In this document: piece by piece, positions 1 through 64,000 of the stretch | How the letters are laid out: each line of letters begins with the position of its first letter | How positions within the stretch are numbered: the first letter of the stretch is position 1 | Source of the DNA: Isoetes taiwanensis | Lineage: Eukaryota; Streptophyta; Lycopodiopsida; Isoetales; Isoetaceae | DNA: 64,000 bases | NCBI GenBank assembly: GCA_021234155.1 | Contig: JAJEKV010000005.1 | Coordinates: forward strand, 26,320,620-26,384,619 | Direction of reading: 5' to 3' | The notes under the pieces: model-generated | The model's input: only the letters and a program-made list of their open reading frames with translations | Databases searched by the model: none | What the model was told of the DNA's origin: nothing | Position numbers and translations under genes: made by a program

Positions 1-542
1 ACAAAAGGCAAAAAGAGAAACAAAAATCTCTCACACCGCTTCTGAGAGCAACGCTTTTGTATATAGGAATGCCCGTTTAGGGGTCATTCCTGAGATGGAA
101 ATGGGGCGACGACAGAACACAAAGCTCTGTTGACATCTCAAGAACGTCAAACAAATATTCCTGCAACTTAGAAAAAATTTAGGAACCATTTTGGAAGAAG
201 TAGAAAACTTTGAAATGTTGGGTAAGCTCATGGTATGCAGGGTAAACACTCCAGAATGATAGTGAAACTGTAGAAGCCACCCGCCGTAGAAGCTCGTCGC
301 TGAGCAAATTTTTTTTACTAACATCTCTGGTTTTGAAATAGTGCTACGTTGCACGACGCTGCTGACAGACGCGACAGAGTGCTTCCTAAGCTTTTTTTTT
401 TGGGTGAATGGCAAGGAAGATTTAGAAGGGGCCAGTTTCTTCAATAGGGAAGAACAGATGAATAGGTTCATGATTTTTGGCTTTTCTAGGACTGTCAGCA
501 ATAGGTCCGTTTGCAGTAGCAGTAGCAATGACAACAAAGCAA
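1..542. other. Left flank of Copia-1, no firm gene
   Basis: No recognisable gene. A minus-strand reading frame from an ATG at 471 to a stop at 31 would give a Ser/Leu-rich product of about 146 residues. It shows no known motif, splice structure or signal, and Copia-1 has inserted just upstream of it. It may be chance, or the remains of a host exon. Confidence 0.25.
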
Positions 543-547
543 AGAGG

Positions 548-858
548 TGTTGGAAAACAAAAGGTTCTTGACTTTGAATTTTCCCTTTTATGGTTATGCT
601 AATTTTGCTCCTTGGTTTATGCTGAAACCCAAACGGTTCCTTAAGTTGCTCAGTTGCTTAAATTACTCTGAGCTTCTGTTTTTAAGGCTTATGTTTAGCC
701 TAAGATTATGTTCATGTGATGTATAAAACATTGTGTGGATCTTCGGATTAGACCACCAAGTGTTTGAATGCAAAAGGTTTCGGGTTCTCTTTCTTAAGTA
801 TTCAAATCTCTTGTTCTTGTTCTAGTGTTGTTCAACATTGCTCTACTGTTGTTCAATA
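548..858 (+). repeat. 5' LTR of Copia-1
   Basis: 311 bp, from TGTTGG to TTCAATA, matching 4882-5198 over its whole length. The ends TGTTG and CAATA are a slightly imperfect version of the usual TGTTG...CAACA. It is followed directly by the primer site. Confidence 0.95.
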
Positions 859-873
859 GGTTATGGGCCCACG
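859..873 (+). promoter_or_regulatory. Primer binding site, half-tRNA(iMet) type
   Basis: GGTTATGGGCCCACG directly abuts the 5' LTR. Its complement matches 14 bases of the anticodon arm of plant initiator tRNA-Met (GTGGGCCCATAACC), not the usual 3' end. The same 15 bases follow the 5' LTR of Copia-3 at 44299. This is the arrangement known from Drosophila copia, where a cleaved tRNA half primes reverse transcription. Confidence 0.85.
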
Positions 874-970
874 CATGCTTTAAATTCTGTCGCTGGTTGC
901 CGATCACTTAATTCTGTCTTTAATCTTGTGTACGGTCCCTCTGTCTCATCCCCTTCTCTGAACTTTGGCT

Positions 971-1770
971 ATGGAAGACACTACCGGAACCATCTCTGCC
1001 TCTGAAGGGCGCATGATTCCTCGTTTCTCTGGTAAGAATTTCCACCTGTGGAAATGGAGGATGCAAGTTGTTTTGAAGGATCGGAAGCTCTGGGATGTTG
1101 TAGCGCCTGCAATTCCCGTTCCTGATCCGACTGATGAAGCTGCTATGGATGAATCTGTGACTCCAGTGGTTGTTGACGAAACTGAGAGAGATCGAAAGGC
1201 TCAGTTTATTCTGATAACTAGCCTCGATGATGTCCCTGCAAGGATTGTGAAGGGCGCTCCGACCGCCCGAGCTGGAAATCTCTGACTTCTCACTATGAAT
1301 CTGCCACTGCTGGAAATCGCTTAGTGCTGCGGAAGCGCCTGTATGAACTCCAACTTTCTGAAGGAGGAGATTTGCTTGAGCACGTCTGTAAGATGAAAGA
1401 CATGCTCGATGATCTGTGTGCCACTGGAGGCCAGATTAGTGAGGACGAGAAGGTCTGCATGTTGCTCAACAGCCTTCCCAAATCCTATGAAGGCCTGGTA
1501 ATCTCTTCTTGAGGGTAGACTTGATGTCTACACGTTTGAAACAGCCTACGAGAGAATCAAAATTGAGTCTCTAAGACAGAGTCAATAATCTCGTCCTCAC
1601 GATGATCTGATGCTTGCAGACACTCGAAGAAATCCCACTAAAGATGCTCGGGAAAATCAAGGAAACAAAGGGAAGAAGTTTACCTGTTATAGGTGTCAAA
1701 AGAAAGGATATTTAGCCTGAGATTGTCGAGCACCAGCACCAGTTGCAAAATCCGAACCTCCTGAAGAGCA
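971..1770 (+). pseudogene. Copia-1 gag, frameshifted
   Basis: Gag (nucleocapsid precursor) of Copia-1. The start at 971 opens MEDTTGTISASEG and runs into a UBN2/DUF4219-like segment (FSGKNFHLWKWRMQ, then WDVVAP). The frame is lost near 1283 and resumes at 1324-1512 (LSEGGDLLEHVCKMKDMLDDL). A zinc knuckle near 1682-1728 reads CYRCQKKGY, so the His is replaced by Tyr, and a stop sits where a Trp would be expected. Gag is therefore non-functional. The family role is RNA packaging into virus-like particles. Confidence 0.85.
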
Positions 1771-1805
1771 GAACACTCACTGAAATGCCCAGTACAGGAC
1801 CCGTT

Positions 1806-3355
1806 TATTGGTTCTTAGATTCCGGGGCAACCTGTCACATGACTCCCATTCGAAAAATCTTCATCAGTTATCAATCTTTGCAGGAGGATAGAACAATGCG
1901 CATGGGAGATAATCACCTTTAGCATGCCAAAGGAATTGGAACAGTCAAAATCAGACCAAGTCCGGTGTTCCTAAACTCCTCAAGGACGTCTTGCATGTAC
2001 CCGGACTGCACAAGAGCCTACTGTCTGTAAGTAAGATCACTGATGCAGGGTTTGTTGTCTCATTTGAAACAGGCTTTTGTCACATTCGAAATGCTTATGA
2101 AGAAATCATCCTCACTGGCACTAGACAAGGTAACCTCTATCAAATTGCAAATGTTTTTGAGGAAGCTAATCTTGCTGCACTGAATACCCCTCAAGCTCTA
2201 TGGCATTCTAGAGTTGGTCATATCTCATATGCACGCATCAATCACTTGATTCACAAAAAGTACTTACCCAACAAATCATCTTTAGTCTTGCCTTGCAGTC
2301 ATTGTCTTCAGAACAAAATTACTCATGCCCCCTTTTCTGCCTCTGACTCTGAGACATCCAGAACTCTTGAGTTACTCCATGTTGACTTGGGTGGTCCAAT
2401 CAAGTCTTCAACTCTGCAAGGAGCTCGTTACTTCATGTTGATCCTAGATGATTATTCTCGAAAGCACTTTGTGTATATGCTACACAACAAGAGTGAAGCC
2501 TTCACACATTTCACAGTCTTTCTTCTTGAAGCCGAAAGATCTACAGGGAACAAGTTAGCTATACTTCGAAGTGATGGAGGTGGGGAATTCACCTCAAATG
2601 CCTTTAAAGATTTCTATGCCAGAGAAGGAATTCAGCATCAGATAACAGCCCCTTACACACCTGAACAAAATGGCAGGGCAGAGCGTGCAAACAGAACCAT
2701 TATCGAGATGGCAAGAACCATGCTCAGTGCTCGACAAGTTCCAGCAGAATTCTGGGGGGAAGCTATTCTCACTGCAGTATACATCACAAACCAAGCTCCT
2801 CACAGTGGTATCAACAATCAGCTGCCAGAAGAAGTTTGGTCAAGAAGATCTGTAAGTCTTAAGCACTTAAAAGTTTTTGGTTGTCTTGCTTTTGCGCTTG
2901 TTCTCAATCAACCGAAATTTTCTGCCAAATCCAAAGCCTGCATGTTTATTGGCTACTGCACAACCCGAAAAGCCTATAGGCTATTTGATCTTCATCAGAG
3001 AACCCTACTTGTCACCGCTCATGCATCCTTCAATGAATTTGAATCTTGCTTTCCTGTCACAAATCCACCACCCTCTTTCATACTGCTTGAAGAAGAAGTT
3101 CCAACACATTCTATCTGCTCAACACCTGACTTACCTACACCTTCAAATTCTGCTGAAAATGCTCCCCCTTTAAGTCACAATTCTGAGACATCTGATCCCT
3201 CTCCTGATCCTTCCCCTGTCAAGGTATCATGTCGACCCTACAGAAATCGAAGACCTCCCATATGGGCTAAAGATTATGTATTTCATATCTCTGAGCAACC
3301 CATTGAACCAACATCTTATGAGTTAGCCATGCTTACCCCTAAAAATCATGTTTAG
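1806..3355 (+). pseudogene. Copia-1 protease and integrase
   Basis: The protease starts with WFLDSGATCHMTP near 1806 (catalytic Asp in DSG), and its frame is lost before 1991. From 1991 an open frame of about 454 codons holds the GAG-pre-integrase zinc region (WHSRVGHISYARINHL then CSHCLQNK) and the integrase core. The core acidic triad is seen as HVDLGGP, RSDGGGEFTS and PEQNGRAERANR. The Copia-typical KVFGCLAF segment follows. The frame ends at 3355, where about 70 residues joining integrase to RT are missing. Role in the family: polyprotein cleavage and cDNA insertion. Confidence 0.9.
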
Positions 3356-4846
3356 TCTTGATTTTGATCAGACATATGCCCCGGTAGCCAGAATGACTTC
3401 AATTCGAGTTTTGCTTGCTCATGCCACCAAAAGCCGTTTTTATATTCATCAGTTAGATGTAACCAATGCCTTTTTACATGGGGATCTTGCTGAAACAGTC
3501 TATATTGAACAACCCGAAGGGTTTGCTATTGGATCAGCCTCAGATTCTGTCTGTACACTGCACAAAGCCCTTTATGGCCTTAGACAAGCACCTCGTGCGT
3601 GGTATGCCAAACTTCATCAAACTTTAACTGATCTTCTGTTCACTCCTACCCATGCAGATCCCAGCATCTATGTCCGCCATGATAATTCACCTGTGTTTAT
3701 CATATGCTATGTAGATGATCTCCTCATCATTGCAGCAAGTGAAAAGGATCTGACTCTTCTGAAATCCCAGCTTCAATCCAACTTTAAAATGAAAGATCTA
3801 GGTCAAGTACACTACTTTCTTGGCATAGAAATCTCTTATGATCAGTCAAATGGAACTTTATCCATGAAACAGACCAAATACTTGCAGACTCTGATCAAAA
3901 ACCTTGGCCTTTCTGATTGTCACCCAGTGAAAACACCCATGGAAACTAATCTTTCTCTGCTTCCAAACGACCCAGAATGTTCCTCAAACATGCAGTACTT
4001 TTGTGATAATTATAGAAGCATCATTGGATCATTGAACTTTGCAGCTCTAACCACACGACCAGATCTGTCTCTTGTCACATGCAAACTCAGCCAATTCTCA
4101 GTCTCTCCAAAACAAACTCATTGTACTGCTCTCAAAAGATGTCTCAGGTATCTTGCTGGCACAGTCGAGTCTGGCATCATATACAGTGCAAATAACACTA
4201 CACATCTTCTTGGCTATTCGGACTCTGACTGGGCAGGGAATTTGCATGATCCTCTCTACGCGTTGATAATTTCAACTTGATCTTTTTCTAACATCTGATG
4301 GTTGTCTCCAATATTACCAACCTATGTAGCATCATTCCCTTTTTTCTGCTCACTCAAATCCATAACTTACTTTATTTTGATGACCCCCCTTAATATAATG
4401 TAAGAGAAGATCCCAGAAGATCCCTTCATAGAACTTCTACCTCAGGTTATGCATTCATTATTGCATGAGGCGTTATCAGTTGGAAATGCACTAAACAGAA
4501 GTGTGTGGCTCAGTCTACAACTGAAGCTAAGTACATTGCACTTGCTAGTGCAAGTAATGAGGCAGTCTGGCTACAACAACTGTATATGGATTTGGGCATA
4601 CAGATTAAACTTCCACTGATCATTTTCTGTGACAACCAGGGGACAATTGCCATCTCCAAAAATCCAGTTATGCATGCTCGAATGAAGGATGTTGATATCA
4701 AATTTCATGTGGTTAGGCAGCTGGTTGAGGAAGGAAAGATCAAGGTTGATTATTGTTGCACATATGACATGGCTGCAGATGTATTAACTAAGGCCCTTGC
4801 CAATTTGAAGATGTGCAAAAATCTGAAACAACTCGGAATGTTTTGA
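3348..4846 (+). pseudogene. Copia-1 reverse transcriptase and RNase H
   Basis: The RT starts abruptly inside its N-terminal part (FDQTYAPVARMTSIRVLLAH) after a deletion. It retains QLDVTNAFLHGDL, YGLRQAPRAWY and the catalytic YVDDLLI, then HYFLGIEIS. RNase H begins with SDSDWAGN and is cut by an insertion at about 4253-4413. It resumes with STSGYAF, STTEAKYIAL, CDNQGTIAI and MAADVLTKAL, ending at 4846. All signature blocks of Copia RT/RNase H are present, but the deletion, insertion and a stop near 4468 make the product non-functional. Confidence 0.93.
4253..4413. mobile_element. 161-bp MITE-like insertion in Copia-1 RNase H
   Basis: The RNase H frame stops after residues NLHD and resumes about 160 bp later. 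The insert is flanked by GATCC at 4248-4252 and 4409-4413, which looks like a target duplication. Its ends, TCTCTAC and GTAAGAGA, are nearly inverted. It is AT-rich and non-coding. No family can be named. Confidence 0.5.
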
Positions 4847-4881
4847 CAGGGTCAGTTGGTCTTGTACCTTTTGAGGAGGCG

Positions 4882-5198
4882 TGTTGGAAAACAAAAGGTT
4901 CTTGACTTTGAAATTTTCCTTTTATGGTTATGCTAATTTTGCTTCTTGGTTTATGCTGAAACCCAAACGGTTCCTTAAGTTGCTCAGTTGCTTAAATTAC
5001 TCTGAGCTTCTATTTTTAAGGCTTATGTTTAGCCTAAGATTATGTTCCTGTGATGTATAAAACATTGTGTGGATCTTCGGATTAGACCACCAAGTGTTTG
5101 AATGCAAAAGGTTCCGGGTTCTCTTTTTTAAGTATTCAAATCTCTTGTTCTTGTTCTTGTTCTACTATTGTTCAACATTGCTCTACTGTTGTTCAATA
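4882..5198 (+). repeat. 3' LTR of Copia-1
   Basis: 317 bp, matching the 5' LTR at 548-858. It is preceded by a short purine tract (GAGGAGGCG, 4873-4881) that would serve as polypurine tract, and followed by the TSD AGAGG. Confidence 0.93.
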
Positions 5199-5203
5199 AG
5201 AGG

Positions 5204-6400
5204 TAGGGAGATACTTTACTTTTAGGGCAAAATGGAAACCGATTTATGGGCAGTCAAGGTCGGCTTAAATTGACAGATTGACAAGAAACTGCTTCAAGGT
5301 AAAGAAGAAGAAGAGATAAAGCTTCAAAGTTTCTTCCTCTTTCATATCAGAGATCAAGATCTTGGCTGCCTTTTGTAACATATTTTCCAGGCTGTGGCTA
5401 TCTGAGAGGTGCTGTATTAGGCTGTGTTAAAGGTTTTAGTTGATGGAGTTAAATCACGCGAAGAAGGGGTTTAGGTTGATGGATGGAGTTAAATCGCGCC
5501 ATGGCTGGTTTTTGGCCAAAGGCTAGCCCGCTCTCATAGCAAAGACTTGCGCCATAGCCGCATTACTAAAAAAAATTCAAATTCTATTGTTGTGGTTGTT
5601 TATGGTGTTGCCAATGCTTTTTTATTTTTTCTTTATTTTTTTAAACCAAAATAATAACATCTCCCATAAACAACCACAAAACTTTCGTGCAATCAAATAA
5701 CCCTAAAACACTTTTGTGTGCGAGCTTTGCATGCTTCATTTTTTATTGAAAATTCATAGGTGAACCATTGGAAAGTGTCATAAAAATCAGGGTGAAGGTA
5801 TGTGCATTCTAGATGTATGTATTAGTATATTTCACGAAATACAACCATCAAATCTTATGAAACCCATAGAAAAAAGTGTACAGAAATACAAAACAAACCC
5901 CACATTATTATGCTAGATATATATATTCAGGCTTACCAAGAACACAAATTGCCTAATCAACTTGTTCATCAATCGATAACTCAAATAAGCCCTTTGGCAT
6001 CATTCAATTTCCCAAATTGTCAAAAGCAAAACTAAATTATCCTCAAAATTGTCAGGCTTCAATGTTTTGAATTATTTTGCTCCTTTGGGGGCAATCCAAA
6101 AACTTACACTTTTCAAGGGTATATAGAAGATGCTAACTCGAGGCCATCAAGAGATCATACACTGGGCGTTGCTTTAATAAATTTCTTACATTAATAATGT
6201 AATGGACCTACATAAAAGTCACATGGATATGGATAATATAAAAGGGCAAGAAGCCCATGATGCAACCTTATGGTTTTTAAATTAAGGAAGTGTGTATACG
6301 TGGGAAGTGCATATATATATGCATAACGTGGAATGACATCGACAACCATTATTGTCCTTAACTTGATGTGTAAAAGGTGTCAACTCTTTTCCATATTTCG
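5204..6400. other. Non-coding stretch right of Copia-1
   Basis: AT-rich with no credible coding frame. A short phrase, TTGATGGAGTTAAATC, is repeated near 5442 and 5481. Nothing else is recognised. Confidence 0.6.
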
Positions 6401-8300
6401 TTTTTACTCTTGTTTTTTTGGGTACAAAGAAATTCGTCCTTTGCATGGAAGTGGGGGATTACGGCCCCCAAAAAGGGCGCCAAGCGTTGGGAAAACTCCG
6501 GGGCAGAGGCAAATGTTCCGTTTTAAAATGCCAACTTGCCGTCCAGCATGGCAAAGTGACGGAACACCTTCCGCATAAAAAATACTGCTTTCCGGAATAT
6601 TGCCGACATCTCAATCAGGAACCGGCACTTACTACCAGTTAGCATATGTCCTGTTACTGTAGCAATAAAGTTCGTCCCTGTTATTGTACCAACAAGTTTC
6701 GTCCATTTCCCGCTGCAAAAATTTAATGCAAGAAGGGAAGCAAGAAAGAAAAAGGAGGGAAGCAAGAAAGAAACCTGTTTCCTTCAACGAATTTCTCTGC
6801 TCTGCATTGTGCGGGTCTAATCTGCGAATCCAGAGGGAAACAAAAAGACCTTTTTACTTCAACGAATTTCTCTGCAGTGTGCAGGATGGGGAATCCGGTT
6901 TCAGTAAGGTATGCCTTAGGTGCAGCGTTGGGGAAACTCCGGCCATCTCAGTGTGGCCGCTTCTAGCCCAATGTATACAATGGGAGGGCGGTTCTTATTT
7001 CTTGCAGCAGGCTTGGGCTTAGGCTTAAGCATTACTGGAATCACGGCTTACTTGTGCTCTTCCACTTCCAAGATATGGCGAAATCCAGCAGAGTCAGGTG
7101 CCCATGGAAATTTGTTTCTTCATAATATGAGCAATTAGCATTGGATTTTCGGTTTTAGCATTGGGTTTTTCGGTTTTCTATCAGGATACTATGCATGAAG
7201 ATTCTAAGCAACTCCAGCTTTTGCCACGATCACGCCAAGCAATAAGCGAAAGACCTGGGAACTTGTAATATTGTGATGGATCGAGCAAATTAGGTATCAA
7301 ATGCATGGAGGTATGCAATGTCTGATAAATCGTCTCTGTGAATCAGTTAATTTTTCTAGTGCATAAGGAAGAATGTATTTCTGCATACACATGTAAACTG
7401 GATAAATACAGGGTGAATACAGTGAAGGAATCAAGAACTTCCGTTGTTATTTGTAGGTACAGAAGCTTTTGCATTGCATATTCGACATGATTTCTTACTT
7501 TTGCCTGTTTGACTTGGAGTTCCATACTCTTATGCATGTTCCTGCACAGCTTTGCTAATAAAAAAATAGGGTGTCTTGGGACTTTCCAGTTCCTTCTGAA
7601 GGAATAGATAAAGTTACTTATTGTGGGGTTAGCCCAAGTGCAGGTAAATAGTTTGTTATTTTAAGCCATATTTCTTTAACATACATGCATCTCATATGGA
7701 GTTCCATTTTGTTGTGAGCATCCTTAAAGGATTATTTGTATTGTATGTCTCCGATGTCAGCCTCACCCATGGAAGATTTATGAGCACTGAAGTAAGAACA
7801 AAAAAAAACAAGGGTCTCCAAGGCATGTTAGGTATCTTGTAGCATTTTGAATTTGGTTTTAATATATTATAGCATTGGTATTGGATGCTTGGTTGAAAGT
7901 GGTAATGAATAGGTTGTAATAAGCTTTAAATTCTCTTTGTCTTTGTGAAAGGGGATCCGATTGTGAGTTTTGCTTGCAGGAACGATCCGATTCAAGATAA
8001 AAAATTCCGATTGGATGAGGAAACTACAGGAAAATTTCCGATAGGGGCCAAAAGGTTTCCCCAACGCTGGCGCCAACCCATGTACAATATTTTCTTCTTT
8101 TCAAAAGTTGGCAAACTGAATTTTTTAAAGTAAGCAGAATATTTTCCCATTGTTTTAAAATGTGGACGAGACTAATTTTAAGTGTACGCATGGTTAAATG
8201 ATGGTTGCAATTGGTCACACTAGTTGATTGACCCAATATATTTATAAACACAAGGCTAAAAATATTTAATCGGCTACCGTTAAACCACGATCATTTCTTA
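6400..8300. other. Possible remnant of a spliced gene, unresolved
   Basis: A short frame from ATG 6971 to a stop at 7138 would encode 55 residues with one membrane-like segment (FLFLAAGLGLGLSITGITAY). Further right, 7570-7640 contains an open stretch (DFPVPSEGIDKVTYCGV) ending in a good donor, CAG|GTAAAT, at 7641-7642. No exons could be joined in phase, so no gene is called. The phrase GCGTTGGGGAAAC or close variants appear near 6480 and 6915, and inverted near 8055, which hints at repeat-derived sequence. CTTCAACGAATTTCTCTGC is duplicated near 6783 and 6859. Confidence 0.25.
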
Positions 8301-8508
8301 ATTTATAGCCCCAAAGAAGAGACAAGTAGTCTTAACCACAGTTATCCTGCCGCCCTTTATTAGGTACCCAGATTAGCAACAATATCAACAAGAAACAGGG
8401 ACTCTTCAATACTCTTAAGAAGACACGGCCTTTTCAGGACCTAAATCCGGCGTTCTTTTTACTTGCAAATCCGTGTTCGAAGCTCTGGCCAAGGTAAGGC
8501 GCGGAGCT

Positions 8509-9387
8509 ATGGTGGCCCTGTGTCACCTCCTTGCTTGTTCCCGGCCTCCAGTGGCAGAAAGTTTCCGTGCTGATGAGGTCTTGAAATTAGGGGAACTCTG
8601 TAATTCTGTAGATGATTCTCGCCGGACCTATTTGGAGGCCATGTTTCTTCATCTTGAGGTCCGCTGGCAGCAATTTAGCGACATGCTTTCGAAATTTAGG
8701 GATCTTGATGCTATGCTTGCCATTTGCACCGGTATGCTCTTAAGTTTTGCGCTTTGTTTGAACAAAAGCTTTTTGTAATTTAGGGAAGATTTTCTTTTTT
8801 TGTTTGGTGCATTTAGAATCGTAGAAATGAGTTGTGTGAAATTTGTGCAGATGATGTAACATGGGTGCAAACGAACGGAGTTGTGATGAGAGGCACTCGT
8901 CCGGAGCTTTCTAAGGAGTTGCAATATCTGATAACGCAGAGATTGTCGATCCAAGTTTGTATAGAGAGCACCAGTGTGGTGACGGAGCAAGGATCCCTGG
9001 ATTTAACACTTGACAGAGAAGGCAATTGTGGAAGGTTAGAGGGGGACGAATTATTGAAAGCCACTTCGTGTCTAAATATTTTGCTAGGCAATAGAAGGAA
9101 ACAGTTGGCCGACGCCGGAACTGAAGGAAAAGAGGCAGTCATGCTGCTTGAAAAAGACAAATACGAGCTTTTGGATGAACAGGTTGGTTTGGACACTGAA
9201 GTTTATCTAAAATCCATTGATCTTTTCTATAACATCAATTGCTTTTTATGTTCTGTGTTGTAATTTCGTGTTTCTGAAGCATTTTTTAATGATTCAGGGG
9301 AAAATTGTGGAGCAAGGAGACCGTGTCATATTATGGAAACACCACAATAATGCTTGGTGTATATGTGGGCACATGAGACTATCTTAG
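8509..9387 (+). CDS. Uncharacterised three-exon gene, 214 aa
   Basis: Three exons join in phase: 8509-8731, 8851-9182 and 9298-9387. The introns are GT-AG (donors CG|GTATGC and CAG|GTTGGT; acceptors TGTGCAG and GATTCAG). The start is the first in-frame ATG, MVALCHLLACSRPP. Exon 1 looks helical (DDSRRTYLEAMFLHLEVRWQ). Exon 2 is rich in charged residues (LLGNRRKQLADAG). Exon 3 ends HHNNAWCICGHMRLS. No family is recognised and no signal peptide or clear membrane span is seen. Consistent phasing across two introns argues that it is, or recently was, a real gene. It could be a fragment of a larger gene. Confidence 0.55.
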
Positions 9388-10190
9388 CAAGAGCCTTTAG
9401 CAATTGTATATTAATGTCGAGGTTCAAGATTTTGGTATTGAGAGAACAAAGTGAAAACTAAAGGCCGATGAAGTGCGTTTCATTTCATAGGCTCTTTTCT
9501 TGTAAATATACCATATCCAAAGAGTTTTTGCTAAAGTTGGCAATATTGTATAGCGTTGCGTCATTTACGAGTTTTCGTTTTGATGACAAATGTGTTTGGC
9601 ACCTGGAAATTTACACTTTGGAGCTGCAGATTTCACTGCGCATTCAATATTAGGGGCTACATTTTGTTTTTTTTTTCATTTGACTTTAGAGTAGGATGTA
9701 GAGACCAAGCAAAGCTTATGTGACATCATGTTTGTCTCCTCTTCGAAAGTACTCTTACGCCACCTTCATTTCGTTACCCTTTCTACCCGAGCTGTTTAGA
9801 ATAGGCCTAGCTTTTTCATGGCAAGTCAAATCCTACAAATCTGCCAAAGTCCCTAGTCACCACTAGCTCTTTTGCCACTTGTCAATGTGCGATTTTTCCT
9901 ATCTTTAATACTTTTCATGTAGCATTAAATGGATATTGACAAAAACCATGTACTTCATACATTGAGTATTGAAAAACTCCATGAGTCTCTAGATTGCAAT
10001 CCACATGAGTCTTGAAAATTGTTGCAATGCAATGGATAGTCTTGTGCATAATTTGATTTGCATAGAGATTGTGCAAATGAGCAAGATTATGCTTGCCCAC
10101 CATTTTGGGAATAACACAATCGTTTGAAAGTGCATCATGGAGCGAGTCGTGGAGCTTAAACAACTAGAAGCAAATCTCCCGGGGGATGCA
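9388..10190. other. Intergenic, nothing recognised
   Basis: Downstream of the three-exon gene. There are short open frames only, with no known motif, and a poly-T run near 9668. Confidence 0.6.
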
Positions 10191-10514
10191 CTTAGTAATA
10201 ACGGGGTATGGACATCTGCGTTCGTAGGGTGGCCAAAAATATCCCTAGTATAGTGATCTTTGAAAGCTGATTTAACCCCTTGCCCCAGATAATGGTGAAA
10301 AAACCCCTTAATTGTAAGTATACAAATATAAAATGGTAAAAAAAAAAACCTACTTAGTAATAACAGGGTATGGACATCTGCGTTCGTAGGGTGGCCAAAA
10401 ATATCCCTAGTATACTGATCTTTGAACGCTGATTTAACCCCTTGCCCCAGATAATGGTGAAAAAACCCCTTAATTGTAAGTATACAAATATAAAATGGTA
10501 AAAAAAAAAACCTT
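10191..10514. repeat. Two tandem copies of a 162-bp unit
   Basis: The copies start at 10191 and 10353 and differ at only a few positions. Each contains TATGGACATCTGCGTTCG and ends in a poly-A run. A diverged relative lies at 17219-17420, so this is a dispersed family as well as a local duplication. Confidence 0.9.
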
Positions 10515-10538
10515 TATTGTATGCACATATCTCATACT

Positions 10539-10630
10539 GCCATCATGATAAATCGATGGATAGCATCACTCATAAGGATTCATTTGCCATCATTATAAAT
10601 TGATGGATAGCATCACTCATAAGGCTATAA
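10539..10630. repeat. Two tandem copies of a 47-bp unit
   Basis: The unit starts at 10539 and again at 10586, each reading GCCATCAT then GATGGATAGCATCACTCA. Part of a cluster of independent tandem duplications. Confidence 0.85.
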
Positions 10631-10677
10631 TAATAGGGACACATCTTTCATGTTCCCAGTATGTGAGTGCATGGAAA

Positions 10678-10773
10678 TGCTCATATAGGTAGAGAGAGAG
10701 AGAGAGATCTAGAAGAAAGGTTCCATGCTCATATAGGTAGAGAGAGAGAGAGAGATCTAGAAGAAAGGTGATC
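10678..10773. repeat. Two tandem copies of a 48-bp unit with (GA)n
   Basis: The unit starts at 10678 and 10726: TGCTCATATAGGTAGAGAG followed by a GA run and AGATCTAGAAGAAAGG. A third partial copy lies near 10908. Confidence 0.88.
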
Positions 10774-11079
10774 CACTATTTCCCTCTTGCTTGCTCAACA
10801 TGTGCAAGCAAGAGAAATATATACTGCTCAAATTTTCACTTTCTTAATCTCTTGTATTCTACTATTAACATTTTCATTCGAAAAACATAAAGTAAACATC
10901 TGGAAATGCTCATATAGGTAGAAGAAGGGTGATCCTAGAAGAAAGGTGATCCACTATTTCCCTCTTGCTTGCTCAACATGTGCAAGCAAGAGAAATATAT
11001 ACTGCTCAAATTTTCACTTTCTTAATCTCTTGTATTCTACTATTAACATTTTCATTCGAAAAACATAAAGTAAACATCT
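10757..11079. repeat. 145-bp direct repeat, two near-identical copies
   Basis: 10757-10901 and 10935-11079 (offset 178) are practically identical. Each holds a perfect inverted repeat, CTCTTGCTTGC then nine bases then GCAAGCAAGAG (10784-10814 and 10962-10992), able to form a hairpin. No coding frame. Confidence 0.93.
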
Positions 11080-11101
11080 TTGATCATTTCACTGTCTAGA
11101 T

Positions 11102-11217
11102 ATCCCAAGGGTAGAGGAGCTCTCATTTTATCTTCTAGGTGATCCCAAGGGTAGAGGAGCTCTCATTTTATCTTCTAGGTGATCAATGCTCTCATTTTAT
11201 CTTCTAGGTGATCAATT
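11102..11217. repeat. Short tandem array, 40-bp unit
   Basis: Two full copies start at 11102 and 11142, with a third partial copy from about 11188. The shared core is CTCTCATTTTATCTTCTAGG followed by TGATC. Confidence 0.9.
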
Positions 11218-11319
11218 ATGGGTTGCATTTGGGACACGTTTGATCATAGGGCTTTTACACTTGTAAGGAATTTTATAACTTGTCTTTAAAGGACCTGGAA
11301 AATCCTCCTACTTTACTCC

Positions 11320-12120
11320 CACATAAAAAACGATGCCCACATCCTCCTTAAAATCCCCCATAAAAATCCTCCTTTTCGTGTCCACATGAAAAACGATGCC
11401 CACATCCTCCTTAAAATCCCCCATAAAAATCCCCTTTTTCGTGGAATGGACATAATTTTATGAAACGGGGTATTTGGCCACAATCCCTTATTTTTTATTT
11501 TGTAGATTAATATCCTTTTATTTGAATTTCTTTTTATATCCCCCATTGCATATGCAATGTTCATACCCATTTTTCCACAATTAATGCTCATACACCTTTC
11601 TAGCAACAATCCCCCCTTGTGATTTTTGTAGTTTAATATCCCCTAATTGAAAAATTCTTCATTTGTACCCATTTTGACATATGCAATATTCGTACCCCAT
11701 TTCTTGCAGCCAATTTTCATCCCTTATACAATTCCCCCTTTGTGATTTTGTGGTTTAATATCCCCTTATACCGTTCATATCCCTCTTCTCAACCATCTCC
11801 CTTTTGTGATCTTGTAGTTTAATATCCCGTTACTTAGTTAATACCCATTTTCTCAACAATCCCCCCTTTTGTGATTTTGTAGTTTAATATCCCCTTACTC
11901 AAAAATCTCTTCATTTGTATTTCCTTTCCATATGCAGTGTTCGTACTCCTTTCCTCACACAAAAATCTCTTCATTTGTACCCCCTTTTATATGCAATGTT
12001 CATACTCTTTTCCTCACAACCAGTGTTCATACCCCTTTCTGGCAACATTCCCCTTTATATATGATTTATAGATTAATATCCTCCTATTGAAAATTAGTTT
12101 CCATATGCACTATGTTCCAT
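11320..12120. repeat. Degenerate minisatellite with 63-bp register
   Basis: Two clean copies of a 63-bp unit (cgatgcc at 11331 and 11394) lead into a decayed array. The anchor GTAGTTTAATATCC or a close variant recurs at 11502, 11628, 11750, 11814, 11879 and about 12068. The spacings 126, 122, 64, 65 and 189 are close to multiples of 63. It is rich in C runs and TTCATACCC phrases, with no coding frame. Confidence 0.8.
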
Positions 12121-12551
12121 ACCTGCGGCAATGTATAAAGACCAATTTGCAATATACTACTTGGTGCAAATAAACACAACGCATAAGATAACCAATTTAT
12201 ACAAACCTAGTAACTAGTAACTACAATTCATGTCTAGTGGCTACAATTGTTCAAGTTTGTAACCATGATAGTCACATAGTTACAAATTATTAAAATAGAA
12301 ATGGCATGCAAACACATCCATCAACACACCAAATCAACGTGAATCTGTGTTATTGAAAAGAAGAGTTTCCATTCTAAATATTTCCTTTTCTTTGATTCTT
12401 TCCCTTCAGCAGAGCTTTGTGTGAAACATCTAAGGGTTGACCCTAGTTGGGGGCCCTGAATTTTTGCATTAAGTCACTGTTAGATTTTCACATCATACAA
12501 CAAGAATTGGTTCATGATATTTGCTAATAAATTTCACAGAGGGACACGTTA
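12120..12551. other. AT-rich spacer
   Basis: Nothing recognised between the 63-bp array and the minus-strand LTR element. Confidence 0.6.
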
Positions 12552-12556
12552 AATTA

Positions 12557-12613
12557 TGTGATGCTCCCAAAATCTATACGATGCTTCCATCGTACAAATA
12601 CAAGAATTCCCCT
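12557..12613 (-). repeat. 57-bp remnant of the second LTR
   Basis: Matches 15196-15252 with a handful of substitutions, sharing the end AATACAAGAATTCCCCT, then changes abruptly into the coding interior. A deletion has evidently removed the rest of this LTR and the adjoining interior. Confidence 0.85.
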
Positions 12614-13094
12614 AAAGCACTTGCGCTTTCTTCCTAATGCTAAGGCCAGCCGCTACGTGGTAAGTCCACATAACGTCCTCCAATAGGAGATATTCCAGGC
12701 CCTGGTGATGGATGACCAGGAGGGCGTCCAAACTAGTCAGTCGGGCTCCCTGGTCTCGGCATGGGGGCATCTGCTCTGCTATTTGCCTCCACGGGACGAA
12801 GTCATCCTCTCGGATGTACTCATCGTCCTCGTCATCAAAGGATTTAGGCGCTTTGCCCTTCTCGGCTGGCAGAGTGTCATCCTCTACATATTGATCCATA
12901 AGTATGGCCAGCACAAATGTTACCTCAAGGTACTGCTGGTCCTCATCCATCACTACTGGCGGGTTTCGGCCCCATCTGAGCTTTCCCTTGAGAACATCAT
13001 ACGCATGCGTATCACAGCCCAACATTTCCCTTACTATAGCTCTCTCTAAATAGAGCTGGGGCGGATCCCCTAGGGGAATGCAGAGAGGGAGCAT
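12612..13094 (-). pseudogene. 3' ORF of the minus-strand element, unknown
   Basis: An open frame of about 160 codons from ATG 13094 opens MLPLCIPLGDPPQLYLERA. It includes MLGCDTHAYDVLKGKLRWG, a strongly acidic patch (KSFDDEDDEYIREDDFVPW) and ends SIRKKAQVL. I do not recognise the family. The upstream interior at 13111-13800 is coding-like only in pieces. It is probably the tail of the protein that starts near 14530, but frame breaks prevent joining. It ends only a few bases from the LTR remnant, consistent with a deletion junction there. Confidence 0.5.
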
Positions 13095-13979
13095 CTCCTG
13101 AGTGTAAAACTCAAGGAAAACTCAAGGAAGCCTGCATAATCGGGATGGGCCTGCATGTTGGTGATGAGTTCCACCTTCTGGAGTAGAAAGGGTCAAATGG
13201 GACTTGAGGATCAGACTGCTCTCCCTCTTGGTACCATTGGAGGAGGCTTGGGGTCGCCATTGCAACTACAAGTCGTGGAGGAGGAGGAAGAAATAAGGAG
13301 AGTAAGAGAAGGAATGAAACCCTAAAGGCTATCAAGTACACTTTATCTTTAACTTTTTATGCTGACGTCAGCATCAGTAATGGATTTTTTTTATTTTTTT
13401 ATTTTTTATTTTTTTTTCAGAAAGAGTTAGAGAGACAAAATTTTTTTATATTTATATACAAAATTGGTACAAAAAAAAAAAGGATGCTTGACAAGCAAGC
13501 TAGTTGTGGTCTCCCCGAATCCTTTGGGCGAGAGCCAGATCCTTCGTCATGATAGTGACCCTTTTGGCATGGATGGCACAAAGATTGGCATCCCCAAAAA
13601 GTGCTATCAAGTAAGCTTTGGCAGCCTCCTGCAATGCAAGTATGGCAAAAGTCTAGAACCATAGGTCGGTTTTGAATTCTTGGGCTATTTCTCGGACCAG
13701 GCGCTGAAAAGGGAGCTTCCTTAGCAGCAGCTCGATCGTCTTCTCGTACTTTCGAATTTCCCTTAAGGCCACAGTGCCAGGCCTATACAGATGCGGCTTC
13801 TTTGGCAGCGCCGATCTCTGGTCTGCGTCGGCTTCTTAGGCAAGGTCTTGCCCCCTGTTACTAGGCGGGGCCGGGCCACATCTACTCGATCTTGTCGGCG
13901 AGCAGAGCTTGTCGCCTTGCCAATACTCCGGACAGTTTTGAGCTTCTCCTTGTGTACCGTCGATAAACTGTCGGGGTTT

Positions 13980-14530
13980 CTATCTGGTCAGGAGCGCGTT
14001 GTGTGTCCTGCTCTGGGTTTGGCTGGGGTTGTTGCTGTTGTTCCTGATCTTGCTTAGCAAGCTTCTTTGTTTGACGTTGCTGCTCGGCCAGCTCAGCCTC
14101 TTGTTGCGCGGCATGGGCAGCTGCCCATCGCCCAGATAGACATACTCGAACGCCCTTATCTTCAGGTCTCCCCTCTCCATCTCCTTGGTGTCATCCTCGC
14201 GGGCAAGCTCTCTGATTCTGGCAGCCTCTATCCGAATAGCTTCTTCCTTGGGGACTTCTACACACAAGGGCAGGTAGAACTTAACTAGCATCAGGACTTG
14301 GTCGGGTTGTTCTACCAAGGTGTAAGGAGAAGATTAAGTTTTATCAAAAAGCGCTCAGACAAGTGGAAGATGGGGTAAGGAATCCTATGCCCAGTGATGA
14401 AGCGTTGCACAAGCTGAATCAAAAGGAGCTCCACTTTGGCAGGGTCGATGGCGAGTTTCTCCCCAACCTCAGCAAATATTTGGGGCACGCTAAGGCTGTT
14501 GTAGCTTAGGGTGCCTTTGGTATGAGCCAT
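13980..14530 (-). pseudogene. 5' ORF of the minus-strand element, unknown
   Basis: The first coding region after the leader starts near 14530 with MAHTKGTLSYNSLSVPQIF and continues through ELLLIQLVQRFITG. After a frame change near 14315 it continues as MLVKFYLPLCVEVPKEE, EAARIRELAREDDTK and EYVYLGDGQLPM. Near 14100 the frame shifts again into a Gln-rich, then basic, segment. The codon structure looks protein-like across the frame changes, which suggests one decayed gene. No gag, zinc knuckle or enzymatic motif is recognised. Confidence 0.5.
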
Positions 14531-15181
14531 ATTCATTGGAATGGAAAAAGAAAGGTGGGAGAGGAGGCGCTAGTAGGTGGCAGTGGCGCAGGTCAAAGGC
14601 AAAGGCAGGGCGCTCAAGCTTCTACTCCGGCGGCTATGGAAGACGGGCGAGGCGAGGCGCTAAGCAAAAGAGGAAAGCAAAAAGTAACTGTCACCTTTTG
14701 TTTTTTTTTAAGTCAAAATTTTTTTTGTCAAAACTTTTTTTTTTTTTAATTTTATACGGTGAAATATGCGTATTTATATGCCGGGCGCCGCTGGATTTCT
14801 AGGGTTTCTTTTTGGATTCTGAGATGCTGAAAGTATAACGGCGCCCGAGTAGGGTTTTGGGCCCTATTGCTGCCATTTCGATGCCGGATGTCGACGCCCC
14901 TAGGGTAATTGAGCCATGCCCGACAATTTGGTGCAAAAATCTCATCCATCCGAGCTACCTGGAGAAAGTTATGGCGCTTGGAACACACGAACCCCCTACT
15001 TCACCATCTTAACCTACTCACTCTACGGGGTGACACTCTCCTACTCAACTAATTTAATCCTCTCATAACTGGGTCAACTCACATGCTAACTACAGAATTG
15101 GGGTACTTTAACCTAAGACAAAGTCCTGCCAATTAACGAGTTAGACTATAGTCAGTGCAATGATTTGGTCTACCAGAATCA

Positions 15182-15194
15182 TGCTCTGATACCA
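15182..15194 (-). promoter_or_regulatory. Primer binding site (tRNA-iMet 3' end)
   Basis: TGCTCTGATACCA on the plus strand is the complement of TGGTATCAGAGCA, the classical plant primer site for initiator tRNA-Met. It lies one base from the LTR end and fixes the element orientation as minus. Confidence 0.9.
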
Positions 15195-15195
15195 T

Positions 15196-16714
15196 TGTGA
15201 CGCTCCCAAAACCTATACAATGCTCCCATCATATGAATACAAGAATTCCCCTCCCATGGCGACTACATCACCATGGTCGGGCACTCCGTCGTACTCGGAC
15301 CCCTTGGGATGGCCAAGTGTCCGGGTGAGGAACACGGAGGTGTCATTCGTCCCATGACCTCTATGGGAATCCTATACCGCGGAAGCGTATATACATATTA
15401 CAACAATCATGCTGAAATAATATACCACCACAAATGGTGGCCCATCCATCATCATCAATGAAAGGACACTACAAGCATGAATACCATAAGTAATACATCA
15501 TGATAAGGGCACTACCCGGGGTTCAGACTCCATGGGGTCAACTGGCGGCCAGGGCATCAAGATATCAGCAGACGGAAGTATAACATGACGTGGGCTGGCA
15601 TAAGACAATGGCTAGGTAGTCCTCTCCATCCACCCCTCCTGTTCACACTTTGCAGATAGGCTGAAACATGCTATGGCGTGATTGTAGCCTTCCAGAGACG
15701 CAACCTCATGGAATCACCCTATGAGACTACTCCGGGTTACATCTTTCCAGTCCGATGGGCAGGTCAAAGAAATGCCTCCTCCTCAAACATAATGGATTTC
15801 TGGGTGTGCTAGAGAATACGTGCCACTAGGTGCACACGTAGCCTTACCCGACTTGAACCCCCCAAAATCCATGGACCGCCAGACGCGTCCATCGAGCCCA
15901 GGACGTCCATATAGGCACGTTTCCTGTGACCCAGGAGGTGTCGAATCCATACCCAGCCCCAAATGCGAGGACCGGCTATAAGCCTAGCACACTGTAGGAG
16001 TCTTGTAGCCATGCTAGGCAAGACTCCACCCCCGTTTCACCATTGTGTTCGATGTCTGGTGCTATAACATCCACAACTCGGTGGGCTCTTGTGCACAGGC
16101 CGCAATTATTGGGTTTTAAGGGTTCTAGCTAGGAACATCGCTAGTTCTAGGAAGCTTTTAGGTCTCTGCCCTTCCCGTAACCCCCAATACACGGAAGGAG
16201 CAGAAAGAAAGAATATAATCACCATCGAAGTATCCATCATCATCATAATATCATATAAAAGAGAATTTAACCATTCCATCTACTCAAAGAAGTGTTAGCG
16301 GAAATATAAGCTATCTAGGAACTAACCAGTCTCCTGGCTGGATCCATTATTGCGAAAGGCCTCCATTCTTCAGGTCTATTTACAGCAACTGGTGGCTGCG
16401 TTTCTTCTCCTTTTCCCCAAATTGATTTTGGGGCAAAAATGGGGGTAGGACCCCAATTTCTCCTCCCAATTTGGCAAGTCCTACTTGGCCAATCGACTTG
16501 GGCCAGGTAGCGCTTCCCTATTGGCTTCCTTTAGCTAATTATAACCTAATCAATTTAATTAGATTATTTATCCAATAATATTTTTAGCATAGCTAACAAA
16601 ATCCCCTTTAGGTGAACCCAAGTTATCCCCTATTGACCCTTAGAGGTCTAGTTAGATAGTGGTGACGTGTCATAGTATGCATACAGATACCGTATAAATA
16701 CATGGAACATCACA
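15196..16714 (-). repeat. 1.5-kb LTR of the minus-strand element
   Basis: In plus orientation it begins TGTGACGCTCCC right after the complement of the primer site and ends GGAACATCACA before the TSD. Its first 57 bp match 12557-12613. No coding is seen in it. It is unusually long compared with the Copia LTRs here. Confidence 0.8.
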
Positions 16715-16919
16715 AATTACCACTAGATTTTTTCATGACACGTCAAAAACAATGTCTACAAAAAACAACTCGAGAAGGCACAATATTTACAAAGAAAAAA
16801 TGACGAAAATGGGGTGGACAAAGGAGCAAATGGGGAGGGGCAAAGAAAGGGAAGAGGCTCAAAGAAAGGGGCAAGGGGGAGCGCCCACTTTATTGGCTCC
16901 TGAAACTAACTTGTCAGGC

Positions 16920-17480
16920 CAAACGTGTTCGCCCAGGCGAACCCCAAAAATTCGCCCAGACGAACCCGTCGGATTCGCCCAGGCGAACCCGCAAGGGACG
17001 TGGCCGGACCGGTCGCAGGCGCATTCGCCTGCGTGGCATTGCTACCGGGTTTGCTTGGGCGAACCCAAACCGCAGTCAAGTGGGGCGTGTGGACTCGGGC
17101 GTGTGGCGTGGCGTCGGGCGCGCGGCACGGGGCGACCCTATCGGGTTCGCTTGGGCGAACCCATTGCCCACGGATCGAGACGGCAGGCGTATGGGATGTC
17201 AGGCACTTATACATAAAGGGGGTATGGCATCTGCGTTCGGAGGGTAGCAAAAAACCCCCCTTGTATACGCAATTTTAAAAGGCAATTTGACCCCTCTGTG
17301 TATAGATATTGCTCCAAATCAGTGCCTAAAAACACCCCTAACCCCTAAGTATACGTACGCAAATGGTCCAAAAAACACCCCTCCGTTGAACTCTCATGGG
17401 TTATACGCTAATCAAAGGTGAATCCCCCGGGGTCAGATCGGGATGGCAGGCCCCGCCGGGTTCGCGTGGGCGAACCCACC
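16920..17480. repeat. GC-rich segment with six near-identical palindromes
   Basis: Short palindromes of the type GGGTTCGCTTGGGCGAACCC recur at about 16928, 16951, 16974, 17047, 17143 and 17458. The first three are TTCGCCCAGGCGAAC forms. The segment is far richer in G+C than its surroundings. Long open frames here follow from the GC content and repeated motif and are not called as genes. Confidence 0.8.
17219..17420. repeat. Diverged copy of the 10191 repeat family
   Basis: GGTATGGCATCTGCGTTCG followed by GAGGGTAGCAAAAAA corresponds to the start of the 162-bp unit at 10191 and 10353. ACCCCT and TATAC phrases recur in similar order. Non-coding. Confidence 0.65.
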
Positions 17481-17632
17481 TGCATGGCAGGGGCAGGACG
17501 ATCACGAGGGGCCGGGTATAACCGCTATATGCAGATATGTCCTTGCGAGAAATTCTTGTTTTCTGCCATGGCCTCAAATAAGATCTTCATGGATCCATTG
17601 ATTCGGACAAGACGGAGCCTTTCTTGCAACAG

Positions 17633-18145
17633 AGAGATTCTTAATCTCAATTATCGATTCTCGCCCCAATAGTCATATCTGAGGCAAATGAACAGGGGTA
17701 GAAGCGGCCTCAAATACCGAATGAATTGAACAGAAATAGGCTTAGAATTGGATGTCTTCCGAGATATAAACTCATGTCCCAGAAATGTTCTTAGAATTAG
17801 ATGACTCACGAGATGTAAACTCATGTCCGAAATCTTTTCTCGCCATAGACCATTTCTTCCTAGTTAGAACTCATCAAGAACTGCCGAAAATGCAAATCCA
17901 ATCAAGTATTTATAAACAGAGATTTTTAATCTCAATATCGATCTCTAAACTCGATAATCATGTACGAGAGGAAAATGAACAAATGCATAAAGAAGCGACC
18001 TCAAATACCGACGGAATTGAACAGGAAACAGGCTTAGAATTAGATGTCTCTTGAGATGTAAATTCATGTCCGGTAATCTTTACCTGCCATAGCCATTCCA
18101 TCCTAGTTAGACCTCATGAAGAACTGCCGGAAATGCAGATGCGAA
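17633..18145. repeat. Degenerate direct repeat, unit about 285 bp
   Basis: AGAGATT..TTAATCTCAA..TCGAT starts near 17633 and 17918. The following CTCAAATACCGA, GAATTGAACAG, CTTAGAATTAGATG and ACTCATGTCC blocks recur in the same order. Internal stops in all frames make coding unlikely. Confidence 0.75.
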
Positions 18146-18492
18146 CCTAATCGTAATCATGGAAAGAATTGAAGAAATCATAAAAACAATTCAAGAACTC
18201 ATAGGCATTTAGTAATCCTTTTCTGTGATTGCGTTTTATGCTAAGTTGGAGCTCCAAATCGTCCGAAACGGAAGCATAATCAAGAAATCATAAAGCTCCA
18301 AGAAATTTAGCTGCAAAGTCAAGGAACCGCGAAATGCTAACCCGAAACTGCAAGAAAGTGAAGAATGTAATGAGCAGAGCCGGTACCGCAAGCCATGGTC
18401 CAAGCTTTACTGCCGGATTTCGGAGCCGCATCTCTTTTTTTGATGCAAAATGTTGAAGCTCGTCCACACAAAGAAATAAGAGAAAAAGGGAA

Positions 18493-18600
18493 CAACAAGC
18501 ACAAATTAATCTAGGCCCTTGATCTTCACCTCCCCTTTAGACCTTGATAATGTTCTTCTATGTTGACCCCAATTTGTCAAAAATCGGGTCAACACTCCTC
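18493..18600. repeat. Dispersed repeat, inverted relative to 34861-35040
   Basis: Holds AACAAGCACAAATTAATCTA, GGCCCTTGATCTTC, CCCCTTTAGACCTT and GTTGACCCC..GGGTCAAC. The reverse complement of 34925-35040 shows the same blocks in the same order. The GTTGACCC/GGGTCAAC pair is itself a short inverted repeat (near 18561-18593). Confidence 0.75.
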
Positions 18601-20290
18601 ACCCAATCTCTGCCCTTTGCCCCATCCTTGCTTTGGTCGGTTGATCTTTAGATGAATGCTTCCCTCATTCTCCTTTTTTCCATTTCCAATCCAGTTCGCT
18701 TGTTTCTTCTTAAGATTTTGGTTTGCCTTCCAGTGTATCCGGTAACACGGGCTTAGCTCTGCCTTTGGCAGATTGGTTGACAGTAAGGCTTAGCGATAAC
18801 CATAGTTACCGAAAACAAAAAAGGAATGAAAACAGCAAGTTAAAATTGAAATGAAGACGAAAAACGAAAACGGCCAATAAAACGGCAAGTTCTCGAAAAA
18901 ATCCAAAAAGAAAACATACATACGTAAATGCACTTATAATGTCAATTTCATACATAGAACAATAAGATCTAAAATATGCTTATACAGAAAAGTATATTTG
19001 TAAGTTATACAATTTATACTATAAATTAATACTTAGGACATGACTTGGTAAAGTAGATGCTAACATGACATAAATGTTCAGATTGTTAAAGTTTTAAGAG
19101 TGCTAATAACATTGGGAATATGGATTCATGCCAGAATCCATGTAATGAACACTTGGAATCATTGCCCTTTCCAATAAGGACACATCCAATCTCTAGCATC
19201 TCCAGCTAGTTTTTGGCCATTGTACATGATCTCTACCACTTTCCACCAATCAAGTGGATCTGGCCCTATATTTTTATGTTTTCATTTCCTGTTGTTGCTC
19301 ATGGTGATTAACGATGAGCTGCATAAACAGGAAAAATACCAAATGAGCAAACTAAGCCTTGCAATTACTAAAGACGAAGACTTGCAATTACTAAGCAAAT
19401 ATTTCCTCCTGTACAAGGATTCAGAGCTTAAGTACTTCAGAAGGATAAATGCATCCACATAAAACAAGCGATTCATTGAGGTGCAAACTAAGCCTTATTG
19501 TATTGTGTTTGGCAAACCTATAACATGTGTAAATAAGAGTAAAAGGCAAGAAATAACTAACTTGTGTTGTGCTGGTAGTGGTGTTATATGATTGGGCAGG
19601 GCACTGGCAACAAGTATGGGAATGAAATGAATCAGCAACGGGTCTCTAGATGGAAGTTGCTTGCATAGATATGCATCATTTTAATATCTTATCTTTTTTA
19701 TGTCAGCCACAAAATAATACAGAATAATGGAAATAATGGGTTCAATTCCTATTTGTTCAATTCTCTATGGTAACAAAATGATACAGAATAATGAGAACGA
19801 CGGGTTCTAATCAATTCTGGTTCTCAAAGGCAAGAAAAAATTACAAACTAACCTTTGCAAGAAAACTAGATTGAATCGGGTCCTGCGCAGCATTCATCGG
19901 GCACCATTGGCCATTTTGCTATGTTCGACTTCCAGACAAAAATAGTGGCGCCCAAGAAGAGTCCCGCCTGTTAACACTTTGCCCCAAAATCTTGGACGAC
20001 CAATTGTTTTGGTCAAAATAGAAATGTGACAAAAAGGAACAAATGTTTTTTAATAAAAAATGACTTAAAAGTATGGTACATCACCATTTTTAACATCGCG
20101 TTTTCTTGAAAGCCGTTTTTGCATTTGGAAATGGCTGAAGGAGAAAAATTTGAAAACGGAAAAAAATGCTGAAAATGGCCATTTTCGGTAACTATGGCAA
20201 TAGCCCTCCTTTGCCAGGATTTCCAGTGGAATTAGCCCCTTTCTTTCTTTCTGGTTTACAGAAACACAATGCCCTTTCCAGTTAATCTCT
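18600..20290. other. Non-coding stretch
   Basis: AT-rich with no recognisable gene, RNA or element ends. A phrase ACAGAATAATG occurs twice near 19718 and 19782. Confidence 0.55.
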
Positions 20291-20293
20291 GCA

Positions 20294-20665
20294 GGAGGCA
20301 GCCCAATGTCTGGTGCATGTTATCTTGATGCCCTTGATCCTACTCACACTTTTTTGGCCTATATAGCTGCATTGAAATCTGACTGCAGTTCCAAAGCTAG
20401 CAATAGGCAATGGATGGAGAGATTCAGCGAATTGGCGGGTGAATCTATCCACTTCATGAGAAAGGGTTAGCATTTCCTGAAGATGTTTCCCAAGAAAGCG
20501 AGAAAAGTCGTTAGAAAGATCGAGCTTAAGAAGAATTTTGAAATCTGGGAAGATGCCATGGCCGTGATGTTTCGTGTTCCGGTAGAAGCTTTCTTCGTCA
20601 GTTTAAACTGCTATGTTTTTCAAAAAGAAAGTTTCAAATTCTCAAGACACAGTAATTTTTCTTGA
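20294..20665 (+). pseudogene. Possible gene fragment, unknown
   Basis: An acceptor-like CTCTGCAG ends at 20293. A frame from ATG 20306 (MSGACYLDALDPTHTFLAYI, then QWMERFSELAGES) runs to a stop at 20468-20470. A second frame from 20483 (MFPKKARKVVRKIELKKNFE) begins almost at once and runs to 20665. The two may be parts of one decayed coding region with a frameshift near 20470. No family is recognised, and a chance origin cannot be excluded. Confidence 0.3.
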
Positions 20666-20877
20666 TTTCCACCTGCTACTGCCCAGAACCCGCGCAAGAT
20701 TGGACGATTCAAGCTGAGCTATGGACAATTACAGTGATGGGTATTCAGGATGCAGCACTCTAGAAGTAGGATTAGATAGATAGATTAATTTTTTCATCCA
20801 CGAGCCATGCCTAAAATGAGTAGTACCAAAGGTATGTACTAAATTTCAAATTTCAAGCATGGGCAGGAAAAAACAGC

Positions 20878-21100
20878 AGGGTAAACGTGAACATATTAAA
20901 AAGCCTCGGTCGAAAGAAGGAGAGGGTCTATTTTTTTATATACATATATCTAGAAAATACATAAGATATAGTATCCATTAGAAAATACATGGGGAGAATC
21001 TATTTTTCATAGAAAATACTTTGTTTTTTTTTTTTTTTTTTTTGGGAGGGGGCGAGGAGGGGAGTCTACTTTTCATAGAAATTATATAAGATATAATAAT
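20878..21100. repeat. Dispersed AT-rich repeat, relative of 24560-24670
   Basis: GGGTAAACGTGAACATATTAA, GGAGAGGGTC and AGAAAATACATAAGATAT recur in the same order at 24566-24660. A long poly-T run lies at 21022-21042. Confidence 0.65.
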
Positions 21101-22110
21101 TTGGCACTGGAATCGAATTTTAATGTCTCCTCCAAGTTTCAATGAACATAGAGTAAAACTTTATAGGTTATCTAGTTTATAGAGGGTGTAAGAGTTTGTA
21201 TAGCTTTTATTTAAGGAAGGTCAAAATAGCAGTGACACTTACCATTAGAAAATAAGTTGTCTATAAGGTCATTGTAACGAGATATTCCAGCTTCATTTGA
21301 TTCTGTTCCTCTGCCCTCTGTTCAAGCTTAGACTTTGATAATGATGCTGATAGTGATTTTGCCTCATAAGAAGACAGAATTAATTGAAATTTTGCAATTG
21401 ATTTGAATTATTGGCATGTTCAGTATTATCGAGACAGGGGAGAGGAAAAGGCTAGAGAAAGAAAGTAGGAAGAAAATCATTTAGGTCTTCCTTATTGGGA
21501 TTTAATAATCTAGAATTTTTGTGTCTTACATTCCCTCTTAAAAAAGCATAGGGTCAATACTAACATGCATATGCAAAGGTGCATTCTCATCGGTTCGACT
21601 AATGGTGATGAGCTTAGAAATCTTTTTGAATATTTTTAGTTTAATGCATATCACTGAGGCCTTAATACCTTTGATAATTTAACTGGATATGGCCACATCT
21701 TAAGTTGCACTAGATTCTATACTTTGGATGCGCAAAGGTTAATGACATAGTAATTATTATTTCTACATGTTCTTATATATTGGTAGGCTTTGATATCGGC
21801 CAAGTGGCATGCATCGCCTCAGCTGGTGGCACCGCTTGGAAGGTAAAGAACCTAAATTCCTCATCGCTGCAATAAATCAGGCTATAAAACTGCACAAATT
21901 AATTCAAAAACTAGAATCTAGCTCTGATTTTAAGTGGAAATTCGAAACAAACCATTGATTTATTTGAATTTGAGCTGAGACTTGATGGTTTGTTTCGATG
22001 TGTTGTTTCGATTTACAGGATCCAATGACATCGAAGTGGTGGATGAGGATGGGCGATAAATATTTAGGGGTAATCTTCATTATCTGATCCCTCCCCCTCC
22101 CCCCCCCCCA
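21100..22110. other. Non-coding stretch
   Basis: No gene or element recognised. A poly-C tract at about 22090-22109 adjoins the Merlin-like transposon. Confidence 0.55.
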
Positions 22111-22375
22111 GAGCGTGGACCAAAATGCCACGCAAAGCCGCTTTGCTTTACATTATTGCCGTCCGCTAACAAAAAAATGCCGCCCGTTGTCTTGTTGTTT
22201 CTTTAATACAGTAGTCGTTGCTAACAGCAAAAGTAGATGATGACTTGCTCCAGATCTAGACTAACAAACACATCCGTTTAACAAATTGATCCGACTACCT
22301 GCTCTCCGAAACCTTTAAAAATCGAAATGGATATCAGTTCTTCAAGGTTTGAGGATCATCAGCAGCTTGGTAGCA
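22111..22375. repeat. Left terminal inverted repeat of Merlin-like element
   Basis: About 265 bp, inverted match to 23583-23850. Contains GCTAACAAAAAAATGCCGCC and CAGTAGTCGTTGCTAAC. The match weakens over about 25 bases near 22135-22155. Confidence 0.9.
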
Positions 22376-22693
22376 TGGGTCACCTTTGTTATATAGCCCC
22401 CCCTCCCCCCTCCCCCTGGCGTGGACTGGGACATCCACATGGGCTAAAAAAATTCACGGGCGGCATTTCTTTTTGTTAGCTGATGGCAACAGCAGACAAA
22501 ACTTTTGGTTAGGATCATTTTAACGGACAACATGAGCGACATATTTGCGACATCAAATATCAGAGCCGACACAACATATTAGAGCCTAGAGACCAGAAAG
22601 AAAACAGAGAAAAAAAAGATTCTACACAATTTTTATAGCAGAAAAACCTGTTTCAGATCAAATTACTAGTTATCCTTCTTCTTCTGGATCATT

Positions 22694-23575
22694 TTAATGC
22701 TCACTGCTATACAATTTCACATGATTTATAAACATCTTCCTCGGCAATTTCTTTCTCCACATGTACTCAAAGAAGTATGACTCATAGTGTGCCTTCAATG
22801 TTCCATATCTCGGAAGAGAGCACTTCACTGCACCCCAAGTGCTCTCAATTCTGTTGGTGTGAACACCTGTTTCAGGATCTTTGAAATGCAGGCTATGATT
22901 AACTGTGTAATGCTCATATTCAAGCTGAGACAACCATTCTGTATCATATCCCGCCCAATAGTCACTGTAAATGATACTTCCTGGAGACACATATTGGAAA
23001 ATAATGTCTGTGAGCGTATCTTTTGTACGATCTGCAACTGGAACCATGAATATGTTATTGGAATTGTGTTCTATACCATCAAATACCCATTGATCTTCTA
23101 CTCTCCTTCCTCTATTGTATTTTCTTTTACCAAACTTGCTTTCATCAATCTCAACCACTTTGCCTGAGCCACCTATGACCTCATTCTGTTTCTATATTGC
23201 AATGCTACAAATATCTCTGCAATAATTGTGCCAATTGACCATCGTTTCATCTGTTTTTATTCTACATTCAATCTTAGCACGATCTTGAGGCAACTGAATC
23301 GACCAACAGTAGATGAGTCTCAAAATTTGAGAAGTGTCTTTACGAAGACTGCAAGTAAAATGACACCTCTTACCTTTACATTTCCATTTCTTACCATCTC
23401 TAGTTCCTGCATTGTCTATTCTTAATTTCATTGATTTATGGCATTTCTCACTTTCCCTTCTATATGGCTGTAAACCCAAATCTAAAAACAAAGAAATTGA
23501 TTCATTCTTACTTGAGGTCTTAAAAAGTCGTTCGGACATTGTTGAAATCCTGTGTTCTTCATCCAATAACTCCAT
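22694..23575 (-). pseudogene. Merlin/IS1595-type transposase, one in-frame stop
   Basis: One reading frame of 294 codons including the stop, from ATG 23575 to a stop at 22694, interrupted only by TAG at 23192-23194 just before QNEVIGGSGKV. The N-terminal part carries a zinc-ribbon-like segment typical of the family (GKKWKCKGKRCHFTCSLRKD). The DDE core follows: VEIDESKFGKRKYNRG (first Asp), GSIIYSDYWAGY (second Asp) and HTNRIESTWGAVK (Asn/Glu region). The aligned order and spacing match the ISXO2-like transposase domain. The enzyme would cut and paste the element using its inverted ends. With a single stop, decay is recent or the copy is read through; otherwise the frame is intact. Confidence 0.88.
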
Positions 23576-23582
23576 TTGACAA

Positions 23583-23850
23583 TGCTACCAAGCTGCCAAT
23601 GATCCTCAAACCTTAAAGAACTGATATCCATTTCGTTTTTTAAAGGTTTCGGAGAGCAATTAGTTGGATCAGTTTGTTAAACGGATGTGTTTGTTAGTTT
23701 GGATCAGGAGCAGGTCGTCGTCTACTTTTGCAGTTAGCAACGACTACTGTATTAAAGAAACAATAAGACAACGGACGACATTTTTTTGTTAGCAGACGGC
23801 AACAACAGAAGAAGAGGACGGCTTGCGTGGCATTTTTTGTCCATGTCGGG
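23583..23850. repeat. Right terminal inverted repeat of Merlin-like element
   Basis: Inverted partner of 22111-22375, starting eight bases upstream of the transposase ATG and ending near GTCCATGTCGGGG. The transposase promoter would have to lie within it. Confidence 0.9.
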
Positions 23851-24400
23851 GTCTTTTGTATAACGAAGACTACCCGTACCTTTCATGGGTCTCATTTTTC
23901 GAACCATCCCTGCACCAGATATTAACATCGGCATTAAGAGGTCGGGTTGGCCAAAATCTCAATCACAATTTGAAAGAGGAATATTTTGAAACTGCTGCCT
24001 ATACTCATGACGCCTCTGAATAACATGGATCAAAACGTACCAAAATCGCCCAGAGCTGTTCTTCAGAGTGAATAGCCTAAAGTGAATCATCGATGGCTAG
24101 CTTGTTGTGTACACCGTAGCCAATGGTCTAAAGTTTTTCGCACTCGAAGTGCTCAAAGGGTCGGATCATAAACTGTAAAAGCTCAAGGCTTCAAATTGCC
24201 TCCATCACTGTATCTTTGCTTGCAGAAAGTCGGTACAGCATAATACAACGCACACACGACTTCTCCTTCCCAACTACGCCACTAGTTTGCCGAAAAAAAC
24301 TTTCTGATTCTAAATGTGATTTTTTTTGCCGTAAAACATTCTTTTTTGGAATTCGTTTGGCTTGAAATTTTTTTTCTTTTTTTGCTAGTAATCTTATACA
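23850..24400. other. Spacer, nothing recognised
   Basis: Mixed-composition DNA with no gene or repeat boundary visible. Confidence 0.5.
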
Positions 24401-24670
24401 TAGGAAGATAGTGTCTATTAGAAAATACATAGGATATTATGTTTATTAGAAAATACATAGGATAGGATATTGTGTTTATTAGAAAATACATAACGATATG
24501 GTGACGATTGGAAAATACATAGGATATGGTGTTCCATTTTAAAAAAGCTATCTTTGAAAAGCTATGGGGTAAACATTGATATACTAAAAAACCTGTCTTC
24601 GAAAAAAGGAGAGGGTCTTTTTTTTACTATATGTATACATAGAAAATGCATAGGATATGTTGTGATTAGA
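24400..24670. repeat. AT-rich minisatellite, unit about 30 bp
   Basis: GAAAATACATAGGATAT-type units recur at 24421, 24449, 24482 and 24511, with single variants near 24645. Related units occur near 20950-21080. Confidence 0.8.
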
Positions 24671-24779
24671 AAGCTGAGGGAGCTAACTTCTTGGCTTTCT
24701 ATTTTAAGGGAACCGTCTTCTGCCATCGATCCTTCTCTTGTCCTTCTAAGGTACAATATAGCTGAAGCTTAGCACACAA

Positions 24780-25900
24780 ACAGGTTTAAATCCCTCCAAT
24801 GCCACTTCCAAGAGTCGTAAGTCAGCAAAATGTAGTAACTCTGGCAGCTAAGCTTATAGATTATTTGTGTCCTTTTTCCCATTTTTGTAGAGTGGTTCCT
24901 TACCCTCGAACATAATTCTTGGCCTTAGAAATGCCTGGTCCTAAGTAAACGTCTAACGAAACCAATTACCTAGTTACATCTTAAGCTCCTTGTCGGAGCT
25001 TTGTGTGGAGCTACAAAGATCTTAAAAGCATCATCCAAGAACTCACACAAAGACTAGCAACTGATAGAACATTGAGGAAAATGACACTAATAACATGCTA
25101 TATTGCTCAATCTACCCTTCCAGCAAGCACGAAACAAACACAAAGGAAGCAAGTTTCAGCCATACAAACACAATGTTCCTGCATCCAAATGCAAAATAAG
25201 CCTGTTGAAAGATAACCAAGATCCACAGCTCCTTCGTGTAGTTTAAACATCCAGAAATGCATGCGCTCGAGTCATTCTATACAATCTCTTCTCGAATATT
25301 CGCCTGAACTCCTTTCTACTTGCTCTTAGTTGTTGACGTCCAATTAGCATATTTTGTATAGATTCTATCCTCTCCACAAACCTTGACCTTCTATTTCAGA
25401 TATTCTGCGTATATTCATGTTTCCTCACTGTCTTCCCTAGGGATTGCCCTTCGGGCAACCAAAAGGGCAACATGTTGAGGTCTACACAATTATTCAAATA
25501 ATGAGAAATATCTCAAATGTCACTGATGTAAATAGTGATAGAATTTTTTTTTTTTTAAGGACATATAATTCATACTGAAGACTAAAAAAAGTTACGACAA
25601 AGTATTAGATGAGATGGACATAAGATCCCCGAATCTCATCTTTATCATAATCAGATAATATGGGCACCTTTATCATAATCAGATAATATGATTATCTTTT
25701 ATTACTATACCTTTGTTCACATATGATCAAATATGCAACAAGTATGGGAAGTATAGGAACCTACTTGCAAATACGGTTTCTGTCTCTAATATCATGGAGC
25801 ATAAATAATGACTAATTGGACCATATCCTATGTAATAAGGTTCTTTTAAGAAATACAGAATAGGAGCATATAGTCTATAAAAAGAACATAGGTGCTTCAT
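24780..25900. other. Non-coding stretch
   Basis: No gene recognised. A 24-base phrase ending AATCAGATAATATG is directly repeated at about 25640-25690. Confidence 0.5.
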
Positions 25901-25908
25901 TAACTAGT

Positions 25909-26349
25909 ATGAGTACTTTAGGTTTGAAAGCTTGTGTGGAGGGTACCGAGGGCGGATCCTCACCCCCAAATAAGAGGATTGTTTCCAGTTACCCAACAAA
26001 TGCTTTAAAGGGGGATGATTTGTCGAAGCCCTATTAGATGAGTCGCTTGCAAGTAAGACCCATGGAAGAGGGGCGTTTAGCTCGTGAAAAAAATAGAAGA
26101 ATCAAAGAGGCTCAGAGTGCCCATAGCCTCAAGATTGACCCCCTTTCCTTCAAAGTTGTAGTAGCAAAAGAGGGCAAGAGATCTGATAAAGACATTCTAC
26201 AAATGCCTTCGAAGGACGAGAATGCATTCGAAGAACCCTCTCTCTCTTTCTCTCTGTCCCCACCTCCCCCCCTCCTCAGAAGGATCAGCAAGCTGCACAT
26301 TGCTCCAATTGCACCCATTGCAAATCTTGATTCCAGTGAACAAATGTAG
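25909..26349 (+). pseudogene. Unknown ORF with one in-frame stop
   Basis: 147 codons from ATG 25909 to a stop at 26347-26349, broken only by TAG at 26035-26037. The first part reads MSTLGLKACVEGTEGG then NALKGDDLSKPY. The second opens MSRLQVRPMEEGRLAREKNR, with charged helices (KNRRIKEAQSAHSLK), a Pro/Ser-rich stretch (LSFSLSPPPPLL) and LHIAPIAPIANLDSSEQM at the end. The uniform composition across the stop suggests a single gene that lost one codon. No family is recognised, and no introns are apparent. Confidence 0.4.
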
Positions 26350-26449
26350 TCTTTTGGAATTAGATTATCGATAAAATAATTTCGATATCCCAGCCTCTTT
26401 TTATTCCCCATGTAAAACCATAAATATACATTTGTTATATTGTTATAGG

Positions 26450-26640
26450 TGTTCCTGGCAAACCTTCAACTTCAGTGCTGCAGGTTGCTTCAGGCAACCA
26501 TTCTGAGCAGAAAGATTGCACAAAAAAAGCTCAAATCTTGAGTTAGAAGTGCTTTCCCAAAACAAGAAAAAGGAGACCTCAGCAAAACTTATGCCATTTA
26601 CTCTCAGACTCGAGTTTCAATGTGATTTCAATTTTTGGTG
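26450..26640 (-). repeat. Left LTR-like repeat of Gypsy-1
   Basis: About 190 bp, highly similar to 33180-33370, diverging afterwards. Includes AGAAGTGCTTTCCCAAAACA and TACTCTCAGACTCGAGTTTC. Confidence 0.75.
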
Positions 26641-27935
26641 AAGGTTTTTGCATTTTCTCAAGATAGTGGATGTATGATGGGTGTGTGATGTGCTTTGACT
26701 AGAAAAAAGACTTTTGCCACCTTTGGCTAGGGAATATGATGATGAAGCATGGAAATGGGAAGTATGAAGCATGAAGGGAAGGATAGGATTAAAGTGGTAG
26801 GAACATGAAAGAAGCCTTGGGAAATAAGATTCATGCCAAAATAACTTGGATCTAACCACATACTAATGAATCTTGAGGGGTCTTCCAAACTCTGGCAAAA
26901 GGGTCTTTAAGCTCAATTCTTCTTGCTTGAATCTCAACCTTCTTGTATGATGTCCAAGGAATATCCTTCCCTTGGTTCTTCATCATAGGTGTCTCTTATG
27001 GTCTTCAAAATGGAAGTGTTCAAATCTTGTTGCTTGTTTAGCTCATGCACACATGTATTAGTCAAATGTTAGCCAAATGTGCAAAGTATATGCATAGCTC
27101 TTCTATGCTTCCAAAATGTGGCAGCATCATGCCAAACAAAGGAAGATAGGCTGGTCCCCCATCCTCTAGTTCTTCATATATGTTCTCAAAAGTTCTTGAT
27201 GGTTGCCAATATGGAAGAATGGTTGGCAACATGGGCTTTAGCAAGAAATGGGAGCAAGGTAGTATGGTATGCAGGCCAAATGATGTACAAATGATCATGG
27301 AAGCATAAATATGATGTACCTGCATGACAAGTGAGTGTGTGATTAGCAAAAATTAGTTGCCATATGGAGATGTGATCGTAACTTGATAGATATGGTTGGG
27401 AATGATGAGATAGAAGAGGTTTACATAGGTAAAGGACAACTCTTGAGCAGATTATCATGTTATGGAGGTGTGAGAGGGTGACCCTGCATGTGACAAAGTA
27501 TTTATTAGTATGAAGGGCTGCTATTGCGGCGGAGATGGCAACAACACAACATGATGAGATATATGGATGAATGTGCGGTATGTAAATGAGAGTGAGATGT
27601 ATGAATAAGCATGGCAACTACTCCTGCATGGAAATCAAGCACTTTAGTAATTAGAACTCGAGAGAATGGCCTTGCATTTGCTGCAACCTGCATGTACTTC
27701 ATTGCTTCTTGCATTAGTTATAGCAGTAGATCTCTTAAAACATATGAGACAACCTAGATCTTTTAGGATGATGCCTATTTGTTGCAAACTTTCAGAACAA
27801 AATCTTACACTACTTCCTAGCATGCCTAAGCTTGTTTTTTTTTGTCTTTTTCTATTTTTGTTTTTAGATTTTAGTATGATCAGCAACTCAACGACCAACC
27901 TAAACTAATCTACTTACTAAATGCAGTCTAATTCT
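26640..27935. other. Gypsy-1 3' region, non-coding as seen
   Basis: Lies between the left LTR-like repeat and the integrase tail. It is A/T-rich with CATGCA-type phrases. The several open frames have no recognisable content. It is probably the element's 3' untranslated part or an LTR portion. Confidence 0.45.
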
Positions 27936-27937
27936 AT

Positions 27938-28126
27938 TCAAACAAACTTAAGGCAACATGCTGCTGCCAATATGTTGATAGGATTAGGCAGCTCTCTATC
28001 TTCAATAACAAATTTCAGACAATAGGAGTCCTTACCTGCTGCTCCAATCACTTCAAAAGGATCTTCCCGTAAGCTCTCAAACTTGGCAGCAACATCTTCC
28101 CTTGCTTTGTTCCATTTAAGCACCAA
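27938..28126 (-). pseudogene. Gypsy-1 integrase C-terminal tail
   Basis: The frame reads VLKWNKAREDVAAKFESL, then DPFEVIGAAGKDSY and LPNPINI. This is the layout of the Gypsy integrase tail (VLKWD-R..., GPF-V, LP-PVN). It follows RT almost directly on the minus strand, so a deletion removed the RT end and most of integrase. Confidence 0.7.
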
Positions 28127-28146
28127 TTCTCCACTTTTAAGAGTAC

Positions 28147-28806
28147 CTTGAAGAATACTCTAAACAATGAGGATGCATATCTTTGAATATAGTGTCTATT
28201 GCTCTCTAGAATGTAACTGAAGCATTCATTGCAAAAAGGGCATTCTCCTCATTGCAAAGTTGCCCAAGGTGTGATGAAAGATGTCTTGGGTTGATCCTCT
28301 TCCTTGATGCTGATTTGGTTGAACCTTGAAAAGCCTTCTAGGAAGAAATACATCTCCTTACCTGCAATAGCATATAAGACTTCTTCCAAAAAAGGAAAAG
28401 AATAATAATCTTTTATAGTAGCCTTGTTTAGATCCCTATAATCAACAGGGACAATACAAGACAACTATTCAGGGTTTACGAACTCTGAAATCACACCAGC
28501 ATCCTTCATTTTATATAATTCTTCCTTGATAAGGCCAAGTAAAGATCCATTTATCCTTCTTAGTTTTTGCATAACAGGTTTCATGCCTTCCTTGATCTTA
28601 ATTTCAAACTCACACATGTTTTTGTCAACACCAATCAGCTCATTATAGTCCCAAGCAAATACATCCTTCCATTCATCAAAGAATTTCACAACAAAAGCCC
28701 CATCCTCTTCTTTAAATAAATCACCAACATATAGTACCCTACTTTGACCATTCTTTTGAACTTTTACCTCTTTTACTTGCTTTTCCTCACTTACAATGAT
28801 GACCAA
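28147..28806 (-). pseudogene. Gypsy-1 reverse transcriptase, truncated
   Basis: The minus-strand frame from 28806 includes DVFAWDYNELIGVDKNMCEF and LRRINGSLLGLIKEEL, then KDAGVISEFVNPE and a stop at 28465. It goes on as VPVDYRDLNKATIKDYYSFP and FNQISIKEEDQPKTSFITPW. A later frame gives RAIDTIFKDM, where the Gypsy signature is RAMD-IF-D. The catalytic YVDD block expected next is absent. The RT fingers and part of the palm remain; the enzyme is dead. Confidence 0.88.
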
Positions 28807-28849
28807 AATTGGATAGAGCTGCTGCAGGTCATCTTTCTCTAAATCCTCC

Positions 28850-29400
28850 TATTTGATTGCTCCCTCGGCCAAGTGCTCAAGGAGAACACTTCTACATAAT
28901 GCATCAACTTCACCATTAAAAGCTCTCTTGGCACATGATGCAACTGCTAAGACTTGAAGCTTGATAATTCTTTCAAAACATTGTCTCTTAGCAAGATCAT
29001 ATCCTCATTTTTGGCCTGATATTCTCCCAGCCTACAAACAAGTTGTGAGTCTCCAAAGATAACAATGCTAGTTATGCCTAAATGTTTAGCCTCCTGCAAG
29101 CCTACTATGAGAGATTTATCTTCAGCCATATTTGAGGTAATGTTAGAGAAAATCCTGCCAACTTTAGCCAATAACCTATTGAGAATACCAGCAGAAGATG
29201 CAACACTTAACCTTTTAGATATTCCACCATCAGACCATAAAAAAGCAACACTTTCACCTTGTGATGTGCTGACCTCCATGGACAGCTTTGGCTCTGATAT
29301 TGGAGCTGGGGCAGCAAGCTCAGACTCACCACAAGGGCTTGGTATCAAAAGATCTTCTTCAATGAAGTTAAAGGCTTCAAATTCTCAAACCTTAATGTAG
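28850..29400 (-). pseudogene. RNase H-like domain upstream of RT
   Basis: The frame holds SNITSNMAEDKSLIVGLQEA, LGITSIVIFGDSQLVCRLGE and YQAKNEDMILLRDNVLKELS. These match the RVT_3-type RNase H pattern N-AEY-AL--GL--A, GI--L-V-GDSQLV and GEYQAK. A following frame gives FNGEVDALCRSVL, equivalent to the -N--ADALS-L end of the fold. An N-terminal WSDGGISKR could supply the first Asp. On the minus strand it lies after protease and before RT, whereas Gypsy RNase H normally follows RT. Frameshifts separate the parts. Confidence 0.75.
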
Positions 29401-29436
29401 AGAGTCATCTTTTTTCTTCCATCTGATATGGTGCAT

Positions 29437-29876
29437 TCACCCTTTAGGCATATAGGTCTTGCATCCACTGTAGATTGCCATTTTCTTCCTAAAAGCAAGC
29501 CATAAATATCTGATGTCATCAACACCTTCAAATGCCACCACAACAAAGTTAGCAGCCACTATGATGCCTTCAATATCAATTGGAACATTACTCACAATGC
29601 CTATAGGGTTGATTTTAGTATTAAAGAAGGATTTCAGTACCATTGGGGCTTTCTTATCAATCTCCAAACCACATAATCTCATAACATCACATTAAGTGGT
29701 GATCCTCCATCAAGCAACACTTTGGTTAAGACCTTCTTACCAATTCTTGCCACACATGTAAAAGCACCTGGATCATACTCTTCTTGGGTCAAAACATGCT
29801 CCTCAATATGATTTATGAGAGCCACTTCATCCCCCTTGGTTAGATTCAAGCACATTTTTTCTATAAGATGGAGCAA
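29437..29876 (-). pseudogene. Gypsy-1 aspartic protease
   Basis: KVLTKVLLDGGSPLNVML holds the catalytic Asp of a plant Gypsy retropepsin (LLD-GS--NVM). After a frame change, the continuation MRLCGLEIDKKAPMVLKSF is compatible with the protease C-terminal half. It would have cleaved the gag-pol polyprotein. Confidence 0.75.
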
Positions 29877-29939
29877 TCTTGAGCAATATTAGCAAATCCG
29901 CACTAATCTTAGAATTCCTTATTTTTCTTAATTTATTTT

Positions 29940-30178
29940 TGACAAGGAGGAGGAGGAGGCACAAGTTGATTTACTTCATTGTCCTTAGCTTTAGGTGTCC
30001 TAGCTTTCTCATTGGCTTGAACTAGCTCCTTAGCTTTTGAATTGAGCATCCCTCTTGTATGTACTGCCATAATCTCCTCTTGATCTTCTATTTCCTGCAC
30101 AAATCTCACTGAGGCACTTGGTTCAGAAGCCTTGGCTTTGTCATGCCTTGCAAAGTACTCTTTTACACTACATTTGTC
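29940..30178 (-). other. Gypsy-1 gag-protease linker
   Basis: Low-information minus-strand sequence, frame-broken, lying between the CCHC knuckle and the protease. No motif. Confidence 0.5.
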
Positions 30179-30634
30179 CTACTTAGTGCATGGCCTATAC
30201 CAACAATAGTTTGAAGAATGTGTGTTTCTTGAGCAATGAGCACATGGAGGATAGATTCTCTTCTCGGGTCTTGAAGCCTTCATCTCTTGGAGTTGTTTTG
30301 TGACCACAATCAAAGGCTTCAGAAACCTTGGATATCTCAGCCCTGACATCAGCCACAAGGCTGTCTGGATCCTCCATCTTGGGCTTCTTCTTGTCCTTTT
30401 GAATGGCATAGATTGGCATAGGACCAGGCCCATGTATTCCTGCTCATATTCTGAAAAAAATGGATCATGAGGAGAGTGTACATCATCAGAATATTGTATC
30501 TTGGGCATTTTCCTGTGCACCTTTGGTCTTGCTCAAACCTCTAATAAATGAAGCCACAAGATGCAAAGTATGGTTAGGTACTTGGTTTATTTGACATTTG
30601 ACAAGATACAAGTTGAATCTCTCAACATATTGAT
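30179..30634 (-). pseudogene. Gypsy-1 gag, main part with CCHC knuckle
   Basis: The minus-strand frame YVERFNLYLVKCQINQVPNH is the YVERFN gag core. It continues the frame of 32986-33127 once the nested element and one TSD copy are ignored. Further on, in another frame, CAHCSRNTHSSNYC fits CX2CX4HX4C, the zinc knuckle. It ends with a stop near 30179. Confidence 0.8.
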
Positions 30635-32980
30635 TGTGACGGGCCTGGCCAGTTAACCTCTCGGTAACTGGAGATCCCATCGATCTCTATCGTTGGATCT
30701 ACTTAACCTTAGGAACTCAAGAGTGGATTCATGCATAATTAGGTAAAGAATTTAATCTTTATACATGCTCTAATATAAGATCCCAAATAAAATTATTCTT
30801 GCCATTACTCATCAAAGCTTCACACAACTCCCAAAGCTTTAAAATAATATCACTTCAATCCCATATATAATAACAATAATAGTCAAGTTAATTGATCAAC
30901 AATCCACACGCATCTACCCTCGCTTTTCCGAAGCTTGGCTACTCTCAGGAGCGTCTTGCACCTCTGCTTACACCATTAACCACGGGATTAGTCACACGGA
31001 CTAAGTGGGGATCGGGGACCTAGGTCACATCTAGCATTAATAATCACAAAGCATTAACTTAGAACAATAACATAGTCTTACCATAACCTCGCCCCTGCAA
31101 TCCGAGTAATTAATCCAACAAGCATAACCACAATGCATAATTTTACCAAACATAGCCATTGCAACTTGATTCCACATTGCAAACCACATATACAATAGCC
31201 AAGCAACCAAAGCATCAACATTGCAACCAATATTCCTCTGGGTCTGAGCAAGGTCAACTCGGCTGATCAGGCCAGTGACATAGAGGCGGGGTAACCACGT
31301 GTGTACACACCCATCCACGCTGCGTCCAGCATTGGAGGACCACTTAACTGTGCACGACGTTGTACCATACGGTATCAACGCCCGATGTTCAAATAGTAAT
31401 ATTAACATTCTTACTGTGCAAAAACCGCGAGTCTAGACCATCGCACCTAGACTCCGGCCCCAGAGGTCTATATCAAAGAATTACATCACAGATAATTAAG
31501 TAATTCACCATCATTATGACCCATGCCTTAACAAGCTTACATCAAGTTAATTCCATACACACTCTATGTAACAAGGACCATGACTCAATAATTATGATAA
31601 CCTCAATAATGCAAAATAAAAGATAAACGTCTACATTTTTCCAAGATTCACTAACAACAAGATTACTATCTACATTTAAGACTTTAATAATGTTTAACCT
31701 ATAGCATTCAATTATCGTCATGTTTCTATTACCAACTTCCTCCATACATAACACTTGTACCTTGTTTTTTTTCCTCTCTTCATTTAATTAATTCCAAAGG
31801 TTAAATATATAGCTAGCTAACTTGTAAGACTACTCATGTCGTAAATTACGTATATCCATTAGCATTAACTCCTCCTTACTTAGGCCTCAATCTCACACAA
31901 ATTCCTCACCCAACTCATGGTTCCAGCTAACCCTTGCCATATTAAATTAACCTATGACCTTAGCTTAAATTATTAACCTCACTTTATTATTATCTTAGCC
32001 TACCAAAAACTAACTATTAACATCTTTGTTGGTTTTTTTTTTTTTGAACCTAACGTGCGTTTAACAGGAAACGCACTCTCGGACTGCAGCGGCCGGATCT
32101 GGCCTCCAGGCCCTCAAATCATCATGGGAAGCCCATAAAACATCCCGATTTTGCCTTCTCAAGGCCTCTTGGAACATTTCGGCCTACCTGCGGCGCGATT
32201 CAGGAGGTTTCAGATCGGTTCATGGCCATCAAAATCATGTTATCCACAGCAAGTTCTTGCTTCAATCCTCCTAATTTTGCATTCTTTCTCCATTTCGGCC
32301 TTCCTAAGGCCCAATTCGGCCTGTTCCAGGGCAATTTGCCATGTTTTTCAAACATTTCTATTCGACAAAATCATGCCGACTCTGCCTGCTGCATGCAAGA
32401 GAAATTCCACTGTTTTGCTAGTTCTGGCTTCATCACTTAATTTTAACCCATTCTTCAAACATCCTGACCAATCTAACCCATCCCAGCTTCTTCTATCATA
32501 GATTACAGTTACAGCCTATTCTTTTTTATGGAAATATTAATTTCATTACTAGCCATGCAAGCCACAGTATTCAAATACCAAAGAATCACTACTCATAAAC
32601 CTTGCGTTTATGTTAACAACCATGCTCATACAATCTAGATACATAACCACAAATTTAAGCAAGCACAGAAATGCTACACTAGAAAAACCCCAGGTGTAAG
32701 TCTTGATCCCCACCTGGAATCCCGCTTGCTCCCTCTGCACTCCAACACGCTCCCAAGTATTGCTCACACCCTGCTCCTTCAGCAATTCGACTGCAATCTA
32801 TCGCCTTCCCAATACTTCATGATGTACTTGTATTTATTATTAATCACTAGTATATTTATCCATATAATCTTTACATGTACGATATATATACTCTGCATGC
32901 ATAATATTCCAATTATTATTCCTTTGCATCCTTTAATAAAATAATTCCACAATGTACCTCAAAATCCTAGGTCCGTTACA
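30635..32980. mobile_element. Nested solo-LTR-like element, TSD TTGAT
   Basis: TTGAT at 30630-30634 and 32981-32985 flanks a 2346-bp insert that begins TGTGACGGGCC and ends GGTCCGTTACA, a nearly perfect inverted pair. It has no retrotransposon coding, primer site or internal LTR pair, so the simplest reading is a large solo LTR. Its removal restores the gag frame. GTGCGTTT and AAACGCAC (about 32052-32073) form a short hairpin after a poly-T run. The first bases resemble those of the 15196 LTR. Confidence 0.8.
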
Positions 32981-32985
32981 TTGAT

Positions 32986-33127
32986 CTATAGTCCCACCAT
33001 GCTTGATATGGAAGGTCTGCATACCTGAGTTACCTTGAATGCTTACTCCTTGTGGTGCAGCAGAAGTTTCAGGGTTCTCTTGTGTCTCTACATGATCAGC
33101 ACTTTCATTGTTCCTTCTCGGAGCCAT
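32986..33127 (-). pseudogene. Gypsy-1 gag N-terminus, cut by nested element
   Basis: Starts at ATG 33127 with MAPRRNNESADHVETQENPE and runs to GGTIDQ, where the nested element begins at the TTGAT duplication. The next residues of gag are found at 30634 and below. Confidence 0.82.
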
Positions 33128-33179
33128 GAGTTCTCAAAATCTAGGTAGGATCTCGGTAGGACCTCCAAAATATTGCAGA

Positions 33180-33370
33180 TGTTCCTGATAAACCTTCAAC
33201 TTCAGTGGTTTAGAACCTCCAAATTGCTTCAGGCAACCACTCTGAGCAAAAAAATTGCAAAAAAAAAGCTCAAATCTTGAGTTAGAAGTGCTTTCCCAAA
33301 TCAAGAAAAATGAGACTTCAGCAAAACTTATGTTGTTTACTCTCAGACTTGAGTTTCAATGTGATTCCAA
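33180..33370 (-). repeat. Right LTR-like repeat of Gypsy-1
   Basis: Partner of 26450-26640. The sequence right of 33370 may continue the LTR, but the left copy no longer matches it. Gag starts at 33127 on the minus strand, about 50 bp inside. Confidence 0.75.
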
Positions 33371-33870
33371 TTCAAGAAGGTGCTTTCACATCCAAAGGAT
33401 CTATATTCAAAAGTCAGATGCAAAAAAATATGCAGAAGGCCTTCACATTTGCAATCCTGACCAAGTTAAAACTTGCCCAATATCCCTAACAGCAAGCTAA
33501 AATTTGCAGATCAAAAAATACATAACTTTTTCCACTTCTGACAGTTTGCACTGACTTTGACAGACCTGCACACAAGGTGCATCAAGTTGTTTGCAAAAAA
33601 ATCATGCTAATGTACTAAAAAAATTTGAATTCCTACAAGAAAACTGTCACCAAGCAAATTTTTGCAAATCGAGTTCTAGCAATCTTTTTCACTTCTAACA
33701 ACTTCTAACAACTCTGACAGACACCCTCTTCCTCCCAAGGGGTTGATGTATATGGTGGTAAGTATTCGAACAATTTGCGAGTGAAAAGAAAAACATGTAC
33801 ACTAAACCTTTTTAAAGACCTGCTTTTAGCCTAAACAATGAAGACTTTTGAGGAAAGATGCTTCGGGAGG
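33371..33870. other. A-rich non-coding, perhaps LTR continuation
   Basis: No coding. TTTGCAAAAAAAT-type phrases recur. It may be the remainder of the Gypsy-1 right LTR, with no detectable end. Confidence 0.4.
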
Positions 33871-33889
33871 GTTTTTAAATATTTGTCTT

Positions 33890-34130
33890 CTGGCATTGAC
33901 ACCCTGGCCCTACATGATGATATGGTGTCAAATCCCGATCTAATCCAACGCAGGCACGGTTGCTAGAACACCAACCCTCTTTTGGGCAGTCCGCTATTGG
34001 GTAAGCGAGCTGGCAGTCTTTCCCATGTCCAACAGGATTAAGACTTCGCCAGACATGGTCACAAGAGGAGAGAGGACACACACTAAGAGATGGACCCAAA
34101 AAAGTTCCTGAGGTAGCCAATCTCGGATGT
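33890..34130. repeat. Dispersed repeat, relative of 35770-36050
   Basis: GATGATATGGTGTCAAATC, then a GGCACGGTTGC-AGAA-ACCA block and GGGCAGTCCGCTATTGGGTA, correspond in order to the repeat at 35841 and 35938. Confidence 0.65.
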
Positions 34131-34860
34131 GTTCCTCGATGAGGTCATATGCTAATGGGCACCCCTTTGGAAGCTCGATGCTCTTATCTGACCGTTGAAT
34201 CCTCTATTTACAGATAATACCACAAGCATGTTCAAGAAATTCCACGATCGGTCTTGAGGAACTTGTCAAAATGCCAAGCATCCTGTGGGCTACTGGTAGA
34301 AACCAAGTGTTTCGTCTTTCGGTTATGATGAGGACTCTAGAATGGCGAGTTGACTTTGCCACGTCATCCGAAACATCAAAATTATCTTAAAGCCCAAGTT
34401 ACACAGTCAGCTTTTCAAAAGAAGGGAACACGGATGCCTCACGAAGCAGTATTCGCAGGCATCACCTAGACCAATTGACTACATATGTGTTGGACGTGAG
34501 CTTCTTTGATGCTTCTTGGCCAAGGAGTGGTCTTTTACCCACAAAACTTGGTCTCCAGGATAATGTTTTGAGTCCATCGGTAGAGCCAATTTGCAGTTTT
34601 GGGGTGGAGAAATCCCCATCCATTGCCAGAGCCATCACTAGAAGAGTTTTGGGAAAGTTGTCTTCCGAGGGTTTTTAATGATTCTTCCATCTTTGTTTGG
34701 TTTAGTAGCTACTCCACTGGGTTAGCAATTAAGAGATCTTGTGCTCAAGTCTCTGGAGATCCGTCATATGTGCTCATAGATGCTGGCAATGTGGCATCAC
34801 GTAGCTGCCATGTGGCATGATGTAAAAATACTATCTATCTACCTAACTATCTTTCTATTT
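34130..34860. other. Non-coding stretch
   Basis: No recognised gene. A degenerate CTAT-type tetranucleotide run lies near 34828-34855. Confidence 0.5.
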
Positions 34861-35040
34861 GTTGACCGAATTTTTGGCAAATCCCGATCAACATAAGAAG
34901 AATTGCACTCTTAAGGGTTGTTTGGGCGTGATATTGACCAGATTTTTGGCAAATCCTAGTCAACATAAGAAGAATTGCACTCTAAAGGTCTAAAAGGGGG
35001 GGAGAAGATCAAGGCCCTAGATTTATTTGTGCTTGTTGTT
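34861..35040. repeat. Tandem pair of the GTTGACC repeat
   Basis: TTTTTGGCAAATCC then CAACATAAGAAGAATTGCAC occurs twice, starting near 34871 and 34945. The following GGAGAAGATCAAGGCCCTAG and TTTGTGCTTGTTG are inverted relative to the copy at 18493-18600. Confidence 0.8.
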
Positions 35041-35659
35041 AGAATCCAAAGGCCCATCTTAATGTGTGTTAGTTGTTAAGCAAGAAGACAAATTTGGTTA
35101 TGAAGGAGAAGAAGACAAAAACAAGAGAGTTGATGAGGTGTCAAAAAGAAGGGCCAGGATCATGCCAAGTGGATGGCCAAGATTTGTGAAAAATATTATA
35201 AATATCTTGAGGGGACTTGTTCTCCTCCTCTTTGGCTTATGGAAGTCCTATGGAGACTGGGTAGTGGCAGGCCCAGGGAAGGGTGGTGAGAACCTCTTCC
35301 CCCATGGTGATGACCTGAGTAACAGTCTCTTGTAGAGTTCCTTGTGTTTACTTTATTCGAATAAAAAGGGTGCATCCCATCTTTTCCTTTCTTTTCATTT
35401 CACATACGTTTTCATCTCTATTATTTTAATCTTTCTTTATCACACCTTGTTTATGCCTTGTTTCCTCACGCCATTTTTCTTTTTATCTTTCATATACCTT
35501 GTTTCTTCATGCCATTTTCTTGTCTTTCATATACCCTTATGCTTAAGTTCTGGTGGAAGGTGCTAAATTCTTATTGCCATTTCTTTTTTACAAAATCTGC
35601 CACACAATTTGAACGATGCGGGGGAGATGGGAAATCCCCACATCACTACTTTTCTTTTG

Positions 35660-35745
35660 TGTCATGCCACATATCTGTCTATCTGTCTATCTGTCTGTCT
35701 GTTTGTCTATCTTTACATCATGCCACATATCCATCCATCCATATC
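35660..35745. repeat. Tetranucleotide microsatellite
   Basis: TCTG/TCTA units from about 35672 to 35712, flanked on both sides by CATGCCACATATC, then a short CATC run. Confidence 0.9.
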
Positions 35746-35769
35746 TTTTGTTTGGCATCGAGACCCTCC

Positions 35770-36050
35770 ACATACGTGATGAGATGCCCTTTCCCATACG
35801 TGATGACATGGTGCCAAATCTTCGTAGGTTTCCCATACATGATGGCATGGTGCCAGATCTTGGTCGAATTCGACGTAGGCAAGGGTGTCAGAATACCAAA
35901 CACCCTCTAGGCAGCTGGTTATTGCGTGATGATATGGTGCAAGATCTTCGTCAAATCCGACGTAGGCAAGGGTGCCAGAATACCATACCCCCTCCAGGCA
36001 GCCTGTTGTTGGGTAGATGAGCTAGCCTCACAGGAGAGGAGAAAGCCATA
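35770..36050. repeat. Tandem repeat, unit about 97 bp
   Basis: Units starting near 35841 and 35938 share ATGGTGC-AGATCTT, CGACGTAGGCAAGGGTG and CCAGAATACCA phrases, and a partial unit lies just upstream. The open frames across it are by-products of the repetition. Confidence 0.8.
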
Positions 36051-36528
36051 CCCCCTAGATTCGAAAGATAGATAGAAACCCTAAATCTTAATTTTTAAAC
36101 CCTAAATTTATGCTATTTCTAAAGGAATGTCTCTATTGGGTATGACAAAACCATTAGATACAGACACAATAAACAAAGTATACAGTTCACTTATTCAAAT
36201 GAAATGAACTCCCTTTTACCTGGGGAAGCAGTACTAGGAGTTGTTGCTCTAACATCCATATCAAAGCCTACGTATAAACTAACACTTGATTATTCACACC
36301 TGAGCACTGGTTGCAGAGGTATGACATTTCAAAGTTAGCCTTTCTTTTTATAATAGTTGACCCATATAAACACGTAAAGGTCCTTTCCAAAATAGATATT
36401 ATTCTAACAAGAGGCTTTTAGAAGAACTATACTTCTTAATATCCCTTGCCATCTTTTTTATATTATTAGGCAACATTGAGGGAATAATATTTTACATAGC
36501 TTTGACATTAGCTCCTATAGCTTTTTCA
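36050..36528. other. Spacer, nothing recognised
   Basis: AT-rich, short frames only. Confidence 0.5.
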
Positions 36529-36806
36529 TCGTGGACCACTTCCCTGTGCTCGCTCCATATCACCATATCCTTATTGGAAATGGTGAGGCTCGCGGCGCTT
36601 TCATCCTATGGATGAAAAAACATGTCTTGGTTCTGTTTGCTGATGCAAAACAAGTATCCATTCTGCAAGGGCAAATAAAGTGGATAAACTAGCAAGATGA
36701 AGGAGAATACTTTGCAACTAGTCAAGAAAATGTTGCATCTCAAGTTATTCTTGGGGATGAGCTTGTAGAAAGGAGCTACACTCTACAGACCACACTAGTA
36801 TTGTTC
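36529..36806 (+). pseudogene. Degraded coding segment, unknown
   Basis: A frame broken by one TAG near 36688 reads VDHFPVLAPYHHILIGNGEA and then WMKKHVLVLFADAKQVSILQ. After the stop it reads QDEGEYFATSQENVASQVIL and ELVERSYTLQTTL. The composition is protein-like over about 90 codons. No family is recognised; it may be transposon-derived. Confidence 0.35.
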
Positions 36807-38100
36807 CTTCCCTTTATATATAAATAAATACAAATATTCAAGAATAAATTGTTTTTTGCGAACCCAACCATCTTGTAGGTTGGGGAAAGGATGGTTTGCT
36901 GCCACCATTATGAGCCTATAGCCTATGCCTATGAACAATTCAATGTGTTGTCAAGCTTGTGCAAAATGCCATAGATGTATGACCTGGTCAGATGGCAGAT
37001 AGTATTAGTACTTGTTGATACTATTCATGTATCTAGGTTGATTGAGACAATCAAAGAGAATGAAAATGGAGGTCGTCATAGCAAAGAAAAGGAGATATAA
37101 GATTGTTTACTGCCCCTTAGGACACCTTCCATGCCTATTAAATATAAAAAGAAAATCATTGCAGTTGTTATTTTAGACTTCAGGTCATCATTGTGCTGCT
37201 TGAGGAGATGTTGAACTAATTTTACGATGAAAGAGATTGCATGCATAAGAACCTTTTATTGGAGCACGGAATGCTTGGATCTCACACCACTTTCAGACAC
37301 AGTATGCTAGACCTTTATTCAAGAATGGTTATGCGAAGAAATTCATCAGAGTATAAATTACGAGCACCCGTTATTTTTTAAGTTATTAACCATGGGCGAT
37401 TTTTTAGTATACTTTTATTATTATTAATAAATATTTAGGCGATCTTTTTTAATGATAATTTTATATTTATTTTGATGGGCGATTTAATTTTCATAATATT
37501 CTTTTTTTTCTTCTTTTTCCCATGACTCCAATATGCAAATATAAGGTATTGATGTAACCATTTAGAATAACAAATTGTCATTAACTGAACCCAGTGAAGC
37601 TATTTAACACCATTTAAATTCTTATTACCAACACTTTGCCATATAGTCCCTCAATGCTATTCTATAATTTACGTGGGACATCCACTCAGACAAGATTCAT
37701 CGCCTAGTGGCCAGATTATCTAATATCAATGTGGATAATCCTCATTTTAAGGTTAAAAAGAACGACCACTATGGGTGTGTGGTGAAATGTGTTGAGTACC
37801 AGTCTTGTGTACAAAGAAAATATTGCGAGCGCTTGACACATGAATGGACATATTTAGAAGTGAATTGAATTGAATTAAGTTTTGTTGCCCATTGCGGCCA
37901 AATTGGCCTATTGAGCATTTTTTATTTGTTGTGTTATGGGAGATGTTGTTTTTCAGGCTCAAAAAACAAAATAAGAAATAAAAAAACATTGGCAACTTTC
38001 CTAACATATATAATGCAGTCTTTTTTTTTTTTTTCTTGAAGAACTGAGACACTTATATTAAAAGAATGGCAATGATACAAGACGAGTAGTGAGGAAAAAG
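36807..38100. other. Non-coding stretch
   Basis: AT-rich, with poly-T runs near 37501 and 38021. No gene recognised. Confidence 0.55.
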
Positions 38101-38310
38101 AATGCCGCGAAGGGACAAAGACACCTCAACACTCCATACTAAAAGACTAGTGCGTAAACTTCCAATCACCTCTAGTAATCACTGCACAAACTCCCCATTC
38201 GCATTTACAATGTGCAGAATATCTCGCCAGATGCAAAACTTTGTCTCCTCTATCATCCCCACACAACCACCTATCCTCTTCCCCTACAATACCAGAGACC
38301 GTACTGACAT

Positions 38311-38938
38311 TCACCATAATCTTCCTAAAGACCTTCCTATCACCTTCCCCAATACCTGGAACCAGAGCTTTAAATCTTGTCCAAGTAATCCATCTCTATC
38401 ATTTTCCCACAACTGCCCAACCTGACGAATTCCTGCAACATGCCATTTAGTAAACACTCGAGGATGTACAAGTGCAAGAGGGAGCGCATCCCTCTCCCAA
38501 ATCCTAGTATTCCAAAATATACTCAGCCCCCCTGCCTCCCAATGAGCATCTGCTATACTGAAGAGATTCTGCACATCCTGCCAAGCTTCTAATATTCCTC
38601 ATTACTGGGGAAGTACCTCAACCCATTGAGAATTTATAGAAATAGGAGCTAACCTCATCTCTAGGGGTCGAAGGTTTCCCCTTTATCTTACCTTGTTGTA
38701 GCCAGTAACGCACAAAGGAAATAGCTAGGGATGCGTCCCCTTGGATAGCCCTCCAGACAAACTTGGCTGCCAAAACCTTTCCCTGGACCATTGGGTCTTT
38801 ACATCCCAATCCCCCATCCTTCCTACTTCGGCACATTTCTGACCATGCAACCCCAACTAGGTCTGGTACAGTGGTGAACAAATCTAGACGCATCAGTAGA
38901 CCCACTTTGAAGTCTAGAGAAGCTGCAGCCCACATCCA
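38311..38938 (-). pseudogene. LINE (L1-type) 3' remnant
   Basis: The minus-strand frame from 38935 reads VAWSEMCRSRKDGGLGCKDP, then VLAAKFVWRAIQGDASLA. This is the region after the RT palm of plant L1-type LINEs (W--VC-PK--GGLG--D, ---LAKW-WR). A second frame (38574-38311) has WERDALPLALVHPRVFTKWH, similar in place to the zf-RVT part. The 5' side is lost at about 38940, exactly where the plus-strand Copia remnant starts. Confidence 0.8.
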
Positions 38939-38941
38939 AAA

Positions 38942-40484
38942 GAACTATGACTGATTCTTATGCTCAACAATGGAAAGTTGCCATAGATGCTGAATTTCAA
39001 TCATTACAGAAGAATGGGACTTGGTCCTTAGTGCCGCTCCCTAGTAATAGAAGACCTGTAAGCTGTAAATGGCTCTTCAAAGTCAAGTATAAAGCAGATG
39101 GAAGTATCAATTGTTTCAAAACAAGACTAGTGGCACGTGATTTCACACAAGTTGCAGGTCTGGACTTCACAGAAACATTTTCTCGGGTTGTTAAATTGGT
39201 GTCTATAAGGGTGTTACTTCCATTTGCCGTGGAATTTGATTTGGAAATTCAGCAAATGGATGTTAAAACCACTTTTCTCAATGGCGAACTTGATGAAGAC
39301 ATTTACATGCACCAGCCGAAAGGCTATCAATGCCCTGAAGCAGAAGAACTTGTTTGCAAGTTGAATCGAGCAATTTACTTTTTGAAATAGTCTCCTCGTA
39401 TGTGGTATCAACTAATTGACAATTTCTTGATTTCTTTAGTTTTTGAGCAGAATATTGCAGATTCTAATGTGTGCATTCGCCAATAAGGATCTCAAATGTT
39501 TGGCTTAATTGTTATTTATGTGGATGATTGTACTCTTATCAGTAATAATATGGCAGCTCTTCAAGCAACAATTGCAAGCGCATTTTGAAATAACTGACTT
39601 GGGTGACATTGATTACTCTTTAGGGATACAAGTGACTGGAGACATGAGGAGGAGAATAATATCAATGTCTCAACGTCGTTATATCCTTGAGGTGTTATCT
39701 CGTTTTGGCATGATGGACAGCAAACCAGTAAGCACACCAATGGAGACAGATATGAAGCATTACAATGAAGATTCACCCAAGACGAATAATGAAAGAAAAC
39801 TAATGCAGCAGGTTCCATATAGACAAGCCATTGGAAGTCTCATTTATGCCATGATCTGCACTCGATCAGATTTGGCATATTTTGTGGGAATTGTCTCTCG
39901 GTTATAGAGAACCCAAGTCAAGTGCATTGAAGAGTGTCAAGAGAATCTTTAGATATTTGAGAAGCACATTTCAGTTTGTGTTATGTTTTCAAGCAATAGG
40001 AAGTCCAAGACTTCAAGGTTATACTGATGTTGACTGGGCAGGGAATGTAGAGTCAAGGAAGTCAACATCTGGGTATGTTTTCAGCCTTGGAAATGTTGCC
40101 CTCTCATGGAGTTCAAAGCAGCAAGTTGCTTTGTCCAGTACAGAGGCAGAGTACATTGCTGCCACTCATGCAGTAAAGGAAGCAATTTGGCTACGCAAAT
40201 TTGTGGAAGGCCTGCATCATGCAAGTGTGAATGGTCCGACAGTAATTTACAGTAACAATCAGGGTTCTATTGCATTAACCAGGAATCTTAAATATCCTTC
40301 GAGGACAAAATACATCGAGACTCAGTTTCAATTCATAAGAGAGCAAGTGCAGAATGAGGTTCTCAAACTATAATATGTTGGTACAGAAGAAATGGTGGCT
40401 GATGTATTCATCAAGCCATTGTTCAAAGAAAAGTTTGAGAAGTATAGATCAGCACTTGATGTTCTGAAGATAGATGAAGAGTGA
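38942..40484 (+). pseudogene. Copia-2 RT and RNase H remnant
   Basis: Starts inside RT (MTDSYAQQWKVAIDAEFQSL, NGTWSLVPLP, FKVKYKADGS) and continues with QMDVKTTFLNGELDEDIYMH, a YVDDCTL catalytic block and GDIDYSLGIQV. RNase H follows: YTDVDWAGNVESRKSTSGYV, LSSTEAEYIAATHAVKEAIW, NNQGSIALTRN, then ADVFIKPLFKEKFEKYR to a stop at 40482-40484. There are at least four in-frame stops (39388, 39484, 39905 and 40371 regions) and a frameshift near 39585. No gag, protease or integrase is present, so this is a 5'-truncated copy. Confidence 0.92.
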
Positions 40485-40489
40485 GCTGA

Positions 40490-40680
40490 CCTGCAAACAA
40501 GTGGGAGTGAAGAATATATGTCTACAGGTCAGCAAGAACGTCTGCCTACATGGTAGCCATATCATTATCAGAATAGTCGTGACCATGCTGAAGAGGCATG
40601 ACGTATATCCACCTATATGTAACTTCTTTATTCTATAACTAGAAAAGCGGCCGCCCTAACGGGCGGCCTCTTTTCTTTTC
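40490..40680 (+). repeat. Probable Copia-2 LTR start, with GC hairpin
   Basis: A purine-rich tract (AAGTGGGAGTGAAG, 40500-40513) follows the pol stop, as a polypurine tract would. At 40649-40668 a perfect hairpin, GGCCGCCC-TAAC-GGGCGGCC, is bracketed by AAAAG and CTTTT. The LTR end is not defined, and no second LTR is present. Confidence 0.5.
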
Positions 40681-40697
40681 AAACCTTCAAAAGTTAC

Positions 40698-40805
40698 CTT
40701 GTGATTATTTTCCATGTGTTCATGGAATTATTGTTGCATTGTTAGACCACCATATGCATGGCATTTTTTGTATTGTGATTATTTTCCATGTGTTCATGGA
40801 AGCCA
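40698..40805. repeat. 74-bp tandem duplication
   Basis: TGTGATTATTTTCCATGTGT followed by TCATGGAA occurs at 40700 and 40774. A TTGCATTGTT phrase follows each copy. Confidence 0.85.
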
Positions 40806-41276
40806 TTTGGATGGATATGTTGCATTGTTTGGGTAAGCGATTGAGAATTCATATTAGACTTTCGAGAAATTGTGGAGCCATAGAATGTTCAAAAACTCCA
40901 ATATCCCAGAATGGGTGTGAACATTCAACTTAAAAGGTGTGGCTATTTTTCCACATCATTCATCCCTATTTCGTTTCTTTCTTAGAAGTTTAATCCGTGT
41001 ACCTTTGGCCGCATTCTTTGGCAGATTCACCTCGTAGTTTTCTTTGAGATTCTTCCAAAGGCCACGAACAAATGAACAGGAATATGCAGATTCAAAATGG
41101 GGCTTTAGACAAATTTGAAACTTCAAAATCCTTCCTACAGCTTATCCACTTTTTCTTTGGGATCTGCGAGATACCGAGACTTCAAACCGCATTAGAACAT
41201 ACAAACAACGATGCACTTTAAAGTTTATTTTTTCACTTTTACCTGTTATGGAATCACTTGGAGTGGTTATTGGCTA

Positions 41277-41711
<435 letters not shown>

Positions 41712-43680
41712 GTAAGCTGAATCTCTGCTTTCTTTATGATCTGAGTTCTGTTCTTCTGCATGAAGATTTTGCTTTTCTGTTTTCAACCTAAGTATACTTC
41801 CTTTCATGCACTACTGAAATGTACAGATCCTACTGATATGCAAATCTGAGTGAAACCGATTTAGATGAGTAAAGGATGTCAAAGATTTTTTAACTATCAA
41901 GTTCGCAGATAGCACAGCATGGCTTTCAGAAGCTAAGGTAAGATGTGCTATACCATTTGCATAAAGAGTTCTTTCCTACTAAAAGTTTCCCTCGATATAA
42001 ATCATTGATGAACCCACCCATGTCTAATGCCTAGAGACAGATGACCTGCCCTGAGATCTTCTATTCGTTTCTGCCTGTAAGTTATAACATATGGACATCC
42101 TTAAGATTTCCTCATGAGACAATGGCTTTAGCTATGTCTTATCATGCCATTGAAAATACAAAAAACTTTAGCTTTCCTGCTTAAGTCCTACAATAAACAC
42201 AAAAATACAGACAGATATACCAAATTGCAGGTGTTTTGAGGCAGTAGAACGCCTTCAATCATTCATGGCTGCAAAAAAGCTAAGGCCAATCTCATTTGGG
42301 TAATATCAGACCGGATTTATGGATTTTCAGAGACGAATTTGGAGGCCCATCAAGCAGAACATGGTTCACATGTCGATTTTCAGACCCACCAAAGAAAACA
42401 GGGTTCAAAGGTTTGATCGAGGGCTCTGAAGCCCGATTTGTGGATTTACAGTTGGCCGTATTGAAGTGTATATATGATTTGCCTGTCCCCGAAATGCCAC
42501 TGCAGATTTAGATTTTCTACAAACTCCATTAAACGTCCGTTTATTTCTTCTATCCACAATATCATGAGCCATTTTCTTGCCACAGCCGGTAACCCCAAAA
42601 TGCAAAGAAAGGATTTCTTGAAAAGATCGAACCTGTTTTGGCGATTTCTCTGCCATGGCAAAACTCCATGTCATCCACACTAAAGAGCTCATGCCGATGC
42701 CTGCTCAAGAAGGTTTTTCACTCCAGGAAGATTAGGCTATGCTTGGTGACCTCTGCAAATCCGGAGTGGGCCTCTCCATCCCTTTTCAATCCTTGCAGAT
42801 CATTTGCAAAAAGGCGCTACCATATGCGATTTAGGACTTTGTTTGAAGCTTGCACCATTCTTGGCACCGCCTGGCGCTTCTAGAACCTTCCAGATTTAGC
42901 ATTGACGCTTCAGGAAGCTTCCAGAACAATCGACACAAACCTGGTTGCTTCCCAAAAATTCTGAGGTTTATAGATAAGGGTGGAGTTATAGACAGACAGA
43001 GACTATTGATTGGGCCATGTGGCATATGAGTGGAGTTACAGACAGACAGACACCATTTTCTTATTATATAGGAGGATAGGATATACTATACTCTTTTTTT
43101 TTATTACCCAAACCCTTGTTTCGTATGAGATTCTACGTTCAAATTCCACGCATGATTCCATCCATCTTCGTGGTAAAAATCTGAAGGGGAAGTGGATTAA
43201 ATGATCAGTGTCTGCGGGTAATTGGATTGGGAATAAGATAATGACTTCCTTCTATCTTCCATCAATCTTTACATACAGCCACAGGTCTTTACACAAATAT
43301 GGAGATGGGTGATCTGGTAGATCCTTATCTTGATGATTCTGCCAAATTTATACTGCACAATGCTGCCATAGATCCTTGCTTTTGGAGCCGCCCACTTATA
43401 ATTCTACTTGGTCAGTTCTTTCTGGCCCTTTCTTTCCTTTGCTATATTCTGAATGTCAATATTTCTAGGAAGACAGTCGCCATAATGGTCACATCCCATG
43501 CATATCTAGATCACATCCCATGCATATCACATCCCATGCATATCTAGATGAGAGGTGCATACTCACAGGAATCCCCTTAAGCTTAGTTGCCTTGCCATTG
43601 GGAAGAACCTTCAATGGAAAGTCATTGACACAAGCTGGAGCAGGGAAATCCAAAGCCCACAGGGCAGTGTAAGACGGATC
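41712..43680. other. Non-coding stretch right of tubulin fragment
   Basis: No further tubulin exon is visible. A minus-strand frame at 42405-42692 is open over 95 codons but has no recognisable content. A frame at 43299-43430 (MEMGDLVDPYLDDSAKF) is equally unassigned. CACATCCCATGCATAT occurs three times at 43490-43542. Confidence 0.5.
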
Positions 43681-43681
43681 C

Positions 43682-43860
43682 ACCAAAATCGTTATATTAT
43701 TATAACTGTGGACGCTTAGGCATATTATTAGAGATTGTCCACATGAAAATGAACGACCACGAACAAGTGATGAGGCGAAACCATCTAGAGCTGTTAAGAT
43801 TCCAACAACTGATGCCAGCTATCTTTTACCCCAGTGGCTTGTTACGCTCATGATCTGAAT
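43682..43860 (+). pseudogene. Copia gag zinc-knuckle fragment
   Basis: YNCGRLG followed after a one-base loss by IIRDCPHENERPRTS is a CCHC zinc knuckle whose first Cys and His are damaged. It is followed by AKPSRAVKIPTTDASYLLPQ and a stop. It lies 160 bp before the 5' LTR of Copia-3, which lacks its own gag. It may be from a different Copia copy. Confidence 0.6.
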
Positions 43861-43882
43861 CACAAGCACCAAGGATATGTCA

Positions 43883-43985
43883 ATCTGTGTAGTCAGATCA
43901 AGAGACCTATTTAGTCAAGAGACAAACCTGTGTGGTCAAGTGATCTGTGTGGTCACTCTAATCTGTATGGTCAATGCCAAAAGAA
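43883..43985. repeat. Short degenerate CTGTGTGGTCAA repeats
   Basis: Four units near 43884, 43929, 43946 and 43964 with CTGTGTRGTCA-type cores. Confidence 0.7.
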
Positions 43986-44015
43986 CTTTGGGCCCCAAAA
44001 GGATTATGTGGATAA

Positions 44016-44298
44016 TGTTAAGTTTTGTTAGAGACAGATCAGCATGCCTCCAGGTCAGCAAACAGAAACATAACAGGAGATTGTTACAACAGAAGATCCA
44101 CAAATAGATCTAACCGTTGGGTGATCACCATAAAAAGAAGAAAGGGGCGCCACAAATTCATCCGGCATCTCATTCTGCCAGCATCTTTTCTTGTATCTCT
44201 TCAGTTCAATTTTCTATCTTCCTGTTCAGGCTTATGAGCCACCAGTTGTACTACATCTTACTATATCAATCCAGATTATTCTTCCTTTTATCTCATCA
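44016..44298 (+). repeat. 5' LTR of Copia-3
   Basis: 283 bp, about 97.5 % identical to 47476-47758 (seven differences counted by eye). Confidence 0.95.
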
Positions 44299-44313
44299 GG
44301 TTATGGGCCCACG
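44299..44313 (+). promoter_or_regulatory. Primer binding site, half-tRNA(iMet) type
   Basis: GGTTATGGGCCCACG, identical to the site at 859-873 of Copia-1, immediately after the LTR. It pairs with the anticodon arm of initiator tRNA-Met. Confidence 0.85.
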
Positions 44314-44427
44314 CCTCGGCCTCCCACTCCTGTCCAGAATACTACGCCACACTTTTCAAGCACTGGTATCCAACCAGTTCACCTATTTTCAAGCAATGAT
44401 ATCCAGGGAAATCGTGACATTGATCAA

Positions 44428-46198
44428 TGGTATCTTGACTCTGGTGCCACATCTCACATGACACCCAAGAAAGAGTACTTTGCATCCTACCAGCCTGTTA
44501 ATCCTCCACGTATTGTCAGACTTGGGGACGATTCTCGGCTGCAAGGAATTGGTATTGGTAACATTTCTCCACTAAGGTCATTCGAAATGTCTTGCATGTC
44601 CCAGACCTCACTAAAAATCTTCTCTCCATCAGTCGTATTATTTTATCAGCATCAATGTCAGATTTTTGATGCCACTGGCACCTGCATTCTCTCTGGTACA
44701 CGATATTAGAATTTATATCAGCTTCAATTGGAGGAGTCTGCTAATGTCTGCACCACACCAAATTCAACTCATCTTTGGCATCAAAGGTTGGCCCATCTGA
44801 GTGCATCCCGTCTGCAATCCCTTGCCAAAACAGGAGATCTCCACCTTTACCCATCTCCCTTGCAACGCTTGTCTCCAATGTAAGGTCACCAGATCTATTT
44901 TTCCTCTCTCTTCCAGTCATGCCTCTCGCTGCCTTGAATTGATTCATGCAGATCTCATCGGCCCAGTCAAATATCCCACCTGTAATGGAGCTAAATATAT
45001 TCTGGTCCTCTTGGATGACTTTTCAAGAAAGCTTTTTACGTATTTGCTCAAAGTCAAAAGTGACACCTTTGCTAATTTTATCCTTTTTAAGAAAAGCTCT
45101 GAAAATTTCCTTTCCTCCTCAATTGTTACCCTCCGCACTGATGGTGGTGGCGAGTTCACCTCCAATATATTCCAAGACTTCTATTACAATCATGGCATTC
45201 GCCATGAGCTTTCTTCTCCACATTGTCCTGAGCAGAACGGACGTGCTGAACGAGCCAATCGCACCTTGCTTGAAATGGCCAGAACCTTGCCATTATCCAT
45301 GAACGTTCCTCACAAATTCTGGGGGGAACCAATTGCCACTGCCACATATCTCATCAATCTTCTACCCCACAGCGCCATTGGCAATGCTATCCCTGAGGAA
45401 AAATGGACCTCCCAATCAGTTTCTCATCACCACCTCAGAGTTTTTGGTTGCAAGGCCTTTGTGAACTCCTCTCCATCCCACAAATTGGCACCCAAAGGCT
45501 TACCGTGCATGTTCATTGGATACAGTTCCATTCACAAAGCCTATCGATTCTATGATATCAGCTCACACAAGCTTGTAATCACTCCCAATGCCACCTTCAA
45601 TGAGCTTGAAGCATGCAACCTTGAACCTCTGCCTCCAAACATGAATCTCATAGAAATAGTCCCTGATTCTGATATTGGCATCCCTGATGTGGACCCGCCC
45701 TGCATACCCTCTCATGCTTCTCTCTCTTCCAGTGCCTCTAATGATTCACTACCTCCCAGTCCTCATCCCACAGCTCCCAGCACTCAGATGGAACTATCTT
45801 GTCGTCCCACACGCCAGCGCAGGCCTCCTTCATGGACCCAAGATTATGTAATGCTATCAAGTGATATTATATCAAAGCCCAAGAATTTCTCTGAAGCAAT
45901 GCGCACCCCTTATAAGATGGAATGGCACAAGGCCATGCAGGCAGAATTGAATTCTATTACTCACAACAACACTTGGTCAGTCGTTCCTTGCCCTCCCAAC
46001 CGACCCATTGTTGGGAGCAGATGGGTCTTCAAGGTCAAGTACTCTAGCACTGGCACTGTTGAGCGCTTCAAAGCTCGGTTCGTTGCCAAAGGTTTCAGCC
46101 AAGTTGAGGGTGTCGATTTTGATGAGACATATGCACCGGTGACTCGTCTAACTTCTATTCGAGCTCTTTTAGCTTATGCCACTGTTCATGGTTTTTAG
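44428..46198 (+). pseudogene. Copia-3 protease, integrase and RT start
   Basis: The protease opens WYLDSGATSHMTPKKEYF. A TAG after CILSGTRY and a one-base shift near 44840 interrupt the way into integrase. Integrase has LWHQRLAHLS, CLQCKV, IHADLIGPVK, LRTDGGGEFTS and CPEQNGRAERANR, then RVFGCKAF. RT then begins: EWHKAMQAELNSITHNNTWS, FKVKYSSTG, KARFVAKGFSQVEGVDFDET and YAPVTRLTSIRALLAYA, ending at a TAG at 46196-46198. An open frame runs from the LTR (44191) through the primer site into protease, which could let translation start in the LTR. Confidence 0.92.
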
Positions 46199-47443
46199 AT
46201 TCATCAGATGGACGTGCACAACGCGTTTCTTCATGGTCATCTTGACGAGGAGGTCTACATTGATCCACCTGAAGGTTTCCCCTTTCCACAAGACTCAGTA
46301 TGCAGGCTTCATAAAGCTTTATATGGGTTACGTCAAGCCTCCAGAGCTTGGTATCAGACTCTCAGAACTGCCCTCCATCAACTTGGATTTTCTGCCAATG
46401 ACACAAGTCTCTACTTTCAGTTACAGCCCTTCCCCATTTTTATCGTTGTTTATGTTGATGACTTACTCATCCTTGCTCATCCCCAAGCCGATCTTCCTGC
46501 TCTTAAAAATCAACTTTCCTCATGGTTTTCCATGAAAGATCTCGGGCAGGCCCATTATTTCCTTGGCATCCAGCTGGTGTATGATCCCATACAGCACACT
46601 CTGTTTCTCAGTCAGCAAAAATACCTTGCGGATATCCTTTCTCGCCACAACCTTACAAATTGCAATCCCACGACCACTCCTTTGGATCCCAATTCACATC
46701 TCCTTCCCTCTGATCCCCCGTGTTCCCCTGACTTTCTTTATTTTCAAGAACACTACCGCTCTATCATTGGTTCATTAAACTTTGCAGCTCAAGCCACCCG
46801 CCCTGACCTTGCTCTTCCAATATGCAAATTATCCCAATTTCTCAATTCTCCTCGACAGTCCCATTGTGTTGCCCTTAAACGCACCTTACGCTATATTGTT
46901 GGCTCCCTAAATCATGGTCTCCTGTACACTTCCAGTGGGGGTAGTTCTCTGCTGGGTAATTCTGATGCTGATTGGGCCAGCGAATCTCAGGACCGGAAAT
47001 CCATCTCTGGATATGTTTTTACTATTGCTGGGATTGCCATCAGCTGGGCAAGTTCTAAACAACATTGTACTGCTCTCTCTACCACTGAAGCTGAGTATGT
47101 AAGCTTAGCTCATGCCACCCGAGAAGCTATCTGGTTACACAGTCTCCTTGCAAGTCTCCAACTCCACATCCCTCTTCAAATTCCACTGCATAATGATAAT
47201 CAGGGTGCTTTAGCTGTTGCTCATAACCCTGTTAATCATAAGCCTCTCAAACATATTGATCTGCGCTATCATTTCATTCGAGACCAACTTGCCAATTCCA
47301 CCATCTCCTTAGCCTATTGTCCTTCAGCCTCTATGCCTGCAGATATGCTCACTAAAGCTCTCCCATCTCCCAAACTGACTCAGTTCTGCACCGACATTGG
47401 TCTGATTCCAGCCAGCTCTTCTCTGAGTGGGGGCAATAATTAA
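46199..47443 (+). pseudogene. Copia-3 RT and RNase H
   Basis: Directly continues the RT after the single TAG: HQMDVHNAFLHGHLDEEVYI, YGLRQASRAWYQ, VVYVDDLLILAH and GQAHYFLGIQLV. RNase H: NSDADWASESQDRKSISGYV, LSTTEAEYVSLAHATREAIW, NDNQGALAVAHNPVNHK, ADMLTKALPSPKLTQF. It ends at 47443. The frame is otherwise open for over 410 codons, far better preserved than Copia-1 or Copia-2. Confidence 0.93.
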
Positions 47444-47462
47444 CAGAGCGCGAGCTGATCTG

Positions 47463-47475
47463 CTCTGAGTGGGGG
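47463..47475 (+). promoter_or_regulatory. Polypurine tract of Copia-3, duplicated upstream
   Basis: CTCTGAGTGGGGG directly before the 3' LTR. The same 13 bases also occur just before the pol stop, near 47422-47434, giving two possible plus-strand priming sites. Confidence 0.7.
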
Positions 47476-47758
47476 TGTTAAGTTTTGTCAGAGACAGATC
47501 AGCATGCCTCCAGGTCAGCAAACAGAAACGTAACAGGAGATTGTTACAACAGAAGATCCACAAATAGATCTAACCGTTGGGTGATCACCATAAAAAGAAG
47601 AAAGGGGCGCCACAAATTCAACCGGCATCTCATTCCGTCAGCATCTTTTCTTGTATCTCTTCAGTTCAATTTTCTATCTTCCTGTTCAGGCTTGTGAGCC
47701 ACCACTTGTACTACATCTTACTATATCAATCCAGATTATTCTTCCTTTTATCTCATCA
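47476..47758 (+). repeat. 3' LTR of Copia-3
   Basis: 283 bp partner of 44016-44298. Confidence 0.95.
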
Positions 47759-48438
47759 TATCCTGTGGACAACCTACTGGATGCATGTGTTAATCCAAAC
47801 CTCGGGAGAGTTGTGTGGCCTCAAGAGACACTAGTCTAATTTGCGTAGTGTTTATTTAGTATTTGTATTATGATGGATAATGCCCTAATACACCGTATAG
47901 CTTGGAGTGATGGGCACTAGTTGAACTGGTACAATGTACAGTTGGTATTGGTATTACGATGGATAATGCCCTAATATGCCATATATATTGGGATTTATGA
48001 CCCCAATGATACCTTGACTTCTTGTTTGTCACCTTTGGCCAAAAAGTGATGGGATAAAGGCCGAAGGAAAAGGTGAAAATGCCTGTATAAATGAAGACGT
48101 CCTTTAAGGTATTGAGTGCTTGGACTTGCTTCGTGCCCAGTTTCCAGTTGGGTGGGTGACTCAGTCTCTTTGAATCTAAGGTTGGGTGGCGAGTTTCTTC
48201 ACTTTTCCTTGCACATAGTTCATAGTCCCATGTGGACTTAGACGAATTTCTCTTCCTGTTCATAACGAAAATTTCCTTGAGCAACTTGGGAATTTTTTGG
48301 TTAATGCTTTATTTGGAAGCAGGCTAAAAGCATGATAATTCAATGCATTACAACTCGGGTTCAGTGACAAGACAAATAACTTGTTAATCACGTCTGTGAT
48401 GTACTAGATTTTGTTAAGTAAGCCTGGGATACAATCAC
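47759..48438. other. Spacer between Copia-3 and NUF2
   Basis: ATGGATAATGCCCTAATA is repeated near 47873 and 47958. The minus-strand open frame at 47868-48284 has no recognisable content. It includes the NUF2 3' side, where no canonical polyadenylation signal was singled out. Confidence 0.5.
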
Positions 48439-50789
48439 TCAATTTACAGTCATATTTGATAGCATACCCACTTTCCGTGTTCCTAACAAATCAGAGGCAC
48501 AGTCCATCGCTTCTATCAACTTTAAGTTATATCTGTCACCCTGCATGTTCAGAAAAACATATAAATTTCAATTAGTATAGTTATGAAAACTGACAAACTT
48601 TCTAGGGTGGTCTGAACCTCAAGCCACAATCGTTCCACATCTTCCTCTGCCTCCTTTGACCTAGCTTCTGTTTCGGCAATTATTGCAGGTATCTTCTCTG
48701 CCAAAGCATTGATCTGCAACAAGCAACAAGTTATTCAAATGACCTAGGCATATAAATGTAAAGGTGTGAATCAGTACCTCCATCTCCACCCTTGCAATTG
48801 CAGTTCTCAGTTTCTGAAGGTGTGCTGAACCTGAACCAGTCTGCAATTTGAACTCCTCACATTCTCTGTCTGCCTTATTTTTCTTCGCATCCACAGTGGA
48901 TTCGAGGTTATCAAGAAGTTCTTGAAAATGTTGACCTGCACAAAGTTACATTAGCACATTAAACAGCAAGTCACCTATGTCCCTAATTAGTTCTATGCAC
49001 CTTCCAGCTTCAACTCTGCCAACTGTGCATTTACTTCCCAGTCTTTCTCTTCATTGGATTTAAGTTTAGCCCTTAGATCCTTCAACTCCTTTGCAGTCCT
49101 CTTTTGCAGAGCTATCTGATACAGCACAAGTATTATTGTCATCATCAAGTGGGAAAACGGTTTTCAAATAGAAAATTGACCAGCATGAAAGAATAGATTA
49201 TCTTACTTGTTTCTCAAGTAAATCAATCATATCTTGACATTTGGTAACCTTCTTTTTAGCCTGCAATAAGGAATTATCCGTTCTGAGAAAAGACCTTATA
49301 AACATCACTTTGAAACGGAAAAACATTGCACCTTAGTATATGATTCTAACTTTACGATTCCCTCGCTGTCTCAGCAGCCACTTCAGCATTCTCAAATGCA
49401 ATTTTCTTGTCATGAAGCATTTTCTGCATGCATATACCAATGTTGACTTGTCAACAAACCTTGCTAAGTCAACGCTACAAAGACTACCAGATACCTGAAG
49501 TTTGTCTGGTGATTGAACAATCTGCGTTTTCAACTGAAACCCTTCTTGTTTTTTTTGAGCGAGCAATGACTTCTCACTTGTTATCTGAAGAAATCCCACG
49601 CGATATTCTCATCTTGCACTGTGAAACAAAGTAGAATGATGATAAGTGTTTGTTTGACTTACCTTCTCTATGCAGTTATTCAATTCATCCTTAATTGTTC
49701 TGATTTCATTCTTCTGATGTGCTTGCGTTTTGTTCAGGTTGGAAATGTTGCCTTCAAGTTGCTTTGTCTCCTTTTCAAGAACTTCTACCAATGGCTGTTC
49801 AGCTTGTCTCTCTGCTTCTTTTTGTGTAATTTCATATACTAACTATTACACAGAGTAGAGAAGTAAATCACTGTATGTCTGAAACACACCTGTAAAAATT
49901 GCACGTTTATACCTTTTCATATATTTGTTGATTTTGCTGATATATTTCCTGGGAAGCAGCATTTTTTTCTTCTACATCAGCAACTGTCTGCTCTCTTTCT
50001 AATCTGCATCACAGCTCACAACCTCAACTACATATTATGCAATGATATGCGCTGGCCTAAAGCATGACAAATCCAACAGAGGTAACAGTAACAACCTGAA
50101 CATTGCAAAATTGATGACAGCACTAAGAAAGCGTGCTGTCCGTATAGGGTCGGGTCTGAAGATATCACGAGATGCAAAGTCAATTGCACCAGATGAGAAC
50201 ATAAGTCTTGTGATAGCCCTCACAGAGGCCTTCACACAGGTTGCTTCATCATACAGAGATTCGAACTTCAAACATTCCAGGGCACCTAAAATAGGTTGTT
50301 GAATTTCTTCCCTGTATTGGACAGACTAATTTCTTTAGTAAATCCAGATGAACGCAAAATAACCCTAAACCCAAACAAGTCACTTGGGAAAAGAAGTAAA
50401 GCCAATGCGGGAAGTAAAAGAAACACTTGCTGAACTGAACGAACTCAGAAAAAGGACTAGCACAGGTCACACCGGACAGATGAAACAGACTACAAAATTG
50501 TCCACTACAAAAAAGTGATTGTAGATTCATAGTTTCAAGATGAACACAAAAAACACATGTATAGACAGGAACCACAAAAAAAAAAGGAAACTCACCTAGT
50601 AATGTCCATTAGACAGATGACCAGGTTCTCATAAAGGGGCCATATGACTTCGGCGGTAGGCTTTAACAGGATTTCGTCCGTTAGACCGGAAAAGCCCATT
50701 TCTGCCAAGGCTTTTAGGATCTCCCGACGATCTAGGATAGGGTAAGAGTAACTAGCCTTAGCTCCCCGAGCTCCAGCTCCGGAGAACAT
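48439..50789 (-). CDS. NUF2: NUF2, kinetochore Ndc80-complex subunit
   Basis: Eleven exons on the minus strand: 50789-50596, 50311-50096, 50003-49913, 49842-49663, 49584-49495, 49423-49332, 49260-49207, 49115-49001, 48935-48778, 48713-48618, 48540-48439. All junctions are GT-AG. They total 1388 nt, about 462 residues, the family's usual size. Exon 1 has SYSYPILDRREILKALAEMG and PLYENLVICLMDITR. Exon 2 has SSGAIDFASRDIFRPDPIRT and ARFLSAVINF: the calponin-homology head that binds microtubules with NDC80. The rest is coiled coil, with the family phrase LKTQIVQSPDKLQ. Exon 6 is 92 nt where 93 are needed: a one-base loss near 49355-49360 breaks the frame before IVKLESYTK. Either this is a sequence error or the copy is damaged. 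The last two exons are the least certain. Confidence 0.9.
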
Positions 50790-50794
50790 GATTC

Positions 50795-50806
50795 TTTGGC
50801 GCCAAA
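50795..50806 (-). promoter_or_regulatory. E2F-like palindrome at NUF2 start
   Basis: TTTGGCGCCAAA, a perfect 12-bp palindrome matching the E2F consensus TTTSGCGC in both directions, ends six bases upstream of the NUF2 ATG. NUF2 is a mitotic gene, so cell-cycle control through E2F is plausible. The site would lie in or beside the 5' leader. Confidence 0.6.
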
Positions 50807-50916
50807 TGCTAAACACACCAAGGCTCTCGTTTGAGTGTTTGATTTATTAAGGCATTAAAATTACTTGCTCACATAACTAGGAAAATAAACAACTGATATA
50901 TCTACAGCAAACCTTC

Positions 50917-51040
50917 TTTGAATTGCCCTTGAGCTTGGTGTAGTGGTAACATACATATTTGAATTGCCCCTTGGAGCTTGGTCTAGTGGTAACATACATA
51001 TTTCAATTGCACTTGGAGTTTGGTCTAGTGGTAACATAAG
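50917..51040. repeat. Three tandem copies of a 41-43 bp unit
   Basis: Copies start at about 50917, 50958 and 51001. Each has TTGGTCTAGTGGTAACATA or a close variant. GGTCTAGTGGTAA resembles the D-arm/box A of a tRNA, but no box B or foldable tRNA was found. Confidence 0.85.
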
Positions 51041-51967
51041 GTCCTTAAAAGATCCTGTGGGGTCCTTTTCAACGGTGTAGGGTATTTGTAAGTTTTTTTT
51101 TAATGGTTTGGATTTGGTTTTTTTTTTTTTTTGTTAATGGTTAATTTTAGAAAGTAGGATTTTTCTTTTTTTGGTCGCGACCCTCAGGACTTGCGATCCA
51201 TGCATCCGCACAACGACGCACAGGGATCTCTTACACTAGCACGAACAAGGATTTCTTTGCACAGCGATGGCTTTCTTGAACAGGGTTTTTTGAACAGTGA
51301 TGGCTAGGGCTTGCTTGAACAGGGTTTTTCTTTGCACCTTTGAACCGGGCTTGAAGCTCTGTTCTGTTTGAGATGTGGTCTGGCATCGGAATTTGTTCTG
51401 TTCTGTTTTGTTTCATGATTCGTTGTTGGTAGTGTGCTTTGAGAAGAATCAAACAATATATTTTGGCAATGAGCTTTATGAAGAACCAAAGTGTATGTTT
51501 TTTGTTATGATTTAAGGCAGGAGGTTTCGATGATCCCTGTACTTGCAAATTTCAGTGTTTGCCGTGGGCAGCATGCATCGCAGGATTTTGTGGATTTTGT
51601 GGATTTGTTGTGTTTCAATGGTTTCAATGACATGGATTTTATTTTTTATTGACAAATTAAAAAAAAAAACGAACACTTAGACGATAAGGTAACGCTTAGA
51701 CGATAAGATAACATACTAATCTAGATATGTGGTAGAAGAGATTCTGCTAAGTGATGTTGTGCCATGTGTCCCACATCCAATCCAAGCACAATTCTACCTT
51801 GTTGCAAGAATCTCGCCTAATTGTTGTTCGTTGATGTTACTACATGCTCTTTGTGTTTTCTTCCAGTTTTTGGTTTGAAAGCAGAATTGCTTCTATCTTG
51901 TCTCCATGTTATAAGAAACATCACATGCAAGACCCTGGCTGAAGGCTTGGCTGATATGCAGAGAAAG
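51041..51967. other. Non-coding stretch
   Basis: A poly-T run lies near 51119-51132. GAACAGGGTTTTT phrases are repeated near 51273 and 51317. No gene. Confidence 0.55.
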
Positions 51968-52503
51968 TGTTGGATTTAACTATTTGGTTTGACATGCCTA
52001 TGTGTTGGTTGACTACACATGGCATTTGCATGAAGAAGCACATGGTATTGTCAAACATATGCATTTGCATGATGTTGGTATAAATAAAGCTAAGGAACAG
52101 AAAAGCAAAATAGAGGAAAAAAGGGCAACGCAGATTTTGTTCTATAAAAGGCGCAGGTGGAAATAGCCGACTGTGGATAAGCGGCATACCGTAAAAAGCA
52201 GTTGTCTGTGACATATTTGCCTTGCAAGTGATCGGAATTGCAGGCAAGTAGACGAATCGGCAGCTCAGGTAGTCGAAACAGGCATCAGATCAGCTGGTTG
52301 CTGGAGATTGTGAAGACTTCGGTGTTGGTTAATCTAAAGTTGTGTGCTCAATTTGTGATTAAAACTTTGTATTTAATCTTTTATCCTTTGTGGATTCTAA
52401 TGTGATAGTAATTGCTAGAGATAAAGGAGGAGAAGAGTATTGGAGATTGAGCTTGGATTCCTCCTGGGTTCAATTGCTGGACTCAAAGCTTTTGATTTTA
52501 ACA
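51968..52503 (+). repeat. 5' LTR of Copia-4
   Basis: 536 bp inferred from TGTTGGATTTAAC to TTTTAACA. It ends two bases before a classical primer site. A TATA-like GTATAAATAAAG lies at about 52077. The start is inferred from the end motif, as no second LTR is available for comparison. Confidence 0.6.
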
Positions 52504-52505
52504 AG

Positions 52506-52516
52506 TGGTATCAGAG
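52506..52516 (+). promoter_or_regulatory. Primer binding site (tRNA-iMet 3' end)
   Basis: TGGTATCAGAG, complementary to the 3' end of initiator tRNA-Met, two bases after the LTR. It contrasts with the half-tRNA sites of Copia-1 and Copia-3. Confidence 0.88.
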
Positions 52517-52533
52517 TTGAGTCCAAAAGGAAG

Positions 52534-52843
52534 ATGGCAGCCAATAAAGTTGCAGTTTCAATACTGGCTGGGATTGAAGTCTATTCAAGATTTCAAGCGT
52601 GGAAAGTGAAAGTAAATCGGAAGGGCTTTGGGATTATGTGAGACCCCTTACGAAAACTAAGAAGCAAAGGAAGATCATTGTAAAGACAGAAGGTGCGAGC
52701 AGTACTTCAGGGGAGGTATCGGAATCCTCTTCATCCTCTAAGGATCTAGCCCAAGAAAAAAGTATTATTATCTCTAAACTTGGTTATGACATTATAGATT
52801 CTATTCATCACATGAGTCCAACACTTACAAGAAGTCCCCCCGT
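52534..52843 (+). pseudogene. Copia-4 gag N-terminus
   Basis: Starts MAANKVAVSILAGIEVYSRF and continues through AWKVKV. After a small frame change it reads SEGLWDYVRPLTKTKKQRKI, an arrangement like the N-terminal DUF4219/UBN2 gag region (W--K-----L----LWD-V). It then has a Ser-rich linker and KLGYDIIDSIHHMSPTLT, where the similarity stops. Confidence 0.65.
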
Positions 52844-52891
52844 GCATAGGATAGTTTGTACCTAAGTTTGTCCTCAAGAAAGCACTGAGTC

Positions 52892-54160
52892 ATGTGCCTA
52901 GCATCAACCAAGCTGAACAATAGAGCTAAACGCTTTCCAGATTACATGACCATAACCTACAGGAGGAGAAGATACTTCTCATATAATGCAAGCCTTGCAT
53001 TATATCTTCACTATAAGGCCGAGACAGTGTTGGAAGAACCCTCAATTCACCCCATGAACGTGGAGCCTCTCGACTCGACCAAAGAAGAGCGCTTGCTCTT
53101 ACAGTATGGCCAACCTCAGTAGTCGGACGAAGAGGAGGAAGAATAAGACGATGAAGAAGATGTCGAAGATCTAGTACAGGAGGACCCAGAGGAGGGTAGG
53201 TTAGAGGCCGAAGAGTTCGCCCCTTCCTTCGATCGGGATCTACAAACACAGAGAGTAGCACTACCTTTGGACCTTGGCGTTACCAGCTTGGCCCCAATAA
53301 TGGTGGAAGGACAGGAGTATCTCCTCCTAAATGATATCAGGAATTTACCAGAGTGTCGGGTCAGGGAATACCGTATGGATGAACTCATACAATTGCTTCA
53401 ACAGCAAGAAGACCTTGACAGCTTCATTGATTGGGAAACCCAAGAATTCCCTGTCCACATTCGTGAAGCAGGGACATATACAGGCAGAACAATAACAGGC
53501 ATAGAAGCCTATAGCGCCATCAGAAGTATGACAGATGAGAAGTTCGTAGATCTTCAGGAACGAATGGGAATCAGGGGCAAGACCACAAGTGTCTTAATGC
53601 CAAGCTCTTCGTCGGCAGCAACTGCGACTAGATATGTGGGACGGTCAGTCAGTTTGAGTAGCAACCGATCACTCAAGGCTGACTATGAGCACATGATGAC
53701 CATACCAATGGACAAATACGCATCCAGGCACAGGGAGACAAGGGGTCCACGGACAGATAGTTGGCAAAGGGCATCTGCACTTAGGTATTATCTGCCTCGC
53801 CTGATCGATGGCAGGGTTATAATGATACACAAGGAATTCAGCCCTCGGGCTGAGGAGGCTATCTGCTTATTGGTTAGCCTCATAGGATTTGGGAGACATG
53901 CGAGGTTATATGTCCACACCGACCACGTCATTATAGTCAAGCGCTCCATAGCCTTGAGCGTGTTTGATTTCACAATTCTCCATCTCCGTCAAGGAAGGCT
54001 TGCTGACACTGCAGCCCTCACCACCGATAAGAAAGTGGAGGAGATGGTATTAGCCCTTCGGGGAGGGTCATCCCGCAATGTCCTTAGAAACTTGGGCCGC
54101 ACAGTTGGCATGGCTCAAATGAAAAAGGTCTTAAAAGAAAATCCATCATATAGGAGCTAG
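52892..54160 (+). pseudogene. Unknown ORF upstream of Gypsy gag
   Basis: One frame of 423 codons including the terminal stop, broken only by stops at 53120-53122 and 53144-53146. It opens MCLASTKLNNRAKRFPDYMT and passes an acidic run around the two stops (DEEDVEDLVQEDPEEG). It continues with SLAPIMVEGQEYLLLNDIRN, SFIDWETQEFPVHIREAGTY, ASALRYYLPRLIDGRVIMIH and RAEEAICLLVSLIGFGRHAR, ending VLKENPSYRS. I do not recognise it. It lies directly before a Gypsy gag on the same strand, so it is probably an extra 5' ORF of that element, as Ogre-type elements have. A host origin is not excluded. Confidence 0.55.
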
Positions 54161-54434
54161 TAGATATTACACGTCTATTGTATTCTGTACTTCAACATAT
54201 AAGAATATATATATATAAATTTGTGCTTCTAAAGTGTTATTGAAACCTCTAGAAAATAACCACAATTTCAATTACAAAATTACCTCATTATAAGTGTATA
54301 ATGTAATGTGTGCAGCAAGAGTTCCAAAGAATTTTGAATTAAACAGGGAGCCCATTGATCAATAAACCCTGTCAAGAAACTTCCAACCCAGGAATTTGTT
54401 CGAGGAAGTAGCACAACAGACATCCAAACATGAG
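54161..54434. other. Spacer between Gypsy-2 upstream ORF and gag
   Basis: A short AT-rich stretch with a TATATATATA run near 54207. No coding beyond small fragments. Confidence 0.55.
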
Positions 54435-55833
54435 ATGATGAGGTCAGACATTCAAGAGATAAAAGCACTGCTAGCACAAACAATTGTGCAACCTCAGGAC
54501 TAGAATGTCGAAATGCCGTGAGCACCGCCTCAACCCAAGGAAAAGGGAAAGAAGAGATTTAGAAGAAGATCCCCTTACACGGAGACGTCTTCAGACAATT
54601 CGGATTCTGATTCGGAGTCCGAAAAAGAGGACAGAAGTGAGCCTGAAGCAAATGAAAGGGCTGCTAATATCACAGGAGCCAGAAACAATAGGGCCACAAA
54701 CTATCGAGAGAAAGTTGACTCCGCCCTCGGAAATATATGGAAGTCACGAAAACTTGAGCAATTCTCGGGCGAGAATAGGTCAGGGCTTGAAGCAGAGGCC
54801 TTGCTAGATGAGATGAAGGAATATGGGAATGCTTATGATATGAAGGATAAGGACAGAGGCAAGGTCGCCACGGCCAATTTGAAAGGAGCTGCCAGAATTT
54901 GGTGGAAGGGCTATGCAAAAGCCCATGGATTAAGTAGAGATAGCTACATATTTAAGAAATTTGCAAAAGCATTCAAACGCCACTATGTTCCTAGAGAACA
55001 TAAAACACACATAATGCAGTCGTTCTACAGGTTGCAACATGGCAACAAAACAGTGCAGAAATATACATAAGAGTTCATGAGACTCAAGCTCTATGTTCCC
55101 AAAATGAGCGGTAGATAGGTACATAGAAGGGCTAAATGAGGAGCTTAGAAGGCTAGTCAAAGCCATCAATCCACGGACAGTATCAGAAGTAGAATCAAAA
55201 GCCATCAGCTTACAAGGCTCAGGAAACCAGGAAAGTTCATATAAAGCAAGCAATTATGAAAAAGGGAAGAGCTCGGGAGCTTACAGTCCTAGGCCAACAC
55301 GCCGAGGACTCCTGCTAGGGTCCCATCCAATGGCAACCATGGGAAGCAGGAGAAAAAGCAAGTGTCATTTAAGGACAAGCCACAACAAGGAGGACCAACT
55401 ATTCAAAGTCGGTCAAACAGTTCCTACAGGCATACCAAAGGAAAAGAGGCAAGAATGCATTGAAAAACAGTTATGCTTCAGGTGTTTCCAGCCTGGGCAC
55501 AGAACTCAAACTTGCCCTTTTGTCATGAACGCGGCACTTGCAGAACTAGGAGGATGGAAAACCTCTCCCGAGGACAAGGAGGCCCGCGACTATATCTGTG
55601 GTGAGTGTCATATACTAGCCCCAATCGATTCAGAAAACGCAGAGAGTCAATGTAACGTGATATCCACCATCGGTAAAGTAAAAGCCAAGTCGTTCATTGT
55701 TCTCTTCAACACGGGGAGCTCCCATAACTTTGCCTCGCCTAGAATGGTCGAAATGTTGAAAATGAAAACCCTTCGAACGAACCGAAGGCCAGTTCTACAA
55801 CATTACAACTACACAAAAATCCACCTATTGTAG
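54435..55833 (+). pseudogene. Gypsy-2 gag and protease
   Basis: The frame from ATG 54435 (MMRSDIQEIKALLAQTIVQP) has two early stops, then a basic and Ser/Asp/Glu-rich stretch. The gag core follows: LKGAARIWWKGYAKAHG, FAKAFKRHYVPREHKTHIMQ and FYRLQHGNKTVQKYT. After a stop and a frameshift it reads YIEGLNEELRRLVKAINPRT. The zinc knuckle CFRCFQPGHRTQTC fits CX2CX4HX4C (near 55474). The protease block reads FIVLFNTGSSHNFASPRMVE, with Asn in place of the catalytic Asp. The element is cut off at 55833, with no RT. Confidence 0.88.
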
Positions 55834-56935
55834 GGGGTGGCTACCATAAAGTTTTTTCTTTTTTGTCACTTTCGTGCACACAAGGGGTTGGAAAAGAGAG
55901 GGCTGCCACAAAAATTTCTTATCCTTCCTATTATAAAGCAGTTACATTTTTCTGCTCGCGTCTAATATCTTCCTTAAAAATTATATTGGCATGACACGTT
56001 GCGATTTAGGCATTTATGGCAGATTAGGCATTTATTGCGGCCATTAATACGCTTTGAATTTATTGCGAATTATCAAAGCACGACATGTGTGCACTTTGCA
56101 TTTATTGCGGCCATTAATACCTTTTGCATTTATTATGAATTATCAAAAGCCGACATGTGTGCACTTTGCATTTTTATTATGCCATTAATACCTTTTATTG
56201 CATTTATTTTGCATTTATTAATTAATCGCTTTGCATTTATTATGCCATTATCAATTTATTTTCATTATCAAAGTGCATGTGTGCACTTTGCATTTATTGC
56301 GCCATTAATACCCTTTGCATTTATTGCGCCATTTTATTATTCTAAAACGAGGTGCACCCGGACTACCACGATCGTCGGATTAATCCCTTTTGCATTTATT
56401 GCGGACACCTAATTTGATTATGCTCATTTATGATTGGGGCCATGATTTTAAGATGTCTTTGAGTTTGCCTAAGGTTTTGATGGTATATCAAAAGCACCTC
56501 TATGTGGTTTCATTTAAGCATTTAGAATATGAAATATTAACCTCTACTAAAATAACTCAATGTCCTAATAAGACTACTTTAACCAATCTAACTAGTTAAT
56601 GTGACTATTTTTTATCTTAAATTATGTTTTTTTATAATAACCCATTGAATTGTTTTAGGGATATGGTCTATGGTTTCAAGAATTATATCTATATCAAATG
56701 TGAACCCCCTGCACTTTGCTACATATTCAAAAGCACATGTGTGCACTTTGCATTTGTTTGGGAAGATATATCAATCCAAATATATATAGAATCTTAATGA
56801 TATCCATTTTAGGATAATTATGGATATGAAATATATATCGAATGATATTAATAATTACATGCGAGTTGTAATATAGGCACTTGGCATAAATATAACCCTA
56901 GATTAGTCATGTGTGTCGATCATCCAACAAAACTC
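55834..56935. repeat. AT-rich region with TGCATTTATT repeats
   Basis: At least eight TGCATTTATT units and three to four CATGTGTGCACTTTGCATTT units (near 56084, 56154, 56276 and 56736). The left edge, TGTAGGGGGTGGC at 55831, coincides with the abrupt end of Gypsy-2, so it may be an LTR or other element start, but no matching end was found. Confidence 0.65.
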
Positions 56936-56940
56936 CATCT

Positions 56941-56948
56941 TATAAATA
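56941..56948 (+). promoter_or_regulatory. TATA box of the 57206 gene
   Basis: TATAAATA followed by AGAAGG. It lies 88 bases before the donor at 57036 of a leader exon. No other strong TATA is seen nearby. Confidence 0.5.
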
Positions 56949-57205
56949 GAAGGCCTTCGTATTGTCTCGACGCATTGAGAGCACTTGAAGAGCTATTGTG
57001 AGCGCTTCTCTTCTGCTCCACTAATTGCATGCAAGGTAAATAATTCTCCCATTTTGTTACATTGCTAAAGCTTAGATTGTTTAATATGAAACTAGCATTT
57101 TTCTTTCATCCTTAATCTTGGCGTAATGCGTATGTGGATTCTATCGTTGTGTGAAATTGTAGCGAACGTTTAAGTTGATTTGCAATTACATTTTGATTTG
57201 CAGAG

Positions 57206-57421
57206 ATGGCACAGATGAAAAAAGACTACATTATTGAGCTAAATCTAGATGATTTTTATGGATGGTGGATGAGCGCCTTTGGTAATTCACCAGCCTTTGT
57301 GTCGAGAGATGCTGTATTGGAGTTCCTTTTGGATTTATTTCGTAATTTATACTATTCGCAAAAATATCATTCTAGTGATGATGAGGCATCTTCAGTTCTG
57401 CAAATTGATAATTCTACTTGA
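57206..57421 (+). CDS. Small spliced gene, 71-aa protein
   Basis: A complete 71-codon frame: MAQMKKDYIIELNLDDFYGW, then WMSAFGNSPAFVSRDAVLEF, ending SSVLQIDNST. The leader is interrupted by an intron at 57036-57203 (donor AAG|GTAAAT, acceptor GATTTGCAG), which places the ATG three bases into exon 2. A TATA box (56941) and an AATAAAA signal (about 57453) bracket it. The protein is acidic with aromatic residues, and has no signal or membrane span. No family is recognised. It may be host or transposon-derived; the tidy gene structure favours expression. Confidence 0.5.
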   Translation: MAQMKKDYIIELNLDDFYGWWMSAFGNSPAFVSRDAVLEFLLDLFRNLYYSQKYHSSDDEASSVLQIDNST

Positions 57422-57646
57422 TGTTTGATGTCTGTGAACACATGAACCTTCAATAATAAAAAGTATTGACCAACTTTTTAAAAGACTATAAACTAAATAT
57501 TCTACTTTGTAATTTCTAAACTAGAGTTAGAATGTAAGATCTTACGAAGTTGCTTCACATCAATCTAGAATCACTTGGCCATTGCAGAAGAGAATGTTGG
57601 ACGTTAACTGGGGTCCAACTGCACAGTTTTGAAAAAGAGAAATGTT

Positions 57647-57668
57647 CGCGGCGGCCTTGGCCGCCGCG
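57647..57668. repeat. Perfect GC-rich palindrome
   Basis: CGCGGCGGCC-TT-GGCCGCCGCG within AT-rich DNA. Outer AGAAAT and ATTTCT extend the pairing. The predicted hairpin is very stable. Confidence 0.9.
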
Positions 57669-57683
57669 ATAAATTTCTTGTAT

Positions 57684-58054
57684 AGTTTATATAGAGTATG
57701 AAACAATTTTAAGGTAACAAAGAAATTTAAACCCTTGAAGTACGAAAATGATAAAAAAAGAACATTAAAATTGGAGCGAATACTCACTAAGTGCGCCCAA
57801 GGCCTCTCCAAAATTTTTGAATAGCCTAGAGTATTGTTGACCTTTTGAGAGTATTGTGACTGTTGACTTTGATTTTGTAGGTCAGAACATTCTTGGTTGT
57901 AATTAGAGGACTTCAACCCATAACCTCTTCGCAGCAAGTCTATGACCTTATCAATCGCCAAGAGCATCATGATAGTATTTGATTGAGTTTCACTAATTAT
58001 ATAAAGTATGAGTGTGAAACAGTTTTAAGGTAACAAAGGAATTTAAACCCTTGG
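57684..58054. repeat. Pair of 58-bp direct repeats
   Basis: TTTTAAGGTAACAAA then AATTTAAACCCTTG occurs at 57708 and 58022, about 314 bp apart. Confidence 0.85.
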
Positions 58055-59093
58055 CTTCTTGGCTCCCAGCCAATTGTATTACCGTTTGAACCAAATGTAG
58101 TAATAATGTAATCTTCTACACACATTAACCTAGTACACATAAAATATGACTTTCTTGTAATCTTGTAAGAAGGATTTGACCCTCAATTTAATCCTTTACC
58201 TTGTTGTGCCGATGTCTTCCGCTCGTATGTTGAATTAGGGTGGACATTGCAATTAATATATTTACATCCGAGGCATTTAAAGCCCTGAATAAGTGGCTCG
58301 AGGGCAAAGAATCTTGCCTATCAACCAATTATAAATCCTAGTAGATGTCAATTCTATGAAGATATTTAAGAGTACATATATGATAATATGGCCTAATATA
58401 CGCCTAAATATCATTAATGTTAAAAGGACTGACCAATAGAAAGGCGTGAAATTTTGAACTTTTGTATATAAATTTCGATAGTGATATAATGTAAACTACC
58501 CCATGCATAAAATTTTAACCCCTGTGTATAAGCAATTTTTGAATACTATGTAAGTGAAAGTTGTTGAGATAATTTCCTTGTAAAGTTTAATAGAGCAATG
58601 TGTAACTTGTTTTATGGAAAATATTAAAAATTATTGTTCCAGGCGTGGTGAGACAATCACTACGGTAGATGCTAGTTTGGATGATGGTGAGACTTAAAAA
58701 AACATGCACAAGAGTGAACCAAGTATGGAAAATAGTTCAATGTGGATTTGACTTCTTCGATCCAGTTAGCTAGTCGTTTGAGTTTGTGACGAAGGTATGA
58801 ATGCTTAATTTTGGTAGGACATTATGGCAACCAGGAAGTTGAAGGCCATCTATAGACTATGAATAATTGGTAACATGAAAATTTGATATCTTCGTAATCA
58901 AGGAGTTGAAAGTGCCATTGATTGACGGCTTATGCAAAGTACATATATCACAGACTATGTAAATACATCCTTTAAGTTGCAAAATATTGTGAAAATTTAC
59001 CTATAGTTCGAAGTTAAGAAAGTTTAGACATTTGTTATCTAAAGCGTGAGTCAAATCTTAGCGTTTGAAGTCAAAACTAAAAACTAAGGGCAT

Positions 59094-59179
59094 ATTCTTG
59101 CTCTACTCACTGTATTCTTTACAAATATATCTCTAAGGGCATATTCTTGCTCTACTCACTGTATTCTTTACAAATATAA
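59094..59179. repeat. 39-bp tandem duplication
   Basis: CTAAGGGCATATTCTTGCTC starts at 59094 and 59133, each followed by TACTCACTGTATTCTTTACA. Confidence 0.92.
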
Positions 59180-59958
59180 GTGTCTAAATTAGCCGTTTAC
59201 TCTTTAAGTGCGCCAGAGGACTGTTTAAAAATTTTGAAGAGACGATCTGCACACTTCATGAGTGTTTCCTTCATAGCCCTTGAGCATGTACAATGACTGT
59301 AAGTGTATATATTTAATAGGCAGCATAATGCCGTTGGGATTATAACCAAGATACTTGCTTCGAGGACCGTTGATTGGGATACAGTGGCACGTAAATAGCT
59401 ACAATGACTGTGTATTTAAATAATCTATTTTCAAAACTATTTTCTTTTAAATTCTCAAAAAATGGGTGGCTTCATGTTCATTGCATCTATACTTTCATGC
59501 CCATTCATACTAATTTCCATTTCGTAGTCTATTCTTCTCTAGCCACTTCACGAGGGCAACCCATAGACAGCACCTTGTTTGATACCGAACATTGGTGATC
59601 AAGTTTTTTCCAGACTATACTGAACATTGTTGATCTGTAAGTGCGTATATAAAAGAGCATGGTATTCGGCTTTTCCTTTGGGATATATTGAATATATCAT
59701 TTGATGTGGACTTGGCACCTGGAAATGTTATGGTGATCCAGATTTCTAAGTAATCCTGGGAAGATATAAACTCAAGCTTATAAAGCTAAAATTTCCCCTG
59801 GGATTCAAAATCTTTTGGCTTCTGAAGGTTCTATACCAAAATTTTATGCCGTTACAAGTCCAGATGATTTTTTCATCTCAGAACACTAACTATAAAGGAA
59901 ATTTACCAATAAATCAATCAATCAGGATGTTTAACATGCATTCTTATAAAGCAAGAAC

Positions 59959-61497
59959 TTATCTGTTATTGGGCAGCAAACTCATAAAAAGTGCAACGTT
60001 AGGTTTAAGCAATATCTCCTTCATAAAGTCCTCCGATTCATCGAACTGTCCTGCCCTTCTAAAAAGGTCAATAACGCAGCCATAATGCTCAGATGTGGCA
60101 GTAATATTATAGTCTTTACTCATGGAAGCGAAATAATGGCAACCCTCATGCACTAAACCTGCATGACTACATGCAAAAAGAATATTGATAAGGGTGACTG
60201 TATTTGGCAACATGTCACATTGCTGCATTTTTCCAAAACTTCGCAATGCTTCTGCTATGTTTCCATGGTGTGCATATGCCATGATCATGGTATTCCACAA
60301 TGCTACATCTTTAACAGGAACTCTGCTGAAAACCCCCAAAGCATTTTCTAAATTTCCAGACTCTGCATACATGTTCACCAGGGCAGCCCCAACAATAACG
60401 TCGGAATATAGACCAGAATTAAAAATTTGGCTATGAATGAGGATGCCCTCAGCAATGTCAGCTACATGAGCACAAGCATTGAGGACTCCAACAAAGGTCA
60501 CATTGTTTGGAGTAACATTGTTCATACACATTTCCCAAAATAGTCTAATGGCCTCCTCCTCAAACATTTGCTCAGAATAAGCTGCTACCAAAGTAGACCA
60601 AGTAATCAGATCCTTCTTCGGCATTCTGTCAAAGACCACCCTTGCATTTGCAACACTGTTTGCTTTACCGTACATATTAACAAGAGCATTTTCAACAACC
60701 AGAGATGATTTGCACCCTACTTCATAAGTATAAGCATGAAGTAACTTACCTTCTTCGAGAAATGCATGGCTTCTGCATGCATTTAGACATGAGATGAAGC
60801 TTATATGATCTGGTTTAACACCTCTGCGACACATATCCCAAAAAAGATGAAGAGCATCCTGGTCCAACCCATGAAAGACATAGGCTGCAATCATGGCATT
60901 CCATGTTATCAAGTTGCGATTAACCATTTTATTAAATACAATCCAAGCATCTTCAATTTTACTGCATTTGCTATACATATGTACAAGGGAAGTGCCTAAA
61001 ACAACATCTGACTCAAATCCTTTGTAAATACTGTGGGCATGGATGAGTTTTGCCTCTAAGAGAAAAAATGGGGTGTCACATACCTTAAGAATTGTATTGA
61101 ATGTGATGATGTTTACGTCCAGGTTCTTGGCATTCATATGGCAAAAGAGACCAAGAGCTTCCTTTCCATAGCCAAGGGAAGAATAGGCTGATAACATAGC
61201 ATTCCAAGATATTATATTCCTCTCTGGCATGTTATCAAACACAAAAAATGAGTCAATGATGCTGCCCCAATTGGCATACATCCCAATAAGAGTATTGGAC
61301 AAGAATATTTCATGAAGTTTATTGATAATGAGAAAGGCATGAACTGGTTTGCCCCGTGAGATGGTTCCTGCTTTAGACAAGAGGGCAGCGCATGTGCTAG
61401 GTTCCAAGTTTTTACCAAGCTCCACAAGGGATGTAAAGTTCCTGACAGACTGAGCATTTCTGACATATAGATGGAAACATGGCATTTCCAACAACAT
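59959..61497 (-). CDS. PLS-type pentatricopeptide repeat protein
   Basis: A single uninterrupted frame of 512 residues. The start ATG at 61497 has an in-frame TAG just upstream. It holds repeated PPR units of the plant P-L-S pattern: KPVHAFLIINKLHEIFLSNT, GSIIDSFFVFDNMPERNIIS, WNAMLSAYSSLGYGKEALGL, then similar units through LINILFACSHAGLVHEGCHY. PPR proteins bind organelle transcripts one base per repeat and guide editing, splicing or stability. The last repeat (EILLKPNVALFMSLLPNNR) stops at the point where E, E+ or DYW domains usually begin, so this copy lacks an editing domain and may be C-terminally truncated. No clear targeting peptide is seen; an upstream exon may supply it. Confidence 0.93.
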   Translation of the reverse strand: MLLEMPCFHLYVRNAQSVRNFTSLVELGKNLEPSTCAALLSKAGTISRGKPVHAFLIINKLHEIFLSNTLIGMYANWGSIIDSFFVFDNMPERNIISWNAMLSAYSSLGYGKEALGLFCHMNAKNLDVNIITFNTILKVCDTPFFLLEAKLIHAHSIYKGFESDVVLGTSLVHMYSKCSKIEDAWIVFNKMVNRNLITWNAMIAAYVFHGLDQDALHLFWDMCRRGVKPDHISFISCLNACRSHAFLEEGKLLHAYTYEVGCKSSLVVENALVNMYGKANSVANARVVFDRMPKKDLITWSTLVAAYSEQMFEEEAIRLFWEMCMNNVTPNNVTFVGVLNACAHVADIAEGILIHSQIFNSGLYSDVIVGAALVNMYAESGNLENALGVFSRVPVKDVALWNTMIMAYAHHGNIAEALRSFGKMQQCDMLPNTVTLINILFACSHAGLVHEGCHYFASMSKDYNITATSEHYGCVIDLFRRAGQFDESEDFMKEILLKPNVALFMSLLPNNR

Positions 61498-62270
61498 CTA
61501 CTGGTGCACTACAACCACAAATCGTAGCCATTCATTGTTGCTTTAAAACTTCCTCCTTTGCAATGTTATTTCTGACTCTAATTGCCACATTTGATTTGTA
61601 GATGCCAGGGTTGAGAAAACAACTTGCCGCATAGGAAAACTTCTTTCCCAATCCAATTACAAATACGCATGCCAATATATGTATTCCTGCAAATATCAGA
61701 CAATACTTAAGTAAATGCATTTTCCTTGAAAGCATATCGTATGAACCTCATTATAACTACATGCTATAATCATGTGTTCTAAATTCCCATGTAACCTAAA
61801 CACGTATCTGACTACAGAATTACTCAGGATCTGACAGAACTTTGTTTTTGGATACTAGACTGCAAGAAGACCATTGGAACCTTGCACAATCACTCTAGAT
61901 TTACATTTATCAACAACAAGTGGTTGGTCCATCCAAAAGCAATGCCTGGTTATGATGTTTACCCAGGTCTGGACTTCGTAACTACCTCAGATCAAGAAGC
62001 AAATACATGGATATTTTTTGCCATAGTTTTTGTCTAATTTCCTTGGTATACATGGATGACAGCATCTCTTCATATCTGTAAAATATGTATATGGCAAATC
62101 TGCAGGAATAGAGAGAAGTTAATGATTGGCTTCCATCATAAGATGCTAGACATTACGCATCTTTGGGGCTTGGATACACTGTAAATACTTGAACGTCATT
62201 CATACCTTTCTTCCACATGGAATACTGGAAGGTCCATCCATGACAAGCGCCAGCATGCATCCCATTTTTA
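61498..62270. other. 5' side of the PPR gene
   Basis: On the minus strand an acceptor-like TATTTGCAG sits near 61689, so a leader intron is possible. A separate 67-codon frame at 61532-61735 precedes the PPR start in another frame. Nothing else is recognised. Confidence 0.4.
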
Positions 62271-62274
62271 TCCA

Positions 62275-62440
62275 CAGCAAACAGCAAACTACAGCAAACT
62301 ACAGGTTAATAAAACAGCAAACTACAGGTTAATAATAATAGACAGGTTATTCAACAGCAAACTACATGTTATTCAACAGCAAACTACAGCAAACTACAGG
62401 TTATTCAACAGCAAACTACAGGTTAATAATAATAGCATAA
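62275..62440. repeat. Minisatellite of AGCAAACTACA units
   Basis: Seven AGCAAACTACA units spaced by GG-TTATTCAAC or TTAATAATAATAG pieces. The spacers are unequal and not unique, so it is not a CRISPR array. Confidence 0.9.
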
Positions 62441-62976
62441 GCTTTTTGTAATAGACAAATCCAAAAATATAACAAAAGCTGTTCATGCATCATCTTCAAG
62501 ATCTGGAAGAACCAAACAAATTAGCCTGACCAAATCACACCTTGGACTCATTGAATTGGAACATTCTGTATAGGTCCACACAAGAATCAATGGTAGGTAG
62601 CATTTGCACTAAGAACCATGTGAATAGCAGCGCAATTATAAAAGAACTGAGGTCGCTAATTGAGGCATTCTAGGTCATAGCAAGACAAAACATTTGGTGG
62701 TCCAGAGGCTGCTAAGATCACATTTATAAAAATAACCCAAAGGAAAGAAGATGACAGTATGGAAATAACCCAATAGAAAAATCACAGTTATGGAAAGAAA
62801 CCAGCTGGGTATATGACAGGACAAGGTGTTTTATGTATGTTTTTGTTTTTGATTCTTTTATGCAATACAGAAAATCTCTATTGCTCTTTATGTAAGCATC
62901 TTCTATGCCGTAAATTAAAATGGATAGAAATTTTTTTTTTGCCAGCTAAAAAAGAATCCTCATTCATATGATACAG

Positions 62977-63250
62977 GATTTAAATTATGGAGGTGCCAGG
63001 ACAGTAATGGTAGTAGGGCTTCCAGCATTAGGCTGTCTTCCTATATTCTTGAGCAAATTTGGAACTGGAAATCCTTCAGATTATGATGAATTAGGCTATC
63101 TTAAAGCATACAACGATGCGGTCAAGAAGTGGAATGGCGCACTGCTAGGTGCAGTGCAAGGTGCACAGGCAAGCTTTCCAGATTCAACATATATGTTTGC
63201 AGACATCTTCAGGATACACATCAATGTGGAATCAGATCCCAGCTCATACG
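62977..63250 (+). CDS. GDSL esterase/lipase exon, partial gene
   Basis: Bounded by an acceptor (TGATACAG) and a donor (CG|GTAAGAG). The exon reads DLNYGGARTVMVVGLPALGC, LPIFLSKFGTGNPSDYDELG and SFPDSTYMFADIFRIHINVE. It matches the third-quarter block of plant GDSL lipases (L---GAR---V-GLPPLGC-P, N-----YN--L, Y-D-Y). The GDS active-site block and the last exon are not in the window, so the rest of the gene is missing or too diverged to see. Secreted carbohydrate or lipid esterase is the family role. Confidence 0.75.
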
Positions 63251-64000
63251 GTAAGAGAACTCTCACCCTCATCACTAATAGTTTACTGAAGATAAATTTA
63301 AGCTTAAAACCATAAGCACAACTGAAGGATCTGTTGGAAGAGAGCTGGCAGTTCTGCACTTCAAATCAGTGAATAGGCCAAAAGCAAGCACAGTCAATTG
63401 ATACTACAAAAAGCCTGCCATAGCCAGGGCATCAGATAGCAATCTGGTATCTGCTACAGAGCAAGAGGACTTTTGCAATTTATGATTTGAGTAGCAACTG
63501 GCTAGATGCAAAATGGCTGGCACTTGGCCTAAGGGGCCCAATGTACTAATAATCAAACTAACGGTTGAAACTAACGGTGAGTAACTTCCTGAGCCTGTGA
63601 ACTGCGACAATTCTGTCCAAACTAACATTAAACTTGATAATATCATGAATCTCTTGTGAGAGACTGCTTGTAACAGTCAGAGAAAATCTGCAGGCTTCTC
63701 TTAAGCCTTGCCTTCAACAACCATGTCAAATATGCATACATAGAACTCTAAATTTTCTTATCATAATTTAAGAACTGAGATATGACTGAGCTGATGGGAT
63801 ACGGCACTATAAAAGAGAGACAAACACTATAAAAGATAGAGAAACAAGGAAATAAAGAATCTGTAGAAACAAAAATTCTGTAAACAGCCCAAGATTCTGT
63901 GGAAACAAAGATTCTGTAGACACACACAGCCCACGAATCAACAAAAATCGATGGGAAAAAATTACCTGATTGCTGGTATCGATTGGCTCTGTCGATGGAG
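63251..64000. other. Right end, no gene called
   Basis: An AGATTCTGTGGAAACAAAGA phrase is repeated near 63860-63925. On the minus strand CAATCAG|GTAATT near 63965 looks like an exon end of a gene that starts outside the window. Confidence 0.4.

Follow-up and report, generated by a model that had tools for sequence, protein, structure and literature searches.

We report herein that a 64,000-nucleotide stretch of the Isoetes taiwanensis nuclear genome (the window, which begins 26.3 Mb into contig C1056) almost certainly carries a dead cut-and-paste DNA transposon of the Merlin superfamily, lying beside the truncated, inverted start of a second copy, at a damaged neprosin-like gene. The profile DDE_Tnp_IS1595 (PF12762) matched positions 22694-23191 on the minus strand with an E value of 2.5e-16 (60.5 bits, the cut-off being 27), and the three catalytic residues D, D and E, in the motifs EIDES, SDYW and RIES, are all kept in this C-terminal half of the transposase, which bears out a preliminary description of an IS1595/ISXO2-like transposase with three catalytic regions. 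The N-terminal half (23192-23584, minus strand) is open and aligns with other genomic copies up to a TAG at its end (23192-23194), which splits the frame; relative to L001, one of the related copies, it lacks nine codons of the zinc-ribbon region at CSLRKDTSQI, where L001 reads CSLRKGTWFASSRLTLSQ. Judging from this split frame and the nine missing codons, the window transposase is dead.

Two short termini are common to related copies: GGGTAGTCTTCRTTATA, which lies 5' of the transposase, and GGGTCACCTTCGTTATA, which lies 3' of it. One of the two has been lost or mutated in some copies, L005 for example having been affected at its 5' end. The former type of terminus occurs at 23875 of the window and the latter at 22377, so that 22377-23875 is taken as the complete, though degenerate, unit. 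It is ~1.5 kb long with the transposase on the minus strand, has nearly full-length homology to L001 and L004, and its termini, GGGTCACC...GACTACCC, match those of another copy, L012. The imperfect ~20-bp ends comprise a terminal inverted repeat on the transposase 3' side (GGGTCACCTTTGTTATATAG, 22377-22396, plus strand), nearly identical to the terminus beside the L012 target duplication, and one on the 5' side (GGGTAGTCTTCGTTATACAA on the minus strand, 23856-23875), recognized by comparison with other copies including L012. The preliminary description had recommended aligning genome copies to find the exact ends, and it was this alignment, through the shared short termini, that gave 22377 and 23875; its own ends, 22111 and 23850, proved to fall short of the outer termini (22068 and 23875) by 43 and 25 bp. 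The outer left terminus belongs to a second copy, inverted relative to the unit, of which only the first 309 bp are present (22068-22376, plus strand). This truncated 5' end starts with a GGGTAATCTTCATTAT terminus at 22068, is over 224 nt 91% alike to the 5' end of the unit itself, and is cut exactly at the unit's start (22376|22377).

Genomic copies, their ends and short derivatives

The genome searched comprised 1,658,258,908 bases in 1,110 contigs. The window DDE region, used as a tblastn query, gave at least 152 matches (150 of 282 candidates scored), some of them pieces of one copy, and the PF12762 profile gave 70, every one above its cut-off. Thirty-four loci with transposase pieces (L001-L034) were fetched. 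Since some of these are mutual duplicates (L001-L003; L006 with L009; L007 with L008), the matches are not all independent insertions. A quick tree separated at least five Isoetes Merlin subfamilies and grouped the window copy with L005, L010, L011 and L012; divergence within one subfamily was ~8-22% in the comparisons made, so that any recent activity would be hypothetical. Stop-free frames spanning the whole transposase (319-384 codons) were found at six loci (L012, L013, L015, L021, L024 and L026). L005 and L014 also have long open frames, but with a deletion or a changed C-terminus.

Some copies are grouped or interrupted. On C1053, at least 20 Merlin-related matches lie within 95 kb (G000:C1053:1504212-1598942) in a dense cluster of subfamily B, and a 10-kb slice of it, L027, holds several repeats of 94-98% in both orientations; perhaps this cluster reflects local amplification or nested insertion. 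Smaller clusters occur on C1097, C1039, C985, C1045 and C1049. At L006-L009 (C1079 and C1066), one Merlin unit is apparently split by a ~14-kb insertion, in two duplicated segments that are 92% and 96% alike. A 16-kb "element" defined by distant end pairs on these two contigs was rejected, as it appears to be this one split unit in its duplicated segments.

Each of L001, L002 and L003 (on C445, C918 and C1045) contains two inverted Merlin units ~330 bp apart. This arrangement could mean that two inverted units move together as a mobile palindrome, with the window as a deletion derivative. However, the three loci are duplicates of one locus, with 87% and 81% similarity running through 5.5 kb that includes both flanks, and inspection of their outer ends by eye showed no duplication. 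Because the recurrence is thus that of a single locus, we rejected a mobile palindrome as very unlikely and retained the reading of one dead unit beside part of another.

Target duplications were scanned for by requiring GG...CC ends, with at most four mismatches in the first 14 terminal bases, and, flanking these ends, an exact direct repeat of 8 or 9 bp. Seven of the 34 loci (L002, L003, L006-L009 and L027) were left out as duplicates, interrupted halves or a dense cluster, and 922 mixed pairs, with the left side from one locus and the right side from another, served as the control. An exact duplication with matching ends was found at 4 of 31 transposase placements versus none of the 922 controls: TATATCATA at L012 (9 bp), TCGATCTG at L015, GTATATGC at L017 and CTCAATCT at L034. 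Near-matches with seven of eight bases were seen by eye at L004 and L013. A relaxed scan returned L021 and L026 as well, which were discounted for their unrelated ends and one mismatch. The other 27 placements, the window included, gave no exact duplication plus ends in the scan.

GGG stands at both ends of L012, L015, L017, L034 and the short elements described below; GG was demanded by the scan, and the informative part of the ends is the third G and the bases that follow. The terminal repeats are short and imperfect, with three to four mismatches in the first 14 bases, and are recognizable over ~20 bp; in subfamilies D and E the ends are not pinned by duplications. The end motifs GGGTAGYCTTCSTTAT and GGGWSACCTTCSTTAT occurred 44 and 109 times, versus 4 and 17 times for the reversed patterns. 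A search with one short element gave 55 genome matches, some of which were partial or were its own ends read backwards. Among 11 such loci fetched, both ends were recognized at eight (152-196 bp) and no second end at three. Four of the 11 carry an exact duplication around an element of ~190 bp (GTTGCTGG, AAAATTTTA, GAAAGTAG and TGTTGCCG); of the remaining two-ended elements, one has a 7/8 duplication and three have none, so that seven of the 11 loci are without an exact one. These short elements are MITE-like and have ends in common with subfamily C (L015 and L017). The numbers of placements (27/31) and short-element loci (7/11) without an exact duplication suggest that age, rearrangement or imperfect assembly affects many copies. 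Duplications of 8-9 bp, which the preliminary description had named as a check on its reading, were thus recovered at other placements and at short elements, and not around the window copy.

Transposition can be pictured from the domain, termini, target duplications, short derivatives and protein constraint, as read in the sequence. In the mechanism that we infer, the N-terminal part would bind the ~20-bp ends starting with GGG, and the DDE core would cut both ends and insert the element at a target with an 8-9 bp staggered cut, the repair of which would generate the target duplications. The transposase of full elements may, in addition, mobilize the ~190-bp derivatives in trans. Like binding, catalysis and mobilization in trans, any current activity would be an inference from the sequence.

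The ratio dN/dS was 0.16-0.29 in four of eight pairs of open copies, the other four, more distant pairs giving no estimate because dS was saturated; the transposase protein was thus under constraint while spreading. Constraint of this kind is also what one would expect if the open copies were not transposons but host genes domesticated from Merlin. That explanation would also fit the dense local clustering, as at C1053:1.50-1.60 Mb, and the fact that four of the six loci with fully open frames (L013, L021, L024 and L026) gave no exact duplication. On the contrary, in L012 and L015 the transposase frame is open and both the terminal repeats and an exact target duplication are present, and the short elements share their ends with subfamily C. 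Domestication is accordingly given a very low probability, and we regard the open copies as transposons.

Arms, edges and surroundings of the window copy

The preliminary description had assigned the window feature inverted ends of about 265 bp, that is, had read it as a single transposon with long terminal inverted repeats. Inverted arms do flank the transposase (22153-22376 and 23582-23805; 224 nt, 91% complementary), and terminal repeats of 24-462 bp are recorded for Merlin (PMC8101967). However, the left arm stops at 22376, and a complete 3' terminus (GGGTCACC...) starts right there. Moreover, long arms are absent from L004 and L012, each of them a single unit with the same two short termini, L012 with a perfect 9-bp duplication. 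No second junction of arm and unit like that of the window was found among the matches to the left arm (22111-22376; 17 matches) or to the inner end (22397-22700; 18 matches). Since related copies end at short termini and the window junction does not recur, long terminal repeats were rejected as highly improbable. The arms are real, but they are not terminal repeats; the left one is the truncated second copy at 22068-22376.

The outer left edge of this pair is supported independently by the gene that it interrupts. The 232 bp to the left of 22068 (21836-22067, plus strand) are what remains of a neprosin-like gene, which the Merlin pair interrupts on the 3' side. Five paralogues (L035-L039) were fetched from the 39 matches listed. 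Their homology to the window ends at 22067 in four and at 22065 in one, and all five go on with TGGGKTATTGG where the window has Merlin; this limit of 22065-22067 places the edge at 22067|22068. The Neprosin domain (PF03080) was found in all three paralogues scanned (L035, E 5e-41; L036, E 5e-41; L039, E 7e-24), and the two outside the Pfam scan, L037 and L038, diverge beyond the edge.

On the right, the flank of the pair is not the continuation of the neprosin-like gene. In a search with the two flanks joined, five of six loci (L035-L039) matched the left flank to 22065-22067 and none continued into the right flank; at the sixth, L040, other parts of both flanks were matched, ~2 kb apart. No clean empty site occurs among these six loci, and the right side was thus lost or rearranged. 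Neither by eye nor in the scan for exact duplications was an 8-9 bp target duplication found at the window copy, around either the unit itself or the unit plus the truncated copy; together with the right flank, this shows that the site has been rearranged. Aberrant transposition, or a deletion ending at the transposon end, could be the source of both the 22376|22377 junction and the missing right part of the neprosin-like gene.

Just to the right of the element, at 24396-24663, imperfect TAGAAAATACATAGGATAT repeats occur with a spacing of 28-131 bp, and the adjoining stretch from ~24263 has matches at many places in the genome. Further away, the window contains a PPR gene (59959-61497, minus strand; PPR_2, E 6e-51) and, by eye, copia-type retrotransposon frames at 1913-4280, 38911-40373 and 44134-47443, the last consisting of three long open pieces.

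The transposase and its bacterial relatives

Complete relatives of the window unit encode one transposase of ~300-330 residues, in which an N-terminus with four cysteines, resembling a zinc ribbon, is followed by a helical linker and a DDE core of RNase-H-like type. DDE_Tnp_IS1595 was found in all eight open copies scanned, and D166, D227 and E266 (numbered as in L024) are invariant in two alignments (A1, 8 rows; A2, 10 rows). The NCBIfam IS1595 model NF033547 scored above its curated cut-off of 75 in the three Isoetes proteins scanned (91.1, 99.8 and 82.3 bits), as is expected from the relationship of Merlin to the bacterial IS1595 family. The corresponding zinc-ribbon profile, Zn_Tnp_IS1595 (PF12760), gave no match in eight open Isoetes proteins and three N-terminal pieces, and Merlin is described as being without the IS1595 zinc ribbon (PMC8101967). 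Nonetheless, the four cysteines of the Isoetes N-terminus align with the bacterial ribbon, and an hhalign comparison of the two, based on small alignments, gave a probability of 90 and an E value of 1.9e-6. The domain therefore looks divergent rather than lost in Isoetes Merlin.

An AlphaFold2 model built from 10 sequences (mean pLDDT 75, pTM 0.71) places three short strands where the four cysteines lie, and also predicts a helical segment and a core that is RNase-H-like. The best matches to the model among solved structures were retroviral integrases, and the list includes IstA and Mos1 too; TM-scores were low (0.2-0.5), as expected where only the core is shared. A sequence search of solved structures gave no match.

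A first scan of bacteria, with Isoetes-only patterns, found nothing, and all relatives among the matches listed from a second scan, with mixed patterns, were distant; in this pattern-based scan (80 loci kept of 354 confirmed), the bacterial or phage-borne relatives listed were 24-31% identical. In a quick tree that carries a long-branch warning, all 24 Isoetes rows fell on one side of a fully supported branch versus four bacterial or phage-borne rows (4 of 11 that passed the filter from 86 loci, L041-L126). The tree compares Isoetes rows with bacterial and phage rows only; assignment to Merlin rests on the domain, the ends and the duplications. Bacterial IS1595 elements (ISXO2 type; IS1016 group) resemble those of Isoetes in their homologous DDE domain and four aligned N-terminal cysteines, and generate 8-bp duplications (PMC8101967). 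They differ in sequence to the extent given above for the matches listed, and PF12760 matches both phage-borne proteins scanned and no Isoetes protein scanned. With the Merlin superfamily, Isoetes shares the IS1595-type DDE domain, a single transposase of ~300 aa, 5'-GG termini, 8-9 bp duplications and imperfect terminal repeats, although its ends of ~20 bp lie at the low edge of the recorded range of repeat lengths, for which 5'-GG is likewise noted (PMC8101967). The preliminary identification of a Merlin-type element in a plant thus holds, on the basis of DDE_Tnp_IS1595, the GGG ends and the 8-9 bp duplications of other genomic copies.

Bacterial contamination or a recent transfer from bacteria, for which one might cite the mainly bacterial distribution of the transposase family and the contaminants in the source assembly before filtering (PMC8566536), is exceedingly improbable given the low identity of the bacterial and phage-borne relatives listed, the presence of 28 of the 34 fetched loci on contigs >5 Mb, the diversity of at least five subfamilies, and the genes nearby, a neprosin-like one that adjoins the element and a PPR gene elsewhere in the window. 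The preliminary description, too, had judged contamination unlikely, a view that the position of the window deep within C1056, with its PPR gene and copia elements, further supports.

Merlin in land plants

Merlin is known mainly from animals, fungi and protists, and in plants chiefly as remnants. The superfamily was described in 2004 (Feschotte, as cited via PMC8101967). A 2021 survey of almost 700 streptophyte genomes, most of whose searches stopped in November 2019 and so predate the Isoetes genome paper, reported Merlin in three Selaginella species (Merlin-1_Smo), as truncated elements without functionally active copies, and degenerate copies in Rhodamnia, and suggested that Merlin was lost in derived plants (PMC8101967). 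The preliminary statement that Merlin is not among the usual plant superfamilies is therefore fair, but the superfamily had already been recorded in these plants. Merlin-1_Smo (Selaginella moellendorffii; Repbase, via PMC8101967) is likewise a lycophyte Merlin and differs, by its description alone, in being truncated and without functionally active copies. More generally, the streptophyte copies of the survey are truncated or degenerate, whereas this lycophyte host has subfamilies with open frames and ~190-bp derivatives.

No report of Merlin transposons in Isoetes was found among the literature matches listed, which largely comprise papers outside subscription, and the word Merlin is absent from the accessible main texts of the I. 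taiwanensis (PMC8566536) and I. sinensis genome papers. The latter absence suggests that Merlin may go unnoticed when repeats are annotated in seed-free plants. "Merlin's grass" is a common name of Isoetes and explains literature matches such as PMC8928685. Within the literature searched, Isoetes Merlin appears to be the first structurally complete Merlin that can be found for a land plant, the superfamily itself being known; this may surprise a specialist in plant transposons, yet it is not a new kind of system.

Where the 2021 survey portrays land-plant Merlin as dead remnants, largely lost (PMC8101967), Isoetes has several subfamilies, transposases that are open and under constraint, target duplications and, in addition, short derivatives of non-autonomous type, which shows that Merlin did work in a plant. 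A bolder scenario, which we put forward tentatively and consider rather doubtful, is that a Merlin lineage has been mobile in lycophytes since before Isoetes and Selaginella diverged, that most other land plants lost it, and that its transposases can still move full elements and ~190-bp derivatives. If so, no other Merlin with present or recent activity would be known from a land plant. Two questions can now be tested: whether the Merlin of lycophytes is ancestral or came later, for instance by the transfer that the preliminary description had offered as one possibility, and whether any Merlin transposase of a plant is functional today.

In flowering plants, according to the accessible texts, Merlin labels exist without described elements. 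The name serves merely for classification in several plant papers (PMC3823963, PMC2528002 and PMC10794571), an automatic repeat table for Metrosideros labels 1,100 bp as Merlin (PMC13084152), and single Merlin-labelled elements are placed near WOX genes of Brassica (PMC6482515).
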